The position numbers were made by a program, and so were the translations under genes. A DNA stretch of 64,000 bases, taken from NCBI RefSeq assembly GCF_001484685.1, contig NZ_CP012200.1:1854321-1918320 (forward strand), read 5' to 3'. The stretch comes from Thermococcus sp. 2319x1 (lineage in GTDB: Archaea > Methanobacteriota_B > Thermococci > Thermococcales > Thermococcaceae). A model generated the notes under the pieces. The model saw only the letters and a list, made by a program, of their open reading frames with translations. It made no database searches and was not told where the DNA came from. Shown here piece after piece: positions 1 through 64,000 of the stretch; within the stretch, counting starts at the first letter, position 1; every line of letters begins with the position of its first letter.

Positions 1-92
1 TGATCCAACGTTTCCTTAATCTGCGGTATAATCTTGGCTATTGCCTCTTCCTCATTCATAGTGGGCAAAATCACTGAAACTTCAACGCTCAT
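1..92 (-). CDS. Glycosyltransferase family 2, N-terminal fragment (runs off window)
   Basis: Only the first 30 codons are inside the window. They read MSVEVSVILPTMNEEEAI and onward, the nucleotide-binding start (VSVILPTMNEE) typical of GT2 enzymes of the dolichol-phosphate mannosyl- or glucosyltransferase type. The ATG lies 11 bases inside the 3' end of the GT4 gene upstream of it, so the two are translationally coupled. In this context (aglB, other transferases) it most likely builds or charges the lipid-linked N-glycan. Whether it is a DPM-like synthase or another GT2 cannot be decided from 30 residues. Confidence 0.7.
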   Translation of the reverse strand, partial: MSVEVSVILPTMNEEEAIAKIIPQIKETLD

Positions 93-1191
93 TTAGGACC
101 CTCTCATAGAACTTTTCTGTTAGTTCAGCTATGTTCTCCCAATCGTATCGTTTAGCGTTTTTCACGCAATTTCTTTTAAATTTTTTTCCGCTAAAGAGCG
201 AAATTTCTATGTATTCTGCTAAAGAGCTTGGAGTAGACGATGAAATAAACCCGTTATATCCGTGAATTATTAAGTCCTTAGATGCATTCATGGGATAATT
301 GAGAGTTATTACGGGAAGTCCAGAGGCGTTCGCCTCCAAAACAACTATCCCAAAACCTTCACGTTTGGAAGGGAGGACAAAAACTTTTGAAGATTTTAGA
401 TAAGATATAACTTCTTCGTAGTCCCTAAGAAAGCCGAGGAATTTCACATTTTGGGATAGCTTCAGCACTGATGCTAAACTTACCAGTCTCTCTTTTTCTG
501 GGCCTTCACCAATAATTAAAACTTTCAAATCAGGAACGTTATTTTTTACTATTTCCACAGCTCTTAGAAGCAAATCAACGTTTTTCTCTTTTATTAACCT
601 TCCAACGAAGATTATGTCATATTCCTCATCTCTTCCACTTACTTTTTGTATTCTCTTGAAATCAATCCCATTCGGAATAAATTCGCTCGTCACGCCAAGA
701 GAGTGCAGTCTCTTCTGAGTTAACCTAGAGACGGAAACATTGTTTTTTGTCAATTTACTCGTTACTTTTTCTATTTGGAGCCCAAATATTCCTAAGTCTC
801 CTAAGTACTCCTTCCAGTACTCTCTCCAAACTTCATGCCACGTTATTACTAAGGGAGTATTCTTTATGATCGAATGAAACTTGGCCGAAAAACAAGAGAG
901 GTAAGGAAACTGCTGGCAGTCTATAATATCGTACTCACCTTTAAATTTCAGGAAAAGCTTTGATGCAAAGTAAAGTGCCTCCCTTATTGATCTTTTTCCA
1001 CCCTTATAGAGGTTCTTCCCTTTTCCTACTCCATAGAACTTTATATCCCCTAAGTTTTCTTCTCCCCATTGAAGGCCAAACCAGTGAACCTCATGTTTTT
1101 TAGCTAGTCTACTCCCTATTTCATAAATCCTTTTTTCAACTCCTCCTTTGATCCAGGGATAAACGGCATCATAAACGTATGCTATTCTCAT
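82..1191 (-). CDS. Glycosyltransferase family 4 (GT-B fold)
   Basis: A 369-residue protein with the GT4 layout: an N-terminal acceptor domain starting with a glycine-rich GGVEKR loop (residues 16-21), PNGID near 173-177, the donor-domain GRLIKEKN (197-204), and the E-x7-E signature in EGFGIVVLE (278-286) that binds the nucleotide sugar. No membrane segment is visible, so it probably acts at the cytoplasmic face of the membrane on a lipid-linked glycan. It starts 6 bases downstream of the aglB stop and overlaps the next GT2 gene, so the three form one leftward operon. Donor and acceptor sugars cannot be told from sequence. Confidence 0.88.
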   Translation of the reverse strand: MRIAYVYDAVYPWIKGGVEKRIYEIGSRLAKKHEVHWFGLQWGEENLGDIKFYGVGKGKNLYKGGKRSIREALYFASKLFLKFKGEYDIIDCQQFPYLSCFSAKFHSIIKNTPLVITWHEVWREYWKEYLGDLGIFGLQIEKVTSKLTKNNVSVSRLTQKRLHSLGVTSEFIPNGIDFKRIQKVSGRDEEYDIIFVGRLIKEKNVDLLLRAVEIVKNNVPDLKVLIIGEGPEKERLVSLASVLKLSQNVKFLGFLRDYEEVISYLKSSKVFVLPSKREGFGIVVLEANASGLPVITLNYPMNASKDLIIHGYNGFISSSTPSSLAEYIEISLFSGKKFKRNCVKNAKRYDWENIAELTEKFYERVLNER

Positions 1192-1197
1192 TTTCCA

Positions 1198-3174
1198 TCA
1201 CTTAACTTTGAATATCTTGATGATGCCGCCGTCTGAATAGAATGGGGTTGAGTTTATGAACATTAACTGGGCAAGGGGCGTGTTAAATGCTTTTTCAGAC
1301 ATTAAAACGGCGTATCCGTAATTTAGGTTTATGTATACAACGCTACCACTTATTGTGCCTTCTTTTAGCTTTGCTCTTACTATTTCCTTGCCCCTCTCTA
1401 CCCAAACTTCTTTTGGTGTGAACGTCATTTTTGGCGTCACAACTTTAACTTCCCAAGCATCCCCTGGTTTTGCTACAACTTTGTAACCACCTTTAGAAAA
1501 CACGAAAGCTCCAAAAGTATACTCTAATGGCAGGAGCATAATGGAATATTCGCCACTATTTACACCGGCAGTCTCGAGTATTGCCCCAAACTTGTTAACA
1601 AGCTCCAAGTTTACAACCACATATTTAACCTGTCGTTTTTCAAGCTCTTTTTGGGGCAACAATCCCAAATAGTACTTAGCAACGTATGGAGCGTTCCCCT
1701 GCCCGTAAACGCTATCAGCTACTGTTGGTCTTTCTGCATAGTACTGAACAAACCCACCATAATCCCACCAAGTCAGGACTACATCACTACTGTTGGAATG
1801 CTCTTTTAGGTAAATTAATGCTCTTTCCCAATTTTTGCTCATAAAAGGCTTTGTGTTGTAGAGAGAAGCGAAAGAGAAGTATCCCACGGATGCAAAGACT
1901 AAGAAAATTAGAAAAATTGATATAACCTGCCTTTTTGAGCACTTCTCATCAATAATTTTCAAGAGGTAGGAAAAACCAAGCCCGCTCATAAACGCAACCC
2001 CTAAAGACGCCAAGAACACAAATCTAACCGCATTCACCAGCAAATAAACACTTGGGAGAATCCATCCCAAGCTGAGGAGGTTTATCACCCTGCGTCGCCT
2101 AAGCTGCAGGAGATAAAAGGGAACAAACAAGATGGAAATACTAAATGCCCTCCATAAATCTGAGACTTTTGGCCTTTGAAGCTCCATAATTGTTCCATAG
2201 ATTCTATTTCCACTAAAATACCCAAAAGCCTTAAATAAAGACGCTATTTGTTCTCTGAATATTGTTAAGGACAAGAATCCAAAGAGGAATCCCCCTATAA
2301 CAAGAACAAACAGCCGATATTTGAATTCAATCCTCACTTTTGAGAGAATTAAAAACACTGAAAGAATGAAGAGTGAAGGTAAGAAGAGGTATTTGACAAA
2401 TATTATCGGAAAACTTGAGTACATCGGATTCCAATGGGGACCTGATAATATTTTTGCGATGAGGGCTCCTATCAATGTCGTGCTTAGAAGGGCAAGGGGC
2501 ATGAAAATTCTTTCTTCTTCCCATAAAAATAGAGCAACCCCCCAAGAAAGGGCTATTCCAACTGTAAAAATAAAGAGTATTGGGTATCCCCACCAAAAGA
2601 ATGCTGAAATCCCTAGTATAATACCAATTCCAAGGAATGAAAGGTAATAAGTAAGTTTCCCCCTGTTTTTAAGCGAAACTGACAGCAAAAATAACAATAC
2701 AGAGAATAAAAACAAAATATAATTATCCCCTCTATAATAGTTTGCCATTGATCGGTGTATATGGCCGTAGCTCAATGATAGAAACAGTGCCGAAAAAATA
2801 GCCTCTTTTCTCCCATAAAAATTAAGCACTGCCATAAAGAAAAATAAAACCGTTAAAAGCCCAAAAATAACAGGCGTAATCCTAAAAGCATTATAGAGGG
2901 AAACCCCAAAAATACTCAGGGTTTTATAAACGTAGAGGGGAACATAGTATAATCCCAAAGGTTCTGTTATTTCTGCGCCAAAAGGAGCATTTGAAAGGGG
3001 ATAATACTGCAAATTTCCTTTCAGCATTTCTCTTATAACAGATACGTGAACATATGGGTCAAAGCCAAATAAGTATCCACATTTAAAATAGGGATATATT
3101 CGATATGTGAGTGTGATGAATATTATTACTATGATGGCACTTATAGTTTTGGATAATTGTTTTATGCTTTCCAT
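1198..3174 (-). CDS. aglB: Oligosaccharyltransferase, short AglB/STT3 type
   Basis: A 658-residue polytopic membrane protein that transfers a glycan from dolichol-phosphate carriers to Asn-X-Ser/Thr sequons on the outer face of the membrane. The first external loop has the metal-binding FGFDPYVH; about a dozen hydrophobic helices follow to residue ~440; the hallmark WWDYG motif is at 469-473 in the C-terminal soluble domain. The length fits the short AglB paralogues of Thermococcales (long forms exceed 900 residues). It heads an operon with a GT4 and a GT2. I did not identify the DK motif with confidence. A second, long AglB probably exists elsewhere in the genome (inference). Confidence 0.9.
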   Translation of the reverse strand: MESIKQLSKTISAIIVIIFITLTYRIYPYFKCGYLFGFDPYVHVSVIREMLKGNLQYYPLSNAPFGAEITEPLGLYYVPLYVYKTLSIFGVSLYNAFRITPVIFGLLTVLFFFMAVLNFYGRKEAIFSALFLSLSYGHIHRSMANYYRGDNYILFLFSVLLFLLSVSLKNRGKLTYYLSFLGIGIILGISAFFWWGYPILFIFTVGIALSWGVALFLWEEERIFMPLALLSTTLIGALIAKILSGPHWNPMYSSFPIIFVKYLFLPSLFILSVFLILSKVRIEFKYRLFVLVIGGFLFGFLSLTIFREQIASLFKAFGYFSGNRIYGTIMELQRPKVSDLWRAFSISILFVPFYLLQLRRRRVINLLSLGWILPSVYLLVNAVRFVFLASLGVAFMSGLGFSYLLKIIDEKCSKRQVISIFLIFLVFASVGYFSFASLYNTKPFMSKNWERALIYLKEHSNSSDVVLTWWDYGGFVQYYAERPTVADSVYGQGNAPYVAKYYLGLLPQKELEKRQVKYVVVNLELVNKFGAILETAGVNSGEYSIMLLPLEYTFGAFVFSKGGYKVVAKPGDAWEVKVVTPKMTFTPKEVWVERGKEIVRAKLKEGTISGSVVYINLNYGYAVLMSEKAFNTPLAQLMFINSTPFYSDGGIIKIFKVK

Positions 3175-3183
3175 AACATTTCC

Positions 3184-3426
3184 CTAATCTTCTTTGGGTC
3201 CCACAATTATAAATTTTCGCCCATCGAGTATGGAGGCCACAAAGATTAAGTTAAGAGCTGAAACTAAGACAGAGATAACGCCGACCTCTTGGTAGGGATA
3301 GAGTCGAGAAGTCACGTTCCAAAATATGAAGCAAGGGAGGCAATTATTGGGGACATTGAGATCTGACCTCTTCCCAGCCTTGAAGGGCGAGGCTTTCAGG
3401 TTGTAATCGTGTAGTGTGGGCTGTGG
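3184..3426 (-). pseudogene. 3'-end remnant of a membrane-protein gene
   Basis: This stretch between PLD and aglB has an open frame of 80 codons on the minus strand with no start codon that fits a whole gene. The downstream half looks genuinely coding: it reads TSRLYPYQEVGVISVLVSAL, continues as one hydrophobic helix, and ends DGRKFIIVGPKED before a TAG 10 bases upstream of aglB. The upstream half (HDYNLKASPFKAGKRSD) has unusual composition and may be unrelated DNA joined to it. I read it as the C-terminus of a deleted membrane protein that once preceded aglB in the operon. The family is not recognised. Confidence 0.4.
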
Positions 3427-3431
3427 CTAAA

Positions 3432-4043
3432 TTAGCTTTGTTCTTCCTCAAGGCTCTCCGAGGTTTCAGCTAACATTTCGAGACTCACATAAAGTGCTTC
3501 CACAACCTGAGGCTCTTTGAACTTGAGCATGTAATCCCCGCCTTTTTCGGGCCTAAGTCTGGATAAGACATTAGTTGTTCCAAGATAGGCTACTGACTTG
3601 TCAATTATAACAGCCTTCTCATGCATTTGCTTCCGTTTGTGAACTTTGAATCCATAAGACTCCATGGCACGAATATTCTTAGACTGGAACTCTCTAGACT
3701 TTGGCCCCGTGAAAACGTCAGGATGCCTTGTGTGAATTATTACTTCCACTCCCCTATTCTTGGCTCTTATGAGTGGATCCATCAGCCAGGACTCCCTGTT
3801 AATTATTTCCGCATTTATGAAGGGGGAGTAAATTACAATTTCTTCTTTAGACTTGTTAATGTCATTAATCAGATTTTCTCTGAATTCCTCAACGCTTAAG
3901 AAGTCGGGCTTGAGGTCTTCAAAGGCTTTTTGGAGTAAAGGCCTCGACTTTATTGCCTGAGCTAGTGGACCTTCCCTTTCTACGAGTTTGTAAAGGGGGC
4001 CATACTTTTCCCTAATCTCACGGATTTTGTCCCTCAATCTCAT
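3432..4043 (-). CDS. Phospholipase D-like domain protein with a single HKD motif
   Basis: About 203 residues. The N-terminus is charged and helical (MRLRDKIREIREKYG); after residue ~55 comes a PLD fold: IVIYSPFINAEII, then VEVIIHTRHP, and one HxKx4D motif in MHEKAVIIDKSVAYLGTTN. A single HKD motif implies that the active site is formed by a dimer, as in the Nuc/PLD_2 family. Such domains also occur as the C-terminus of larger helicases or restriction-type enzymes, so a nuclease role is possible. ATG at 4043 is preferred over 4067 because GGAGGTGGTG lies just upstream of it. The IS982 copy ends 47 bp upstream and probably separated this gene from its original promoter. Confidence 0.72.
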   Translation of the reverse strand: MRLRDKIREIREKYGPLYKLVEREGPLAQAIKSRPLLQKAFEDLKPDFLSVEEFRENLINDINKSKEEIVIYSPFINAEIINRESWLMDPLIRAKNRGVEVIIHTRHPDVFTGPKSREFQSKNIRAMESYGFKVHKRKQMHEKAVIIDKSVAYLGTTNVLSRLRPEKGGDYMLKFKEPQVVEALYVSLEMLAETSESLEEEQS

Positions 4044-4080
4044 GAGCACCACCTCCAAACTTCCCATTAGTTAAATGTAG

Positions 4081-4941
4081 TTAAAAATACCTTAGTTCCC
4101 ACCACCTGTGAGGTAATCCCTCCAGATTCACAGCCAGAATCGCTCCCAAAATCCTAACAGCCAAACCCCTCAAACTAACACTCCTGCTCGGTTTCAGAAG
4201 AAACTCAGAAAACTTCGAAAACAAAGTCTCAATCCGCCTGCGAAAATCAGACAGGTACTTGTAAAACTTCCCCTCCCCCAGACTACTAATCTGATTCTCC
4301 AGCTTTACCGGCGTGTAAACAACACCAAACTTCAGGAATTCCTCTTCCAACTCCCTGCTGACATACCCCTTATCCAGAAACAGAAAACAGCCAGTAAACT
4401 TTTCAACAATCACCCAGAATTTCTCCCTGACAACGCTCACATCATGCTCGTTCGCCGGATCAATGGACAATAAAGCCAGCAAATTCCCGTCAGAATAACA
4501 CGTCAGCTTGTACCCATAGTAGAACTTTTTTTAGAGGGGACAAACCCAACTGCGGGCTTTTCAGTTATGACTTCTGAAGAACCTACCTTCCCTTTCCTGT
4601 TTTTTCTGGCCAACTCTTTGGTCTCAACTGACTTCGAGTCGATTATTCTGACGTATTCCCTGGCGTGTTTTTTGAATAATTCTTCCTGAGTTATGATGAG
4701 GTTTTTCGTGCCTGTTCAAGCGTTCTGTCAGTTTGTTGTACCTGATTTTTGGGAAGAGTTTCATTTCCTCAATTAAAACCCTGTAAGCGTGCTTGTAAAC
4801 TCTGTTAAAGTGCAAGTGTGCTAGTATTGCGCGTTACGCGTAGAGGCTGATTACTTCCCTGCAGGTGTTTTTCGGGTAGTGTTTGCTGACTATCGGGTAG
4901 ATTTCGGATTTTATGGTCAGAATTTCCTGGTGGAAGTTCAT
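4081..4941 (-). pseudogene. IS982 transposase, frameshifted
   Basis: The original start is MNFHQEILTIKSEIYPIVS at 4941. Reading breaks near 4815-4840, resumes in another frame at about 4624-4815 (HFNRVYKHAYRVLIEEMKLF), and again at 4081-4482, which holds the catalytic-domain residues ALLSIDPANEHD and FLFLDKGY. A poly-T stretch near 4525-4535 carries one of the disruptions. The last frame also misses the normal stop inside the terminal repeat and runs 9 bases beyond the element. At least two shifts separate the pieces, so the protein cannot be made and the element could move only if an intact copy supplied transposase. Confidence 0.82.
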
Positions 4942-5006
4942 CACGACCACCAATCAACCAAAAAATTTAAATGCATATAAATCTAACGACCCGATGGGAA
5001 CTAAGG
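4090..5006 (-). mobile_element. IS982-family insertion sequence, full-length but inactive
   Basis: The element is bounded by perfect 12-bp terminal inverted repeats: CCTTAGTTCCCA at 4090-4101 and TGGGAACTAAGG at 4995-5006, giving 917 bp. It carries a broken DDE transposase on the minus strand. I see no convincing target-site duplication in the flanks (…gttaaaaata on the left, ttacttaaaa… on the right). Related fragments occur at 58624-58938 and 62940-63113, so this family has been active repeatedly in the genome. The assignment to IS982 rests on the transposase sequence (DKGY motif, RRRIETLFSKFSEFLL region). Confidence 0.85.
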
Positions 5007-5061
5007 TTACTTAAAAAACTTTACTCTTAATGAGGGCGTGTTTAGTTTCACCTCCCGTTAC

Positions 5062-5880
5062 TTAAACAGTACTTGACTCTGAGGAGGATTCTGTTGGTGT
5101 GATGAAACCTGGAGATTCTTTGTGTCCAAGTTTCGGATACTCTAAGAAAAATATCATTGTTGTGGTTGTGAGTGTTAGTGATATTGGGGCTGTAATTAAG
5201 ATTCCGAGAATTATGCCAATGGTGTTTAGGTTAACTGTCAAAAGTGTCATGACTATTGATATTGGAATGGCAAAAAGGAGGTATTTTATACCGTATTCAG
5301 CGTATTTTCCTCCGTTAAGGGCCAATTCCAAGCTTTTTCTGAGTGCCTCCCCAAAGGTTAGTTCTTGAGAAACTATGAGGTAAGGAGTTCCGTAGATTAA
5401 ATATGTCAGGAAAATCATTGTTGGGAGTGCGAGGAGTACAAATAATGGAGTTATCAATGCAAGGCCTATCATTACAAATAGAATTGGGAGTATTAGAACT
5501 CTGAACTTCAGCATCTCTACAAAGTATTTCCCAGCATTGTGGGGGAACTCATAAGTTCTATCCTCAAGTCCCTGCTTTATGCTTCCGAGATAGCCAGCTG
5601 CTAGATAGGATCCAATGATTGTGAACGCTATTAGTGAGATAAGTCCCGGAAGGGAAATGTTTATTCCAGGTTTTGGGTTTGGAAGTGAAACAAAACTCCA
5701 GAGATTGGGTACATCCTCCGGGAAGATGAATTTAACGCCAATATGAAATCCATGAAAGTCCAACACCCTCTCAATATTGTCAATTGAAAAGAGACTTGTA
5801 ATCATTGGAATTAACATTAACGGGATGAAATCAGATTTTCTATACCAAGCCTCCTCCAAAAGCTTCATGAACTCCACCAT
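5062..5880 (-). CDS. DUF4013-type integral membrane protein
   Basis: About 272 residues with roughly six hydrophobic helices. The pattern resembles DUF4013 proteins of Thermococcales and methanogens: a glycine-rich helix GYLGSIKQGLEDRTYEFPH followed by the long hydrophobic FVMIGLALITPLFVLLALP, then SQELTFGEALRKSLEL. The function is unknown; the fold resembles membrane proteins of unknown transport role. I prefer ATG 5880 because GGGGGTGTTT stands directly before it. A longer reading from 5922 would begin inside the 98-bp inverted-repeat element described next, and its first 14 residues look translated from that element rather than conserved. Confidence 0.7.
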   Translation of the reverse strand: MVEFMKLLEEAWYRKSDFIPLMLIPMITSLFSIDNIERVLDFHGFHIGVKFIFPEDVPNLWSFVSLPNPKPGINISLPGLISLIAFTIIGSYLAAGYLGSIKQGLEDRTYEFPHNAGKYFVEMLKFRVLILPILFVMIGLALITPLFVLLALPTMIFLTYLIYGTPYLIVSQELTFGEALRKSLELALNGGKYAEYGIKYLLFAIPISIVMTLLTVNLNTIGIILGILITAPISLTLTTTTMIFFLEYPKLGHKESPGFITPTESSSESSTV

Positions 5881-5906
5881 AAACACCCCCATCTTTAATC
5901 TGACTA

Positions 5907-6004
5907 CCTTGGTTCCCATCATGTTTTTAGTTGTGTGTTGTATGTTTACACATTAGTACTTCCTCAAGCATTCGGACTAATTTTAATTTTGATGGGAAGT
6001 AAGG
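5907..6004. repeat. 98-bp miniature inverted-repeat element with IS982-like ends
   Basis: CCTTGGTTCCCATC (5907-5920) faces GATGGGAAGTAAGG (5991-6004). Each differs by one base from CCTTAGTTCCCATC, the left terminus of the IS982 copy at 4995-5006 including two bases beyond its repeat. The internal 70 bp are AT-rich with no coding frame. Both ends match the same (5') end of IS982, so it is not a simple internal deletion; it could be a MITE or two abutting ends. It fills most of the gap between the divergent DUF4013 and SWIM genes and therefore probably affects their promoters. Confidence 0.5.
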
Positions 6005-6119
6005 TATATATAATAGTTTCTTCTAATTATCAGCTTTGAACTATTGAGCATTTTGATCTCAAAGGATTTCTCTTTAGTTCCACAAAATTTTTATCTAAGT
6101 TAATTGTCAATTTTTGGTA

Positions 6120-7514
6120 ATGAGGATGGAAGAACTTAGAAGGGTTTTCGGGAGCAGGGTATTTGAGAGGGGAGAAAGATATTACAGAGAAGGGCGGGTT
6201 ATTGGAGTTGTGAAGATAGGGGATAAGCTCTATGCAAAGGTTAAGGGGAGCAAAACATACGCAGTAGAATTCGACCTTAAAAAGAATGTGTCATACTGCA
6301 CTTGTCCCTACGGAATGAACTGCAAGCACGGTGTTTCTGCATTTTTTGCCTATTCTAACGGTGAGTTTTTTGACGGCGATGCATTTCTCAGGTCTCTGGA
6401 AGATAGGAGCAAGTCGGAAATTCTGGAAACTTTAAGAGAAATACTTGAAGACAATCCAGATATCCTGCTTGGAATAACGGAGGACGTCTCCTCATACTTT
6501 AAGGGTCACATATCTTATGAGAGCGCTCTCAGGATTAACAGGATCCTCAAAAGAAAAAAGATCCCTAAGGAGAAGGCGTGGGAGCTCGTAAAATACATAT
6601 GCAAGCACTACTACGATTTTGAGGGATTCTATGACGACTACAGGGATTTGTATTATGGTGACCTGGTTCTGGAACCTCTCTTCGAGCTCATAGAACGGGG
6701 ATTAAGTAAAGAAGACTTTGACCACTTTGTTGAGATTTTAGAGCTTTCAGAAATTCCTGAAGACGTCTATAAATATGCATACGGTGTTTTGTTGAGAAAT
6801 GCTTGGCGTTTCAGGGAAGAAATCTTAAACGCCAGTGATGTAAGCGTTAAGCTTAAAGCACCTTTGCTCGCAAAGATTGGGGAGAAGAAGAAAGCCGAAG
6901 AAATGATATTAAACTCCGATCTTAGTTTAAAGGAAAAGGTCGCTCTCCTCCTTGAAGTTAATCCAGAGCTTGCAAAGGAGCTTGGCTTAAAGCTCTCTGA
7001 CTATTCTCTTCTCATAGAATACTTCGGGAAAAAGAGAAATTATGAGGAAGTTTTGGAGATTTATGCAGAGAGTGATGGTGTGGGCTACCTCGTAAGTTAT
7101 GTCTGCGATGCCATAAAAGCCACAGGAAAATTGGACATGTTTGAGGAGATATTGAAGAAGGAAAGTAAAAGCATAGCATTCTTATGTGCCCTTGAGCTGA
7201 ATCTTGGTGACAGGCTTGCTGAGCTCTTCCCCAGTGCCCTGGAGGAATATATGAAGGGGATGCTCTCTCGCAGTGCCATTCTGGACTCGCTCTCAATAAT
7301 TCAAGACCTAAGGCCGTTGATTCCAAGCGTTGAGAGAATAATTGAATTTGAGGTCGCCAAAAAGGACAGAAGGGCATATGAGTTTGCGGCTAAACTTCTG
7401 AACCTTGTTAAAAAGGTGGATAGAGAAGAATACGAAAGGCTGGTGAAAAAGCTCAAAGAGAAATACCCGAAGGTGAGAGTACTCTGGGAGGTCCTTGAGC
7501 ACCCAGCTGACTAG
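6120..7514 (+). CDS. SWIM zinc-finger protein with long helical-repeat C-terminus
   Basis: About 464 residues. Residues ~10-65 form a SWIM zinc finger: CTCPYGMNCKH gives the CxCx5CxH ligand set, preceded by the usual RGERYYREGRV strand region. The remaining ~390 residues are almost all charged helices of the kind seen in TPR/HEAT-like solenoids (EEVLEIYAESDG, KKEKAEEMILNSDL-like segments). SWIM domains bind DNA or proteins and are found in recombination mediators and transposase-derived proteins. There is no enzyme domain. The start could be TTG 6114, ATG 6120 or ATG 6126; I chose 6120. It is a single gene convergent with the wbpA-like gene. Confidence 0.75.
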   Translation: MRMEELRRVFGSRVFERGERYYREGRVIGVVKIGDKLYAKVKGSKTYAVEFDLKKNVSYCTCPYGMNCKHGVSAFFAYSNGEFFDGDAFLRSLEDRSKSEILETLREILEDNPDILLGITEDVSSYFKGHISYESALRINRILKRKKIPKEKAWELVKYICKHYYDFEGFYDDYRDLYYGDLVLEPLFELIERGLSKEDFDHFVEILELSEIPEDVYKYAYGVLLRNAWRFREEILNASDVSVKLKAPLLAKIGEKKKAEEMILNSDLSLKEKVALLLEVNPELAKELGLKLSDYSLLIEYFGKKRNYEEVLEIYAESDGVGYLVSYVCDAIKATGKLDMFEEILKKESKSIAFLCALELNLGDRLAELFPSALEEYMKGMLSRSAILDSLSIIQDLRPLIPSVERIIEFEVAKKDRRAYEFAAKLLNLVKKVDREEYERLVKKLKEKYPKVRVLWEVLEHPAD

Positions 7515-7636
7515 AGGAAAACACGACCAAAAGAGTTAAGCTAAAGGAGTCCTGTCTCAGAGCGAAACTTCACTGAGGCCTCTGATCACGCGGTGCCCCC
7601 CACTCTCGTTATTGTAGTGTCAAAAAATAGAAAGAG
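7515..7636. other. Convergent intergenic region with a GC-rich structured core
   Basis: Between the convergent SWIM and dehydrogenase genes lies a block (about 7541-7610) that is near 59% G+C by my count, well above the surrounding intergenic DNA. It includes the palindrome GAGGCCTC and a TCAGAG/CTCTGA inverted repeat around it. The minus strand then has a T6 run (CTATTTTTTGAC, about 7618-7629) that could end the leftward operon only if transcription runs that way. High G+C in a hyperthermophile's intergenic DNA often marks a structured RNA, but I could not fit C/D or H/ACA box consensus. No open frame of note. Confidence 0.25.
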
Positions 7637-8980
7637 CTAAACCTTTCCGACTCTCAAGTATACAAATCCCAGTTGGTAAGCTTTCTTGTGGTTTATAATG
7701 TTTCTCCCATCCACAATCACTTTGCTTCTTACCTGTCTTGCTATTTCTCTTAAATCTAATTCCCTAAATTCTTTGTGGTCAGTTACTATGACTATTGCAT
7801 CTATGTCTTTAAAGTCTTCTTTCCACTCCGCACCGAAGCGTTCCGCGTCTTCCGGAGTGCATAGGGGATCGTAGGCGTAAACTTTAGCCCCCCACTCCTT
7901 GAGTTCTTTGATTATTGGAATTGCCGGGCTTCTCGTAAATTCCCTAACCCCACCCCTAAACGTCAGACCAAGAACGAGAATATTACTTCCTTTTAGCGGC
8001 TTTCCAACCTCATTGAGCCCCTTAATAGTGAGCTCAACAACATGGTGAGGCATTGAATCATTAATCTCTCTGGCAGTCTTAATCAAGCGTGGATTCGTCT
8101 TTTTGGCCAAATTAATGACGAACCATGGGTAGATTGGAATACAGTGTCCTCCAACTCCGGCACCAGGCATGTGGAGGTGGCAGTAGGGTTGAGTGTTTGC
8201 TGCCTTAAAGACTTCAAGAGCATCTAAGCCATGCTCTTCACACCATAATGCCAGCTCATTAGCCAATGCAATGTTGACGTCTCTGTAAACCCCCTCAAAG
8301 ACTTTTACAGCTTCAGCCGCTTTTATGGAACTAACTGGGATGACTCCCTTCTTGTTTATTGTCTCGTATATTCCGATAACTGCTTCTAGGGTTTTCCCGT
8401 CGCTTGCCCCCACAATTTTGGGATACTGCCCAGTGATGTCCCTAATAGCAGTTCCAGTCATTGTTCGTTCGGGAGCATGAGCTAAACCAAATTCTCCAAG
8501 CTTAAGACCGCTCTTCTCGAGGATTGGAATCAAGCTTTCAGTTGTTCCGGGTGGCATGGTGGCCTCGGTTATCACGATGTCGCCCTTCTGGAGTCCTTTT
8601 GAAATCTTCTCAGCCACATCATATACTGGATCAAGCTTGAGGTTGCCCCTCTCGTCGGTTAGGGTTGGAACGAGTATCACCATAACATCGGCCTGCTCTG
8701 CGGCTTCAACTCCGTCGGTAGTGGCTCTGAGCCTTCCTGCCTCGACGTTCCTCTTAACTAGCTCATCCAGGCCGGGTTCTTCCTTTACGTGGTTCTCTCC
8801 ACGATTTATCATCTCAACGACCCTCTCGTTGATGTCCACCCCTATCACGTTGGCACCGTGATCAGCAAAAACAGCAGCCAAAGGTAAACCCATCTTCCCG
8901 AGACCATAAACAGCTATCGTAACTTTGCCCTCTTTGAAAACCTGCTTTACCTCCCCTCTATTTAAGCCAAGGAGCTTCAT
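7637..8980 (-). CDS. UDP-N-acetylglucosamine/mannosamine 6-dehydrogenase (WbpA/WecC type)
   Basis: 447 residues, normal for the family. It has an N-terminal Rossmann domain with GLGKMG (26-31) and DIN after strand 2, and a helical core with conserved K220. The catalytic cysteine is C280 in GAGVGGHCIPIYP, and the C-terminal UDP-binding domain carries GLTFRGGVREFTRSP. It oxidises the C6 hydroxyl of a UDP-N-acetylhexosamine to the uronate in two NAD-dependent steps. It starts 4 bases after the WbpB-like gene. With the WbpB, WbpE and WbpD homologues nearby, UDP-GlcNAc is the more likely substrate, but UDP-ManNAc dehydrogenase cannot be excluded. Confidence 0.85.
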   Translation of the reverse strand: MKLLGLNRGEVKQVFKEGKVTIAVYGLGKMGLPLAAVFADHGANVIGVDINERVVEMINRGENHVKEEPGLDELVKRNVEAGRLRATTDGVEAAEQADVMVILVPTLTDERGNLKLDPVYDVAEKISKGLQKGDIVITEATMPPGTTESLIPILEKSGLKLGEFGLAHAPERTMTGTAIRDITGQYPKIVGASDGKTLEAVIGIYETINKKGVIPVSSIKAAEAVKVFEGVYRDVNIALANELALWCEEHGLDALEVFKAANTQPYCHLHMPGAGVGGHCIPIYPWFVINLAKKTNPRLIKTAREINDSMPHHVVELTIKGLNEVGKPLKGSNILVLGLTFRGGVREFTRSPAIPIIKELKEWGAKVYAYDPLCTPEDAERFGAEWKEDFKDIDAIVIVTDHKEFRELDLREIARQVRSKVIVDGRNIINHKKAYQLGFVYLRVGKV

Positions 8981-8984
8981 TTTC

Positions 8985-9932
8985 TCACCCCAGCTTTACT
9001 ACCTCATCCCTCGCTGCACTTTCAAGAGCCTTAACGGCAACTTCTAAAGCATGTAAGCCTTCTTCTCCACTAACTAATGGTTTTTTACCCTCTTTGGCGC
9101 ACTCAATGAAATGTTCAATCTCAATCCTAAGGGGTTCTCCCCTTTGTACCTTAGCCTCATGCACCCACTTATTGTCATAAATTGTCAAAGTTTGATTTAT
9201 ATAATCGAGATACGCTATTCCCTCAGTTCCAACAACGTTTAGCGTTCTCGTTTTATGAGGTGTTAGTCTGTTGGTTTCGATAACCCCATCAATTCCATTT
9301 TTGAAGCTAAGAAGAATAAGGGCGTAATCTTCAACTTTTGCAGGATGCTTTACGTTTCTTGCCTTTGCGTATACCTCTTTAACCCTCGAATCTACAAGGA
9401 AGCTCATTATATCTATGTCGTGAACTGCTAAATCGATTATAACCCCAACATCCGCTATTCTAACGACCATTGGGCCTACCCTTTTAGCATTCATCGTAAC
9501 TATCTCCCCGAGCATTCTTTGAGATATCGTCTCTTTCAGCTTCAGTACTGCTGGGTTGAACCTCTCCACGTGGCCGACCATTAGAACAACGCCCCTGTTT
9601 TTGGCTGCTTTAATGATTTCTTGAGCGCTCTCAATGCTCTCAGCTATGGGCTTCTCAACTAAAACGTGAACTCCGTTCTCGATGAACTCTAAGGCGACTT
9701 GCTTGTGAAGGGAGGTGGGAACGGCAATGCTGACTGCATCAACCTCATTTACAAGCTCCCTGTAATCGGCAAAGGCCCTTGTCCTAAACTTCTCCGCAAC
9801 CTCCTTAGCTCTTTCGAAGTTGGCATCTGCCACTCCAACTAATTCAACTTTGCCCTCTCTGGCCAATTCAGAGTAAATCCTCGCATGGTGAAAGCCCATG
9901 TTGCCAACTCCAACAACTCCAACGCGAAGCAT
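8985..9932 (-). CDS. Gfo/Idh/MocA oxidoreductase, WbpB-like UDP-sugar 3-dehydrogenase
   Basis: About 315 residues. The Rossmann motif GVGNMG is at 8-13, the cofactor-domain EKP at 93-95 ([10 protein letters not shown]), and the C-terminal sheet domain has the conserved [10 protein letters not shown]. In the WbpA-B-E-D pathway this enzyme oxidises C3 of UDP-GlcNAc uronate to the 3-keto sugar for transamination. ATG 9932 is better than GTG 9941: GGGTGATC, a near-perfect Shine-Dalgarno sequence, ends 3 bases before it. It is the first gene of a two-gene leftward unit with its own TATA box at 9970-9987. Confidence 0.83.
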
Positions 9933-9969
9933 TTTGATCACCCTTTATGAACAGCTACTAGTTGCTTTA

Positions 9970-9987
9970 CCTTTAAAGTATAAAAAG
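9970..9987 (-). promoter_or_regulatory. TATA promoter of the wbpB-wbpA unit
   Basis: On the minus strand the sequence reads CTTTTTATACTTTAAAGG, a good archaeal TATA box, 38 bases before the WbpB-like start. This separates wbpB-wbpA transcription from the upstream wbpD-wbpE-HEPN-MNT genes. Confidence 0.5.
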
Positions 9988-10100
9988 CTACTCTAAAAAG
10001 CTGAACAAGTAGATATTTCAAGCTTCGGAATTGCAATGCTTAAATCCATGGTTTATTAATGTGTCAATACAAAGGCTCAAAGAGCTGAAAAGTTCCTTCT

Positions 10101-10502
10101 TTATGAGCTAATCATCATCCAGTATTTTCCTTTCTTCAATCCTTTCTTTTTAAGCTCTTCGAACTTCTTCTTTGCGATTCTATAAAACCCATCATCGTGG
10201 AGAACCTTTCCATAAGAAACTGCATCAAGTGCCGTTGGGGAGAGGTTTTCCAAGGCTTTCAGGAACTCTTCTCTTGTATAGGCTATTATGTCCACTGGTA
10301 GAAAATCCTTGTTTAGAGCATACAGATCTTTTGTCCTTTTTAGGGGATTTTTTTCCAGTCTATCGGAAACAACAACAATGTCAAAATCACTCGCCCTATT
10401 GTAATCTCCCCTCGCGTAGGAGCCAAAAAGGATTATTGTGACCTCTCCATTCAAATATTCAACAATTCGATTGACAAACTCTCTAAGTAGTTTGAAGTTC
10501 AT
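10101..10502 (-). CDS. Minimal nucleotidyltransferase (MNT), antitoxin-type partner of HEPN
   Basis: 133 residues. It carries the pol-beta signature [18 protein letters not shown]: GSxxxGxxxxxSDxD with both metal-binding aspartates, and a third acidic residue in FLPVDIIAY. MNT proteins paired with HEPN act as antitoxins that add AMP to the HEPN RNase. ATG 10502 is preferred because GAGGGAG lies upstream; it overlaps the HEPN 3' end by 20 bases, consistent with coupling. The pair sits between wbpE and wbpB on the same strand, an unusual place for a toxin-antitoxin module. The C-terminus is lysine-rich (KKKGLKKGKYW). Confidence 0.85.
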   Translation of the reverse strand: MNFKLLREFVNRIVEYLNGEVTIILFGSYARGDYNRASDFDIVVVSDRLEKNPLKRTKDLYALNKDFLPVDIIAYTREEFLKALENLSPTALDAVSYGKVLHDDGFYRIAKKKFEELKKKGLKKGKYWMMISS

Positions 10503-10896
10503 CTGCAACTCCCTCAATAAATTTGATTATTTTCTCCGCATATTCAATAAGCTCTTTGGCGATGTCTTCCGAGTAATATTCAAATGGGGAGCCTTCTGGA
10601 TACGCATCAGGATACCTAGGTGCTATATAGTTCCTATCCAGCTCCATTGCAAAATATAAAATCTCTTTGGGAACCTTTATGTTGTTTTCGGACAAGTCCC
10701 GTAAGAGCCTTGTTATCGAGTGTCCAATGGGGGCAAAGCCTATTCCTCTCAAAATTGCCTTTACTGCCAATTCTGCTGCCTGTTGAGCTTTAAAGCTCGC
10801 CCATTCGTAATAGCCTTCTTTTAAGTCAGAGTATGCGGAGGCAAGGGTTCTTTTGGCTTCTGCAATCCAGCGTTCATACTCTTTCTTCTTGAACAT
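10483..10896 (-). CDS. HEPN-domain protein, toxin-type partner of MNT
   Basis: 137 residues, all-helical, with the HEPN pattern: YERWIAEAKRTLASAYSDL, then the hallmark FKAQQAAELAVKAILRGIG helix, GHSITRLLRDL, and the Pro-rich LDRNYIAPRYPDAYPEG near the end. Proteins of this subgroup form complexes with the adjacent MNT protein and can be RNases. I do not see the canonical catalytic R-x4-6-H in an obvious position, so RNase activity is uncertain. It lies 18 bases downstream of wbpE and overlaps the MNT gene. Confidence 0.83.
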   Translation of the reverse strand: MFKKKEYERWIAEAKRTLASAYSDLKEGYYEWASFKAQQAAELAVKAILRGIGFAPIGHSITRLLRDLSENNIKVPKEILYFAMELDRNYIAPRYPDAYPEGSPFEYYSEDIAKELIEYAEKIIKFIEGVADELQTT

Positions 10897-10914
10897 AAAT
10901 GACCTCCCGTTAAT

Positions 10915-12021
10915 CTATTGTTCGGCTATCTCCTTAAGAGTTTCGATTATGTACTCTATGTCCTCCCTATTTACAGCTGGATGCACCGGCAAGCTCAACA
11001 CTCTCTTTGAAGCGTCTATTGCGTTGGGGCAGATGTCCTTTGGATATCCGAGCCTTTGGTAGAGGGGCTGGTGATGAACTGGGATTGGATAATGCACAGC
11101 TGTTCCAATGCCTTTCTCCCTCAATTTTGCCATAAGCTCGTCCCTACTCAAAGGAAAATCATCCTCAACCCTAACAACATACTGGTGGAAGACGTGCTTA
11201 ACCCTCCCATCAACGTAAGGTGGAGTTAAACCCTTAATGTTACTTATTCCTTTAGTTAAAAGTTTGGCATTCTCAATTCTCCTTTCGTTCCACTCGTCGA
11301 GCTTTTTCAGCTGAACCCTTCCGATTGCAGCTGAAATGTTCGTCATTCTCAAATTATAGCCGAGCTCTACGTGGAGGTATTTTTCTGCCTGCCCGTGGTT
11401 TCTTATCAAGTCTGCCCTTTTAGCCAGCTCGTCATCATTAGTTACAACCATTCCGCCCTCGCCAGTGGTCATATTTTTGGTTGGGTAAAAGCTGAAGGCA
11501 GCTATGTCCCCAAAAGTGCCAACCTTTCGGCCTTCAAATTCAGCGCCGTGGGCCTGTGCACAGTCTTCAACAAGATAAAGTTTGTAATCCTCTGCTATTT
11601 CCTTGAAGGCCTCCATATTCGCGGGCTGGCCGTAGAGGTGAACGACTATTATCGCCTTTGTTTTATCACTAATCTTCTCAAGAACATCGTTTGGATCAAG
11701 GTTGTAAGTTTTTGGATCAATGTCAGCAAAAACGGGCTTTGCACCCTGGAAGAGGATTGAATTTGCTGAAGCTATGAACGTGAAGGGGGTTGTTATTACC
11801 TCATCACCGGGACCTATTTTAAGGGCTTTGAGAGCAACATCGAGTGCAGCGGTTCCATTAGAGACGGCTATTCCATGTTTGACCCCTAAGTACTCGGCAA
11901 ATTCTCTCTCAAAGGCTTCAACTTCCTTTCCATGGGCGAGCATTCCACTCTTCAAAACTTCAACAACAGCCTCTATTTCTTCTTCTCCAATTAGGGGTTT
12001 AGCGATTGGTATGTTCCTCAT
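10915..12021 (-). CDS. DegT/DnrJ/EryC1/StrS aminotransferase, WbpE-like
   Basis: 368 residues. This is a PLP enzyme with the family landmarks SNGTAALDVALKAL (substrate/phosphate loop, ~54-67), the cofactor-stacking EDCAQAHG (152-159) and the Schiff-base lysine K182 in FYPTKNMTTGEGG. A C-terminal segment with HVFHQYVVRV and AVHYPIPVHHQPLY is typical of sugar aminotransferases. It would transfer an amino group from glutamate to the 3-keto UDP-sugar made by the WbpB-like enzyme. It starts 10 bases after the acetyltransferase gene, so wbpD-wbpE are co-transcribed. Confidence 0.87.
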   Translation of the reverse strand: MRNIPIAKPLIGEEEIEAVVEVLKSGMLAHGKEVEAFEREFAEYLGVKHGIAVSNGTAALDVALKALKIGPGDEVITTPFTFIASANSILFQGAKPVFADIDPKTYNLDPNDVLEKISDKTKAIIVVHLYGQPANMEAFKEIAEDYKLYLVEDCAQAHGAEFEGRKVGTFGDIAAFSFYPTKNMTTGEGGMVVTNDDELAKRADLIRNHGQAEKYLHVELGYNLRMTNISAAIGRVQLKKLDEWNERRIENAKLLTKGISNIKGLTPPYVDGRVKHVFHQYVVRVEDDFPLSRDELMAKLREKGIGTAVHYPIPVHHQPLYQRLGYPKDICPNAIDASKRVLSLPVHPAVNREDIEYIIETLKEIAEQ

Positions 12022-12031
12022 CTTTACCGCC

Positions 12032-12646
12032 TCACAAATCTTTTTCCGTTAAGTATCTTTCGTAATCCTCCTTCCTTATTTTAACCTCCCTCCCGCAGTG
12101 AGAACACTTGAAAATAATATTTGCTTCATCTTCGCCGGTTTTCTCCTTCAAGGGCCTTCCGCAGTAGCAGACAAAGCCCCTCAAGCGTGCCGGGTTGCCA
12201 AAGACAAGCCCGAAGGGAGGAACGTCTTTGGTAACAACAGCTCCAGCTCCCACCATCGCATACTCGCCGATGGTTACGCCACAGACTATCGTTGCATGGG
12301 CCCCGATGCTTGCTCCCTTTTTAACCAACGTCGGCACAACCTCCCAGTCCTCGTTGAAGGCTCTTGGATAGAGGTCGTTGGTGAAGGTCATGTGAGGGCC
12401 GAGGAAGACGTCGTCCTCAACTTTAACTCCCCTATAGACGCTCACTCCGTTCTGGATTTTTACGTTGTTTCCTATTTCAACGCCAACATCGATGTAGACG
12501 TCCTTTCCAATGTTGCAGTTCTTGCCTATCTTTGCCCCGGTTCTTATGTGGGCGAAGTGCCATATTCTGGTTCCCTCTCCAATCTCCGCCCCTTCCTCAA
12601 CAACAGCAGTTGGATGGACGAAATATTTTTTAGCCTCCTCGGTCAT
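12032..12646 (-). CDS. Hexapeptide-repeat N-acetyltransferase, WbpD-like, with a C-terminal zinc ribbon
   Basis: 204 residues from ATG 12646, which has GGTGGTC 3 bases upstream; the longer upstream frame is only the antisense of the GT2 gene. Residues ~10-155 are left-handed beta-helix repeats ([39 protein letters not shown]). This fold in WbpD acetylates the 3-amino group of the UDP-sugar. A 45-residue tail follows with CYC (160-162) and CSHC (181-184), a four-cysteine zinc ribbon absent from WbpD of Pseudomonas as far as I recall. It is divergent from the GT2 gene, with only 51 bp between the starts. Confidence 0.84.
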
Positions 12647-12697
12647 TAAGACCACCGGGAGTATAAACACTGGAAACAATATAAGGGTTTGGGAGCT

Positions 12698-13675
12698 ATG
12701 GAGGAGCATCCCTTTGTTAGTGTGATAATACCAGCCTATAACGAGGAAAAATACATAGCCAAGTGTCTTGAGGGGTGGGTTGATCAGGATTATCCCAAGG
12801 ACAGATACGAGATTCTCGTCTATGACGGTATGAGCACTGATAGGACAGCTGAAATTGTGAGGGAGTTTGAAAGGAACCATCCTAACCTCGTTTTCTATAG
12901 GAAAAACCCGAAGAGGCGGCAGGTTTATGCCTTCAATATGGGTATTAGAGAGTCGAGGGGAGAGTTCTTCATAATCTTTGGAGCCCATGCTTATCCAGAG
13001 AGGGACTTCCTGAGGAAGAGCGTGGAAACCTTTCTGAAAATAAAAAAGATGGAGCCAAAGCTCGCGGGGGCTGGGGGGAAGATCATCAAGCTCTTTCAAA
13101 ACCGCCTGGCTAAATTCGTTGCCCTCATATACTCCTCGCCTCTGAGCGGTGCGAGCACCTTCTGGTACGAGGAAAAACCTCACTTCGCCAAGACAGTTGC
13201 TTTTGCACTTTACGATAAGAAAGTAGCCGAAGAAATCGGCGGCTTTGATGAGGATATGCTCATAGGGGATGACTTCGAGTTCAATCTTCGATTAAACAAA
13301 AAGGGCTACAAGCTGTTCTTTAACCCAGAAATAAAAAGCCACTACTACGCCCGCTCCAGCTGGAAGGGCTTTATAAAACAGAGCTTCAACTACGGCGCCG
13401 TTAAGGGCGTTTCCATAAGGAAGGGATACTTTTCGCCTCTCTGGTTGTTTCCTCTGGGATTTCTTGGGTTTGAAGCATTGCTACCCCTTGTGCCCAAACT
13501 CTTGTGGCTCTTTGCCCTCTACTGGCTGGCTCTCTTTGGAGAGAGTCTCAGGCTGGCTTACAAGACAAAGAACCCAGACGGGATATTTCTCCCTCCCGTT
13601 ATGTTCCTTTTCCACAACCTTATAAGCCTTGGATTTATAGCGGGGTTATTGCTTCATAAAAGGGCCTTTAGGTGA
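12698..13675 (+). CDS. Glycosyltransferase family 2 with C-terminal membrane helices
   Basis: 325 residues. GT-A domain: [14 protein letters not shown] (7-20), YDGMSTDRT (42-50), then [11 protein letters not shown] near 205-215 as the acceptor/catalytic-base region. The C-terminus (about 240-320) has hydrophobic helices rich in Leu and Trp ([20 protein letters not shown]), anchoring it in the membrane, as in ExoA/succinoglycan-type transferases. ATG 12698 is preferred over TTG 12689. It starts a rightward run of four transferase genes with gaps of 0-5 bases, clearly one operon. The sugar is unknown. Confidence 0.85.
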
Positions 13676-13679
13676 GATA

Positions 13680-14819
13680 ATGAGGATCGTAATGACGGTG
13701 AGCAATCCCTTTAAGCCCGACCCCCGCGTATACAAAGAAGCAAAAAGCTTGGCTAAGCACGGGCATGAGGTTATTGTAATTGCGTGGGATAGAGAAGGAA
13801 AATATCCTAAGGAGGAAGTTATTGACTGCATAAAAATCATTAGATTCGGCCCAAAATCAAAGTACGGAAACCTTCTCGATTTTGCACTCAAGCTCCCACT
13901 GTTCTACTTGAGAACCTTAAAGTTCATCTTGAGGCATGATTACGACGCAATACATACCCACGATTTCGACACTGCAATTTTGGGCCTTTTAGCAAAGATT
14001 CTGAGAAGAAAAAAGTGGATCTATGATGTTCATGATCTATATTACACTTTCTTTTCAATGGAAGGGGAAAAAGAGAATTTCCTCGAGAAATTAATTCAAC
14101 GGTTGGATATGTTTTTAGCCAAGAGTTCCAACGTCGTAATAGTTGCAACTCAATCGATTGGGGGAAAGTACGAGGGGCTGAGAGAGTATTATATAAAGAG
14201 CGGTATCAATCCAGAGAAAATAGTCACAATATGGAATGTTCCTGAAGTAGAGAGCTTCTTGAAGCATGAAGAGCTGAATCTCAAAAAACCCAAAAAGTTC
14301 ACAATAGGATTTATAGGGTCACAGAGGACCATTTCAAATTTCATAAGACTGTTTGAAGCAGTAAAAAACGAGAAAAATTCCAAAATTTTGTTTGTTGGGA
14401 CGGGAAAAGTAGCAGAAGAATTGAAGAGAACTGTAAAAGAGAAGTATCGGAATCTCGATATCGAATTCATTGGGAGCGTGCCCTACAAATTAATCCCAAA
14501 CTACTACAAGCTCTGCAATGTGATGTACGCTTACTACCCTCCTCGAGAAAACGTAAAGAGAGCGATAGCGATTAAAGTGTTTGAAGCAGCAATCTTAGGC
14601 ATTCCCGTGATAGTAAATGCTGATTCGTTAATGGAGGACTTTGTGAAGAAATATCGCTGTGGAGCTACGATATCAACGCCAACTGTAAATGACGTTCAAA
14701 GAGCGTTAGAAGATGTAAAACTTGTGAAGTTTAGCCCAAAATACATAAGAAGGAAATGGAATTGGAGAAACGAAGAAAGGAAGTTAATAAGAACTTACCA
14801 TAGAGTTGCACGGAGGTGA
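13680..14819 (+). CDS. Glycosyltransferase family 4
   Basis: 379 residues, GT-B fold. N-terminal SNPFKPDPRVYKEAKSLAKHGHEV is typical of a GT4 subgroup found in archaeal and bacterial capsule loci. The acceptor domain has DYDAIHTHDFDTAI, and the donor domain starts near IGFIGSQRTISNF. The end, EAAILGIPVIV, lies where the E-x7-E loop is expected. GGTGAGATA precedes the ATG, 4 bases after the GT2 stop. The G+C content is lower here than in the neighbouring GT2, as is common in exchangeable glycan genes. Donor sugar not predictable. Confidence 0.82.
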   Translation: MRIVMTVSNPFKPDPRVYKEAKSLAKHGHEVIVIAWDREGKYPKEEVIDCIKIIRFGPKSKYGNLLDFALKLPLFYLRTLKFILRHDYDAIHTHDFDTAILGLLAKILRRKKWIYDVHDLYYTFFSMEGEKENFLEKLIQRLDMFLAKSSNVVIVATQSIGGKYEGLREYYIKSGINPEKIVTIWNVPEVESFLKHEELNLKKPKKFTIGFIGSQRTISNFIRLFEAVKNEKNSKILFVGTGKVAEELKRTVKEKYRNLDIEFIGSVPYKLIPNYYKLCNVMYAYYPPRENVKRAIAIKVFEAAILGIPVIVNADSLMEDFVKKYRCGATISTPTVNDVQRALEDVKLVKFSPKYIRRKWNWRNEERKLIRTYHRVARR

Positions 14820-15970
14820 AAAGGATTGCACTAAAAGATGTTAGATTGTTGGTGATAGCAAACTCATTTCCAAACAAGAACAACTCTTACCATGGTGGAA
14901 TCTTTGTAAAAGAGCAGGTCAACGAACTTGGCAAGTACCTCAAAGAGATAACCGTCGTCTCACCTCAGCCACTTGGAGCGAATAGAACACTTAAAAGTTA
15001 TTCTTATGACAATATTAAAGTGTATTTCCCACTATTCTTTCACTTGCCCATCAATCACTTTAGAAAAAGATTAGGAGACAACATCTTTAAAGCTACAGAG
15101 AGATTGATAGAAAAAGAAAACATTGAGTTTGATATTATTCATGCCCACTTCACTTGGCCTTCTGGGTATGCTGGAGTTAAACTAGGTAAAAAATTTGGTG
15201 TTCCCGTTGTAGTCCACATTCACGAGAACAGGGAGTGGTTTATGCAAGAATATAATTCAGGAAGGGAAGAGATATATTGGACTTGGAAGAATGCTGATGC
15301 ATTGATCCGGGTCAACAGAATAGATGTTCCCCTTCTGCAAAAGTTTAACGATAGTGTGTATTATATCCCCAATGGGTTTGACCCTGAGAGGTTAAGGGTT
15401 ATGTCCAAAAAGGAGGCTAGAGAATATTTTGGCTTGTCTCAAGATGGAAAAATATTGTTTAGCCTTGGAAATTTGATCGAGAGGAAAGGCTTTCAGTATT
15501 TAATAACCGCAATGGTCAGAATAGTTCGGAAAAGGGATGATGTGTTTTGCTTTATTGGGGGTAGTGGTCCCTTAAAAGACAAGCTCCAGCACCAGATAAA
15601 TTCCTTAGGATTAAGGAATCACGTCAAGCTTCTTGGTTTTGTGCCTGATGAAGAGTTGGCTTACTGGATGAACGCTGCCGACCTTTTTGTGTTGCCGAGT
15701 TTGAGTGAGAGTTTTGGGGTTGTTCAGATCGAGGCCATGGCTGTTGGGACTCCAGTTGTTGCTACAATTAACGGTGGTAGTGAGGAGATTATAACCTCTG
15801 AGGACTACGGTCTGCTCTGCCCACCTGCGGATCCAGAGTGTTTGGCGGAGAAAATCTTAATAGCCCTTGAGAAAGAATGGGACCGGGAGAAGATAAGGAA
15901 GTATGCGGAGCAATTTACGTGGGAGAACGTTGTAATGCAAATTTTGAAAGTTTATACCTCGAGGGTGTGA
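14816..15970 (+). CDS. Glycosyltransferase family 4
   Basis: 384 residues. A GT4 with near-complete landmarks: N-terminal NSYHGGIFVKEQVNEL, IIHAHFTWPSGYAGVKL, PNGFDPERL, then the donor domain GNLIERKGFQYLI and the signature ESFGVVQIEAMAVGTPVVA (E-x7-E within it). The start is a GTG whose last two bases lie in the TGA of the preceding gene; GGAGGTGA overlaps that junction, so a start a few codons later is conceivable. Likely adds a sugar to the lipid-linked chain assembled by this operon. Confidence 0.86.
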   Translation: MKRIALKDVRLLVIANSFPNKNNSYHGGIFVKEQVNELGKYLKEITVVSPQPLGANRTLKSYSYDNIKVYFPLFFHLPINHFRKRLGDNIFKATERLIEKENIEFDIIHAHFTWPSGYAGVKLGKKFGVPVVVHIHENREWFMQEYNSGREEIYWTWKNADALIRVNRIDVPLLQKFNDSVYYIPNGFDPERLRVMSKKEAREYFGLSQDGKILFSLGNLIERKGFQYLITAMVRIVRKRDDVFCFIGGSGPLKDKLQHQINSLGLRNHVKLLGFVPDEELAYWMNAADLFVLPSLSESFGVVQIEAMAVGTPVVATINGGSEEIITSEDYGLLCPPADPECLAEKILIALEKEWDREKIRKYAEQFTWENVVMQILKVYTSRV

Positions 15971-15975
15971 GGGTC

Positions 15976-17043
15976 ATGAGTCATAAAAATGTAGTGCTTG
16001 TGCCACTCCATAACAATATGAGTCTGGCAACAGCCCAGACGATCAGAGACATAGTTAAATTTTCTTCCGAGCTTGGTTTTTCTCCGAGTTACCTACCACC
16101 TCGGCGTACTATTCTTTCCTCTGTTTCTTATTACCGGAAAATGCTTTCAGTCCTTAAATCTGACTTCCTTCTTGTCCCATATCCGGCAATTGGTAATCCT
16201 ATTAAAACAACAAAACTCAGGATATTTGACATTAAAACTCTTGAGCTCCTCTCTAAAAGTTCTTCTTTGATTGTTTATGTTTATGATCTCCCATTTGAGC
16301 AAATAAGGTATACAAAAAGTCCTAATTGGGATTCCTTGATAGACAGCAAAATGTTCTCTATAGAGGGAATACTCTTTGATGTTGCTGATAAAATCCTTGT
16401 CTTTAACGAAGCAATGGCAGAGATTATTCGGAAGAGATACAAAATTCCAAAAGAAAAATTTATGTACTATGAAATACTTGATCTTAGTGTGGATTTTGTT
16501 CCATCTTCTGTTAAAGATCCAAATCAAAAATTGAAAATAATAATCTACGCGGGTAATCTTCATCCAGATAGGTTGCAGGCTCTTGAGCGGTATTTAACAA
16601 AGGTACCTCCTACATTGGAGCTTTGGTTCGTTGGCCCTAACGGTGACTGGATACAAACTTCTCTAAAAGAGCCTCGAGTCCGTTATCTTGGTTCATTTTA
16701 TGGCCATGAATTCTATACCTTACTTTTAAAAGGTGATTTTGGTTTGATTTGGTATCCTGAAGGGTTATCAGAGTATCTTAGATTTGGTAGTTCTTCAAAG
16801 TTCTCCAGTTATCTTGTGACAGGGTTGCCGGTTCTCGTTGACAGCCATGCAGTTTACGTATCTGAGCTTGTTAAGAGATATAACGTAGGAATTACTAACA
16901 AAAACTTAGAGAGGTTACTTTTCAAGGCAAAAAATATTTCAAATGAAGATTATCTTAAGTTAAGAAAAAATGCTCTCTCTTTGGGAACGAAGATTAGGGA
17001 AGGATATTTCTTCAAAAAGGTACTAAAAGCAGTGATAGAATAA
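15976..17043 (+). CDS. GT-B-like glycosyltransferase, divergent
   Basis: 355 residues from ATG 15976, which follows GAGGGTC; the longer frame upstream only overlaps the previous gene. The C-terminal half looks like a GT-B donor domain: IIYAGNLHPDRLQALERYL, ELWFVGPNGDWIQ, VRYLGSFYGHEF, then FGSSSKFSSYLVTGLPVLV in place of the usual E-x7-E loop. This arrangement recalls galactofuranosyl- and GtfA-like transferases that lack the standard GT4 signature. Last gene of the four-transferase operon. Function beyond glycosyl transfer is not assignable. Confidence 0.62.
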   Translation: MSHKNVVLVPLHNNMSLATAQTIRDIVKFSSELGFSPSYLPPRRTILSSVSYYRKMLSVLKSDFLLVPYPAIGNPIKTTKLRIFDIKTLELLSKSSSLIVYVYDLPFEQIRYTKSPNWDSLIDSKMFSIEGILFDVADKILVFNEAMAEIIRKRYKIPKEKFMYYEILDLSVDFVPSSVKDPNQKLKIIIYAGNLHPDRLQALERYLTKVPPTLELWFVGPNGDWIQTSLKEPRVRYLGSFYGHEFYTLLLKGDFGLIWYPEGLSEYLRFGSSSKFSSYLVTGLPVLVDSHAVYVSELVKRYNVGITNKNLERLLFKAKNISNEDYLKLRKNALSLGTKIREGYFFKKVLKAVIE

Positions 17044-17059
17044 TAGAGTTATGTCCTAA

Positions 17060-18298
17060 CTAGTCGAAATTTGAATTTTTAATCATAATTAAACTCGTAC
17101 CCCACGCCACTCCCTGACTCACAACCGTCGCCACTGCCGCCCCGCTCGCCCCGTAATGTAATATCAAGAAGTAGTTCAAGAGCACGTTTAATAGTGCCGT
17201 AAACCCAGTTATTTTGGTAAAAGTTAGCTCCCTTCCCGTGGCGTTCATGTAGCTCCCAAAGAGCGAGTTTAGGAACATAAAAGGAACTGCAAAGGCCAGT
17301 ATTCTAAGTACCGGCACGCCTGAGAGGAATTTGTCCCCAAAGACGATGACTATCCCAAGGCGGGCGAATAGGTAATAACCAGCTGTCCCAAGGACCCCGA
17401 GGAGTAGCAGGGCCTGAAAGGCCTTTCTGAAGAGGAGCTTTAGCGTTTTTCTGTCCTTTTCGTGGAGCTTCGCCATCGAGGGCATCGTCGTGACAACAAC
17501 GATGTTTGGAATAAACAGGGAGACCTCAATGAGGGTAAAGGCCGCCCTGTAAATCCCGGTCTCGTAATCGCCCCTCATGAGGCTAAGCATAACCATGTCC
17601 GTGCGGTAGTAGATGAGTGTGAAGAGACCTATGAGCCAGAAGGGGTATGACCTCCTTAGCAGAGAGAACCATATTTGCGGTTTAAATCGAATGCTGATTT
17701 TCTTGACGAATTTAGCTCCCCATTTTATTCTTAAAGACTCCCTAACTGCATAGCCAGCGAGAAGTGCAATTATAAATGGAGGAAGAGATCTGTAAAAGTA
17801 AAGAACAATTCCTCCAGCAAAAAACGCCCAAAACCTCTCAACTGTCCTTGCTATTGCCTCATACTTCGTCATTTCATGGGCATACATAAGCTGTACAAAC
17901 ACCAACGAGACCCAGGTGAGCATAGCCTCCGCTCCGACCAGCAGGATGAGGGCCTTCATCCAAGTCGGCTTCGGGAGGAAGAGCGTTAGCAGGACTATAA
18001 CAATGAAGTTGAAAAGTGCGAGAACGATTTTAAAACCGAGGACATCGGACAGGAGCTCGTTAGCTTTTCCCCTGTCCCGCGCAACCTCGCGCATGAAGTA
18101 GTAACCAACCCCCAAGTCTGAAAAAATCCCCAAAAGCCCAACGTAGTAAAAGATGAACGAATACTGACCAAGCCCCTCCGGGCCAAGGGTTCTGCTCAGG
18201 ATAACGACTACACCGTAAGCTAAGAGCTTCGAAATCATTTCAGCACTGAAGAGCCAGCCTGCGTTTTTAAGCAACTTCAGTTTTAGACTCTCGGCCAT
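17060..18298 (-). CDS. Wzx-type polysaccharide/oligosaccharide flippase
   Basis: 412 residues with about 12 membrane helices, of the MOP/RfbX superfamily. The N-terminus KNAGWLFSAEMISKLLAYGV and LGPEGLGQYSFIFYYVGLLG match Wzx proteins; C-terminal GASGAAVATVVSQGV matches the closing helices. It would move lipid-linked sugar chains from the cytoplasmic to the outer face, where AglB or a polymer ligase uses them. It converges on the transferase operon with a 16-bp gap and lies 34 bp downstream of the nucleotidylyltransferase gene. Confidence 0.85.
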   Translation of the reverse strand: MAESLKLKLLKNAGWLFSAEMISKLLAYGVVVILSRTLGPEGLGQYSFIFYYVGLLGIFSDLGVGYYFMREVARDRGKANELLSDVLGFKIVLALFNFIVIVLLTLFLPKPTWMKALILLVGAEAMLTWVSLVFVQLMYAHEMTKYEAIARTVERFWAFFAGGIVLYFYRSLPPFIIALLAGYAVRESLRIKWGAKFVKKISIRFKPQIWFSLLRRSYPFWLIGLFTLIYYRTDMVMLSLMRGDYETGIYRAAFTLIEVSLFIPNIVVVTTMPSMAKLHEKDRKTLKLLFRKAFQALLLLGVLGTAGYYLFARLGIVIVFGDKFLSGVPVLRILAFAVPFMFLNSLFGSYMNATGRELTFTKITGFTALLNVLLNYFLILHYGASGAAVATVVSQGVAWGTSLIMIKNSNFD

Positions 18299-18332
18299 GA
18301 CAGCTTTTCAATAGAAAAGAGAGATTAAAAAC

Positions 18333-19328
18333 CTAATCCCCCCTCTGTATCTTCGCGTGACCCCCTACAAGGCTCTTCTTAAGCTCGAGGTTCCTTATCT
18401 CGCACTTCTCGTCTATGATCGAACGCCATATCGTAGAGCCCCTTACGATAGTGTCGCCAAAGATTATCGAGTCGCTCACGTCGGAGTTCTCTATGATGCA
18501 GTTCTCGCCTATGTAGGCGTAGGGCCCAACTATTGATCTTCCAAGAATCTTTGCACCCCTCTTTATGACCACCGGCGGGATTATCTTGGAGTAAGGGCTT
18601 ATCTGGATCTCCTCGATGTGGCTCTCCTTCAGAAGGGTCTTCATCGCCTCAAGATAGCTGTCCGCGCTTCCAATATCGTACCAGTAGTCGTCGAACTTGT
18701 AGGCATAGACCTCAACTCCCTTTCCGAGCAGCCACTCTATGAAGTAGCCCGGAGAATCCCTGTTGCCCTCTTCAAGGTATCCCTCTATCATCTCAATGAT
18801 ATCCTTCGGAAGGGCGTAGACGCCGGTGCTTATCAAGGTTGACTTTGGTTGTAAAGGCTTCTCCTGAAAGTCAACCACTCTATCCCCTTCAAGAACCACA
18901 ACACCGTATCTCTTTGCAAGTTCAAAGTCGCCAACGTCGTAAACGGCTATCAGCGGATTTCCCTTATAGCGCCTTAGAAACTCATCTAAAGAGAAGGAGA
19001 ATAGGTTGTCACCGGCGATTATGAGATAATCATCGAGGCCGAGCTTTGATATTGCGTAGCTTATCGCCCCTATCGTTCCGAGCTTTTCTTCCTCGCTCAG
19101 GGTTTCCTCGACTATTAATTCCACACCATTTTTCCCGGCCCATTCTTTGAAGTGTCTCTCAAAGAACTTGTTAGTTGAGACGTAAACTTCCAGACCAAGG
19201 TCCTTGGTCTTCTCAAGAATGTAGTCAATGATGTACTTATTTCCGACTGGCAAAAGGGGTTTGGGCTTCCCCTTCGTTATGGGCCACAAACGAGTGGCAT
19301 AGCCGCCCGCCATGATTAGAACCTTCAT
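18333..19328 (-). CDS. Sugar-1-phosphate nucleotidylyltransferase with beta-helix tail
   Basis: 331 residues from ATG 19328, preceded by GGGGGAGAG; an in-frame extension upstream to 19388 lacks a ribosome site and family motifs. The nucleotide-binding start VLIMAGGYATRLWPITKGKPKPLLPV is the RmlA/GlmU-type signature, followed by LIIAGDNLFSF. The C-terminal third is hexapeptide-like (VIKRGAKILGRSIVGPYAYIGE). It charges a sugar-1-phosphate with NDP for the transferases. Substrate (glucose, mannose or other) is not decided. It is divergent from the GalE-like gene, sharing a 121-bp promoter region. Confidence 0.82.
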   Translation of the reverse strand: MKVLIMAGGYATRLWPITKGKPKPLLPVGNKYIIDYILEKTKDLGLEVYVSTNKFFERHFKEWAGKNGVELIVEETLSEEEKLGTIGAISYAISKLGLDDYLIIAGDNLFSFSLDEFLRRYKGNPLIAVYDVGDFELAKRYGVVVLEGDRVVDFQEKPLQPKSTLISTGVYALPKDIIEMIEGYLEEGNRDSPGYFIEWLLGKGVEVYAYKFDDYWYDIGSADSYLEAMKTLLKESHIEEIQISPYSKIIPPVVIKRGAKILGRSIVGPYAYIGENCIIENSDVSDSIIFGDTIVRGSTIWRSIIDEKCEIRNLELKKSLVGGHAKIQRGD

Positions 19329-19449
19329 ATTTTCTCTCCCCCGTAGATTTCGAGTTATGACACTCTCTTGCATATCATTACACGGCAAAATACTAAAAAC
19401 TTTTCCTAAAGCTTAAGAACTCTCCGGTAGGAATTGGTGTGGTGATAGG

Positions 19450-20403
19450 ATGAAGGTTCTCGTAACTGGTGGGGCTGGGTTCATAGGCTCTCATCTTGTC
19501 GATAGGCTCATGGAAGAGGGGCATGAGGTTAGAGTCCTTGACGACTTAAGCGCTGGGGATTTGAAAAACATCGAGCAGTGGATTGGTCATGAAAGGTTTG
19601 AGTTCATCAAGGGAGACATGAGAGATGTAGAGGGTGTAAGGGAAGCAGTTAAAGGCGTTGAAGCGGTATTCCACCTTGCTGCAAACCCCGAGGTGAGGAT
19701 AGGGGCCCAAAGTCCAGAGCTCCTCTATGAGACCAATGTCTTGATCACATACAACCTCCTCGAGGCAATGAGAAAGGAGGGAGTGAAGGTTCTCGCTTTT
19801 ACCTCATCGTCAACGGTTTACGGGGAGGCCAAAAAAATCCCGACGCCAGAGGATTATGGCCCGATGGAGCCGATAAGCGTTTACGGTGGGGCTAAATTAG
19901 CAGCTGAAGCCCTGATTTCTGGCTATGCTCACACTTTTGACATGAAGGCTATAGTTTTTAGGCTGGCTAACATAATTGGAAAGCGCTCAAACCACGGAGT
20001 TATCTATGACTTCATAAACAAGCTCAAGAAGAACCCGAACAGGCTGGAAATCCTTGGGGATGGAACGCAGAGGAAGAGCTATCTCCACGTGAGCGACACC
20101 GTTGAGGCAATGGTGCATCTCTTCAAGGAGTTCCTTAGGGAAGATAAGGCTTACGACGTCTACAACGTTGGAAGCGAGGACTGGATTACCGTGAAGGAAA
20201 TAGCGGAGATCGTGAGCAGGGAGATGGGCTTGAATCCGGAGTTCTATTTTACTGGTGGCGTTGATGGGGGGAGGGGATGGAAGGGGGATGTTAAGGTAAT
20301 GCTCTTAAGCATTGAGAAAGCCAAAGCTAAGGGCTGGAAGCCAAAAATGAACAGCAGAGAGGCCGTTGAAAAGACCGTAAGGGAGCTTTTGGGGAAGGGA
20401 TAG
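19450..20403 (+). CDS. NAD-dependent epimerase, UDP-glucose 4-epimerase type
   Basis: 317 residues. Short-chain dehydrogenase fold: GGAGFIG (7-13), catalytic TSSSTVYGE, and the YxxxK pair Y145/K149 in YGGAK. RKSYLHVSDTVEAM is the substrate-domain landmark. Typical archaeal GalE-like proteins have this size and convert UDP-Glc to UDP-Gal or the GlcNAc/GalNAc pair. The dehydratase-type acid residues before the Tyr are not evident, so epimerase is preferred over 4,6-dehydratase. GGTGTGGTGATAGG precedes the ATG. Confidence 0.8.
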   Translation: MKVLVTGGAGFIGSHLVDRLMEEGHEVRVLDDLSAGDLKNIEQWIGHERFEFIKGDMRDVEGVREAVKGVEAVFHLAANPEVRIGAQSPELLYETNVLITYNLLEAMRKEGVKVLAFTSSSTVYGEAKKIPTPEDYGPMEPISVYGGAKLAAEALISGYAHTFDMKAIVFRLANIIGKRSNHGVIYDFINKLKKNPNRLEILGDGTQRKSYLHVSDTVEAMVHLFKEFLREDKAYDVYNVGSEDWITVKEIAEIVSREMGLNPEFYFTGGVDGGRGWKGDVKVMLLSIEKAKAKGWKPKMNSREAVEKTVRELLGKG

Positions 20404-20482
20404 CCCTTTGGTCTCTCCAATAAAAATGTCGCAGTCAAAGTCAGATGCCCTTCAAGTTTTTATATGCTTTGGAAATTGAAAG

Positions 20483-20566
20483 ATGGGTGGAAAATGCAAG
20501 CATCCTGAAGAGGAGCTTCAATGCCCTTATGTTAACAATTCCCCCCAACCTAAGCGACAACTTTAA
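20483..20566 (+). CDS. Possible 27-residue Cys/His microprotein
   Basis: ATG 20483 opens a 27-codon frame containing KCKHPEEELQCPY, with CxH and a later Cys that could bind a metal. A clean TATA box (TTTTTATATGC, about 20456-20466) lies about 20 bases before the ATG, so the transcript would be almost leaderless. The following 80 bp up to ppa have no other frame. The evidence is promoter placement and residue pattern only; chance cannot be excluded for so short a frame. Confidence 0.35.
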   Translation: MGGKCKHPEEELQCPYVNNSPQPKRQL

Positions 20567-20652
20567 AAACCAACCCTAAAAGCTAAAAGCAGAAGCCAAC
20601 TTTTGGGTTAGGTTTATAACTAAATCTTCTGAAAACCAAAGAGGTGATTGAG

Positions 20653-21183
20653 ATGAATCCATTCCACGATTTGGAGCCCGGACCGGAAGTGCCGGAAGTT
20701 GTTTATGCCCTAATAGAGATTCCAAAGGGGAGCAGAAACAAGTATGAGCTTGATAAAAAGACCGGCCTCATAAAGCTTGACAGAGTCCTTTACAGCCCGT
20801 TCTACTACCCGGTCGACTATGGAATCATCCCACAAACATGGTACGATGATGACGACCCGTTTGACATCATGGTCATTATGAGGGAGCCAACCTATCCACT
20901 GACAATCATTGAAGCAAGGCCAATAGGCCTCTTCAAGATGATAGACAGCGGCGATAAGGACTACAAGGTATTGGCGGTTCCTGTTGAGGATCCCTACTTC
21001 AACGACTGGAAGGACATAAGCGACGTTCCAAAGGCCTTCCTCGATGAGATTGCGCACTTCTTCAAACGCTATAAGGAGCTCCAAGGTAAGGAGATCATTG
21101 TTGAGGGCTGGGAAAACGCAGAGAGGGCAAAGCAGGAAATACTCAGGGCAATAGAACTTTACAAGGAGAAATTCAAGAAGTGA
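20653..21183 (+). CDS. ppa: Inorganic pyrophosphatase, family I
   Basis: 176 residues. It hydrolyses pyrophosphate to two phosphates in the cytoplasm, pulling biosynthetic reactions forward. The active-site acidic and basic residues are intact: [38 protein letters not shown], and [15 protein letters not shown]. Length matches archaeal hexameric PPases (about 176-178). ATG 20653 is preceded by GAGGTGATT, so the GTG at 20644 lies inside the ribosome site and is not the start. A TATA-like GGTTTATAACTA precedes it. A T-rich stretch follows the stop. Confidence 0.96.
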
Positions 21184-21213
21184 CTTCCTTTTTAAAATTT
21201 TGGAGGTAAGAAA

Positions 21214-21777
21214 ATGTACAAGCTCATTCAGGTCAAAGACGTTGTGAGAATTCCCCCGAGAATGTTTTCAATGGATCCAAAGGAAGCCGCTAAGATAGTT
21301 CTGCGAGAGGCTTATGAGGGAATTTACGATAAAGATGAGGGCGTTGTTTTGGCAATTCTTGACGTTCACGAAATTAGCGAGGGAGTAATAATTCACGGAG
21401 ATGGTGCCACGTATCATGAGGTCGTCTTTGACGTTCTTGTGTGGAAGCCTGAGATGCATGAGGTTGTTGAGGGAGAGGTCATTGACGTTGTCCCCTACGG
21501 TGCTTTCATAAGGATCGGTCCTATGGACGGGTTGGTTCATATCTCCCAGCTTATGGATGATTACGTTGTCTTTGACGAGAAGAATGCTCAATTCGTCGGG
21601 AAGGAAAAGGGTTATATCTTGAAGCCTGGTGATGCTGTGAGGGCCAGGATAATAGCCGTCAGCGAGAAGAGCAAGATAATCAGAGAGAACAAGATAGGCC
21701 TTACAATGAGACAGCCCGGATTAGGAAAGTTCGATTGGATACAAAAAGAGAAGAGAAAAGCCCAGAGTGGTGAGTGA
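21214..21777 (+). CDS. rpoE1: DNA-directed RNA polymerase subunit E' (Rpo7)
   Basis: 187 residues. N-terminal RNP-like domain (MYKLIQVKDVVRIPPRMF, TYHEVVFDVLVWKP) and C-terminal S1 RNA-binding domain (VEGEVIDVVPYGAFIRIGPMDG, DGLVHISQL). It forms the polymerase stalk with Rpo4 and helps open the promoter. GGAGGTAAGAAA precedes the ATG. It begins a tight rightward operon: rpoE1, spt4, dephospho-CoA kinase, S24e, S27ae. This order is common in Thermococcales. Confidence 0.96.
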   Translation: MYKLIQVKDVVRIPPRMFSMDPKEAAKIVLREAYEGIYDKDEGVVLAILDVHEISEGVIIHGDGATYHEVVFDVLVWKPEMHEVVEGEVIDVVPYGAFIRIGPMDGLVHISQLMDDYVVFDEKNAQFVGKEKGYILKPGDAVRARIIAVSEKSKIIRENKIGLTMRQPGLGKFDWIQKEKRKAQSGE

Positions 21778-21779
21778 GA

Positions 21780-21965
21780 ATGACCGAAAAAGCCTGCAGA
21801 CACTGCCATTATATAACTAACGAAGACCGATGTCCCGTTTGCGGAAGTAAGGATTTGAGTGATGAGTGGTTTGACCTCCTCATAATCCTTGATCCCAAAA
21901 ATTCCAAAATAGCTCAAAGGCTCGGAGTGAAGAATTCGGGGAAATACGCCATAAGGGTCAGGTAG
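21780..21965 (+). CDS. spt4: Transcription elongation factor Spt4 (RpoE'')
   Basis: 61 residues, a zinc-binding protein that pairs with Spt5 and increases polymerase processivity. Four cysteines, CRHC near the start and CPVC in RCPVCGSKDLS, form the zinc site, and GVKNSGKYAIRVR closes the domain. ATG 21780 is favoured; a GTG two codons earlier overlaps the rpoE1 stop. Only two bases separate rpoE1 from spt4, so they are co-translated. Confidence 0.94.
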   Translation: MTEKACRHCHYITNEDRCPVCGSKDLSDEWFDLLIILDPKNSKIAQRLGVKNSGKYAIRVR

Positions 21966-21966
21966 A

Positions 21967-22509
21967 ATGTCCCGGGAATTTTACTTTAAACTCACAGAAG
22001 AGCTGAGAAAGGAGCTTAAAAACCCCATAGGTAGGCTAATCAAGGGGGAAATGCCGCAGCCTTACTTAATCTCCCGGAAAGAGCTTGAGAATGCATCTTG
22101 TTTGGTTACGGTTGGGGATGTGGTCACTGAAAACGTCCTCAGGCTTGGTATAGAGCCCTCTATAGCTATCTACGATCACAAAACTAAGAGAAGGGAATAT
22201 GAACCCGATATTGAGCTTGGAGCGATTGTGCTAACTACAAAAAATCCCCCCGGAACAATAACGAAAGCTTTATTAAATGCCATCAAAAAGTCCTTTGAAC
22301 TTGCCAAAAGGGGAAGAAGGGTCTACATAAAGGTAAACGGTGAGGAGGATTTAGCCGCTATTCCGGCCGTCCTCTATGCCCCGGAAGGGGCTTTGGTGGT
22401 TTACGGGCAGCCGAATGAGGGGATAGTGCTTATAAAGGTCACACCCGAATGTAAGCGCAGATGCGCTCAACTGCTTAGAAAGATGGAGGTGGTTTACGAT
22501 GGAGATTAG
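21967..22509 (+). CDS. GTP-dependent dephospho-CoA kinase (DUF359)
   Basis: 180 residues. This archaeal enzyme performs the last step of coenzyme A synthesis, phosphorylating the 3' hydroxyl of dephospho-CoA with GTP. It is unrelated to bacterial CoaE. Family features are [45 protein letters not shown] and [12 protein letters not shown]; the aspartates in GDVV and YDHK are thought to act in catalysis. It starts one base after spt4 and overlaps the S24e start by 11 bases. Confidence 0.93.
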
Positions 22510-22795
22510 GGTTATCGAGACCAAAGAAAACAAGCTCCTCGGAAGAAAGGAAATATACTTCGAGGTCATCCACGAAGGTGAGCCAACCCCTTCAAGAAAG
22601 GACGTTAAAGGAAAGCTCGTTGCAATGCTCGACCTAAACCCAGAGACAACGGTTATTCAGTACATAAGAAGCTACTTCGGAAGTAGAGTCAGCAAGGGCT
22701 ATGCCAAGGCTTATGAAAGCAAGGAGAGGATGCTCTACATAGAGCCCGAGTACATCCTGAGGAGAGATGGGATAATACAAGAAGAAGGGGAGTGA
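22499..22795 (+). CDS. rps24e: 30S ribosomal protein S24e
   Basis: 98 residues, full length for the archaeal family: [38 protein letters not shown], and [16 protein letters not shown] small-subunit protein shared with eukaryotes. The ATG lies inside the 3' end of the dephospho-CoA kinase gene, with GGAGGTGG upstream as ribosome site. Confidence 0.97.
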
Positions 22796-22800
22796 TGTAA

Positions 22801-22965
22801 ATGGCCAAGAAGTCCTCCCAAAAATGGAAGCTTTACGAGGTCAAGGATGGAAAAGTTACAAGGAAGAACAGGTTCTGCCCAAGATGTGGTCCCGGGGTTT
22901 TCATGGCAAACCACAAGGACAGATGGACCTGCGGTAGATGCGGCTACACGGAATGGAAGAAGTGA
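22801..22965 (+). CDS. rps27ae: 30S ribosomal protein S27ae
   Basis: 54 residues, too short for most gene callers but unmistakable: basic start [14 protein letters not shown], then a zinc finger with CPRC (26-29) and CGRC (44-47). In eukaryotes this protein is the ubiquitin-fused S31/RPS27A; in archaea it is free. It sits 5 bases after S24e, the conserved gene order. The preceding GGGGAGTGATGTAA serves as ribosome site. Confidence 0.97.
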
Positions 22966-22987
22966 TCTCCTTTCTTTTTCGGTGTTT
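22966..22987 (+). terminator. T-rich terminator after the rpoE1-S27ae operon
   Basis: The 24 bases after the S27ae stop are pyrimidine-rich with T5 runs (TTTCTTTTTCGGTGTTTTT). Archaeal polymerase of Thermococcales ends at such T-runs without a hairpin. The next gene begins at 22990, so readthrough may still express it. Confidence 0.45.
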
Positions 22988-22989
22988 TT

Positions 22990-23565
22990 ATGATTTATCG
23001 CGGTCTCAAAATTAAGCTCCATCCTCAGGTTTATGAGCCCGCTGAGGACACTTTTTTGTTAGCTGAGAATCTGAAGGTTAGAGAAGGGGACGTTGCCCTT
23101 GATGTGGGCACTGGGACTGGAATAATTGCCCTTCTAATGGCCAGAAAGGCAAGGCTTGTTCTTGGAGTTGATGTTAATCCCATAGCCGTAGAGCTTGCAA
23201 AGGAAAACGCAAGGCTAAACGGTATAACCAATGTCGAGTTCCGGCAGAGCGACCTTTTTGAGAACGTTGAAGGGAAGTTTGACATAATAACCTTCAACGC
23301 CCCGTATCTCCCGGGCGAGCCGAAAGAACCTATAGACCTTGCCTTGGTTGGAGGTGAAAGCGGGAGAGAAGTCCTTGACAGGTTTCTTGAGGAGTTTCCA
23401 AGCTATCTCAAGGAAAACGGAGTCGTTCAGATGGTTCAGTCCTCGATAACCGGTATAGAAGAGACCCTAAAAAAGCTTGAATCCAAGGGCTTTATTGCAG
23501 AAATAACGGCTAAGGAGAGATATTTCTTTGAGGATATTATGGTTATCACCGCTAGGCGAGCCTAA
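22990..23565 (+). CDS. HemK2/Mtq2-family SAM-dependent methyltransferase
   Basis: 191 residues, class I methyltransferase. SAM loop DVGTGTGIIAL (39-49), acidic DVNPIAVELA, and the motif IV NAPYLPGEP. HemK/PrmC enzymes have NPPY here; the NAPY variant with the EP(K)EP tail is usual in archaeal and eukaryotic Mtq2, which methylates the Gln of the GGQ loop of release factor 1 with its Trm112 partner. Target is inferred from family and from position beside translation genes. It could methylate another protein. Confidence 0.78.
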   Translation: MIYRGLKIKLHPQVYEPAEDTFLLAENLKVREGDVALDVGTGTGIIALLMARKARLVLGVDVNPIAVELAKENARLNGITNVEFRQSDLFENVEGKFDIITFNAPYLPGEPKEPIDLALVGGESGREVLDRFLEEFPSYLKENGVVQMVQSSITGIEETLKKLESKGFIAEITAKERYFFEDIMVITARRA

Positions 23566-23692
23566 TCCTTGGAACCTCTTGGATAAACCTGACTTTGGGC
23601 TTTGATTCCACTTCACTCTCTTCCTCGAAGAACTCCCTTTCAAAAATCCTCTCCCGTGTTTTGATTGTAATCCTTGGTTTCAGTTCGTGCAT
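23552..23692 (-). CDS. Small charged hypothetical protein (46 residues)
   Basis: ATG 23692 starts a 46-codon frame (MHELKPRITIKTRERIFERE, then EEESEVESKPKVRFIQEVP). The composition is strongly charged with alternating residues, like real small archaeal proteins. A TATA-like CTTAAATACT sits about 30 bases upstream on this strand, giving a short or absent leader. It converges on and overlaps the methyltransferase 3' end by 14 bases. It is divergent from taw1. I recognise no family; an upstream in-frame extension to 23821 crosses the promoter and is rejected. Confidence 0.45.
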   Translation of the reverse strand: MHELKPRITIKTRERIFEREFFEEESEVESKPKVRFIQEVPRIRLA

Positions 23693-23805
23693 GGAAGTTA
23701 AGTGAACAAAACAGTATTTAAGTCTTTCGCCGAAGTATTTTTCGACAGTGAAATATGTTGCAAAAATTTTTAAACTCTCTCTTGAAGCACAGTTAGGTGA
23801 GGCTA

Positions 23806-24783
23806 ATGGATGCAAAAACAAACATGCCTGGAGAGATTGAAAATCTTTTTAAAAAGCAACATTACGCTCTCATAGGTCATCACAGCTCGGTTAAGCTCTG
23901 TCATTGGTTAAAGGAGAGTATAAAACACGATCGCTTTTGCTACAAGCAGAAGTTTTATGGGATTCAATCCCACCGCTGTCTGCAGATGACCCCGGTAACG
24001 GCATGGTGCACCCACAACTGCATATTCTGCTGGCGCCCGATGGAAGGCTTTCTGGGAGTTGAGCTTCCACAGCCTTGGGATGAACCAAGTTACATAGTTG
24101 AGAAGAGCATAGAAGCACAGAGAAAACTTTTAAGCGGCTACTGGGGGGTAAAAGATCAGATAAACGTCAGAAAGCTTGAGGAAGCCATGGAGCCCAAACA
24201 TGCAGCAATAAGCCTATCCGGTGAGCCCATGCTTTACCCAATGATAGGGGACCTCGTCGAGGAGTTTCACAAGAGAGGCTTTACCACATTTATAGTCACC
24301 AACGGCACGGAGCCGGAGGTTTTGGAGAAAATGATAAAGGAGAATAAACTCCCCACACAGCTCTACGTCTCTTTAACGGCTCCAGATGAAGAAACCTACC
24401 AGAGGGTAAACGTGCCAATGATTCCAGACGGATGGGAGAGGATAAACAGAACGCTTGAGCTTATGCGCGATCTTCCAATAAGGACGGTCATAAGGCTTAC
24501 CCTTGTTAAGGACGAAAACATGCACAATCCAGAGGGCTATGCAAAGCTCATAATGAAAGCTAAGCCAATGTTCGTCGAAGCCAAGGCCTACATGTTCGTG
24601 GGCTTCTCAAGGAACAGGCTAACTATCAACAACATGCCAAGCCATGAGGACATAAAAGCCTTTGCCGAGGAACTTGTGAAATACCTCCCCGGATACCACA
24701 TAGAAGATGAGTACCCCCCGAGCAGGGTTGTTTTGATAATGAGGGACGACATCAGCAAAAAGGATCGCTTTATAAAACACTAG
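23806..24783 (+). CDS. taw1: 4-demethylwyosine synthase Taw1 (TYW1), radical SAM
   Basis: 325 residues. It condenses N1-methylguanosine-37 of tRNA-Phe with pyruvate to form the tricyclic imG-14 base. The radical SAM cluster is CTHNCIFC (C68, C72, C75). A second 4Fe-4S cluster is expected on C32, C45 and C58; their spacing (13, 13, then 10 to C68) equals that of the characterised Pyrococcus enzyme as I remember it. LSGEPMLYP is the SAM-binding glycine motif. ATG 23806 follows GGTGAGG. This gene supports a thermophilic euryarchaeal host. Confidence 0.95.
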   Translation: MDAKTNMPGEIENLFKKQHYALIGHHSSVKLCHWLKESIKHDRFCYKQKFYGIQSHRCLQMTPVTAWCTHNCIFCWRPMEGFLGVELPQPWDEPSYIVEKSIEAQRKLLSGYWGVKDQINVRKLEEAMEPKHAAISLSGEPMLYPMIGDLVEEFHKRGFTTFIVTNGTEPEVLEKMIKENKLPTQLYVSLTAPDEETYQRVNVPMIPDGWERINRTLELMRDLPIRTVIRLTLVKDENMHNPEGYAKLIMKAKPMFVEAKAYMFVGFSRNRLTINNMPSHEDIKAFAEELVKYLPGYHIEDEYPPSRVVLIMRDDISKKDRFIKH

Positions 24784-24867
24784 TCCTTCTTCCGCAACCT
24801 TTATTTGTTTTGAGTGAGCAATACTTAATTGGGTAATTGATAAAAAGCCGGTTCAGAGGTGTCGAGA

Positions 24868-27111
24868 ATGAAGAGAGTTGTTACTGTATTGCTTGTTGTG
24901 ATGATGATACTTCCTTATGCTGGAGCAGTGCCTATTCTCGATGCATCAACGAGGTTTCTCTTGGAAGGAAAGGAGTACATGGAGACTACCCAACAGCTTA
25001 GTCTTTCGCTAATAGCTCTCGCTTCCAGTTATCCTGCCGTTGAGAACCTCACGATGGGTGACATCGACTACTTTGTTGACGCGCTCTTAGCAAGGCAAAA
25101 TCCCGATGGTGGCTGGGGCTATTATGAGGGGAGCGTGAGCAATGTAGTCGATACCTCCTATGCTGTAATCGCATTGAAAAAAACCCTTGCCGTCTATGAG
25201 GGTAACAAGCGTTCTTTAATCCTCAATGCCATTGAAAGGGGCGTTGACTTTTTGGTTGATTCATACAACGGAAAGGGGTGGGGTTACGTTCCAAACACTC
25301 TGACTGAGTTTTATCCCACTCTTATGGCAGTCTGGGCACTTGGCGAGATGGGATACTCAAAGGAGCATCCTTATATTAAGAGTGCAATCGAATATCTTGA
25401 AAAAACCGAGTCTTATGGAATTCGCAGGGGAGAGGCAGTTGCTCTTAAACTTCTGGCTTATCATGCAGTTGGTTACGTTTCCCCGGGATTGAGAGAAGAA
25501 GCTTGGAAGCTGGTCGATTCTCCAGAAATTACCGTTAAGGAGCGGGCCTTTCTAACCTATGCCCTGCTTGTGTACGATGGCTTGACCTTTGAGACGGCCA
25601 AACTGCTCACCACACTTGAGGATTTGAAAGAGAAAAACGAAAGCTTTGTCTACTGGGCTAATAAACCGGGTCAGCTAATACAGAGAGAAGTTTTTGTCAC
25701 CTCTGCCCTTGCAACCTGGAGTTTTGCAAAGGTCAGCGGTGAATTAGCGGCTGGGCAGGAGACACCTTTTGGGGCATCTTGTTCAGAGCTGGAAAAGGTA
25801 CAGAACAAGGATGGAGGATGGCCTTACATAATTGGCTTCTCGTCCACGGATAGGGCCACATATTATGCCTTGAAAGCCCTGAAAAAGTGCTATTTTATGG
25901 ATGAAAGCATAGAAAAAGGTATAGAATGGGTAAAGGGTAGAATTGATAAGAACATGGAGATTTCCTCAAAAAGTGGGGAAATATATCCACCCTATATCTA
26001 CAACTTGCTGACCCTACTGGAGTTTAATCTGGTTAATGAGAGTGAAAAAGCAAAGCACATAGCTTTTATAAAGGGCCTTAAGAAAGAAGATGGAAAGTGG
26101 GGCGACTTCTTAGGTCTACAGCCATACGATACCGCTCTGGCGATTAAAGCCCTTTTAGCTCTGGGAGTTTCACCTCAGGATGAGGACATTGCCAAGGCAA
26201 AGGAGTGGCTTCTTTCCTTCCCCACAAAAGGGTGGGGAACAGTAATAACGACCAAATACTACACCAGGTTCTTCTCCTCTGAAGTCTCGACTACAATTGA
26301 GGTACTTGAGGCGTTGCAGCCTCTGGTAACAAAAGAGGATGTTGAAAAGCACTTAAATTGGCTTCTTAACCAAAGGACTGAGGACGGGGGATGGCCGAAC
26401 GTTAAGGAAAGCTACATAGTTGGAGTCCTGATGTACCAGGGACAGCCGAGTGTAGAGCTTACTATACGTGCCACGGAAGTTCTTTATGCATTTGGCATTG
26501 ATTATCGCCAAGAGACCCTTCAATGGCTATTACCCAAAAAGAGGAATAACCTCTGGGGAAACAGTATTATCGATTCGGCCCTTGCAACTCTTTATTTCTC
26601 AACTTTCGAAGAGCTTCCAAAACCTGTAAACCTTTACGAAGTGATAAGAGCACTTCCCGATGGAAACTTCAAGATATTGTACACGTTTGGTCGGGACAAA
26701 GTTGCGCTTTCAGTGAAGGAGTCCCTTGATATGATATTTGGAACCAATATGACAGCTGAAGAGTTTAAAGAAATAGGTGACGGCAACTACATTGTGCTGG
26801 CCGATCTCACTGAGTTTGACCTCTCCAAATACAACCCATATGTCGAGCTTAAGGTTGACGGGGAAAGCCTCTATTTGAATGGAAAGGGCTACAAGGGAGA
26901 CGGCACCATGGTAATAGTGCCAGGAAAAACGAGTAAGGGATACATACTTTTTGTTCTATACCCGAGAAGCTTAGAGGGCGCTGTTAAAGTCTTCCTTGCG
27001 TCAAACATCGTCAAATACCTTAACGGCGTTGCCTGCGTTGTTAGCTATGAAGACAAAAATAAAAACGGCATCGTTGAGCTTGAGGAGCTAAAAGCGGAAT
27101 TCGTGAGGTGA
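24868..27111 (+). CDS. Secreted prenyltransferase/squalene-oxidase-repeat protein
   Basis: About 747 residues. A Sec signal peptide (MKRVVTVLLVVMMILPYAGA) is followed by repeated alpha/alpha-toroid units with the QxxDGGW motif: ARQNPDGGWGYY, VQNKDGGWPY, GLKKEDGKWGDF, NQRTEDGGWPN. Such repeats form a barrel in terpene cyclases, protein prenyltransferases and alpha-macroglobulin-like proteins. I see no DxDD or DDxxD catalytic motif, so binding rather than catalysis is likely. The C-terminal 150 residues are a separate beta-rich domain ending in DKNKNGIVELEELK, an EF-hand-like or dockerin-like acidic loop. It stands 7 bases before cetZ. Confidence 0.75.
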   Translation: MKRVVTVLLVVMMILPYAGAVPILDASTRFLLEGKEYMETTQQLSLSLIALASSYPAVENLTMGDIDYFVDALLARQNPDGGWGYYEGSVSNVVDTSYAVIALKKTLAVYEGNKRSLILNAIERGVDFLVDSYNGKGWGYVPNTLTEFYPTLMAVWALGEMGYSKEHPYIKSAIEYLEKTESYGIRRGEAVALKLLAYHAVGYVSPGLREEAWKLVDSPEITVKERAFLTYALLVYDGLTFETAKLLTTLEDLKEKNESFVYWANKPGQLIQREVFVTSALATWSFAKVSGELAAGQETPFGASCSELEKVQNKDGGWPYIIGFSSTDRATYYALKALKKCYFMDESIEKGIEWVKGRIDKNMEISSKSGEIYPPYIYNLLTLLEFNLVNESEKAKHIAFIKGLKKEDGKWGDFLGLQPYDTALAIKALLALGVSPQDEDIAKAKEWLLSFPTKGWGTVITTKYYTRFFSSEVSTTIEVLEALQPLVTKEDVEKHLNWLLNQRTEDGGWPNVKESYIVGVLMYQGQPSVELTIRATEVLYAFGIDYRQETLQWLLPKKRNNLWGNSIIDSALATLYFSTFEELPKPVNLYEVIRALPDGNFKILYTFGRDKVALSVKESLDMIFGTNMTAEEFKEIGDGNYIVLADLTEFDLSKYNPYVELKVDGESLYLNGKGYKGDGTMVIVPGKTSKGYILFVLYPRSLEGAVKVFLASNIVKYLNGVACVVSYEDKNKNGIVELEELKAEFVR

Positions 27112-27118
27112 AATTACT

Positions 27119-28222
27119 GTGAGGGCTTTAATCATTGGAGTAGGCCAGTGCGGAACAAAGATAGCCGACCTATTCGCTTTGGTTAATTTTGAAGCACTTG
27201 CTATAAACACTTCCAAGAGCGATTTAGAGTATTTAAAGCACATTCCAGAGGAGAGGAGGATACTCGTTGGAGAAAGTTTAACTGGTGGAAAAGGGGTAAA
27301 TGCCAATCCAGTGCTGGGAAGAGAGGCCATCAATAGAGATTTACCTTTGGTAATGAAAAAAATAAGCTCCATGGTCGGCTACAGCGACGTTGATATCTTC
27401 TTTCTAACATTTGGCTTTGGGGGAGGGACTGGGGCCGGAGGAGCCCCGGTTTTAGCGGAGGCACTAAAGGAGGAATACCCCGAGTCTCTTGTAGTTGCCA
27501 TAGGTGCCCTTCCCTTAAAGGAAGAAGGCATAAGGCCCACAATAAACGCGGCAATAACCATAGACAAGCTCTCTAAGGTAGTTGACTCCATAATAGCGAT
27601 AGACAACAACAAGCTGAAGGAAAGCACTGAGGACATATCCAAAGCTTATGAAAAGATAAACTACACGATAGTTGAGAGAATAGCCTCCCTTTTGGCTTTA
27701 ATAGACGTTCCAGGTGAGCAGACGCTTGATGCAAGTGACTTAAAGTTCGTTCTCAACGCCTTTGGAAGCTTTGCAACAGTGGGCTATGCAAAAGCTGAGG
27801 CTAATAAAGTCAAAAACATCTCTCGCCTAATCTTGAAGTCCTTTGAAAACGAAGGCCTCTACCTTGAGGCCAACATAGAATCAGCCCTCTATGGGCTGGT
27901 TGCCATCCATGGCCCGCCAGAGCTCCTAAAGGCAAAGGACATCTTTGAAGCCCTTGAGTATCTAACAAGAAAGATAAAGGGCAAGCAGATTTTCCGCGGC
28001 TTTTATCCGGATCCAAGGGAAAAGGAGATAGAAGTTGTGACACTTTTGAGCGGTATATACGAGAGCAAGAGCATAGAGGATATAGTGGTTACTGCCAAAA
28101 AATACGCCCACGCGTTTATGAAAGCAAAGGAAGAAGCCGAAACAAAGAAAAAAGAACTTTTAACTGGATTGCCGGACTTTGACGACATCTACCCGGGTGA
28201 GGTTGATGAGAGACTCGGTTGA
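27119..28222 (+). CDS. CetZ-family tubulin/FtsZ-like GTPase
   Basis: 367 residues. GTP-binding site: IIGVGQCGTKIAD (5-17), the tubulin signature GGGTGAG (101-107), then the T7-loop region with NAAITIDKL and DVPGEQTLDASD. Unlike FtsZ it lacks an FtsZ C-terminal peptide; the CetZ group controls cell shape in haloarchaea. The GTG start has GAGGTGA seven bases upstream. Its stop overlaps the next gene's start, and it lies upstream of the pilin-like operon, suggesting a link between cytoskeleton and surface structures (inference). Confidence 0.86.
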   Translation: MRALIIGVGQCGTKIADLFALVNFEALAINTSKSDLEYLKHIPEERRILVGESLTGGKGVNANPVLGREAINRDLPLVMKKISSMVGYSDVDIFFLTFGFGGGTGAGGAPVLAEALKEEYPESLVVAIGALPLKEEGIRPTINAAITIDKLSKVVDSIIAIDNNKLKESTEDISKAYEKINYTIVERIASLLALIDVPGEQTLDASDLKFVLNAFGSFATVGYAKAEANKVKNISRLILKSFENEGLYLEANIESALYGLVAIHGPPELLKAKDIFEALEYLTRKIKGKQIFRGFYPDPREKEIEVVTLLSGIYESKSIEDIVVTAKKYAHAFMKAKEEAETKKKELLTGLPDFDDIYPGEVDERLG

Positions 28223-28823
28223 AGTAGCTTTAGAGCTCAACGAGAAGAAGGTTTATGCGCATATAGCCAGGGAAAGCGCCGAGGACATGATAAGGATAAT
28301 CTCCTCAATAGACGCTGAGAGGGCAAAAAACAGGGGAGAAGTGATATACTATGAAGATGATTGGGACGATTTAATCAGGCAGAGGATCGCAAAGGGAAAA
28401 AGGCACACGGCGTTTGACTTTTACAATCCTTCCCTTCTCAAGATTTGGGAGAACAAAGTTAAAGACATGAAACGGGTTAAAAACACTTTCAAGCTCGGCT
28501 TAGCTTTAATTGGCGCTTTCATAACTTTGGGGATTGCTCTTACGATAATTTACTATGAGCTATGGCTTCTTATACCATTAAGCGCTCTTCCGCTTGTGCT
28601 CTTCTTGCTTGACTATAAAAAGCACGCCCTGGATATGAGCTACTACCAGCTCACCCAGCTTTTCATCGATGAACTGAGGGAGCTCTTAAAGAAGCATGGG
28701 CTGAATGGGGAGCAGTATAAATTCAAGATTTTCAACCACGACTACTTCGGAGTCTCAATTAAAAAGCTCGGAGGGAATGTTTTTGCGGTTGTAAAGGGGG
28801 AGAACAAAGAAAGTGTTAAATAA
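28206..28823 (+). CDS. Small membrane protein of unknown function
   Basis: 205 residues from ATG 28206, which has GGGTGAGG just upstream and overlaps cetZ by 17 bases. An N-terminal cytoplasmic part with many charged residues is followed by two closely spaced helices (FKLGLALIGAFITLGIALTI and LWLLIPLSALPLVLFLLDY), then a soluble tail. No family recognised. Tight coupling with cetZ makes a membrane partner of CetZ a reasonable guess. Confidence 0.62.
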   Translation: MRDSVEVALELNEKKVYAHIARESAEDMIRIISSIDAERAKNRGEVIYYEDDWDDLIRQRIAKGKRHTAFDFYNPSLLKIWENKVKDMKRVKNTFKLGLALIGAFITLGIALTIIYYELWLLIPLSALPLVLFLLDYKKHALDMSYYQLTQLFIDELRELLKKHGLNGEQYKFKIFNHDYFGVSIKKLGGNVFAVVKGENKESVK

Positions 28824-28858
28824 GCTTAAGACATTATTATTGGTGAGTGGTGAGAAAC

Positions 28859-29560
28859 ATGAAAAAAGGCCAAGTCTCGCTCGAGTTTCTCTTTATCTTC
28901 GTGCTGTTTATGGTACTTCTAACCTTCTCAATTAGGAATATAACCTTCTCAAGCGAGCAGTCTTCGGACATGCTGAGGATTCAGGTCAGTGAAGAGGCAA
29001 AGCTGTTCGCGAACACCATTTCCAATGCGATTTCCCAAGTTTACGCCCAGGGGCCGGGGGCTAAGGTCACCGAATACTTTACTTTTAAATACCTCAGGGA
29101 CAAATACTTCCTCCAAAAAGCCTTTGGAATGGATGGAGATCCCTATATTGTGGTTGGATACCAGAATGGGACGTACGTTATGATACTCGAGCTGAACAGC
29201 ACCCTAAACTTCACTAAATACAATGCCTCCACAAACGTGCTTTTCGGAATGGTAAGTAGGCAAGGCGAGAGTGAAACAACAAAGAAGAACTTTTTCTCCG
29301 CTCCATCACTGTATCACAAGGATTTGAGCAATCTTACGGTGTATGGAGACGCTTTAGTTAGCATTCAATACAACGGAACCCTCTATTCTCCAAGTATCCT
29401 AACCCTGAATCTAACCCCTTACAATGGGATATTGCTGTTTCCTGATGTAGCTCCAACAACCTTGGAGATAATTGTGGAGTGGAATCCCGATAAGAACGAA
29501 ACCTGGATGTTTAACTCAACAAGCGGTGAGCTGAGGATAAACATTAAGCCCGGTGGTTAG
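28859..29560 (+). CDS. Class III signal-peptide (type IV pilin-like) protein
   Basis: 233 residues. The N-terminus KKGQVSLEFLFIFVLFMVLL is the archaeal class III signal: basic residues, then QxSxEF, then a hydrophobic helix that becomes the filament core after cleavage by the prepilin peptidase. The remaining ~200 residues are extracellular and carry several NxS/T sequons (NGTY, NSTL, NYT-like), likely N-glycosylated by AglB. ATG 28859 is preceded by GGTGAG. First of six pilin-like genes on one strand. Confidence 0.78.
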   Translation: MKKGQVSLEFLFIFVLFMVLLTFSIRNITFSSEQSSDMLRIQVSEEAKLFANTISNAISQVYAQGPGAKVTEYFTFKYLRDKYFLQKAFGMDGDPYIVVGYQNGTYVMILELNSTLNFTKYNASTNVLFGMVSRQGESETTKKNFFSAPSLYHKDLSNLTVYGDALVSIQYNGTLYSPSILTLNLTPYNGILLFPDVAPTTLEIIVEWNPDKNETWMFNSTSGELRINIKPGG

Positions 29561-29561
29561 C

Positions 29562-29996
29562 ATGAGGGCTCAGCTAAGTCTGGATTTCCTTTTTGCGTTT
29601 GTGCTGGTGACCTTAACAATGTTGAACCTCATCTATCTCTCAAACAGTGAGGTAGCCCATGCTGAAAGCTTTGATGTAATGGCAAAGGTCAGGGTATTCT
29701 CCGCTGAGATAGTTGACCACACCGCCAAAGTCTATGCTGTGGGTGAAGGTTACAGTCTTAAGGAGGAGCCCCCGCAAATAGAGGGAGCAATCTTTAACAT
29801 AACCTTCAATGGAGCAGAAAACAAAATAACCGTAAACGCAACCGTAAATGGAAAAAGCTACTGGGTGGTTAAGAACTCAACGGTTCCCATAGCCAATGCA
29901 TCGATAGTTGTTGAGAGCAACGATACATTTTGGATAAAAACCGTGAAAATAGGTGGTATGCTCTATGCGAACATCACGAGCTCAGACGGCAATTGA
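29562..29996 (+). CDS. Small class III signal-peptide protein
   Basis: 144 residues. MRAQLSLDFLFAFVLVTLTML has the class III pattern with QLSLDF in place of QxSxEF. The short extracellular part has six or more N-glycosylation sequons (NITF, NATV, NSTV, NASI, NDTF, NITS). One base separates it from the previous stop. A minor or initiating pilin is likely. Confidence 0.73.
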   Translation: MRAQLSLDFLFAFVLVTLTMLNLIYLSNSEVAHAESFDVMAKVRVFSAEIVDHTAKVYAVGEGYSLKEEPPQIEGAIFNITFNGAENKITVNATVNGKSYWVVKNSTVPIANASIVVESNDTFWIKTVKIGGMLYANITSSDGN

Positions 29997-30441
29997 GATG
30001 GTGTTTATATTATCCGTGTTATTCATAGGTCTGCTCCTCATAATCCCCTCATACACGGACAATAGCACAAATATGGCTATAGTTAGTGCCGTTAGGAGCT
30101 CCACCTCCAAGGCGATCACGTATTTAAACACGGGCGTAATGAGCGATGAGGAGCCCTATACACTGCTGAACCCAATAATGGAAGAAATCCATAGGGCTGA
30201 AGGGAATCCCCATCTGGCAATTAAGACCCTAAAATCCGAGGAAAGTGAAAGGGACGTCAATATAACCATAAGCCTAACAACACCATTTTCCTCCGTGGCA
30301 GGTATAGACAACTTAAATGAAACGATAAAGGGCTTTATTGAGAAAGACCTCGTGAAGAGCTTTAGGTTTACAAACTCCTCCGACAATTTAGTCTATGGGG
30401 GAAAGGTTGTGAGAATAAAGGTTAAGGTGGAGAGAGGATGA
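29965..30441 (+). CDS. Pilin-like membrane-anchored protein
   Basis: 158 residues from ATG 29965, overlapping the previous gene by 32 bases. MRTSRAQTAIEMVFILSVLF again shows a basic stretch followed by AQTAIEMVF and a hydrophobic helix, a variant class III signal. The rest is soluble, with NSTN, NITI and NETI sequons. It overlaps the next gene's ATG by four bases. Probable minor pilin. Confidence 0.7.
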   Translation: MRTSRAQTAIEMVFILSVLFIGLLLIIPSYTDNSTNMAIVSAVRSSTSKAITYLNTGVMSDEEPYTLLNPIMEEIHRAEGNPHLAIKTLKSEESERDVNITISLTTPFSSVAGIDNLNETIKGFIEKDLVKSFRFTNSSDNLVYGGKVVRIKVKVERG

Positions 30442-31934
30442 GGAAAGGCCAGTTGCTTTCGATAGATGCTCTGCTTTCACTGGTTATCGTTGTGATGGTC
30501 GTTGGGGTAGTGATGAACACGAACGATATGATCAAGGCTGAGATAACAAATCTCTTAGACTGGTACGATAGGGCGAACATAGCCAACAACATGCTTGATG
30601 TTTTGACTAAGAGTCCGGGTTATCCAGAGGACTGGGAGGAGAATGTGAGCGGTGTTAAAATGATTGGACTGAGGCATGGAAATTACTCTTATGCCTTGGA
30701 TTATGAAAAAATACTTGCTCTTAATAGGTCAAAGGAGAACTTAACGGAGATCTTTAATCACTTGGCGAGAGGAAAAGACTTTATGTTTGAGTTTTACGTT
30801 TCAAAGTATAACTTAGATGTAGAGGGCAGGTTTCCGAGAGTCTATATAAACAATATAACATTTGCAAATCCAACTCCACCTCCATTTGGGTTAATAGTTG
30901 ATATTTCTAAACCAGAAGCGGGGGATAAGACATTTCGGGTGAGTTACATACGTGTTGTCAAAGGCGGGAAGATTTATGAAAATGATGAAATTTGTAGTAT
31001 TAACAGGGGAAACAATGTTGACTTGGATCCGGGGGATTATGTAATGTTTATAACGGAGGAACCAGTAGAAATAGTAGGGAAAAGGGGCAGTGAGCTACTC
31101 CATGATTACCTTGTTTATCCCCCCGTTGTTGTAGAGATATATGTTGGACTAGAAGAAAATCAAAATCAGAACAACTTTAGCAACTTTTTAATAGAATTTA
31201 GTCCAAAGGGGCAATGCCGGTATGGCTGGTATGATCTTAAACTAGGGACACAGGGTAATGTTATTATAACAGTTTCCTCATATGACAGCACCTTCCCCAA
31301 CCTCACCTCCACCTACAATAGTTTCAGGGACTTTTATGACTTGAATGAGCCGCTATACAGATTCGCCTTTATAAACAAGACCTTTGTAAATGATGACGCT
31401 ATAATAAAAGCATCTATGCAGAGATCACCATGGATAGAGTCCGTTGAGAGGACTTTTGTATTTTTGAAACCAGTATACAATCTTTCTGCGGGACCTTCAG
31501 AGGAAGAGCCCCTCGTTTACGGGTTTGTGAAGTACAAGGTCATGGATGGGGAAGTGGTCAGGATCAAAGTTAACTCATCAAACTATGGAAACCTAACTTT
31601 AATAAGCCAGCTCGGCATTGAGATAAGGGGATTGTTCGTTTATGGGAATCAAAGCGATTTAAACGCAACGCTTGTATGGTACGAATATGAAAACGGAAAC
31701 AGAACAGCAAAACTAAAAGTATACAGGGGCTTCAATGGGACTATAGACGTTCCCTTCAAAGAGCTTTTCGGCTCGACTGATACTCAGAACAAGATACTCC
31801 TTTTATGGCTCTATTCATTAGAGGGCTGGTCAAGAAGCGAAGTGGAAATCGAGTTTATTCCGGAGATAAGGTACATGCTCGAGCCCAAGTTTGACGACGC
31901 TATAATAAAACTTCTCGTGTGGGATGACAGATGA
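30438..31934 (+). CDS. Large pilin-like surface protein
   Basis: 498 residues. The N-terminus MRKGQLLSIDALLSLVIVVMVVGVV is pilin-like (GQLLSIDAL), but the exported part is 460 residues, much larger than a normal pilin. It contains many NxS/T sites and beta-rich sequence. No domain is recognised. It is coupled to the neighbouring genes by ATGA overlaps on both sides, so the whole set is one translational unit. Confidence 0.66.
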   Translation: MRKGQLLSIDALLSLVIVVMVVGVVMNTNDMIKAEITNLLDWYDRANIANNMLDVLTKSPGYPEDWEENVSGVKMIGLRHGNYSYALDYEKILALNRSKENLTEIFNHLARGKDFMFEFYVSKYNLDVEGRFPRVYINNITFANPTPPPFGLIVDISKPEAGDKTFRVSYIRVVKGGKIYENDEICSINRGNNVDLDPGDYVMFITEEPVEIVGKRGSELLHDYLVYPPVVVEIYVGLEENQNQNNFSNFLIEFSPKGQCRYGWYDLKLGTQGNVIITVSSYDSTFPNLTSTYNSFRDFYDLNEPLYRFAFINKTFVNDDAIIKASMQRSPWIESVERTFVFLKPVYNLSAGPSEEEPLVYGFVKYKVMDGEVVRIKVNSSNYGNLTLISQLGIEIRGLFVYGNQSDLNATLVWYEYENGNRTAKLKVYRGFNGTIDVPFKELFGSTDTQNKILLLWLYSLEGWSRSEVEIEFIPEIRYMLEPKFDDAIIKLLVWDDR

Positions 31935-34042
31935 GGAGGAGGGGGTTTATCTTCACACTCGATGCTTTGCTCTCGTTGATTTTGGTTATGGTGTTTGTTA
32001 GCGGCATGGTCGCTATTACAGATAATACAAATGTTTACACAACTTCATTAAGGGAGGGGAGCAAGTACAAAGCTGAAGATGTTCTCACAATCCTAAGAAA
32101 TGTTCCTCTTAAGGAGTTTGTTTCTCCGGAGATTTTAGAAAACTGGAGCGCCAGTGGTGTTCTTGATGGGTCTCTTGTGAATCCAGATATGAGTCCCCTT
32201 GATATAATCGCCACTTACTGGGCAACCAGAGATCTCTTTCCGGAGAAAAACCTCACCCATAAGGCAGAGTTGATTCTGGGATACCTTTTGAACAAAACTC
32301 TTGAGGGTTATTACTATGAACTGTTTATAAACAACTACACGAGCCCTTATCTTAGAAAGGTCGGTGGGGATTACTCCAAGGCCTTTGAGGTTTCTCCCGC
32401 AACGCTCACCTTGAGCGGGTACAAGTACAACCAGACGCCGAGGGGCTATATGGCGAGGGCGTTTTTGACGAAGGTGACTGTTGAGAGGGAGGAACTTTAC
32501 GGCTGGTTCAGGGTTCTCGCGGGTGCTGATTATGGTAACTATGGTCCCTTGAATCGTCTGAACATAACGCGCGTTATAACTCTTCCGGAGGATGCAGATG
32601 TAATAAGTGCTGATGGAAAATTTGTCTCAAGAGAAGGAGAACGCGTGGATGTTTACATAAACGGAGACTGGATTGGGGGAGGATATAATCAGGTCAACCT
32701 GAACAACCTTGAGAACTACCTCAGAGGAGGCGACAACGTCATTTCCCTCATATTTTCAAATGCGCAGGGTGACGAAATTGGTTCCGCAAGCGGTACCACA
32801 ATGTACGTTAAATATAAAAGCAACAGCCTCAGCGTAGAGGATCCTGGAACTGTTAAGATATATGATGTAACTTCGGAAAGGACTGGAATTATGTATCTCC
32901 TTGAAACTTTCGTGCCAGGGAACATAACTTCGATAAACATGCGCTTCAGCGTTCACAACGTCGGCACTGTAAGACTATACTACGGTCTCGGTGGGGATCT
33001 CCATCTTCTTTTAACAAAAAATGGAAATCCAAATGGGGATGCTGTTGTTGAGTTTACCGACAGCGAGATAAAGGTCGCTTTGAACGCAACGGGAGTTACT
33101 TACGATGACCTCAGCAAGATGGTATTTGACTTTATCGTTGGATTCGATGCCTATTACAAGAACGGGGACTGGTATTATGAGGGGGATGACAATTACAACG
33201 ATGATGCCAACAGGGAGCGGAGAATATACGGGTATCCAGAATCCTACGTCAAGATAGATTACGTGCCCGGAATACTCACAACCCAGTACAGCATTCCCCT
33301 ATCCATCTACTTCCCATACGGCGATCCGAGGGTTACCTATAATGGAAACGGCCTTCAGGTTAGATATTCACTGCCGGAAAACACTACTCCTTGGTATGCT
33401 GATTTTTGGGTAGGGTACAGGTTTTATGATTATTCAACATACCAGGAGCTCTGGGAGAACAATCAAAGATTTTATAGGGGGCCGTTGGGCAGGTATGCAA
33501 TTAGGGTGGCATACACGAGGCTTTACGAGTGGATGATGGTTCCGGGGCAGACAAACAACTTCGAGATTAGGATGACGGATGGTAATTCTATAGTAAGGGA
33601 TGAAGAGACGAGAGGTATCATCAAGTACTTCATCCAAGGATACGCCGGTTATGGGGATGTGTTCCCCTTCCTTCTTCAGGATTATCTCACTTACAAAGGC
33701 TACAATCTAACCTACTACTACAACGGTTCCTCCGGAATTGTGGAGAAGAATATACTTGTTGGAGATCCTCCATACAAGTCTATATCAATTGACGACCTCA
33801 ACCCCGATATAGAGAGAGGCTACGCTGTAGATGATGCCATTCTAAGACTCTTTGATAAACTCAACTATAGAGGAGACTTAAATCCAGGGGAATGGAGAAA
33901 GAAACCATTTGACGGCTCTCAAGAGAACCCAATAGACGTTGACCTCTCAGAGGAGGTTAAAATTTCTTTCGTTGATATGGGAGAAATTCCGGGGCTTTTT
34001 GAGCCCGTCCAGATTACCCTTAGGGTATGGAGGGAGGATTAA
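31931..34042 (+). CDS. Very large pilin-like surface protein
   Basis: 703 residues. MRRRGFIFTLDALLSLILVMVFVSGM is a close relative of the previous protein's start (…IDALLSL / …LDALLSL). The ectodomain is beta-rich with clustered Asn-linked sequons and Gly/Tyr-rich segments. It has no C-terminal membrane anchor, so the N-terminal helix holds it in the membrane or filament. It ends one base into the next ATG. Confidence 0.66.
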   Translation: MRRRGFIFTLDALLSLILVMVFVSGMVAITDNTNVYTTSLREGSKYKAEDVLTILRNVPLKEFVSPEILENWSASGVLDGSLVNPDMSPLDIIATYWATRDLFPEKNLTHKAELILGYLLNKTLEGYYYELFINNYTSPYLRKVGGDYSKAFEVSPATLTLSGYKYNQTPRGYMARAFLTKVTVEREELYGWFRVLAGADYGNYGPLNRLNITRVITLPEDADVISADGKFVSREGERVDVYINGDWIGGGYNQVNLNNLENYLRGGDNVISLIFSNAQGDEIGSASGTTMYVKYKSNSLSVEDPGTVKIYDVTSERTGIMYLLETFVPGNITSINMRFSVHNVGTVRLYYGLGGDLHLLLTKNGNPNGDAVVEFTDSEIKVALNATGVTYDDLSKMVFDFIVGFDAYYKNGDWYYEGDDNYNDDANRERRIYGYPESYVKIDYVPGILTTQYSIPLSIYFPYGDPRVTYNGNGLQVRYSLPENTTPWYADFWVGYRFYDYSTYQELWENNQRFYRGPLGRYAIRVAYTRLYEWMMVPGQTNNFEIRMTDGNSIVRDEETRGIIKYFIQGYAGYGDVFPFLLQDYLTYKGYNLTYYYNGSSGIVEKNILVGDPPYKSISIDDLNPDIERGYAVDDAILRLFDKLNYRGDLNPGEWRKKPFDGSQENPIDVDLSEEVKISFVDMGEIPGLFEPVQITLRVWRED

Positions 34043-36321
34043 TGAGAAGGAGGGGCTTCGTGCTGAACTCCGCAGTTTTGGTTCTTCTCATCCCCATGTT
34101 ACTTCTTTTGGCGACTTATGAAGACGTTTCCTCTCAAATATTTCGGGCACAGAACGAGAGAGTTCTCGTGGAGAGGAGCTTCAGGGGGGTTGCTTACTTT
34201 GACTCTGACTTTCAGAGGGCACTTGAGATTTCTGGAAAGAGAGCATTAATAGCTGCTATAGACTACGTTACAGCCACTGAAGAATTTATAAAACAGAAAA
34301 TGGCTAACGAAACCTTGAAGGATTTAATTCTATTTGGAACCAGTGAGGAACTTTCGGGCTATGAGAATTTGGAGAAGATTATGCAAAACCAAACCATTGA
34401 AAGGTGGCTTATTTTAACAAGAGAATATCTCCTTGAACAGGGATTTTTGATAGAGCAAAGCAACGAGGAGATATTGAACAACATGAGGATTACTGTTGGT
34501 GTTCTTGATTCCTTCACTATTTTCGTAAAGGCAAAGATTCCTAACATAACGGTGAGAGATTTTAACGGCAAGATAGTCTACAGTGGCTCTATCCCAAAGA
34601 GTGGCAACCCCACTTATGTGTTTATAGACATTAGAAACCTTGAAGATCCATTATTCCCTCCAATGACGGGGGGAAGGTACTCAAGATCCATCAGGGCATG
34701 CGTCTACCCCTATCCGGAGCTAACAGGAAGGCCAGTAAAGGTTCTTGAAGGGAAGGGTAGCAGTGATAGGTCTTATGTTCTTGGAGAATTTTCTAGGAGT
34801 ATTGGTGAAGATTACATCTACTTCGGTGACTTTTATCCCGGTGATGGTGCTCTCGCTTATGTGCTTTTGAATGGCTCTCTTGAATTGAGCGCTCCAATAA
34901 TTGTGAACACCAGCGTAGGCGGAATTCCAATCTCCCCTATAAACGTTCTTGACGAGGGTGATGCGGGGGTTTTGGTCTTTAGAAACCTTAGTGCTGGGAG
35001 TGAAAGGAAAGGATGGTGTGCTTTAAGCTACAACTACAGGGTTAACGTCACAATAACCAACCCCAGCCCAACAACCCTAACGAACTTTCAGGTTCCAATA
35101 ACTCTGAAGCTTTCTTCCAATAAAATTTCCTTGCCTCAAACTCCAAACATTGTAGTTTACGATGGGGACTGCAATCCAATTAACTTCTGGGTCGAAAAGT
35201 GGGAAAAAACAGGTAACACAGTTGATTTGATAATATGGGTGAGAACCTCTATTTCTGCAGGCTCCAGTAAAACCTTAAGCATATACTTTGATAGTTCAGC
35301 TCCAATAGAATGGGGAGATCCAAATCTTATATTTGAATTTTATGAGGACTTTGAGGATGGTAATTTAGATGGATGGGAATTTGCTGGACCTACTAATTGG
35401 ACTGCGACTACTGATGATGCACGTTCGGGCAGTTACAGTGCGAAAAGTGGCGTTTTATCCAGCAAGAGGGAGACTTCATGTATGTACAGAACTGTTACAG
35501 TCTCAGGAGATAGTGAACTTTCTTTCTGGTGGAAGGTTAATAACAACAAGGGCATCCTTTCCTTTTATTTGAATAACACACTAAAAGATACAACCACTAA
35601 TACGAATTGGCAAAACAAGACTTATGAGCTTTCTCCAAGCTCTTATGTTATAAAATGGTGCTTTAACACTACTAAAAGGAACCCTAAAGATAGTGACGTT
35701 GGTTATGTTGATCTGATAATTATAAGAAAAGCAGGGGGATCAGGGGTTTCTGTAACATCTTCTGAGGTGGAATCTAAGCCAGAGTATCCTCTCCAACCCT
35801 CTGTCGCAAAAGCCTACGACCTCCAACCTTTCCTCGAATGCCTCTTGGAGCAGAGGTACTTTGGAGTCTACAATGGCTGGTCTATATTTGAGAGACTTGA
35901 AGGAAGCTATGATAACCATGAAAAATACGAAGAGCTGGCAAATAAAACCCAAGATGAGCTTGGAATAAGTTATGAAGATAAACATTATCCAATTGGTTTG
36001 GTGAGTTTCATGATTCCACACGATTCCTTTGACAGCAAGCTATATACCCTCTTTGCTTTGGGCCTAACGGCTAGGCCATTAAAAGAAGGTCAGAGCAGTG
36101 CTGACTACTATTTCCTTCAATATTACTTTGGAAATGGGAATGAGACGAATGGCTATAGAATGTGGGGGGTTTCGTATGGAACACTTGATGTTCCCTACTT
36201 TATTTTCAACCCTCCTGTTGATTTGTCTTTCATTCCCTTCTTCCTTGACAATCAAACAGCAATTTCAATCTTAAGTAATGAGGCAGCATGTGACCTGCTT
36301 GAGGGCTATACCTGCAGTTAG
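34042..36321 (+). CDS. Surface protein with N-terminal anchor and a DUF2341-like domain
   Basis: 759 residues. MRRRGFVLNSAVLVLLIPMLLLLAT is the membrane start. Around residues 335-430 a DUF2341-like domain is visible (YRVNVTITNPSPTTLTNFQV, VPITLKLSSNKI, and ISAGSSKTLSIYFDSSAPIEW), often seen in archaeal cell-surface and glycan-binding proteins. A following segment with EDFEDGNLDGWEFAG resembles a lectin/LamG-like fold. Cysteines near the C-terminus may pair. ATG 34042 shares its A with the upstream TAA stop. Likely an adhesin tip protein (inference). Confidence 0.7.
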   Translation: MRRRGFVLNSAVLVLLIPMLLLLATYEDVSSQIFRAQNERVLVERSFRGVAYFDSDFQRALEISGKRALIAAIDYVTATEEFIKQKMANETLKDLILFGTSEELSGYENLEKIMQNQTIERWLILTREYLLEQGFLIEQSNEEILNNMRITVGVLDSFTIFVKAKIPNITVRDFNGKIVYSGSIPKSGNPTYVFIDIRNLEDPLFPPMTGGRYSRSIRACVYPYPELTGRPVKVLEGKGSSDRSYVLGEFSRSIGEDYIYFGDFYPGDGALAYVLLNGSLELSAPIIVNTSVGGIPISPINVLDEGDAGVLVFRNLSAGSERKGWCALSYNYRVNVTITNPSPTTLTNFQVPITLKLSSNKISLPQTPNIVVYDGDCNPINFWVEKWEKTGNTVDLIIWVRTSISAGSSKTLSIYFDSSAPIEWGDPNLIFEFYEDFEDGNLDGWEFAGPTNWTATTDDARSGSYSAKSGVLSSKRETSCMYRTVTVSGDSELSFWWKVNNNKGILSFYLNNTLKDTTTNTNWQNKTYELSPSSYVIKWCFNTTKRNPKDSDVGYVDLIIIRKAGGSGVSVTSSEVESKPEYPLQPSVAKAYDLQPFLECLLEQRYFGVYNGWSIFERLEGSYDNHEKYEELANKTQDELGISYEDKHYPIGLVSFMIPHDSFDSKLYTLFALGLTARPLKEGQSSADYYFLQYYFGNGNETNGYRMWGVSYGTLDVPYFIFNPPVDLSFIPFFLDNQTAISILSNEAACDLLEGYTCS

Positions 36322-36332
36322 GGGTGGTAATC

Positions 36333-37106
36333 ATGACCCTTGATGAGATCTTCTACAGGGTGGGTGAATTAGCTGAAAAATCAGCCAAATGGATCGTGAG
36401 GTGCATAAAAGAGATAGCAAAGCCAACAACATCAAAAACCCCACCAAAGTTCAAACTCCTCAGAAAGCTAATAAAGAGGGAACTCACGGTTCATGAGCTC
36501 TTAAGCTTGAGCATTCAGCTTTCCTTCGTTGCTTACCTTATATTGTCCCTCCTCTTCGTCCTCTTCGGAAATGAGCTTTATCTGACTTTGTTTTTTGCCC
36601 TCTATTTCGCTTATCTGAGATACACCATTTTAAAAAATCAGGAATTCTTTATTGAGGTTGAGCCCTACAGGTTCTTTTACTATGGGTTAACGGCGATTGG
36701 TTTTCTTTCCTTTATTGGATATCTCGTGGTGAGAAGGCTCGCAGAGAACGTTTACTATTTTTATGCCTACCTGATGATTATCTTTATAGCCGTGCTGGGG
36801 TTTAGGTACCTCTACAAATCGAGGTTCACTCGTGACTGGACTTACGGCGTTGTAGAGGAGGTCAAAGGCGAGCTTGTAAAGATTGGCGTTCACGATGACA
36901 TAAGGGCCAACGTTAAGCCAGGCAAGTACTGGGTCGAGAGCTCGGAAGATGTTGAAGTAGGCGATATAGTTAAAGTTCTCGTCGAGGAGAGGGTATTCAG
37001 GAGCTCTATTCCAAAAAGGGTCTTGGAGGTTCACAGAACAAAGCCTTCATCATCTGAGACTTCAACGGAGCCAAAGGCTGAAAGTGAGAGCAGTAGCAGT
37101 AAATAA
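36333..37106 (+). CDS. DUF2101-like membrane protein
   Basis: About 257 residues. A basic cytoplasmic start, then four hydrophobic helices between residues ~60 and 160, then a beta-rich domain (TYGVVEEVKGELVKIGVHDD) and a Ser/Glu-rich tail. The pattern fits DUF2101 proteins of Thermococcales, which often close pilin-type operons. ATG 36333 follows GGGGTGGT. Its 3' end overlaps a convergent gene by 76 bases. Confidence 0.65.
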   Translation: MTLDEIFYRVGELAEKSAKWIVRCIKEIAKPTTSKTPPKFKLLRKLIKRELTVHELLSLSIQLSFVAYLILSLLFVLFGNELYLTLFFALYFAYLRYTILKNQEFFIEVEPYRFFYYGLTAIGFLSFIGYLVVRRLAENVYYFYAYLMIIFIAVLGFRYLYKSRFTRDWTYGVVEEVKGELVKIGVHDDIRANVKPGKYWVESSEDVEVGDIVKVLVEERVFRSSIPKRVLEVHRTKPSSSETSTEPKAESESSSSK

Positions 37107-37318
37107 ATAGATGTGTAGGGCTCTTTTTTGTAAGTTTTCGTGAACCCTTTTCCCTCTTTAATCACAAGGGGCTCTACTTTCTCTTCTGGAGGGGACACAA
37201 TTATCTCTCCCTCTCTGCTATTAAACTCCCACCTAAGTCCTTTGCATACCCTTTCAATGAACCTTGCCGCTTTTTCAGGTTCCTTGAGCCTTATGTGATA
37301 GTAAAGGGTATACCCCAT
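37031..37318 (-). CDS. Conserved hypothetical protein
   Basis: 95 residues (MGYTLYYHIRLKEPEKAARFIERVCKG and onward). It has an alpha/beta ferredoxin-like character (RWEFNSREGEIIVSPPEE, then IYLLLLLSLSAFGSVEV). I recall Thermococcales proteins with the same MGYTLYYHI start but a longer C-terminus, so this copy may be truncated; its last ~25 codons lie on the opposite strand of the DUF2101-like gene. Function unknown. Confidence 0.5.
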   Translation of the reverse strand: MGYTLYYHIRLKEPEKAARFIERVCKGLRWEFNSREGEIIVSPPEEKVEPLVIKEGKGFTKTYKKEPYTSIYLLLLLSLSAFGSVEVSDDEGFVL

Positions 37319-37420
37319 GTTTCTCCCTCTTTTACATTTTAATATAGTAAGAAAATAAAATTTAAAAAAGTTTTGTTCTTATGATTGGGAGTTTATTTTG
37401 AATGAAAAACAAAGGATTGA

Positions 37421-37789
37421 TTATTCTTCAAGCTCCCTGAGGTTGATTCTCTCTATTCCTAACCTGTCATAGACACTATCTGAGCTTATGATTTTGCCGT
37501 TGCAGTTTGCTGCGTGAAATGCATCAAAAACGTTCACATTGTGTTCTTTGATGTAAAATGCAGCCCTTAAGTACTTTGTATCCTCTATGTTGCATATTGC
37601 CATGACACTTGAGGCGAGTCTTATAGGGTCAAGGTTATGGCGTTTGGCTAAGAGCATCAGCTCGATAAAAGTGACCTCTGAAGTTGTTATCTTCCCTTTA
37701 TATTTTTGGAGTATCTTCTTCGCGTTTTCTTTCAGCCAATCATTTGGCTTTAGAAGAGCAAGAAAGAAATCTGTGTCTGCATAAATCAT
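37421..37789 (-). CDS. vapC: PIN-domain ribonuclease, VapC-type toxin
   Basis: 122 residues. PIN fold with the acidic catalytic set: DTDFFLALL (D5/D7), E42 in TSEVTFIELML, and DAFHAA near residue 89, with a final Asp in ISSDSVYD. Cleaves RNA with Mg2+ when free of antitoxin. Start overlaps the 3' end of the AbrB-type gene by 4 bases, the usual antitoxin-first order. Confidence 0.88.
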   Translation of the reverse strand: MIYADTDFFLALLKPNDWLKENAKKILQKYKGKITTSEVTFIELMLLAKRHNLDPIRLASSVMAICNIEDTKYLRAAFYIKEHNVNVFDAFHAANCNGKIISSDSVYDRLGIERINLRELEE

Positions 37790-38013
37790 TTCAGCTCCTC
37801 CAGTGCTTGATTTAATATATCCTTTTTGAGTTCTTCAATTGTTTTGTTTGGGAGGTTTCTTCCAAGTTTTTCCAGCTCTTTTATGGGGTCTTTAGGTTTT
37901 GGAACTATCAAAATCCCATCTGGAGTTTCCACAAGGTACACATCTCTGGTGAGCTTTTCCCTCATCTTTTTCGGAATGTATAGTCTGCCCTTGGAATCTA
38001 TTTTTGAGAGCAT
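37786..38013 (-). CDS. vapB: AbrB/SpoVT-type antitoxin
   Basis: 75 residues. Swapped-hairpin DNA-binding start SKIDSKGRLYIPKKMREKL, followed by a helical tail that would wrap around VapC. It likely represses its own promoter. It lies 55 bp downstream of the gua genes and precedes vapC directly. Confidence 0.87.
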   Translation of the reverse strand: MLSKIDSKGRLYIPKKMREKLTRDVYLVETPDGILIVPKPKDPIKELEKLGRNLPNKTIEELKKDILNQALEELK

Positions 38014-38068
38014 CTATTCCCACCATAATAAAAATAAGTTGGGAAATTATTTAAGATTTTCCCAAAAA

Positions 38069-38635
38069 TCAAAGCTCCCCGCAGAGCTTGGCAAAATTCC
38101 TGTAAATCTCGCTTCCCTTCTCCGTATGAGCAACTTCTGGATGGAACTGGACTCCATAAATTGGAAGTTCTTTGTGCTTCATTGCTTCAACGGGGCAGAA
38201 CTCGCTCTTAGCTAAGAGCTCAAATTCCTCTGGAAGCTCTTTTACCTCATCCATGTGGCTCTCCCAGACCTTGAGCCTCTTTGGGAGTTCCTTGAAGATA
38301 TCGTTCTCCTTGACTATCTCGACCTCAACGAGGCTGTATTCAGCTTTTTCTCCCCTACCAACTTTGCCGCCAAAGTGCTTTGCTATGAGCTGATGTCCCA
38401 GGCATATTCCAAGTATGGGCACGTTGAAGTCTTTGTAGTTCTCTAAGATAGCTTCACAATTTCCGGTTTTTTCCAAATCCGGCCCGCCTGAAAAGATAAT
38501 TCCCTTGGGCTTCATTGCCTTTATCTCCTCAAGCGGCGTTGTGTTTGGGATTATTTTCGCCTCAACGCCGAGGTAGCGTAGGGTTCTCCAAATCCTGTGC
38601 ACATACTGCCCGTGGTTATCCATTATGACGATCAT
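38069..38635 (-). CDS. guaAA: GMP synthase, glutamine amidotransferase subunit A
   Basis: 188 residues. Class I glutaminase: [11 protein letters not shown] oxyanion region, nucleophile C78 in GICLGHQ, and His/Glu in QFHPEVAH. It supplies ammonia to the separate ATP-pyrophosphatase subunit, the split arrangement of Thermococcales. Its ATG overlaps the stop of a lone MNT gene by 4 bases, which in turn is downstream of guaAB; all three are leftward. Confidence 0.95.
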
Positions 38636-38940
38636 TGTGAACCCTCCTTTTTCACATTTTGCAAAAATGGTGAATCAGAAGTCATGAAAATGTTCTCCGG
38701 GTAGTCTATTATGGATATAACCTTCTCATCTTTGAGACTTAACTCTGCTATAACCTCCATAATTTTCTCGTATTCTTCAAGACTCAGTCTTTCCTTTACA
38801 ATTAACAGAACATCTACATCGCTTTCGGTGGAATAGTCCCCTCTCGCATAAGAACCATAAAGGATGACCTCTTTAAGCTTATCCCCCAATATGGAATGAA
38901 CCTTTTCTCTTAGTTCTTTTAAGAGGAGCTGAACGCTCAT
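38632..38940 (-). CDS. Lone minimal nucleotidyltransferase between the GMP synthase subunits
   Basis: 102 residues with [20 protein letters not shown], the intact MNT active site. No HEPN gene is adjacent, unlike the pair near 10.5 kb. Its 3' end overlaps guaAA by 4 bases and it starts 47 bp after guaAB. It resembles a stray toxin-antitoxin component or a nucleotidyltransferase recruited to the gua operon. No evidence decides between these. Confidence 0.82.
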
Positions 38941-38987
38941 TCCTCATACACCATTGAAAATTTAGTTGAAAAATTAAATAAACGTTA

Positions 38988-39911
38988 TCACTCAAACTCA
39001 ATTGTAGCTGGAGGTTTGTTGGTTATGTCGTAGAGAACCCTTCCTACTTGGGGGATCTCGCTCGTTATGCGAAAGGCTATCCTCTGGAGCACCTCAAAGG
39101 GAACATTCATAGCGTTTGCCGTCATACCGTCCAGGCTTTCAACGACCCTAACGGCTATTGTCTCTTTGTAGGCCCTTATGTCCCCTTGCACTCCAACTGT
39201 CTTAACCCCTAAAAGCACGGCAAAAGCCTGCCAGGGTTTTAGGCCGGCTTTTTCAATCTCTTCCTCAACTATTGCGTTAGCTTCCCTTACTATGGCTATT
39301 TTCTCCGGCGTTACTTCTCCGATTACCCTCACGGCTAACCCCGGGCCCGGAAATGGCATGCGGTTGTATATCTTCTCCGGCAAACCGAGTTCCTTTGCAA
39401 CTTCTCTCACCTCGTCTTTGTAGAGATCCCTTAGGGGCTCTATGAGCTTTAGGTTCAATCTCTCTGGTAAACCACCGACGTTGTGATGGCTCTTTATCTT
39501 TCCTTGGCTTTCGATCCAGTCTGGAGCTATGGTGCCCTGAATTAAGAAATCCGCGTTGATTTCCCTCGCCACTTCCTCAAAGACATCTATGAACGTTTTT
39601 CCTATGATTTTTCTCTTTTCCTCCGGATCGGTTACACCTTTAAGTGCCTCAAAAAACCTCTCTTGGGCATCCACATAAATCAAGTTCAGGCCGAACTCAT
39701 CTCTGAAGGTCTTTACAACGAACTCGGGTTCCCCTTTCCTCAGGAATCCTGTATTCACGAAGACCGCATAGAGCCTATCCCCAATGGCCTTATAGGCTAA
39801 TATTGCCGCTGTCGAGCTATCTACGCCTCCGCTTAGTGCTATTATTGCCTTTCCATCTCCTATTTTGCTTCTGATTTCGTTAACTTTTTCCTCAATAAAT
39901 TTCTCCCACAT
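38988..39911 (-). CDS. guaAB: GMP synthase, ATP-pyrophosphatase subunit B
   Basis: About 307 residues. PP-loop SGGVDSS (27-33), then [20 protein letters not shown] and the C-terminal dimerisation domain ending KPPATIEFE. It adenylylates XMP and accepts ammonia from GuaAA to make GMP. ATG 39911 is supported by AGGTGACG upstream. Its promoter (39930-39984) carries the shared purine elements. The gene follows guaB with a 74-bp gap. Confidence 0.95.
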
Positions 39912-39929
39912 GAGCGTCACCTTCAACAC

Positions 39930-39984
39930 AAAATTGTAAAATCTGATTTAAAAATTTTGCTATTTTGAACATAAAAATGTAAAA
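39930..39984 (-). promoter_or_regulatory. guaAB promoter with purine-type paired elements
   Basis: On the minus strand: TTTTACATTTTTATG, then AAAATAGCAAAATTTTTAAATC (written here as two parts: AAAATAGCAAAA and TTTTTAAATC, the TATA box), then GATTTTACAATTTT. The outer ACATTTTT and ACAATT elements are about 42 bp apart, the same as at purP and purL. A repressor bound to both would loop over or cover the TATA box (inference). Confidence 0.55.
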
Positions 39985-42048
<2,064 letters not shown>

Positions 42049-42492
42049 GTTCCAATAAGACTTCAAAAGAATTGAAAGTCAACGTACACACTCACGCCGT
42101 TCAAAGTATTCCCGAGGTTCCAATAAGACTTCAAAAGAATTGAAAGGCGGTGGCGGAGGGAGAGCTGTTCAAGTATATCCGCAGAGTTCCAATAAGACTT
42201 CAAAAGAATTGAAAGGCAATGGTGATGGTGAAATTGAAGGAGGGAGATTGCCAGTTCCAATAAGACTTCAAAAGAATTGAAAGATCAAGTAGTTCACGAC
42301 GTTACCCCTTCTCCTCTTTCCAAAGTTCCAATAAGACTTCAAAAGAATTGAAAGTGGTGTCAAGGTCGATCATAAGAATGTTGCCCTTTTCCATGTTCCA
42401 ATAAGACTTCAAAAGAATTGAAAGTACTCCTTAAACGCCTCGAGAACCTTTCTCACGGGGCAGTTCCAATAAGACTTCAAAAGAATTATAAA
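42049..42492 (+). CRISPR. CRISPR array: 7 repeats, 6 spacers, Thermococcales type
   Basis: The 30-bp repeat begins GTTCCAATAAGACTTC and ends AAAAGAATTGAAAG. Copies start at 42049, 42117, 42186, 42254, 42325, 42395 and 42463. Spacers are 38, 39, 38, 41, 40 and 38 bp. The seventh repeat is altered at its 3' end (AGAATTATAAAG), marking the leader-distal end, so transcription is rightward and gives the 8-nt AUUGAAAG tag. No cas gene is in the window; the array must rely on cas genes elsewhere. It ends 23 bp from the purP stop. Spacer sources were not searched. Confidence 0.97.
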
Positions 42493-42515
42493 GAGCCTTA
42501 GTTTGGGTAGCAAAG

Positions 42516-43580
<1,065 letters not shown>

Positions 43581-43585
43581 AAAAA

Positions 43586-44179
43586 TTAGAGGGCTTTTCG
43601 GAGGAAGTATTCGTGGAGTCTTGTATCGTCGGTTAGCTCCGGATGGAATTCAAGCCCGATAATGTTCTCCTGCTCAACGCCAACTATTCTGTCTCCAAGC
43701 CACGCTATGGGCTTAACCCTACTGCTCAAAAGCTTTACAATCCTTGGGGCTCGGATGAAAACTCCCACAAAAGGTTCTCCGCTGAAAGCCAGCTTTAGTG
43801 GTGCTTCAAAGCTGTCAACCTGTCTGCCGTAGGCGTTTCTATTGACCTCGACATCAAGGAGCTCCAAGAACCTCTGCTCGGGGGTTGCCCCGATGACCTC
43901 TTTGGATAGCATTATCAAGCCAGCGCAGGTGCCCATTATTGGAGTTCCGCCCTCTCCGAGCTTTTTAACTCCTTCGAAGAGCCCGTTTTTAATCATGAGC
44001 CTTGAGATAGTTGTGCTCTCTCCACCGGGGATGATTATGGCATCTACCCCTTCCAATTGCTCCGGCTTTTTGAGCCAGAAGACTTTTCCACTAATCCCCA
44101 TTTGCCCCATGGCCCTTTTTGTTGCCTCTATGTGTTCACTTACAGCTCCCTGAACTCCCACCACTCCCACTTTGAGCAT
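43586..44179 (-). CDS. pdxT: Pyridoxal 5'-phosphate synthase glutaminase subunit PdxT
   Basis: 197 residues. Class I glutaminase with IIPGGESTTISRL (oxyanion, 49-61), nucleophile C85 in GTCAGLIML and the His-Glu pair in GLEFHPELTDD. Hands ammonia to PdxS in the 12+12 complex. GGAGGAGAGAGG precedes the ATG. It follows pdxS by 20 bases. Confidence 0.95.
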   Translation of the reverse strand: MLKVGVVGVQGAVSEHIEATKRAMGQMGISGKVFWLKKPEQLEGVDAIIIPGGESTTISRLMIKNGLFEGVKKLGEGGTPIMGTCAGLIMLSKEVIGATPEQRFLELLDVEVNRNAYGRQVDSFEAPLKLAFSGEPFVGVFIRAPRIVKLLSSRVKPIAWLGDRIVGVEQENIIGLEFHPELTDDTRLHEYFLRKAL

Positions 44180-44199
44180 CCTCTCTCCTCCGAGGAACG

Positions 44200-45207
44200 T
44201 CAGACTCCCCTTTCTTCCAAGCGAACATCGAGCTGGGAAATCTCAAGACCCTTCATTGGCTCACCTATCTCTCTGCTTATTTCCGCAATAACGTCTGGCT
44301 CATCGTAATGGTTAACGGCCTCAACTATTGCCCTCGCCATCTTTTCCGGATTTGAGCTCTTGAATATGCCACTCCCGACAAATACCCCATCCATTCCCAT
44401 CTGCATCATCAAAGCGGCATCTGCCGGTGTAGCAACGCCTCCAGCGGCAAAGTTAACCACTGGAAGTCTTCCCAGCTTCTTGATTTCAAGAAGGATTTTG
44501 TAAAGTCCATCAACTATCTCCCGATAGGTGTACTCCTCATAAACGGGCTCGTTCTCCAGAATTCTTGGCTCAAGACCGCTTATCTCCCTTATCTCCAAGG
44601 CAAGCCTTAAATATGGCTCTGCAAACTTCTTTGCAACTGCGTAAATTCCTTCGTCTGTCATTCTCTGGAGCAGTCTTATGTTTTCGTTTACAAGCCTAAC
44701 ATGCCTTACCGCTTCAACGATGTTCCCTGTTCCCGCCTCACCCTTTGTTCTTATCATTGCAGCTCCTTCCCAGATTCTTCTAACGGCTTCTCCAAGGTTT
44801 CTTGCACCACAAACGAATGGCACTTTGAACTTCCTCTTATCCACGTGGAAGTAGGGATCTGCTGGAGTCAAAACTTCACTCTCGTCAATCATATCAACAC
44901 CCAAGGCTTCAAGGGCGAGAGCCTCAGCATAATGGCCTATTCTTATTTTCGCCATAACCGGAATTGTGACCGCATCCATGATTTCCTGAATCTTCTCAAC
45001 CGGTGCCATCCTCGCTACTCCACCGGCCTTTCTAATATCCGCTGGAACTTTGTGAAGAGCCATAACTGCAACCGCTCCGGCCTCTTCTGCTATTTTTGCC
45101 TCCTCTGCATTTGTAACATCCATTATAACGCCGCCTTTTACCATCTTAGCGAACCCTCTTTTCAGCCTTTCAGTTCCCTTTTGCTCAATAATCTCAAATT
45201 TCCCCAT
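44200..45207 (-). CDS. pdxS: Pyridoxal 5'-phosphate synthase subunit PdxS
   Basis: 335 residues. TIM barrel that assembles PLP from ribose 5-phosphate, glyceraldehyde 3-phosphate and ammonia. [14 protein letters not shown] and [10 protein letters not shown] (K87 the second lysine) are family signatures; [16 protein letters not shown]-type phosphate site is present as [18 protein letters not shown] 45207 follows GGTGAGG; the GTG at 45216 is within the ribosome site. The archaeal insert makes it longer than the ~294-residue bacterial protein. Confidence 0.95.
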
Positions 45208-45242
45208 CTTCCTCACCTTAAGTTAATTTTTTCAGTTATATT

Positions 45243-45256
45243 CAAGTTAAAACTTG
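45243..45256 (-). promoter_or_regulatory. Palindrome CAAGTTTTAACTTG over the pdxS promoter
   Basis: A 6+6 palindrome with a 2-base centre begins at the end of the TATA-like GCTTATATC of pdxS on the minus strand, about 40 bases upstream of the ATG. Position suggests an operator that blocks polymerase recruitment. The regulator is unknown. Confidence 0.35.
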
Positions 45257-45333
45257 ATATAAGCTTTGCGGCCAAGCTTTGTGAAGGGAGGCAAAAAGGG
45301 AATGGGGGGACCTTGAAAGAGAAAGGATGAAAG

Positions 45334-46092
45334 TCACTCCTTAAGCTTCTTAAGGATCTCCATGGCGGCTTTTCTTCCACTTAAGAACATTCCGCCGAAT
45401 ATTGGCCCCATTCTCGGGGCTCCACTTACTGCGTTAGCTGCCATTCCGGTGACGTATAGCCCGGGGTATATTTCTCTTGTGTTTTCTACAGTCAGCTTCT
45501 CTCCCATTTCGGCCCACATTGCACCTTCGCCCGGTATTTTCTCTATCAGTCCTCTTTTTAAGAGGTGTTGTGTTATCTGTGCCCCATGCCCGGTGGAGTC
45601 GATAACATATTTTGCCTCTATTGTTAGCGGGTCAACGTGGAGATTCGTCATTTTCACTGGCGTCCAGTTGATAACCACCCCGCAGACGCGCCCTTCCTTT
45701 ATTACGAGGTCTTCCACCTCTACCATGTTGAATATCTTGACACCTTCTTTAACGGTCTTGCTTGCTAAAGTTGCGGCCGCTTCTACTGCGTCTGCAATAT
45801 AAAGGCCTTTTCTGAATAGTTTGTAACTTATTCCAAGCTCATCCAGGATTTCTCTTGCCTCTTCCTGTACCACTATCTTATTGAATCCCATTCCCCCGCC
45901 CCAAATTCCCCCGCCAATTGAGAGCTTCTTTTCAAAAATCGCCACCTTTGCTCCTCCTTTGGCGAGGTAGTAGCCAGCCACCATTCCAGAAGGTCCGGCC
46001 CCTACTATGGCAACATCGAGGGTTAGGCTGTCCAGGAGCTCCTTTGTGTAAGTTTCCACTATTGCCCGGGTTATCTCAACGTCTCTTATCAT
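45334..46092 (-). CDS. Thiazole synthase Thi4, archaeal sulfide-using type
   Basis: 252 residues. NAD/glycine-dependent formation of the thiazole half of thiamine. FAD/NAD-like fold: IVGAGPSGMVAGYYLA (29-44), GGGIWGGGMGF (60-70), and C-terminal TGMAANAVSGAPRMGPIFGG. In yeast and plants a Cys in SCMDP gives up its sulfur; here the aligned residue is His152 in NLHVDP, as in methanogen enzymes that use free sulfide and act catalytically. It is divergent from thiC. Some archaeal homologues are annotated ribose-1,5-bisphosphate isomerase; the thiC neighbourhood favours thiamine. Confidence 0.88.
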   Translation of the reverse strand: MIRDVEITRAIVETYTKELLDSLTLDVAIVGAGPSGMVAGYYLAKGGAKVAIFEKKLSIGGGIWGGGMGFNKIVVQEEAREILDELGISYKLFRKGLYIADAVEAAATLASKTVKEGVKIFNMVEVEDLVIKEGRVCGVVINWTPVKMTNLHVDPLTIEAKYVIDSTGHGAQITQHLLKRGLIEKIPGEGAMWAEMGEKLTVENTREIYPGLYVTGMAANAVSGAPRMGPIFGGMFLSGRKAAMEILKKLKE

Positions 46093-46181
46093 TTCCCCTC
46101 ACCCGTAAATTTTTAAAACTCCGGTAAAAACTTAGTTTTGGTATTTAAAAACTTTGTTATAACCGGGTTGTGGTGATTAAC

Positions 46182-47459
46182 ATGACCCAGATGGAGGAGG
46201 CAAGAAAAGGCGTAATTACTGAGGAGATGAAGTTTGTGGGTGAAAGGGAAGGTGTTGATCCAGAAAAGCTTAGAAGAAGTGTTGCAAAAGGCTATACTGT
46301 CATCTTCCGCAATGTGCGTCATGATTGGGTGAAGCCCGTTGCTGTGGGCATGGGAGTGAGGGTGAAAGTAAACGCCAACATAGGGACTTCTAGGGATATA
46401 GTGGACGTTGAGGAGGAAATAGAAAAGGCAAAAATAGCAGTGAAGTATGGCGCTGACACAATAATGGACCTCTCCACTGGGGGGGACCTCGATGCCATAA
46501 GAAAGAGGATTATGAGGGCCGTTGATGTTCCTGTTGGAACGGTTCCGATTTACCAAGCGGCTGAAGAGATGCTCGCAAAAGGGAAGGCAATTGTGGAGAT
46601 GAGCGAGGATGATATGTGGAATGCCGTGGAGAAGCACTTTAGGGACGGGGTCGACTATGTCACTGTACATGTGGGCGTGACCAGAGAACTCGTTGAAAAA
46701 ATGAAGCGCACCAATAGGGTAGTCGGAATGGTCTCTCGCGGTGGAACGTTTTTGGCGGCGTGGATACTCCACTGGGGAGAGGAAAACCCGTTCTACAAGA
46801 ATTACGACTACCTTCTGGAACTTGCCAAAGAATACGATGTTGTTCTCAGCTTGGGAGATGGCCTAAGACCCGGTGGTTTACCGGATGCCGGGGATGAGCT
46901 TCAAATAACCGAGCTCTATACCATAGGAAAGCTTGTGAAGAGGGCAAGGGATTTTGGAGTTCAAACCATGGTTGAGGGGCCGGGTCATGTGCCGATAGAC
47001 CAGATTCCAATGCACGTAAAGATTGCAAAAATCGCCACCGACAACGCTCCCTTCTACGTTCTTGGTCCAATCGTCACGGACATCTTTCCGGGCTATGACC
47101 ACATTGCCGCTGCAATAGGAGGTGCTATAGCTGCTTTAAATGGAGCTGACTTCCTCTGCTATGTAACCCCCGCGGAGCACTTGGGGTTACCGGATAAGGA
47201 GCACGTTCGCCTTGGAGTGATAGCCACAAAGCTGGCAGCCCATGCCGTAAACTTAACCCGCTTTAGCGAAGATTACATGAAAGATTACCTCATGAGCCTT
47301 GCAAGGAGTTCTCTGGACTGGAGTAGGCAGTTTGAACTAGCTATGGACAAGGAGCGCTTTTTGGAAATCAGGAAAAAACGGCCGACCTCGAGCGGGACTT
47401 GCAGCATGTGTGGTGACCTCTGTGCGATAAAGCTCATAAACGGCATGCTCAAAAGGTGA
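46182..47459 (+). CDS. thiC: Phosphomethylpyrimidine synthase ThiC
   Basis: 425 residues, radical SAM enzyme rearranging AIR into HMP phosphate. It carries the unusual cluster motif CSMCGDLC near the C-terminus (C407, C410, C414) and NIGTSRD, TVPIYQA and EGPGHVP signatures. ATG 46182 follows GGTGATT. It shares the substrate AIR with purine synthesis, and purC follows five bases after its stop. I see no TPP riboswitch in the 89 bp between thi4 and thiC. Confidence 0.96.
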   Translation: MTQMEEARKGVITEEMKFVGEREGVDPEKLRRSVAKGYTVIFRNVRHDWVKPVAVGMGVRVKVNANIGTSRDIVDVEEEIEKAKIAVKYGADTIMDLSTGGDLDAIRKRIMRAVDVPVGTVPIYQAAEEMLAKGKAIVEMSEDDMWNAVEKHFRDGVDYVTVHVGVTRELVEKMKRTNRVVGMVSRGGTFLAAWILHWGEENPFYKNYDYLLELAKEYDVVLSLGDGLRPGGLPDAGDELQITELYTIGKLVKRARDFGVQTMVEGPGHVPIDQIPMHVKIAKIATDNAPFYVLGPIVTDIFPGYDHIAAAIGGAIAALNGADFLCYVTPAEHLGLPDKEHVRLGVIATKLAAHAVNLTRFSEDYMKDYLMSLARSSLDWSRQFELAMDKERFLEIRKKRPTSSGTCSMCGDLCAIKLINGMLKR

Positions 47460-47464
47460 GATGC

Positions 47465-48124
47465 ATGCGTTTGATTTACAGGGGAAAGACCAAGGACGTC
47501 TATGAAGACGGTGACTTCCTAATTTTTTACTTCAAGGATAGTCTCTTGGGTTCCAATGGAGAAGAAGACACGGGTGGGAACGAGGTAGTGGGAGAAAGAG
47601 AAGGCAAGGGAAGCGCTGTTTTAAAACAAGCGGAATTTTTCTTCAAGCTGCTGGAAAAGAACGGCATAAAGACTCACTTCGTCGAGCGGATCGACGAAAG
47701 GAGAGCAAAGTTCCTGAAGACAGAAAGAATCCCCATTGAAGTTATCTATCGCTTCAAAGCCTATGGCAGTTTCCTGAGGCGCTACGGAGAGGTTGTCGAA
47801 CCCCTTCAGAAGCTTGACATTGTTGAGTTCACACTGAAAAGCGATGCCCTTGGCGACCCTTTGATCTGCGATGAAGCGGTAGAAAAGCTTGGTATAGCCT
47901 CGGGGAAGGAGATCGAGGAAATGAAGAAAACGACAAGAAAAGTCGCCCAAATTTTGGGGGAATTCTTCAGAAACAGGGGGCTTGAAATAGTCGACTTCAA
48001 GCTTGAGTTTGGAAGGAGGAACGGGGGGCTCTTGGTAATCGATGAAATAAGCGGCGATACGATGAGGGTAATGAAAGACGGACAGGTTTTGAAGCAGGAA
48101 GAACTTCTGGGGGTGATTGGATGA
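47465..48124 (+). CDS. purC: SAICAR synthetase PurC
   Basis: 219 residues. Joins CAIR with aspartate using ATP. N-terminal LIYRGKTKDVYEDGDFLIF, FVERIDERRAKFLKTERIPIE, and C-terminal KLEFGRRNGGLLVIDEISGDT-like residues (KLEFG, DEISGDTMR) mark the ATP and substrate sites. ATG 47465 is preceded by GGTGAGATGC overlapping the thiC stop. It overlaps the next gene by four bases (ATGA). Confidence 0.95.
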   Translation: MRLIYRGKTKDVYEDGDFLIFYFKDSLLGSNGEEDTGGNEVVGEREGKGSAVLKQAEFFFKLLEKNGIKTHFVERIDERRAKFLKTERIPIEVIYRFKAYGSFLRRYGEVVEPLQKLDIVEFTLKSDALGDPLICDEAVEKLGIASGKEIEEMKKTTRKVAQILGEFFRNRGLEIVDFKLEFGRRNGGLLVIDEISGDTMRVMKDGQVLKQEELLGVIG

Positions 48125-49053
48125 TCGTCTCGACGATAGCCTCTCATTCCTCGCTTCAAATACTCCAGGGTGCAAGGAAAGAAGGCTTTAAAACTCGCTT
48201 ATATGTCTCCCCAAAGAGGAAGAACTTCTATTCCTCGCTCCCGATAATTGATGAGCTCATCCTAACTCCGGATATGAAGGCGATACTTGAGGACGATGGG
48301 ATAATAGTCCCACACGGGTCTTTTGTTGCTTATCTCGGCATTGAGGCAATTGAAAAAAGCAAAGGGAAGTTCTTCGGGAACAAGAGGTTCCTAAAGTGGG
48401 AGACAAAGTTCGACTTGGTGAATAAAGCCCTAAAGAAAGCAAAAATACCGCAGGTAGAAGCAGTTGATTTGAGCGAGGTTAGGGAAGATGAGCTCTACTT
48501 CGTCAGGGTTGAGGGCCCTAAGGGGGGAAGTGATCATTTTATTGCCTATGGAAGAGAGCTTGAAGAAAGGCTTAGCGGGGTTAAAGAACCATACAGAATT
48601 GAACGTTTTGTTGATGGTGTCTTTGTTTATGTCCACTTCTTCTACTCCCCTATTTTGGAGAGACTTGAGCTCCTTGGCGTTGATGAGCGGTTGGTGATAG
48701 CGGATGCAAACAAGAGAAGACCCTTCAAACCTCTGCCCTACACAATATTGGGCAACAAGGGCATAGCCTTGAGGGAATCCCTTCTCCCGGAGCTCTACGA
48801 GTATGGTCTGGCGTTTGTTGAATCCATGAAAGAGCTTGAGCCTCCGGGGGTTATAGGGCCCTTTGCCCTGCACTTTGCTTACGATGGCGAGTTTAGGTGC
48901 GTGGGCTTTGCCTCGCGCATAGACGGTGGAAGCAATGCCAAACACTGGTACTCATCGCTTTACTGGGGTGAAGAAGTCATGATGGGTCAGAGGATTGCCA
49001 AAGAACTTCGCCTGGCATTGGATGAAGACCGCTTAGAGGAGGTGATAACTTGA
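48121..49053 (+). CDS. PurP paralogue (ATP-grasp, FAICAR synthetase family)
   Basis: 310 residues. Same frame as purP: TIASHSSLQILQGARKEGF (5-23), VPHGSFVAYLGIEAI, YVHFFYSPILERLELLGVDE, and SRIDGGSNAKHWYSS at the C-terminus. It is more divergent, with the [15 protein letters not shown] loop reduced to VRVEGPKGGSDHFI. Pyrococcus species also have two PurPs; one catalyses FAICAR synthesis and the role of the other is unsettled. It is placed between purC and purO. Confidence 0.88.
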   Translation: MIVSTIASHSSLQILQGARKEGFKTRLYVSPKRKNFYSSLPIIDELILTPDMKAILEDDGIIVPHGSFVAYLGIEAIEKSKGKFFGNKRFLKWETKFDLVNKALKKAKIPQVEAVDLSEVREDELYFVRVEGPKGGSDHFIAYGRELEERLSGVKEPYRIERFVDGVFVYVHFFYSPILERLELLGVDERLVIADANKRRPFKPLPYTILGNKGIALRESLLPELYEYGLAFVESMKELEPPGVIGPFALHFAYDGEFRCVGFASRIDGGSNAKHWYSSLYWGEEVMMGQRIAKELRLALDEDRLEEVIT

Positions 49054-49652
49054 GGTACGTTGGAAGAATGTTGGGGGTTGGACTGAAGGACGGTAGGCCT
49101 TTTGCCTTTTATCGCCTTAACTCTCGCTCATTTCCGGATAGAAAAGCCGTGATAAAAGAAGATGGGGTGTACATAGTGAATTTAACTGAGACTGAAAACC
49201 CCTACGTGAGCTATCCGGCGGTAAAAATTCTTTCAGACTATGCAGTTGTTGGCAATGGCTCGCACACAACCTTTATAGCCCAAGCACTTGAGTGGGAAAG
49301 CCCAAAAAAGGCTCTGATTCATGTTTTGGACGCTATGGACTATGAGAGAGATCAGTACAGCACGCCAAGGATTGCCGGGATAATCCAGAGGGACAAAGAT
49401 TGGGCATTTTTGGGCTTCGCGGGAAGAGATGAGTTCTGGGTCAAAAGAGTTAAGCTCGAAGAAGGAGGGGCATTTTTCACAGCGACCTACAATATTTACG
49501 GTATTGAAACGCTGAGCTTGGATTTTAAAGATGAAAATGACCTTGTAGAGAGAGTGCTTGGACTGGAGTTTGCCAACCCGGTTCTGGCGGTTGGAATTGT
49601 TGATTTGGGAGATAAATTCAAAATTGGAGTAAAAGAAGTGAAGTGGCCTTAA
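49050..49652 (+). CDS. purO: IMP cyclohydrolase PurO (archaeal type)
   Basis: 200 residues. Closes the ring of FAICAR to IMP, the last step of purine synthesis in many archaea. MRYVGRMLGVGLKDGRPFAFYRLNSRSFP start, NGSHTTFIA and LHVLDAMDYERDQYSTPRIAG-like (HVLDAMDYERDQYSTPRIAG) residues fit the family. Starts with TTG, backed by GGAGGTGATAAC immediately upstream. Convergent with ribH, overlapping by 4 bases. Confidence 0.92.
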   Translation: MRYVGRMLGVGLKDGRPFAFYRLNSRSFPDRKAVIKEDGVYIVNLTETENPYVSYPAVKILSDYAVVGNGSHTTFIAQALEWESPKKALIHVLDAMDYERDQYSTPRIAGIIQRDKDWAFLGFAGRDEFWVKRVKLEEGGAFFTATYNIYGIETLSLDFKDENDLVERVLGLEFANPVLAVGIVDLGDKFKIGVKEVKWP

Positions 49653-50110
49653 GAAATCTTTTTCATCTCTTTATTCAAATTTGCCATTTCCAATGTGGCC
49701 AGAGCGTATTCGAAGCCTTTGTTTGACTTTATTCCTGCCCTATCAAGTCCTTGAAGTTCATTATCAACTGTTATAACGCCAAATATCACGGGCGTTTTGT
49801 AGGTTAAGTTTACATGTGCTATTCCCCTTGCGACCTCGTTGGCAACGAGCTCAAAATGATATGTTTCCCCTCTGACAACGGCTCCCAGGACTAAAATCGC
49901 ATCGTAGCGTTCAGTCTTGGCCAGCTCTTTTGCGACGAATGGTATCTCAAATGCCCCCGGAACTTTGAAGATATCTATGTTCTCGACACCATGTCGTTTA
50001 AAACAGTCTAATGCACCGTCTAAAAGCTCCTTAGTGAATAAATCGTTAAATCTACTCACAACTATCCCAATTTTTAAGCCTTCGCCTTTATAATTCCCTT
50101 CGTAAATCAT
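49649..50110 (-). CDS. ribH: 6,7-dimethyl-8-ribityllumazine synthase
   Basis: 153 residues. Condenses dihydroxybutanone phosphate with the ribitylaminopyrimidine. VVSRFNDLFTKELLDGAL, VPGAFEIPFVAKEL, VLGAVVRGETYHFE and GVITVDNELQGLDRAG are the complete active-site set with the catalytic His in YHFE. Overlaps ribBA by 4 bases. Last gene of the leftward nad-rib block. Confidence 0.96.
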   Translation of the reverse strand: MIYEGNYKGEGLKIGIVVSRFNDLFTKELLDGALDCFKRHGVENIDIFKVPGAFEIPFVAKELAKTERYDAILVLGAVVRGETYHFELVANEVARGIAHVNLTYKTPVIFGVITVDNELQGLDRAGIKSNKGFEYALATLEMANLNKEMKKIS

Positions 50111-51279
50111 CCTCCTCCCTCCAAAAGCGGTTTTAAATTGTGTCCAAGCTTGAGCATCTTGGTCTCTAAATAAGGCCTGTTAACCTCGTTAACCTCTCCA
50201 AAAATCGGAATAACCTCAACAACCTCTATCCCAAACTCCTCCAACGCTTTAACCTTCCTTGGATTGTTCGTCAAAAGCTTAACTTTCGAGACTCCTAAAG
50301 CTTTGAGCAGTTGATAGGCAACGCTGAAATCCCTTTCATCCTCTTTAAAGCCCAGCATTTTGTTCGCTTCAACGGTGTCAAGGCCTTTGTCCTGGAGTTC
50401 ATAGGCTTTGATTTTGTTTTTTAGTCCTATTCCCCTCCCTTCCTGCCTTAAATAAAGTAAAACTCCTCCCTCTTGGGCAATCATCTTTAACGCATTGGTC
50501 AATTGACTTCCGCAGTCGCACTTTAGAGAAGCCAAGGTATCGCCTGTTAAGCACTCAGAGTGAAGCCTAACAAGAGGGGCTTCCCCCAGAGGCTCCTTAA
50601 CTATCGCTATGTGATCCCTAAAATCCAGCTCGTTGTCAAAGGCTATTATCTCAAAATTACCGTGATGCGAGGGAATCTTCGCCCTGGCATGAATTCTAAC
50701 GAAGTTTTTTCTTTTGACAACCTCTTTCCAGACTTCTCTAATTGTTACTATTGGGAGGTCATGCTTCTCTGCAAAGCTCCGTATAAACTCAAAGTTGTGG
50801 GAATTTCCTTCTTCATCCAGGAGCTCAATTATTAATGCATATCTCTTAAATCCGAGCATTTCCATGAGTTCAAGAGAGGCTTCCGTGTGGCCTTTCCTTT
50901 TATTTATGCCCACAGCCCCTAAGAGGTGTAAATGGCCTGGATAGCGAAAGTGTCCTACGCTTAGTCCTTCGGCAATCTTTTTAGCGGTTAAAGCCCTCTC
51001 CTCCGCGCTAATCCCTGTAAGCGTCTCCTTATAATCAACGCTTATTAAAAAGTTCGTCTCGTTGTCTTTTGAGGGAAGCTTAAAGAAGCCTCTCCTTAGA
51101 GCTTCCTCTTCATCCATGGCCAGACAGAGCATCCCTTTAGCTTGGAGCATGAAGTTTAATGTTTGGGGAGTTATTTTTTCAGCGGGATAGACCAGATCTG
51201 CCTCGATTTCCCTGTCTTCGTCAATTAGAACTATTGGTTTACCCTCAAGAAGGCTTTTCCTAAGCTTTTCCAGGTCCAT
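50107..51279 (-). CDS. ribBA: Bifunctional DHBP synthase / GTP cyclohydrolase II-type protein
   Basis: 390 residues. N-terminal ~200 residues: 3,4-dihydroxy-2-butanone-4-phosphate synthase (LIDEDREIEADLV, GHFRYPGHLHLLGA, KGHTEASLELM). C-terminal half: GTP cyclohydrolase II with zinc cysteines C243, C254 and C256 (SECLTGDTLASLKCDCGSQL) and YLRQEGRGIGLKNKI. Both domains look intact, making this the two-entry enzyme for riboflavin. In many archaea GTP is instead opened by ArfA, so intact RibA in this genus is notable. ATG 51279 follows GGTGATAGAT. Confidence 0.93.
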   Translation of the reverse strand: MDLEKLRKSLLEGKPIVLIDEDREIEADLVYPAEKITPQTLNFMLQAKGMLCLAMDEEEALRRGFFKLPSKDNETNFLISVDYKETLTGISAEERALTAKKIAEGLSVGHFRYPGHLHLLGAVGINKRKGHTEASLELMEMLGFKRYALIIELLDEEGNSHNFEFIRSFAEKHDLPIVTIREVWKEVVKRKNFVRIHARAKIPSHHGNFEIIAFDNELDFRDHIAIVKEPLGEAPLVRLHSECLTGDTLASLKCDCGSQLTNALKMIAQEGGVLLYLRQEGRGIGLKNKIKAYELQDKGLDTVEANKMLGFKEDERDFSVAYQLLKALGVSKVKLLTNNPRKVKALEEFGIEVVEVIPIFGEVNEVNRPYLETKMLKLGHNLKPLLEGGG

Positions 51280-51829
51280 ATCTATCACCCAAAATACCCT
51301 TCAAATATCTTGCAACAATGTCTATCTCATAGTTTACTTCCTCTCCAACCTTTAGGAACTTCAAGTTGGTGTTTTCCCAAGTGTAGGGGATTGTCTGAAC
51401 CCAGAATTGGCTCTTCTCAACTCTAGCAATCGTTAGGCTTACCCCGTTTAGAGCTATGCTCCCTTTTTCCACTATGCCAAACCTTTCCTTGGGCATTTCA
51501 AAGGCCAGCCAGTAAGTATTTCCCCTCCTTAGGACTCTCCTCAGCTTTAGGGTCCCATCGACATGCCCGGTAACCAAATGTCCATCAATTCTGTCCCCAA
51601 ACTTTAGGGCTCTTTCAAGGTTAACGAGCTTTGCTTTCGCCAAGTTAGTCCTCTTTAGCGTTTCCTCACCAACGTCAAAGATTATTTGATCTCTAATTTC
51701 ACTCACCGTTAAGCATGCTCCATTAACGGCAACGCTGTCTCCTGAATTCACATCTATGACCTTCTCCACGTAGAGCTTTCCCCCTGAGTAGCGTGCCTTT
51801 GCAACCTTCTCTATTATCCCCGAGAACAT
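51260..51829 (-). CDS. ribE: Riboflavin synthase, two-domain lumazine-binding type
   Basis: 189 residues. Dismutates two lumazines to riboflavin. MFSGIIEKVAKA start, first barrel with VAVNGACLTVSEI, second barrel with GSIALNGVSLTIARV: the two repeats characteristic of the bacterial/eukaryotic alpha-subunit type, not the archaeal RibC fold found in methanogens. This suggests that the rib set was acquired from bacteria. It overlaps both neighbours by 16-20 bases. Confidence 0.94.
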   Translation of the reverse strand: MFSGIIEKVAKARYSGGKLYVEKVIDVNSGDSVAVNGACLTVSEIRDQIIFDVGEETLKRTNLAKAKLVNLERALKFGDRIDGHLVTGHVDGTLKLRRVLRRGNTYWLAFEMPKERFGIVEKGSIALNGVSLTIARVEKSQFWVQTIPYTWENTNLKFLKVGEEVNYEIDIVARYLKGILGDRYGPGKA

Positions 51830-52863
51830 GGCCTTGCCTCCACGTAAAAGCTGTCCCCAAAGCTTTCAAACTTAAGAAACTCGACTTTAAAGGCATCACT
51901 AACTTTGTCAACGTTTAAGCACTCAAACGGGGAAATTCCTTTTCCAAAGAGCTTGTTCCCATAAAATAAGTGTAGTTTATCCGCAAAGGTCAAGAACTGG
52001 CATGCTATTCTTCCTCCCTCAATCAAAACGCTGTCTATTCCTTTTTCGCCAAGAATTTTTAGTATTTTCTCTGGATTCGTTTCCCTAATAACTTCTCCAT
52101 TCTTCCACTCTTTTTCGCTCTCAGTGAAGACTATGACTCTCCCATCCTTAAAAGCCTTGAAATTTCCGTCAGCAGTTAACCCATGCCTGTCGAGGATTAT
52201 TTTCACCTTTTCACTACACCCTTCTATTCTGCAAGTCAGCCTTGGATTGTCCTTGAGGATCGTATTGGCCCCGACCATTATCGCCATATACTTTTTCCTA
52301 AGCTCCTGCACTTTCCTCCTTGCTTTTTCTCCGGTAATCCACTTTGAGGAAAAGCTTTCTGTTGCTATAAAGCCATCTAAGGTCAAAGCAAGTTTTATTG
52401 CTACAAAAGGCATTTTCGTGGATATGTACTTAAGAAACACTTCGTTTAGCTTTCTTGCGTCCTCTTCAAGGACACCAACTTTAACCTCGATGCCTGCTTT
52501 TTCGAGCTTTTCAATGCCTTTTCCATTAACCATTGGATTGGGGTCTTTCATAGCCACTACAACTCTCGAGATGCCCTCTTCTATTATTCTATCTACACAG
52601 GGTGGCTGCTTTCCCCAGTGAGAGCAGGGCTCCAGAGTAACGTACATTGTTGCTCCTTTGAGGGAATACCCCCTGCTCTTTGCCTCTTCTATGGCGTTAA
52701 CCTCCGCATGTTTTCCTCCAAAGTATTGGTGGTAACCCTTGCCGATTATTTTGTTCTCCTTGACTATAACTGCACCGACCATCGGGTTTGGGTTTACTCT
52801 TCCCTCCCCTTTTTTGGCTAACTCCAAAGCTAAGCTCATGAAGTACTCATCATTCATGGCCAT
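51814..52863 (-). CDS. ribD: Bifunctional pyrimidine deaminase/reductase RibD
   Basis: 349 residues. N-terminal deaminase with zinc site H52/E54 (GKHAEVNAIEEA), C80 and C89 (LEPCSHWGKQPPC). C-terminal NADPH reductase domain from ~145 (FVAIKLALTLDGFIAT, SKWITGEKARRKVQEL, VLIEGGRIACQFL). Converts the first pyrimidine intermediate into ribitylaminouracil. First gene of the rib unit; its promoter shows a perfect inverted repeat. Confidence 0.94.
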   Translation of the reverse strand: MAMNDEYFMSLALELAKKGEGRVNPNPMVGAVIVKENKIIGKGYHQYFGGKHAEVNAIEEAKSRGYSLKGATMYVTLEPCSHWGKQPPCVDRIIEEGISRVVVAMKDPNPMVNGKGIEKLEKAGIEVKVGVLEEDARKLNEVFLKYISTKMPFVAIKLALTLDGFIATESFSSKWITGEKARRKVQELRKKYMAIMVGANTILKDNPRLTCRIEGCSEKVKIILDRHGLTADGNFKAFKDGRVIVFTESEKEWKNGEVIRETNPEKILKILGEKGIDSVLIEGGRIACQFLTFADKLHLFYGNKLFGKGISPFECLNVDKVSDAFKVEFLKFESFGDSFYVEARPCSRG

Positions 52864-52877
52864 CGGTAATTCAACAG

Positions 52878-52918
52878 ATGTTCCAAATTTAAAAAATTTT
52901 GTTTCAAAAATGGAACAT
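52878..52918 (-). promoter_or_regulatory. ribD promoter flanked by perfect inverted repeat ATGTTCCA/TGGAACAT
   Basis: ATGTTCCA at 52878-52885 is matched by TGGAACAT at 52911-52918, 33 bp apart, with the TATA region AATTTTTTAAATTT between them. The upstream half is also part of a nearly perfect 18-base palindrome, TGTTCCATTTTTGAAACA. The half-site ends at the nadC stop. In other archaea the riboflavin genes are controlled by RbkR; whether this is an RbkR site is inference. Confidence 0.5.
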
Positions 52919-53749
52919 TTAATCTCTCACGATCTCCAAGCTCACGTCGAAGTTTTTCACACTGTGCGTTAAAGCGCCGAGGCTTATGATGTCAACATCA
53001 AGCTTCGCATAGCTTTCAATATTCTCCTCGCTTATGCCACCGCTCACTTCTATTTTTACTTTTTCTCTCAGTCCTTCGCTCTTTAAAGCCTCAAGAACAT
53101 CTTCGATTTGCTTCGGTGTCATGTTGTCAAGCATTATGACGTCTGCACCTGCTCTGGCGGCTTTTAAAGCATCTTCAAGGCTTTCTACCTCAACCTCAAC
53201 AACCTTGTAAACACTGAACGCTCTCGCCCTTTTGATGGCCTCCTCCAGAGGTACCAAAGCAAGGTGGTTGTCCTTTATGAGAATAGCGTCACTTAGGGAA
53301 AATCTATGGGGCTCCCCACCACCTAATAGAATTGCTTTTTTATCTAAAGGTTTTAGAAGGCTTTTTCTGGTACCCGCCACTCTGACCTTTGGATTAACAC
53401 CCCTGATCCTCTCGACAAGCTTTCTTGTTTGAGTTGCTACCCCACTCATTCTCCCTATAATGTTCAATGCCGTTCTCTCGACGAGTAATATTTTCCTTGC
53501 GTTGCCCTCAAGCTCCATCAAAATCTGTCCTTTCTTAACCTCTTGACCGTCTTGGACTCTCTGCTTAACCTTGACACCGCAATGTTCGAACAACATCTTT
53601 GCCTCTTCAAGGCCAGCTACCACACCACTCTGCTTTGCTATGATAACTGCCTTAGCATCCAAAGTTTTTGGAATAATGGCCTCGCTTGTTATGTCTCCAA
53701 AAGGAGCATCCTCCTCTAAAAAACGGAGGAGATATGAAAGGGAAATCAC
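52919..53749 (-). CDS. nadC: Quinolinate phosphoribosyltransferase
   Basis: 276 residues. Converts quinolinate and PRPP to nicotinate mononucleotide. ATAIIPKTLDAKA-type start (SEAIIPKTLDAKAVI), GRMSGVATQTRKLVE, GTRKSLLKPLDKKAILLGGG-like (AGTRKSLLKP) and VEVEVESLEDAL mark the active site. It follows nadA by 11 bases. Confidence 0.94.
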   Translation of the reverse strand: MISLSYLLRFLEEDAPFGDITSEAIIPKTLDAKAVIIAKQSGVVAGLEEAKMLFEHCGVKVKQRVQDGQEVKKGQILMELEGNARKILLVERTALNIIGRMSGVATQTRKLVERIRGVNPKVRVAGTRKSLLKPLDKKAILLGGGEPHRFSLSDAILIKDNHLALVPLEEAIKRARAFSVYKVVEVEVESLEDALKAARAGADVIMLDNMTPKQIEDVLEALKSEGLREKVKIEVSGGISEENIESYAKLDVDIISLGALTHSVKNFDVSLEIVRD

Positions 53750-53760
53750 GAAATCGCCCC

Positions 53761-54663
53761 CTAATCACTGAGTTTGAGCATCCTTTCAATTGCCCTTCTC
53801 GCCCTCTTTGCTATTTCTTCAGGGATGGTGATTTCGTATTTTTCATCTCTCAGAGATTCATAAATGTGTTTGAGGGTTATCGCTTTCATTCCAGTGCAAA
53901 AGGCATCTTCTCTGGCGGGATAGAACTTCTTGTTGGGATAGGCCTTTTGCAGCCTATAGCACATCTCTTTCTCAGTAAACACGACCCATTCATCATGCTG
54001 GCATGCGTTTTTGATCATCCCACCCGTTGAGACTATTAGATCTGCCCTTTTCTGAACTTCTGGTATGCATTCAGGGTGAACCATCAACTTTGCATTGGGA
54101 TAGAGCTTTTTGGTTCTCTCAACGTCTTCAGGTGTGAATTTTTTATGGACGTAGCAGTGCCCTCCCCTCGGAATTGGGATAATGTTCTTTCCAGTGCGCT
54201 CTGCAACGTAATATGCGAGGTTATTGTCGGGCCCAAAAATTATTGTGTCGGCATCAAGTTTTGAGATAATCTTCTCGGCGTTTGCTGAAGTTACGGTTAC
54301 ATCGGCATATGCCTTAGTTTCAGCGGTTGTGTTTACATAAAGCACAACGGGAGCGTCTGGGTACCTCCTTTTGGCTTCGAGAATGTGTTCAACCTTAAGC
54401 ATGTTCGCCATTGCACATGTAGCCCTCCTGGTTGGGAGGAGAACTTTCTTTTCGGGGTTTAGGATTTTTGCAGTCTCTGCCATAAAATCAACACCGGCAA
54501 AGACTATGATATCAGCGTCAACATTTACAGCTTTTCTTGCCAGTTCAAGGCTATCTCCAAGGAAGTCAGCTATGTCTTGAATCTCCGGAAGCTGGTAGTT
54601 GTGAGCCAAGATTATTGCGTTTTTTTCTTCTTTGAGCCTTATAATTTCATCCACCAAATTCAC
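53761..54663 (-). CDS. nadA: Quinolinate synthase
   Basis: 300 residues. 4Fe-4S enzyme condensing iminoaspartate with DHAP. Using GTG 54663 as start, the cluster cysteines become C83, C170 and C256, the numbering I recall for the crystallised Pyrococcus enzyme. GGGAGGTG lies 5-6 bases upstream of that GTG, whereas the GTG at 54672 overlaps it. [20 protein letters not shown] and [10 protein letters not shown] are substrate signatures. It overlaps nadB by 4 bases. Confidence 0.94.
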
Positions 54664-56057
54664 AGCATACACCTCCCGTTAAAAAGACTGAACCTTTCAA
54701 ACTCTTTTTTCGTAAGGGGATAATCTTCCCTGTAGTGAACGCCCCGGCTCTCCCTCCTTGCCAAGGCACACTCTAAAATTCCCCTTGCTAAGAGTTTAAT
54801 CCTCTCATCGGCTGTGATGTCTTCCAGCTCTTTTAGCCCTTTCCTAAGGCCATCCTCATTCCTCACTATCCCGGCATAGTTCCAGAGGATTTCTTTAACG
54901 CTTTCAACATCTCCAAGTTCTTGACTGGTGTCTCTAACTTCTACTGGCCCTCCCTTAGGGTTATCCCTCATTATGGTCCTTGCAACTTCTAATCCACTAA
55001 CTATGCACTCCAAAAGGGAGTTGCTTGCCAGTCTGTTCGCCCCATGAAAGCCGTTATCTGCAGTTTCTCCAATGGCATAGAGATTTTTGACAGTGGTTCT
55101 GTAATAAAGATCCACCTTTAGGCCGCCTATGGAGTAGTGAGCAATTGGAGTTACTGGGATGGGCTCCCTCTTAGGATTTATGCCTTCATTAGCCAGAAAA
55201 GCATAAATTTGAGGGAACCTTTCTTTAAAATCCTCAATCTTCGTGGCGTCTAAATACACCCTTTTGCCCTTTTGCATCTGGCTATAAATTGCCCTTGCAA
55301 CCACGTCTCTCGGTTCAAGTTCGTTAACAAATCGCTCGCCATCCTCATTGACAAGCTTTGCCCCGGCTCCCCTCACAGCTTCGCTTACAAGCTTTACTCC
55401 ATTCCTTCCGATAAATCCAGTTGGGTGAAATTGAACGAACTCCAAGTTACTCGCCAAAGCCCCTTTCATAATTGCGTCCCCAATTAGAACGCCCAGGTTA
55501 AGTGAAGAACCGGCAGTATATTTGAACAAAGCAGTGTACCCACCAGTTGCCAGTATGGTAGCATCGAATCTTAGGAACTCCCCATTAACGAATACTCCAT
55601 AACATTTTCTATTTTCTATGGCCATTGAGGAGGCATAACCCTCTATGAACTGGACACCAAGCTCTTTAGCTCTTAGATAAAGAAGCTTTGTTATATGCTT
55701 TCCTGTTTCATTTTTAATTGTGAAGACCCTTGGAAAACTGTGCCCCCCTTCGATCTCATTTCCTTCAAAGCTCAGGCCCAGGGAGAGCAAAAAATCATAA
55801 GCCTCACTGGATTTTGAAATAACGTTCCAAACGGCCTCCTCATCGTTTAGATACCTTCCAGCTCGGATTGTATCCAGAACATGTGACCTCACAGAATCTC
55901 CCTCAAGAATGGGGAAGGCTATTCCTGCCTGGGCTAAATAAGAATTTGTTTTCTTTATCCCTTTTCCGATAAGAGTCACTTCAAAGCCTTTTTTGGCCAA
56001 CGCTATTGCCGCAGTTAACCCTGCTATCCCATTCCCCATGATTCCTATTTTTGTCAT
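54660..56057 (-). CDS. nadB: L-aspartate oxidase
   Basis: 465 residues. FAD enzyme making iminoaspartate from aspartate for NadA. FAD site [17 protein letters not shown] (8-24), active-site FVQFHPTGF and [19 protein letters not shown], then [18 protein letters not shown]-terminal part ~40-70 residues shorter than Escherichia coli NadB, as usual in Pyrococcus. First gene of nadBAC. Confidence 0.93.
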
Positions 56058-56063
56058 ATGTCT

Positions 56064-56090
56064 ACCCGAACATTTATTCGGTGGTCGGGT
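56064..56090 (-). promoter_or_regulatory. Nested inverted repeat in the nadB leader
   Basis: CCGAACATTTATTCGG (56066-56081) is a symmetric element, overlapped by a wider pair ACCCGA (56064-56069) and TCGGGT (56085-56090). The nadB TATA-like AACTTTTAAAACC is just upstream on the minus strand, so the element covers the start-site region 8 bases before the ATG. It is a likely operator for an NAD-responsive repressor (regulator not identified). Confidence 0.45.
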
Positions 56091-56286
56091 TTTAAAAGTT
56101 TGCTAAAATATCGGGCGCGTTTTGGGTTTTTGCTGAATTTTTCTATGATCATGTTCTTGGATGGAATTTAAACTCAAACCCAAAGGCATAAAAGTCCGAT
56201 GCAGTAACAAAAATCCTGCCAGAATCCGGAAGGCTCCGATAACCCACCAACACGCCCCTAAAATATTAAAAATCCAGGGAAAATTT

Positions 56287-58428
56287 CTATTCCCCAAGGA
56301 GCTTTGGAAGTGAGTTGTAAAGTCCTCTTACTTTTTCTAAATCAATAGAGACGTGTTCTTCTCCGCATCTGAAGACAAGCCTCTTTCCTCCAGCCCTTCC
56401 AATTACTGCAAATTCATCGAAGAGAGCTTTGACCTTTTCGAGGTTTTTTTCTTCAAAGCTTATTATAAATCGACCATGGCTCTCCGAAAACATAACCTCT
56501 ATGGGATTGAGTTTTTCTTCGGCTGGAACCTTGCCTATGTCAACCTCAAATCCAATGTTCCCGCTTAAGGCCATCTCGGCAAGTGCTATAGCTATTCCCC
56601 CCTTGCTAACGTCGTGAACGGCCTTTACTACTCCAAGCTCTATTGCTTTTAAAATCCCCTCAACATTTCTTTTTTCTCTCTCCAGCTCAACCCTGGGGGC
56701 AAGCCCTCCGTTAATGTTTAAAACCCTGTAGAGCTCGCTCCCTCCAAGCTCTTTCTTTGTAACCCCAACAACAGCTATAAGGTCTCCCTCATCCTTGAAA
56801 TCCATTGTTGTAATGTTTTCGAGCCTCACTTTTCCCAATCCCGCAACCACTGGGGTCGGTTTTATAGACTTACTTCCCACCTCATTGTAAAAACTCACGT
56901 TCCCGCTTACGTATGCTAATCCAAAGGCCCTTGCCGCATCGGCGAGCCCTTTAATGGTCTCGATGAAGCTCCAGTAAACCTCGGGCCTTTCAGGTGAAGC
57001 GAAGTTGAGGTTATCAACCAAGGCCAAAGGTCTTGCCCCTACGCTCGCTAAGTTCCTAACGACTTCGGCAACGGCACCCATCGCTCCGTGGTAGGGGTTG
57101 AGGTGGCTGTGAGAGGGATTTCCATCGCTAACAAAAGCCAAGCCGTATTTTTCGTTTATTTTTAGCACCGCCGCATCCTTTCCGGGCTTTACAACTGTTC
57201 TTCCTTGAACCTCATGATCATACTGCTGCCATATCCACTCCTTGCTTACTATGTTTGGGCTTGAGAGCACTTTGAAGAAAGCCTCCTCGAGCCCTATTTC
57301 AGGTGTCTCAATTTCTCTTTCAACGTTGTAGGGCTTTGCTTCCCACTCTATTGTCGGCACTTCCGTGAGGAGTTCTATGGGTAAATCGGCCACTTTTTCT
57401 TCGTTCCAGTAGACGACATACCTGGGCTCTTCTATAATCTCACCGACAACAGCCCACTCAAGCTCGTACTTCTCAAAAATCTTTGTTATCTCTTCCAGAT
57501 CTTCTTTCCTAATGGCGAAGAGCATCCTCTCCTGGCTCTCGGAAATCATGACTTCCATTGGATTCATGTTTGGCTCCCTTTGGGGCACTCTGTCCGCGTA
57601 GATTATCGCCCCAAACCCTTTCTTCCCGGCCATCTCGGAGGAGGCGCAGGTTAAACCTCCTCCCCCGAGGTCTTTAAGGGCCCTGACTTTCCCGGTGTAA
57701 ACAGCTTCAAGCGTCGCCTCAATCAAAAGCTTCTCGGTGAATGGGTCGGGAATCTGCACCGCGGAGCGGTCTTCCTCCTCCGCGTTCTCGCTCAGCTCTT
57801 CGCTCGCGAAGGTAACTCCATGGATTCCATCCCTTCCCGTTTTGTTGCCAACTAAAACCAGCAGAAGACCGCTCTCCTCCACGTAGCTGTGAACGAGGTG
57901 CTCCGGCCTCATTAAACCAATACAAGCAACGTTGACAAGGGTGTAATTATTGAGGCTCTCATCGAACTCTGTCTCACCGCCAACAGTAGGAACGCCTATT
58001 CTATTGCCATAATCGGCTATTCCCTTTACCACGTACTCGAACAGATAGCGGTTGCGCTCCTTCTCAAGCGGCCCGAAGCGTATGCAATCGAGCAGAGCTA
58101 TCGGACGGGCCCCCATGCAGAGTACGTCCCTAACTATTCCCCCAACGCCGGTAGCTGCTCCCCCATAGGGTTCAACGGCGCTCGGATGGTTGTGGCTTTC
58201 TATCCCCACCACTATCCAAGTTTCATTGTCGAACCTCACTATTCCGGCATCTTCACCAGGGCCCAAAACCACGTGCTCGTTCTCCGTTGGAAGGAGCTTC
58301 AAAAAGGGTCTGCTCGACTTGTAAGAGACGTGCTCGCTCCACATTACTTCGAGCATCGCCCGCTCAAGTTCATTTGGCTCCCTTCCGAGCCTTTCGCGGA
58401 TGAATTTTTCCTCGTGAGGGAACATCAT
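56287..58428 (-). CDS. purL: Phosphoribosylformylglycinamidine synthase large subunit PurL
   Basis: 713 residues. ATP-dependent amidation of FGAR in complex with PurS and PurQ (not in window). Landmarks: [45 protein letters not shown]-type loop ([14 protein letters not shown]), [16 protein letters not shown], and [17 protein letters not shown] stands before two consecutive ATGs at 58428 and 58425. Its promoter has the purine elements. Confidence 0.96.
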
Positions 58429-58452
58429 GACACCTCCTTTTATTGACGTGTT

Positions 58453-58501
58453 AATGTAAAAAAGTTCTATTTTTAAGGTTTATTTTGACGAAAAAATGTT
58501 C
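58453..58501 (-). promoter_or_regulatory. purL promoter with paired purine elements
   Basis: Minus strand: GAACATTTTTTCGTC, AAAATAAACCTTAAAAAT (TATA inside), then AACTTTTTTACATT, followed by the leader and GGAGGTG. Nearly superimposable on the purP promoter 15 kb away. Confidence 0.62.
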
Positions 58502-58623
58502 AAAAACTTAGTACTCTCTGCGAGAAGTTTTCTGATTTTAAGAGTGGTACCACAGAAAAAAGAAAAAACGCTCATTTCGTGGTACTGTTAAGCGCTACTA
58601 TGTAAGTTTGACACTTTTCTTAC

Positions 58624-58938
58624 CCTAGTTCCCACCACCTGTAAAGTTGTATAATCCCTCCAGATTCACAGCCAGAATCGCCCCTAAAATCCTAACAGCC
58701 AACCCCCTCAAACTAACACTCCTGCCCGGTTTCAGAAGAAACTCAGAAAACTTCGAAAACAAAGTCTCAATCCTCCTCCGAAAATCAGACAGGTACTTGT
58801 AAAACTTCCTCTCCCCCAGACTACCAATCTGATTCTCCCGCTTTACCGGCGTGTAAACAACGTCAAACTTCAGGAATTCCCCTTCCAACTCCCTGCTGAC
58901 ATACCCCTTATCCAAAAACAAGAAAAAACCAGTGAACT
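58624..58938 (-). mobile_element. IS982 remnant, 3' third only
   Basis: Begins with CCTAGTTCCCACCACCTG, the IS982 right end with one T lost, and matches the 4090-5006 copy through FLFLDKGYVSRELE to about 58938, where similarity stops. The frame from 58625 still encodes the C-terminal transposase part (DKGY, FRRRIETLFSKFSEFLL) but the N-terminal half, with its first catalytic Asp, is missing. Confidence 0.85.
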
Positions 58939-59127
58939 GCCCTGTCCCCATATTTTTCTCAAAAAATGCAAAACAATCGTAAAATCGGCTGATCTTATCG
59001 TAAGCCTTTTTTTGCCTGAGCCTTGGTTCTATATACCCGTAATACCTTGCGATTTTTTGAATTCATTTTGTTCGCCTTTTGTAGTTTGTATTTTAAATTA
59101 TTTATAACTTGTCTCACGCATTTGTGT

Positions 59128-59325
59128 TCATTTATTCCTTCTTTTGGGCATTCCAAAATACCTCGGAGTGCTCTCTTTATACCTCCTGTATTCCTCTCCG
59201 AATATACGCTCTAAATAGGGTTCTTCAAGCTTGACGTTATACAAGTGAATCCCAATAAGGAGTGCCACCGTAAGCAGGAGCGCGAGGAGCGAACATTCGG
59301 CAATTAATAGAAATTGCTGAAACAA
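59128..59325 (-). pseudogene. Truncated isoprenylcysteine carboxyl methyltransferase-like C-terminus
   Basis: 65 codons from TTG 59325. One hydrophobic helix (LALLLTVALLIGIHLYNV) is followed by KLEEPYLERIFGEEYRRYKESTPRYFG, the SAM-binding C-terminal signature of ICMT/phospholipid methyltransferases, which are usually near 190 residues with several more helices. The N-terminal two thirds are absent. GGTGAGC precedes the TTG and it overlaps nothing, so the fragment may still be translated. Confidence 0.6.
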
Positions 59326-59329
59326 AAGC

Positions 59330-60140
59330 TCACCCCATCTTCGCCTTCCAGTACACCAGTACGAGCACTAAAATAATCCCCGTGAGAAGAACCCCGTAGA
59401 ATTTCAGGGACTCTTCTTGACACGTTGGCAGGCTGTTCTCGATGCCCTTCGTAAAATTCAACCTCCAAAGGAAGCTCCCGTCATAATAAAGCACGGTGAG
59501 GTTCTCCCAACCAAACGGAACGAAGGGGTTCTCTGGACGAAAGAACAGTAAAACACCTCCTCTCAGAAACACGGAGCTTAGGGTCACGTTATCAGGAATG
59601 TTTATGCTCAGATTGCCTGGAATTTCAATAACATAGGAAACGCTTCCATTTGAGGTGTAGATTTTAGAACCATTGATGTAGGCTGGATAATCATTACTCG
59701 ATATCGAGTAGTTCTCGGAGCGCATTGCACTGACGATCTGCGAGGGGAGCTTCATCGCCCTTCTAATACATGGCCCCTCCGGATTGATGACCATTCCATT
59801 ACTGATATACCACAGGCCATTATGGAAGACGTAGCGAAGCTCGTCGCCCCCGATCGTGTTTCCGAGATAATAGATCCTCCCGTCCTTGAAGTAGAAGTAG
59901 TACTTCTCCAACCATGCTCGGGGTGGGTACCCCCTGCATTCCGGGGCCCAGCGCGTCCCAGGAAAGCGTTATTATCGCGTCGTCTTCCCCGGCCTTGATG
60001 AAGGGATAGAAACTGCAGTACTCGGTGGGAGCAAGAACCGGATTCGGGCCGCAGAGGGATCTGGTGGCCGAGACGAAGGGTAGGAACGAAAGCGACAATA
60101 GAAAAAGAACAAGTCCTACCTTCCACATGCATTTACACAT
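59330..60140 (-). pseudogene. Exported membrane-anchored protein, broken by a one-base shift
   Basis: ATG 60140 (GGGAGGGG upstream) starts a signal peptide (CMWKVGLVLFLLSLSFLPFV). Reading is open to SWDALGPGMQG, where a run of five C on the plus strand (59930-59934) adds one base. Removing one base continues the frame as YPPRAWLEKYYFYFKDGR and on to a C-terminal helix and KAKMG. The intact product would be about 270 residues: signal peptide, external domain with sequons, C-terminal anchor. It is a paralogue of the next gene (KYYFYFKDGRIYYLGN aligns with DLYYLFNGSDLLFLGK). Confidence 0.68.
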
Positions 60141-60177
60141 ATGGGACCCCTCCCTTTTCAATTCTGCTTAAATTGAT

Positions 60178-61124
60178 CTAGACATGCCTCCTAATCCCCC
60201 AGTAAACCAGTATAAACATTAGGATGGCTCCAGTAAGGATAACTAAAGACTTGGGGAGGGTTAATCTCCGGGAAAATGTACGCTACCCACATGCATTTTT
60301 AGGTGAGTTAGGTTCTTCCCGTCATAAAAGAACAGAAGCGGTAACTCTGAAGCGGGGTCTCTCCCATTAACTTTAACATCTCCGGGGTAATAGATGAGAA
60401 TTCCCTTACCGACAGGTAGTGCATAAAGGGTTGAGAGTACATTGAGCGTTTTGTTCCCAAAGAAGCCTGATACATATCCGTCAAATTCAGTCACCGGAAT
60501 CCCATAAGTTAAATTTGCAAGTCTAAAGACTATGAAACCGTTCTCAATGACTCCCTTGACACCTGAGGGACTTTTCTGTGGGGTGTTGGCGAAGTAGCTC
60601 AGAATCTCGGTTCTATTACATTTTGTGCGCTCTGTCCCGTTCTGAAATTCAAGTCTTGTGCAGTTCCATATGAGAGAGGCACAACCATCGAAGCGATAAA
60701 CTCTCATTTCGGTTTTTTTGGCGGTGAGTGTAAGGTTCTTTGTCTCCCCGTTGATCGTCATGGTGACGTTTTTGTAGGGAACTACCATCTGCTTGCGCTG
60801 GAGAATGTAAAAAGTCCCGTTAATCTCGGCCACTACTGATGGTTCGCCGAGTAGAGGATTACTTTTTCCTAAAAACAGCAAGTCGCTTCCATTGAAAAGA
60901 TAGTAAAGGTCGTACTCCCCATCGGGCATGTTACGCCTAAGTGTTTCTTCCCCCGCAACCCTCTCGCATATCCATTCAGAATGGTGCACAATAATAAATG
61001 CATATCCATTGCTGGGTAGGATTGAGGTTATTGAATAGGTTTCATAAGGCTCACAAGTCTCACCAGAAACTAATGGAAAAATAAGTAGCAAAACTAAAAA
61101 CGAGATTTTAAAAGAGTTATACAT
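60178..61124 (-). pseudogene. Paralogous exported protein with a 3' frameshift
   Basis: ATG 61124 (GGGGGA upstream) starts a signal peptide (MYNSFKISFLVLLLIFPLVS). The frame runs to HVGSVHFPGD and stops at 60261. In a neighbouring frame the sequence continues LTLPKSLVILTGAILMFILVYWGIRRHV, matching the C-terminal anchor of the paralogue (GVLLTGIILVLVLVYWKAKMG), and ends at 60178. One base shift near 60270-60300 therefore removes the membrane anchor. Eight or more N-linked sequons are present. Without the anchor the protein may be secreted rather than lost. Confidence 0.65.
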
Positions 61125-62111
61125 AATTATCCCCCAATCTTCTAGTAAATCCCTCCATTTCACTAATGACATTCAGGTCAATGCTGAAATAGTATGCTCT
61201 GTTCGGATATAAACTTCCCAAGATATCCTTCTGCACTTTGGTGTAGTGGTATGCTATGATTTTAGCTTCAGTTGTGTACTGGCTTAAGCATTCTGGACTA
61301 AATGTTGGGGCACAATATTCAATAAGAGATATTCTAAAGTTTTCTTCTAGGTGCGTATGATTGATATAGTAAAAGAGCAAACTCTGATCGACTTCCATTT
61401 CTATGTAGATGTTGAACGCATCGTTCTCATTCTTTAGATTTTCAAGTTTTGTCAGCCACTCCTTAAAAATCTCATATGTGTAAGGTATGTAGTCGTTAGT
61501 TCCCCTTGCAATAGCACCTCTTTGGTAGTAATTTGGTTGTACAAAAATGTAGTCAAAGAGCCTTGACAGACTGAAAATATTAGTTTTTTCCAGTACCAAT
61601 GTGCAGGCGGAAGGTATCCATATAAACTTCTTGTTTAAGTTTCTCGCATAAGTCGATATCTCTTCAATGTCTTCCTCATATACTGTCCCATCGCTCACTT
61701 GCCATACATCCTCTAGGCTCCAGTAAAAGCCCTTTAAATTTCCTCCAGTCGAGTTTAAAACTCCATCAATCCACCCTTTCCAGTAGGACACCCCCTGACA
61801 CCCTTGCTGGAAACGTTTGTGTTATTCAATACAGGGATAGAAGCGAAGTAGTCAATAAAACCTTCAAAGTGTCTGTTTAACCAGCTTCCAAATTTGTTTC
61901 CATCGTAATACCCATCATCATATGAATATCCTCTCTGAGGAGTATTCCGACCTTCTCCGTTATCAAGTATCACTGCATAATCAAATCCTAACTTTTTGAA
62001 ATCATCAACAGTTGCAGAAATACCCTGCCAATTCTTGTCCCTTCCATTTATCATTCTCGATTCATACTTCAAACCATTCCATCTAATCCACCAAAGGCCA
62101 AGTGTTGCCAT
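61117..62111 (-). pseudogene. DUF4855-like protein, one-base frameshift
   Basis: ATG 62111 opens GLWWIRWNGLKYESRMINGRD. Reading continues to NNTNVSSKGVRG and then leaves frame in a C5 run on the plus strand (61791-61795); adding one base restores GVSYWKGWIDGVLNSTGGNLKGFYWSLED through FDYIFVQPNYYQ to the stop at 61117. The features (KGFYWSLED, FIWIPSACT, YIFVQPNYY) resemble DUF4855 glycoside-hydrolase-like proteins. A TATA-like ATTTTTATACTG precedes it. The 3' end overlaps the next gene's ATG, so three genes formed an operon. Confidence 0.65.
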
Positions 62112-62170
62112 TTGGCATCGCTAATATTTGCTACTCATGACAGTATAAAAATATTTTGAACAAAAAAGTG

Positions 62171-62939
62171 ATACTGTTAGGATAAGCTGTGGGGCGTCAG
62201 ATTTAAGTTATCAGCAATACTTCAGGAAAAGAAGGGGAACGTGAAGGCTGAAACCATTATTTACTGCTTGTTTTCAGCCTTAAAACCCTTTCGTCACAAC
62301 AAAATTCCAGCGGAAAAGAAAATCAGGGCAGTAGAATTATTGCAGGGCCTCAGTTACCGGCAAGTCTCCAAGATACTAGAAATCAGCCACACAAGAGCCG
62401 AAACAGTTCAAAAACTAGCGGAAGCAATTTACAAGCCAAAAATCCTCACAGTGAGGAAACAGAGGAATTTTATCGCAGTTGATGAGACTGTAATAAAAAT
62501 CAATGGACAGAAAAGATTTCTCTGGGCTGCGATTGATGTTGAAAGCGAAGAAATCCTCGCAGTCTGGATTACAGCCACCAGAAACTGGTGGGTTGCTAGG
62601 GAGTTTATTCTGGTTGTTTTAAAGTCCTGTGAAGGGCGGCCTGTTTTTCTGGTTGATAATGCTAGGGTACAAGTCTGCTTTTAAATCCCTTGGGCTGGCT
62701 TATGTTCACGTAACTTTCGGGCCAAGGAATAGTATTGAGCGCTGGTTTAGGACTGTGAAGGAGCGGACAAAGCGTTTCTGGAATAATTTAGGAGTAGCGA
62801 TTGGAGGGGGGTTCAGAGGTTTGTTTTTCTGTTTGCCTTCTGGTATAATTTTGTCAGGATTCATTCTCGGTTTAATGCTCCGCCTGGAAACATCGCTGAA
62901 TGGGTTCAGGAGGGGATACCCAAGTTATCCTAACAGTAT
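62171..62939 (+). mobile_element. IS6-family (ISPfu1-like) insertion sequence, inactive
   Basis: Perfect 15-bp terminal inverted repeats ATACTGTTAGGATAA (62171-62185) and TTATCCTAACAGTAT (62925-62939) bound a 769-bp element. The right end joins IS982 DNA directly at GATTGGTGG, about 52 bp inside that element, so it inserted there. The left flank is not IS982 and no 8-bp target duplication is present, so the two flanks were brought together by deletion or rearrangement after insertion. Confidence 0.88.
62241..62933 (+). pseudogene. IS6-family transposase, two frameshifts
   Basis: Starts MKAETIIYCLFSALKPFRHN; DDE residues include DETVIKINGQKRFLWAAIDV and FLVDNA. Near 62660 a small deletion shifts reading to YKSAFKSLGLAYVHVTFGPRNSIERWF, and near 62795-62815 a second shift moves it to RFVFLFAFWYNFVRIHSRF, ending at 62931-62933 inside the right terminal repeat. 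All three catalytic segments remain recognisable, so decay is recent. Confidence 0.87.
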
Positions 62940-63113
62940 GGATTGGTGGTTGTTGTGAATTTTCAGGAGGAAATCTTGCTCATAAAATCCGAGATTTACC
63001 CAATAATCAGCGAACGAGTGTTAGTTTGAGGGGTTTGACTGTCAGGATTTTAGGAGCAATTCTGGCCGTGAATCTGGATAGATTATACAACTTCACAGGT
63101 GGTGGGAATTAGG
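62940..63113 (+). mobile_element. Internally deleted IS982 derivative
   Basis: The left part encodes the IS982 transposase N-terminus (MNFQEEILLIKSEIYPIIS) and at about 63013-63017 joins the C-terminal coding part (SVSLRGLTVRILGAILAVNL) and the right end GGTGGGAATTAGG. Some 700 bp between are missing. The left terminus was lost to the IS6 insertion. This is how miniature elements arise from an IS. Confidence 0.83.
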
Positions 63114-63149
63114 ATACAACTTATAATTATTAACTACAAGTTTACGAAA

Positions 63150-63189
63150 AAATTAAATATAATCAAAACTTAAGTAAATTTGCTGAGGT
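63150..63189 (+). promoter_or_regulatory. Promoter and ribosome site of the precursor-peptide gene
   Basis: AAATTAAATATAATC (about 63149-63163) is a good TATA box; 21 bases later GAGGTAACA stands directly before ATG 63194. Spacing fits archaeal transcription with a short leader. Confidence 0.55.
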
Positions 63190-63193
63190 AACA

Positions 63194-63418
63194 ATGAAGC
63201 AGATAAAGAAGGTGATTAGAGATTGAAGAAAGGAGGTATATCCCTCCAGTAATTAGTAGAGATATCGACAGAATTGGACCTATTTGTGCCCCAGAAGCCC
63301 ATTGGAAAAGTGGCACTTTTACGAATGAATACATACCCCCACAATAACAAGGGAACCCGATAGAATTGGACCTATATGCGCTCCAGAGGCCCATTGGAAG
63401 TCAGGAGGAATTAATTGA
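63194..63418 (+). pseudogene. Tandem-core RiPP-type precursor peptide, apparently frameshifted
   Basis: ATG 63194 reads MKQIKKVIRD then stops. One base shift after VI continues as IEERRYIPPVISRDI followed by DRIGPICAPEAHWKSG, then TFTNEYIPPQ and a stop. A second shift in the C5 run 63336-63340 (one C more) turns that end into EYIPPTITREP, a second DRIGPICAPEAHWKSG, then GIN and TGA (63416-63418). The two 16-residue cores are identical although 8 of 16 codons differ synonymously, so selection acted on the protein. Repaired length is about 74 residues: a short basic leader and two 30-residue repeats. Cys, His, Trp and Lys are candidate modification sites. I do not recognise a family. Confidence 0.68.
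63237..63415 (+). repeat. Two tandem 30-codon units within the precursor gene
   Basis: Unit 1 is 63237-63326 (YIPPVISRDI, core, TFTN); unit 2 is 63330-63415 (YIPPTITREP, core, GIN). Each begins YIPP, then xI[ST]R[DE]x, then the invariant core. The match is protein-level, not only DNA. Confidence 0.75.
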
Positions 63419-63428
63419 CTACCTATCT

Positions 63429-63443
63429 TAGTTTTTGTTTTTA
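63429..63443 (+). terminator. T-rich stretch between precursor and radical SAM gene
   Basis: TAGTTTTTGTTTTTAA lies 10 bases after the precursor stop and 68 before the enzyme. T-runs terminate transcription in Thermococcales; a partial one here would give more precursor than enzyme mRNA, as in many RiPP operons. Confidence 0.4.
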
Positions 63444-63510
63444 ACTATATCTCCCCTCTCGTCGCTATATCTTTGGAAGTCAATTGAAAAAGTAACTGAG
63501 GGAAGCCCCT

Positions 63511-64000
63511 ATGCGGAAAGACATACCATCACTTGATATCGTGGAGATAGACTTAACAAATAAATGTAATTTCATGTGTCGTCATTGTCGTGCTAATGCC
63601 AAAAATAAAGAGTATCACGAATTGGAGTATAATTTGTTACTCAAAACTATTGATGAACTAATAGACATGGATGTCCCAACAATAGTCCTTGCAGGAGGAG
63701 AACCATTACTTTATCCAAAAATTATCGAATTTGTGAATTACATAGTCTCTAATGGTAGTGAAGCGCATGTAACTACCAACGGATATTTCCATAGCACTTT
63801 GCAGGCTTTAATAGACAATGTGGAAAATCCAGAGCTTCTTAGAGTTGCTGTAAGCATTTACGGTCCAGAGAGATATCATGATGAAGTTCTGTGATGTGCA
63901 AGGGGCATACAATAAAGCTATTAAATCTCTTGAGCTTTGCATTGAACATGGAATAATAACGACAGTGAACTTCACAATAACTGGGGAAAACATAAGATAT
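63511..64000 (+). pseudogene. Radical SAM peptide-modifying enzyme, 5' part, frameshifted (runs off window)
   Basis: ATG 63511 with GAGGGA upstream. EIDLTNKCNFMCRHCRANA holds the CxxxCxxC cluster (C18, C22, C25), LAGGEPLLYP the SAM motif, and VTTNGYF the next strand, as in SPASM/Twitch peptide maturases. At about 63888 the frame stops (HDEVL); one base removed gives YHDEFCDVQGAYNKAIKSLE and open reading to the window end. The HDEF(x)3GxY pattern is usual in this family, so the shift is real or an error, not a natural end. C-terminal SPASM cysteines would lie beyond the window. It is likely to modify the upstream peptide. Confidence 0.72.

Follow-up and report, generated by a model that had tools for sequence, protein, structure and literature searches.

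What kind of locus lies at the far end of this stretch of DNA, where two copies of a short peptide core precede a radical SAM enzyme, and how is it switched on? The window, i.e. the whole stretch analysed, comprises 64,000 nt (G000:C1:1854321-1918320) of the 1.96 Mb single-contig genome of Thermococcus sp. 2319x1, hereafter G000. Both copies of the core read DRIGPICAPEAHWKSG, as given in the preliminary description, and the TATA-like box and the radical SAM motifs CNFMCRHC (63565-63588) and GGEPLLYP (63694-63717) were also present (Table 1). In contrast, the claim that a single small gene starting at 63194 encodes both cores was contradicted, as the cores lie in different frames and the ATG at that position opens a short ORF ending at a stop, being itself part of a conserved leader. 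Moreover, the frame of core 1 contained no ATG, GTG or TTG between the last upstream stop and the core. Aligned with an intact homologue found in another genome (G060), the window copy showed ATT at 63222 instead of ATG, a gap of 1 bp located between the two cores and, in the enzyme gene (enzyme 1), three indels that change the frame, the first inside the window and the other two beyond its edge. This copy is broken, with core 1 lacking a start codon, the cores out of frame and the enzyme frameshifted. The YIPP start was found before core 1; the second YIPP shares its reading frame with core 1, and the frame change lies beside it. Likewise, the motifs of the radical SAM protein are real, but its ORF is cut by a frameshift. 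Downstream of the window edge in G000, the genes for PqqD, a second radical SAM/SPASM enzyme (enzyme 2) and an MFS protein were all open.

Table 1. Features of the promoter, precursor and enzyme region at the end of the window (positions within the window).
Feature	Position	Strand	Remarks
Shared promoter, two TTAAC-type boxes + SurR-like site + TATA-like box	63098..63176	+	Model R1
SurR-like site ATTATTAACTACAAGTT	63126..63142	+	One mismatch to GTTn3AACn5GTT (PMC12162507)
TATA-like box AATTAAATAT	63151..63160	+	From the sequence
Conserved leader box (TTTGCTGAGGTAACAATGAAGCAGA)	63179..63203	+	Includes ATG 63194; also in 10 promoter-linked loci
10-codon ORF MKQIKKVIRD	63194..63226	+	From the ATG of the preliminary description; not the precursor
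Precursor gene, broken	63222..63418	+	ATT at start position; frame change near 63337, between cores; intact homologue L015:456-653
Core 1, DRIGPICAPEAHWKSG	63267..63314	+	Read in translation
Core 2, DRIGPICAPEAHWKSG	63359..63406	+	Frame differs from that of core 1
Radical SAM/SPASM enzyme 1, broken	63511..64000	+	First ORF 63511-63894; frameshift near 63883

The leader box surrounds TGCYGARRYAACRATGARGC, and its ATG opens a short ORF beginning M(K/R); among the ten promoter-linked loci in which it was found, the form in G018 was 2 nt longer. A hairpin in this box was not supported, since 88.9% of the cells in an alignment leaving out the longer G018 box were paired, compared with a shuffled mean of 87.5%, and a search of window 62900-63520 against Rfam gave no match at E ≤ 1. 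The DNA immediately before the cluster (62241-62958 and 63016-63113) contains transposase-like ORFs, in two frames, and a many-copy repeat, which ends at 63113 and has 19 further matches in the genome. This repeat and the broken ORFs preceding it are presumably IS remnants, and a related copy is located after the MFS gene. Further upstream, two overlapping ORFs of 118 and 224 aa on the minus strand (61117-62111) look like one broken gene.

The preliminary description had proposed a search for intact precursor and radical SAM pairs elsewhere, and would have counted transporters or proteases past position 64000 as support. The pair is present in G060, which harbours an intact five-gene cluster encoding a precursor (65 aa, two cores), enzyme 1 (347 aa, counted from the ATG at 717 of L015), PqqD (97 aa), enzyme 2 (331 aa) and an MFS protein (395 aa), in the same order as in G000 and its continuation past the window edge. 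A transporter appeared as the MFS exporter, accompanied by PqqD and the second SPASM enzyme, while no protease was recognised in the cluster. A homologous core beside a radical SAM gene, on which the earlier reading depended, was therefore found, in this one other genome only.

The distribution of the cluster was narrow. Among the 94 genomes assigned to the order of the window (Thermococcales), the core pattern (≤2 mismatches) appeared in G000 and G060 with two copies each, and the reversed pattern gave no match, so that the core is not a chance occurrence. A protein search with the precursor (E ≤ 10) listed 21 of these genomes, being significant only in the same two (E ≥ 0.02 in the other 19). 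Enzyme 1 had matches at E ≤ 1e-30 in 44 of the 94 genomes, with identities of up to 33% outside G000 and G060; among 115 genomes of the phylum, three went beyond 1e-46, the third at 33% identity. In the GTDB genome collection, the precursor scan produced 23 pattern stretches, none of which was confirmed, and plasmids gave no match. One viral-contig candidate (L072, the one kept of 11 stretches) was discarded as chance, lying on the opposite strand of a long ORF in G+C-rich DNA. The enzyme scan of the GTDB genomes yielded at least 478 relatives among at least 593 stretches, the best 80 of which were 23-31% identical, with no near relative among the matches listed.

Over the genes of the cluster, the DNA identity between G000 and G060 was 83-90%, compared with 65-74% over three matched pieces of a chromosomal control (window 54000-58428, identified by eye as a purine gene region), which suggests that the cluster was transferred between genera. 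Pairwise dN/dS values, calculated on ungapped in-register codons (setting aside five gapped codons and one in-register stop in enzyme 1), were low for the precursor (0.175), enzyme 1 (0.138), PqqD (0.121), enzyme 2 (0.167) and the MFS gene (0.205). Hence, either the genes would have been under selection until recently or the lesions would be read errors.

The promoter of the cluster proved to be more widespread than the cluster. Its stretch in the window matches four other promoters in G000, and a strict 19-mer (≤1 mismatch) was found at 13 sites in 9 of the 94 order genomes, the reversed 19-mer giving none. Twelve of these sites lie at small-peptide, radical SAM or exporter loci; for L160 in G012, found with one mismatch, no radical SAM or exporter gene was shown. 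A model (R1) was built from the sequences of 12 promoters only, excluding L160 and also the G078 copy of the G077 site for being near-identical. This model matched the window promoter, itself one of the 12 training rows, with an E of 1e-12 (G000:C1:1917418-1917496), and found a total of 26 strong sites (E ≤ 8e-6) in 18 of the 94 genomes, the next match being at 1.5e-4. In G000 alone there were eight sites at E ≤ 3.6e-4, followed by a match at 0.15. Among the 115 phylum genomes, sites at E ≤ 3e-4 were present in 19, each a member of the family of the window, the larger promoter searches having used stricter filters that lose weak matches.

A radical SAM ORF (Cx3Cx2C) was located on the same strand within 1.4 kb downstream of 21 of the 26 strong sites; for a genome of 1.96 Mb with 28 radical SAM domains, as in G000, about 1% would be expected at random. 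This count combines 16 of 18 sites scanned by script with 5 of 8 judged by eye, and includes the broken enzyme of the window as well as a truncated one of 66 aa in G029. The remaining five sites (L075a, L075b, L076, L186 and L187) precede ABC or MFS genes, L187 also with a radical SAM remnant. For the strong sites outside the training set, the proportion was 12 of 14, although one of those 12 (in G078) hardly differs from a training site, and L204 and L205 hardly differ from each other. As a control, none of 11 weak matches (E from 4.4e-4 to 3.2e-3) had such an ORF, while L191, a weak match at 2.3e-4, is a true peptide and enzyme locus. Twenty enzymes of promoter loci, including enzyme 2 and that of the weakly matched L207, fell into 12 groups at 45% identity. 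Ten enzymes were tested, all of them under every curated cut-off shown; their nearest models include CcpM, CefB, geopeptide, StsB, KxxxW and mycofactocin, with ApyD for L207. Ten precursor families were counted by eye at the strong sites, and no promoter-linked precursor had an NCBIfam or Pfam match at E ≤ 0.1 in tests of ten sequences per library, with the L203 precursor in neither test and the G039 type absent from that of Pfam. Judged on sequence, the promoter is thus common to about ten unrelated families of predicted precursors.

Several of these loci deserve a brief description. A second RiPP-type locus with the same promoter in G000 (L010, G000:C1:1806000-1813500, minus strand) encodes the 33-aa peptide MEVVELKAKLPPVAPSAGGVGLACCCDKVGTGK, a PapB-like radical SAM enzyme and an ABC exporter, and has relatives in G081 and G018. 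In the near-identical loci L204 (G078:C1:671700-676500) and L205 (G000:C1:125500-130000), an exact SurR-like site precedes the genes for a radical SAM enzyme and for a pair of successive small peptides, both starting with Y(I/L)PP(I/V)G. Peptides of the type MVKTILSRLISGPTPAGGCC accompany a radical SAM enzyme in L161 (G015) and L163 (G058), and in a locus of the same type in G000 (L075 from 7577) the enzyme is cut short and the ABC genes are still open. L203 (G015:C1:1500-5300, minus strand) consists of the very short peptide MKKKLKIRKLSNAGCYHWNSHDSVGL followed by a radical SAM enzyme, with an exact SurR-like site in its promoter. Finally, L207 (G000:C1:229000-233000), whose promoter match is weak, encodes a peptide of 35 aa together with a repeat-type protein and a radical SAM enzyme of the B12 type, for which ApyD is the nearest model (175 vs. 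750 bits).

The core of the promoter resembles the binding site of SurR, described as GTTn3AACn5GTT, which leads to activation when located upstream of the TATA box and is released by elemental sulfur (PMC12162507). The SurR-like site of the window lies upstream of the TATA-like box, i.e. in the activating position (PMC12162507). Considering 29 promoters (26 strong and three weak), the motif was exact in nine (including G060 and L010) and had at most one mismatch in 26; shuffled letters gave means of 0.016 and 0.39, respectively, for promoters that share ancestry and in each of which the best-fitting 17-mer was picked. In 24 rows placed alike, the specified positions carried 1.75-2.0 bits, except the first (0.82), which is A in most promoters including that of the window, and the n-positions 0.55-0.96 bits, except the last (2.0). 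On both strands of G000, a total of 26 exact sites were found, compared with 14 for the backwards pattern. Four regions containing eight of them were examined: an exact site begins 58 bp before the surR ORF, two precede a hydrogenase-type operon, and the other two regions had a 174-aa ORF and no ORF of at least 90 aa within 160 bp, respectively. G000 encodes a protein matching Transcription Factor PF0095, which we take to be SurR of Pyrococcus furiosus, and the hydrogenase-type operon includes an antiporter subunit matching 6cfw, presumably the P. furiosus membrane hydrogenase.

From these sequences, SurR appears the likelier regulator of the shared promoter, and a RiPP regulon controlled by sulfur or redox state is taken as a working hypothesis. 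A different regulator specific to peptide loci is possible but rather unlikely. Conservation extends beyond the SurR site to the TTTA.GA motif and to a TTAACT box upstream, and the model scores in G000 clearly separate the eight peptide or exporter loci from the SurR sites of other genes, both of which would fit such a protein. The frequent A at the first SurR position, the common ancestry of the promoters and the selection of the best 17-mer in each also weigh against SurR. Nevertheless, the positions specified by SurR are precisely the conserved ones, while the spacers vary, and two weak model matches in G000 (E 0.7-0.9) fall on exact SurR sites, including the site in front of surR.

As for the cluster, its two enzymes could be heme-type (AhbD/NirJ) or other non-peptide radical SAM proteins, the repeat peptide being incidental. 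Enzyme 1 scored best with heme b synthase (TIGR04545), NirJ2 and TIGR04053, and enzyme 2 with TIGR04053 and heme b synthase; among solved sequences, enzyme 2 had ten matches, SkfB being the best, with viperins and a nucleoside decarboxylase also present. However, all scores were far under the curated cut-offs (for enzyme 1, 203.6 vs. 500 bits for its best match and 183.1 vs. 500 for TIGR04055), so that membership of the AhbD/NirJ heme enzymes was not reached, and the only solved matches of enzyme 1 at E ≤ 1e-5 were PqqE and SkfB (6c8v, 6efn). Furthermore, the operon contains PqqD (PF05402, 43 bits vs. a Pfam cut-off of 23.4; TbiB1 protein as its sole solved match at E ≤ 0.1, weak at 0.094) and an exporter, the precursor and enzyme 1 co-occur in the only two genomes having either, and this promoter also stands before further small peptides accompanied by different maturase-like enzymes, all of which makes this explanation very improbable. 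PqqD together with SPASM enzymes is the PQQ layout, and the product might instead be a redox cofactor like PQQ or mycofactocin that is not exported. Such a cofactor would suit the presence of PqqE among the nearest solved relatives and the link to redox metabolism suggested by the SurR-like site; it is hard to reconcile with the MFS gene of the operon, the two cores of each precursor, a patchy distribution with likely transfer and decay, and the lack of any recognised dehydrogenase among the ORFs examined, and we give it very little weight. Slightly less remote, though still improbable, is a functional window cluster whose frameshifts are due to errors of assembly. The low dN/dS of the precursor and enzyme 1 and the open PqqD, enzyme 2 and MFS genes would be expected in that case, but independent lesions fell in two adjacent genes together with an altered start codon, and none in the next three, and further G000 loci of the promoter set also lack the enzyme (L075a and L075b).

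The explanation that we consider probable is a recently inactivated RiPP cluster with maturation by two enzymes, MFS export and a shared promoter that likely has a SurR-like activator. A small precursor with a conserved core beside a maturase is intact in G060 and broken in the window, and the maturases have the expected features, namely CNFMCRHC (CxxxCxxC) and a SPASM part in enzyme 1 and an intact enzyme 2. The intact G060 precursor consists of two repeats, each made up of a recognition part, Y(I/V)PPTI(S/T)R, and the core GPICAPEAHW(K/R)S after it. Y(I/V)PP resembles a recognition element that recurs before each core, and a related start, Y(I/V)PP(I/V)G, is present in a further pair of promoter-linked precursors. 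PqqD would presumably present this precursor to both radical SAM/SPASM enzymes, each core being modified by the two of them, most likely through a ring that links its only Cys to a residue close by. The four cores share RxGPICAPEAHW(K/R)S, and a crosslink through Lys, among the residues proposed in the preliminary description, is disfavoured because one intact core has Arg at that position, so that Lys is probably not needed. A protease encoded outside the cluster would free the product, which the MFS protein may then export. Transcription would start from the promoter common to about ten other RiPP-type precursor families in Thermococcales, and a SurR-like activator is likely to bind immediately before the TATA box, so that the linked loci should be on in the absence of elemental sulfur.

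The exporter ORF was open while the precursor or the maturase was broken or missing in the window cluster, L075a and L075b, a pattern that would fit a protective role of the exporter against a toxic product. Exporters without peptide or maturase were present in L076 and L186, and the ABC gene of L187 and L190 looks broken too. On this gene content, an antagonistic peptide with a protective exporter is weakly favoured.

The window cluster represents a new precursor family, and its main value lies in exposing a promoter common to many archaeal RiPP-type loci. We see about an even chance that Thermococcales carry some ten dispersed and horizontally exchanged unrelated RiPP-type families, each equipped with a dedicated radical SAM maturase and in many cases an exporter, under one SurR-controlled promoter that is turned on when elemental sulfur runs out. 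If so, the promoter sequence would be a family-independent tag for finding archaeal RiPPs, a single regulatory sequence would give access to some ten new families of heat-stable peptides and a dozen thermostable maturase groups, and peptide production would be tied to the main energy switch of these archaea. Literature searches of open-access papers, at the level of titles and the beginnings of abstracts, gave no Thermococcales RiPP and no such promoter.

Among known systems, the SynChlorMet and GeoRSP cassettes (NCBIfam) likewise combine a PqqD-family protein with radical SAM/SPASM proteins. However, the curated cut-offs of neither were reached: PqqD scored highest with ScmD, yet with 39 bits vs. 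a cut-off of 100, and enzyme 1 remained far under 400 bits with ScmF (114) and GeoRSP (136), and no matching precursor family was found. The peptide-modifying PqqE/PqqD and SkfB systems include the solved structures nearest to enzyme 1, although distant (E about 1e-14), and the present cluster differs from them in having two enzymes, a two-core precursor and an MFS exporter. Ranthipeptides and sactipeptides share with it the small precursor, the Cys in the core and the radical SAM/SPASM enzymes, but each core here has just one Cys and the thioether is putative. Radical SAM RiPP clusters are reported to be widespread in Archaea (PMC12144867); the experiments of that mining study concern lanthipeptides, and its main text has no occurrence of 'Thermococc', 'Pyrococcus' or 'promoter'. 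Finally, the SurR regulon of Thermococcales, which as described is one of energy metabolism (the terms 'radical SAM' and 'peptide' being absent from the main text), likewise has a GTTn3AACn5GTT-like site upstream of the TATA box (PMC12162507).

What the first reader, a model, noticed from the sequence alone, without database searches (positions are those of the whole stretch)
63267..63409. Sixteen identical residues encoded with eight synonymous codon differences
Comparing codons of the two cores: D (GAC/GAT), I (ATT/ATA), C (TGT/TGC), A (GCC/GCT), E (GAA/GAG), K (AAA/AAG), S (AGT/TCA) and G (GGC/GGA) differ silently; R, I, G, P, P, A, H and W codons are the same; no residue differs. The Ser codons differ at all three positions. 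A recent duplication would not show this. The peptide sequence itself was held constant over a long time, which is strong proof that it is translated and functional in recent ancestry.
Basis: seen in the sequence. Interest (0 to 1): 0.85.

Follow-up and report, generated by a model that had tools for sequence, protein, structure and literature searches.

The report
Decayed mobile archaeal modified-peptide gene cluster
The repeated 16-residue peptide is real: it is the remains of a two-unit precursor for a chemically modified peptide made by radical enzymes in heat-loving archaea, in a small gene cluster that has moved between genera and is frameshifted in this genome but intact in a relative.

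Summary
In detail: DRIGPICAPEAHWKSG is encoded twice (63267-63314, 63359-63406) with 10 nucleotide differences in 8 codons, all silent, and only in that frame. But the cores lie in different reading frames here, neither has a standard start codon, and the radical-SAM gene behind them is broken at least three times. A relative in another genus (G060) holds the intact version: a 65-aa precursor with two leader-core units, two radical-SAM/SPASM enzymes, a PqqD-type recognition protein and an MFS exporter. The duplication predates the split of the two copies (11 sites to 0). GPICAPEAHW never changes in four copies; dN/dS is 0.11-0.19 across the cassette. The cassette was horizontally acquired: GC 37%, fourfold sites differ by 27% against 64-73% in two housekeeping genes, inverted IS ends flank it. 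Each core is preceded by YxxPxI, the motif bound by lasso-type recognition domains, and the modelled PqqD best matches such domains. Best reading: a mobile radical-SAM RiPP cassette whose precursor repeats recognition site plus core, lately inactivated here. It reaches no curated equivalog cut-off and occurs in 2 of 115 genomes of the phylum. Cross-link chemistry and biological role are unknown.

The parts
63223..63418 (+). Frameshifted precursor-peptide gene with two tandem units (recognition motif + core), homologous to the intact 65-aa precursor of G060
   Evidence: tblastn pieces 63222-63341 (77.5% identity) and 63338-63415 (81%) in two frames cover the whole 65-aa G060 protein
63237..63254 (+). 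YIPPVI: candidate recognition motif YxxPx[LIV] of unit 1
   Evidence: sequence; motif definition in PMC13381572 and PMC12710340
63267..63314 (+). Core 1, DRIGPICAPEAHWKSG
63327..63349 (+). Second recognition motif (YIPP / TI), in which the reading frame is broken between the two units
   Evidence: DNA alignment with G060, where the same stretch reads YVPPTI without a break; frame change between the two matched pieces
63359..63406 (+). Core 2, DRIGPICAPEAHWKSG
63511..64000 (+). Radical SAM/SPASM enzyme 1, broken by at least three frame changes; continues beyond the window to about 64547, followed by a PqqD-type protein (64569-64853), radical SAM enzyme 2 (64865-65860) and an MFS exporter (65842-67026), all three intact
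63005..63113 (.). IS-derived end; an inverted copy (109 nt, 91%) lies at 67028-67136 beyond the window, so the cassette sits between two inverted IS ends
   Evidence: L021 coordinates 1326-1434 and 5349-5457

Best explanation
A precursor peptide of a radical-SAM RiPP pathway. The ancestral gene encoded about 65 residues as two tandem units, each with a recognition segment (Y-I/V-P-P-x-I-S/T-R-D/E) and a core (x-R-I/L-GPICAPEAHW-K/R-S). The separate PqqD-type protein would bind the YxxPxI segment of each unit and present the neighbouring core to two radical SAM/SPASM enzymes. These would install cross-links or other changes on the invariant Cys-Ala-Pro-Glu-Ala-His-Trp block. A protease not encoded in the cassette would separate the units, and the MFS carrier would export the product. 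The cassette moves as a unit between genera and was recently inactivated here by small indels in the precursor and in enzyme 1. Shown: gene content, conservation, order of duplication, horizontal transfer, frame breaks, modelled fold of the PqqD-type protein. Inferred: binding of YxxPxI, modification of the core, export, biological role.
For: Intact homologue with the same gene order. Radical_SAM and SPASM domains in both enzymes (the SPASM hit of enzyme 2 is just under its Pfam cut-off), PqqD and MFS_1, with many peptide maturases among the NCBIfam matches. dN/dS 0.11-0.19 over all five genes. GPICAPEAHW 0 of 20 residues changed against 10 of 35 outside, p = 0.009. PqqD model at pLDDT 94; best PDB matches TbiB1 bound to its lasso leader (5v1u, 5v1v, E 2e-5) and PqqD 5sxy. 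YxxPx[LIVFA] is the published target of such domains and stands before each core in both species. Transfer: fourfold-site difference 27% against 64% (PurL) and 73% (NadA), GC 37% in both hosts, IS ends, different genomic neighbours.
Against: No product is known. No dedicated protease is present. Both radical SAM proteins score higher against heme-pathway models (AhbD, NirJ) or TIGR04053 than against any peptide-maturase model, though all are far below cut-off. Only two loci are known, so the conservation rests on four repeat copies. YxxPxI is a short motif and binding was not tested.
Confidence: 0.85

Rival explanations
1. Peptide-derived cofactor pathway (PQQ- or mycofactocin-like): the peptide is cut down to a small redox cofactor rather than exported as a modified peptide.
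For: The PqqD-type partner and PqqE-like radical SAM enzymes also occur in cofactor pathways. The core block is strictly conserved.
Against: Two cores per precursor, an MFS carrier inside the cassette, sporadic mobile distribution (2 of 115 genomes), no oxidoreductase in the cassette, and no Tyr in the core.
Confidence: 0.08
2. The frame breaks are assembly errors, and the gene cluster in this genome is intact and active.
For: dN/dS stays low in the broken genes (precursor 0.137, enzyme 1 0.135), as expected if the breaks are errors or very recent. One break lies in a run of C.
Against: At least five breaks within 1.3 kb and none in the next 2.5 kb of the same cassette. Neighbouring genes and transposases at 58.6-63.1 kb also look broken, while the long genes from 0 to 58 kb look whole. 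The breaks in enzyme 1 are not all in single-base runs.
Confidence: 0.2
3. A small structural or regulatory protein with two repeats, unrelated in function to the radical SAM genes.
For: No family model matches the peptide.
Against: It travels with the four genes in both genomes although these sit in unrelated places, and it carries the recognition motif expected for the neighbouring PqqD-type protein.
Confidence: 0.05

Closest known systems
SynChlorMet cassette (NCBIfam ScmD, ScmE, ScmF)
   Same: A PqqD-type protein with two radical SAM/SPASM proteins; ScmD is the best NCBIfam match of the PqqD-type protein here
   Different: All scores are far below the curated cut-offs (36 of 100, 101 of 400 and 114 of 400 bits); no paper on it was found in the library
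Discrete recognition proteins of lasso peptides (TbiB1, 5v1u/5v1v)
   Same: Modelled fold of the PqqD-type protein (TM 0.74-0.85) and the YxxPx[LIV] motif in the precursor
   Different: No lasso protease or cyclase genes in the cassette; two radical SAM enzymes instead; the motif is repeated before each core
Sactipeptide and ranthipeptide maturases (SkfB, AlbA, StsB, PapB)
   Same: Radical SAM/SPASM architecture; SkfB is one of only two solved relatives of enzyme 1 and the best one of enzyme 2; the core has one invariant Cys with a Glu three residues on
   Different: No model cut-off reached; one Cys per core; bond type not tested
PQQ biosynthesis (PqqD, PqqE)
   Same: PqqD domain over the Pfam cut-off; PqqE is the best solved match of enzyme 1
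   Different: PqqE and PqqD equivalog cut-offs not reached; two enzymes, two cores, exporter

Membership tests
Radical-SAM RiPP pathway (general) | Short precursor gene with a conserved core beside a radical SAM gene | tested here: met
Radical-SAM RiPP pathway (general) | Recognition domain (PqqD/RRE) for the leader | tested here: met
   Pfam PF05402 43 bits against cut-off 23.4; fold match to leader-bound RREs; binding itself not tested
Radical-SAM RiPP pathway (general) | Enzymatic modification of the core | not testable with these tools
   needs expression and mass spectrometry
SynChlorMet cassette | ScmD, ScmE and ScmF equivalog scores over cut-off | tested here: not met
   36/100, 101/400 and 114/400 bits
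Lasso peptide | Transglutaminase-like protease and asparagine-synthetase-like cyclase in the cluster | tested here: not met
   the cassette holds only radical SAM 1, PqqD-type protein, radical SAM 2 and MFS
PQQ biosynthesis | PqqD and PqqE equivalog scores over cut-off | tested here: not met
   31/46 and 93/381 bits
Sactipeptide/ranthipeptide | Thioether from Cys to a carbon of another residue | not testable with these tools
   one invariant Cys per core is compatible with it; no chemical data

The most novel reading that the evidence does not exclude
A RiPP family of hyperthermophilic archaea in which every core carries its own lasso-type recognition site within one precursor, so that one PqqD-type protein feeds two radical SAM enzymes unit by unit; a mobile cassette giving a heat-stable, cross-linked, exported peptide used between competing Thermococcales.
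Probability: 0.35. Interest if true: 0.7.

Novelty: new variant of a known kind. Interest (0 to 1): 0.52.

Why it matters
Radical-SAM RiPP clusters are predicted widely in archaea, but a 2025 genome-mining paper on archaeal RiPPs stresses how few products have been identified (PMC12144867). This cassette gives a complete, compact, testable set from an organism group that can be cultured: precursor, recognition protein, two enzymes and exporter. Its repeated recognition-core layout lets leader recognition be tested within one molecule, and the broken copy beside the intact one shows gain and loss of such a trait by horizontal transfer.

Tried and rejected
The Novosphingobium hits for the precursor are chance: the matching frame lies opposite a long GGDEF/EAL-type gene. 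Plasmid, phage and viral-contig searches for the precursor gave nothing. Other radical SAM hits in the family are a widespread distinct protein at about 31% identity in longer frames. The antisense frame of the repeat was considered: it carries two amino-acid changes, so the silent pattern belongs to the + strand. Other PqqD loci in the class (G018, G089, G113, G114, G079, G064, G016) were fetched and searched for repeated YxxP precursors; none was a relative. The enzyme 2 model was poor (pLDDT 60) and was not used. An ammonium-transporter control had no match in this genome.

Full report
Observation. Both cores are present as described, with eight silent codon differences and no amino-acid difference. 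The pattern is silent in only one of six frames. Random placement of the same ten substitutions never gave an unchanged peptide in 20,000 trials.

Frames. The two cores are not in one open frame. Core 1 is open from 63216 to 63347 and core 2 from 63329 to 63418, and neither stretch has ATG, GTG or TTG ahead of its core. Comparison with the homologue shows one shift close to the start of the gene and one inside the second YIPP/TI motif.

Homologue. Of 94 genomes in the family only this one and G060, a different genus, contain the peptide, and no further one was found among the 115 of the phylum. In G060 the precursor is one intact 65-aa frame, MKERKYIPPTISRDLDRIGPICAPEAHWKSSTFMDEYVPPTITREPNRLGPICAPEAHWRSGEIS. 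It is followed by a radical SAM/SPASM protein of about 347-362 aa, a PqqD-type protein, a second radical SAM protein and an MFS carrier. Domain assignments are; the SPASM match of enzyme 2 is at 20.5 bits against a cut-off of 21.5. In this genome the order is the same, but enzyme 1 is split into pieces in several frames while the last three genes are whole.

Selection. Between the two genomes dN/dS is 0.137 for the precursor, 0.135 for enzyme 1, 0.110 for the PqqD-type protein, 0.159 for enzyme 2 and 0.185 for the carrier. The broken genes are as constrained as the whole ones, so the breaks are recent or, less likely, errors. GPICAPEAHW shows no change in 20 residue comparisons against 10 of 35 elsewhere in the units (p = 0.009).

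Age of the duplication. Eleven sites group repeat 1 with repeat 1 and repeat 2 with repeat 2 across genera; none support another grouping. The doubling therefore predates the separation of the two cassettes.

Movement. Fourfold-degenerate sites differ by 27% in the cassette, 64% in PurL and 73% in NadA, and the cassette is 37% GC in both hosts against 44% for the window and 49% for the G060 stretch. Here it lies between inverted IS ends 3.9 kb apart. In G060 it lies between a nicotinamide-nucleotide adenylyltransferase-like gene (my reading of the sequence) and an ABC transporter permease; related genomes have a different MFS gene there (G056, G025, G058) or nothing (G022). Transfer between genera, or from a common third source, is the simplest reading. 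That the host belongs to the Thermococcales rests on NadA: its closest solved relatives are Pyrococcus entries, from my own knowledge of those entries.

Mechanism. Each core is preceded by YxxPxI. Published work gives [Y/W]xxPx[L/V/I/F/A] as the segment bound by discrete lasso recognition proteins (PMC13381572) and reports W/Y/LxxP/L/I motifs for recognition-domain groups that include PqqD and the sactipeptide protein StsC (PMC12710340). The PqqD-type protein here modelled at pLDDT 94, and its top solved matches are TbiB1 with bound lasso leader, then PqqD. I therefore propose that each unit is recognised separately and its core modified by the two radical SAM enzymes. Which bonds form is not determined. 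The invariant Cys, Glu, His and Trp are the likely sites; Lys is replaced by Arg in one copy, which makes a Lys-Trp link less likely (inference). The exporter and the sporadic, mobile distribution suggest a secreted product, such as an antagonistic or signalling peptide, rather than a housekeeping cofactor (inference).

Membership. The locus meets the general features of a radical-SAM RiPP locus that could be tested. It is not a SynChlorMet, lasso, PQQ or other named NCBIfam system: no equivalog cut-off was reached and lasso enzymes are absent. No paper on a Thermococcales RiPP of this kind turned up in the library searches; that library holds only open-licence papers, so this is weak evidence of novelty.

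Noticed in passing
window 58625-63112: Graveyard of insertion sequences: broken transposases (58625-58951, 62241-62958, 62960-63112) and two neighbouring genes that look broken (59330-60161 and 61117-62111).
   Followed up: partly
G113 and G114 (same class, other family), loci L105-L112, L115, L116, L118: Each of these two genomes of about 3 Mb carries 17-19 PqqD domains, many beside or in one frame with radical SAM genes: an apparently RiPP-rich, unexplored archaeal group.
   Followed up: partly
L119 (G000:C1:1335000-1345000): This genome and many relatives carry another PqqD-domain protein in frames of about 110-155 aa (here G000:C1:1339840) far from this cassette; its partner was not examined.
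   Followed up: no
L021 11600-13900 (about 9-12 kb past the window end): Stretch without convincing genes whose frames read as long Val or Gly runs, suggesting simple-repeat DNA or a decayed low-complexity gene.
   Followed up: no
L022 1-4982, L061, L064, L065, L066: The spot between the adenylyltransferase-like gene and the ABC permease holds a different MFS gene, this RiPP cassette or nothing in different genomes of the family, which looks like an integration hot spot.
   Followed up: partly
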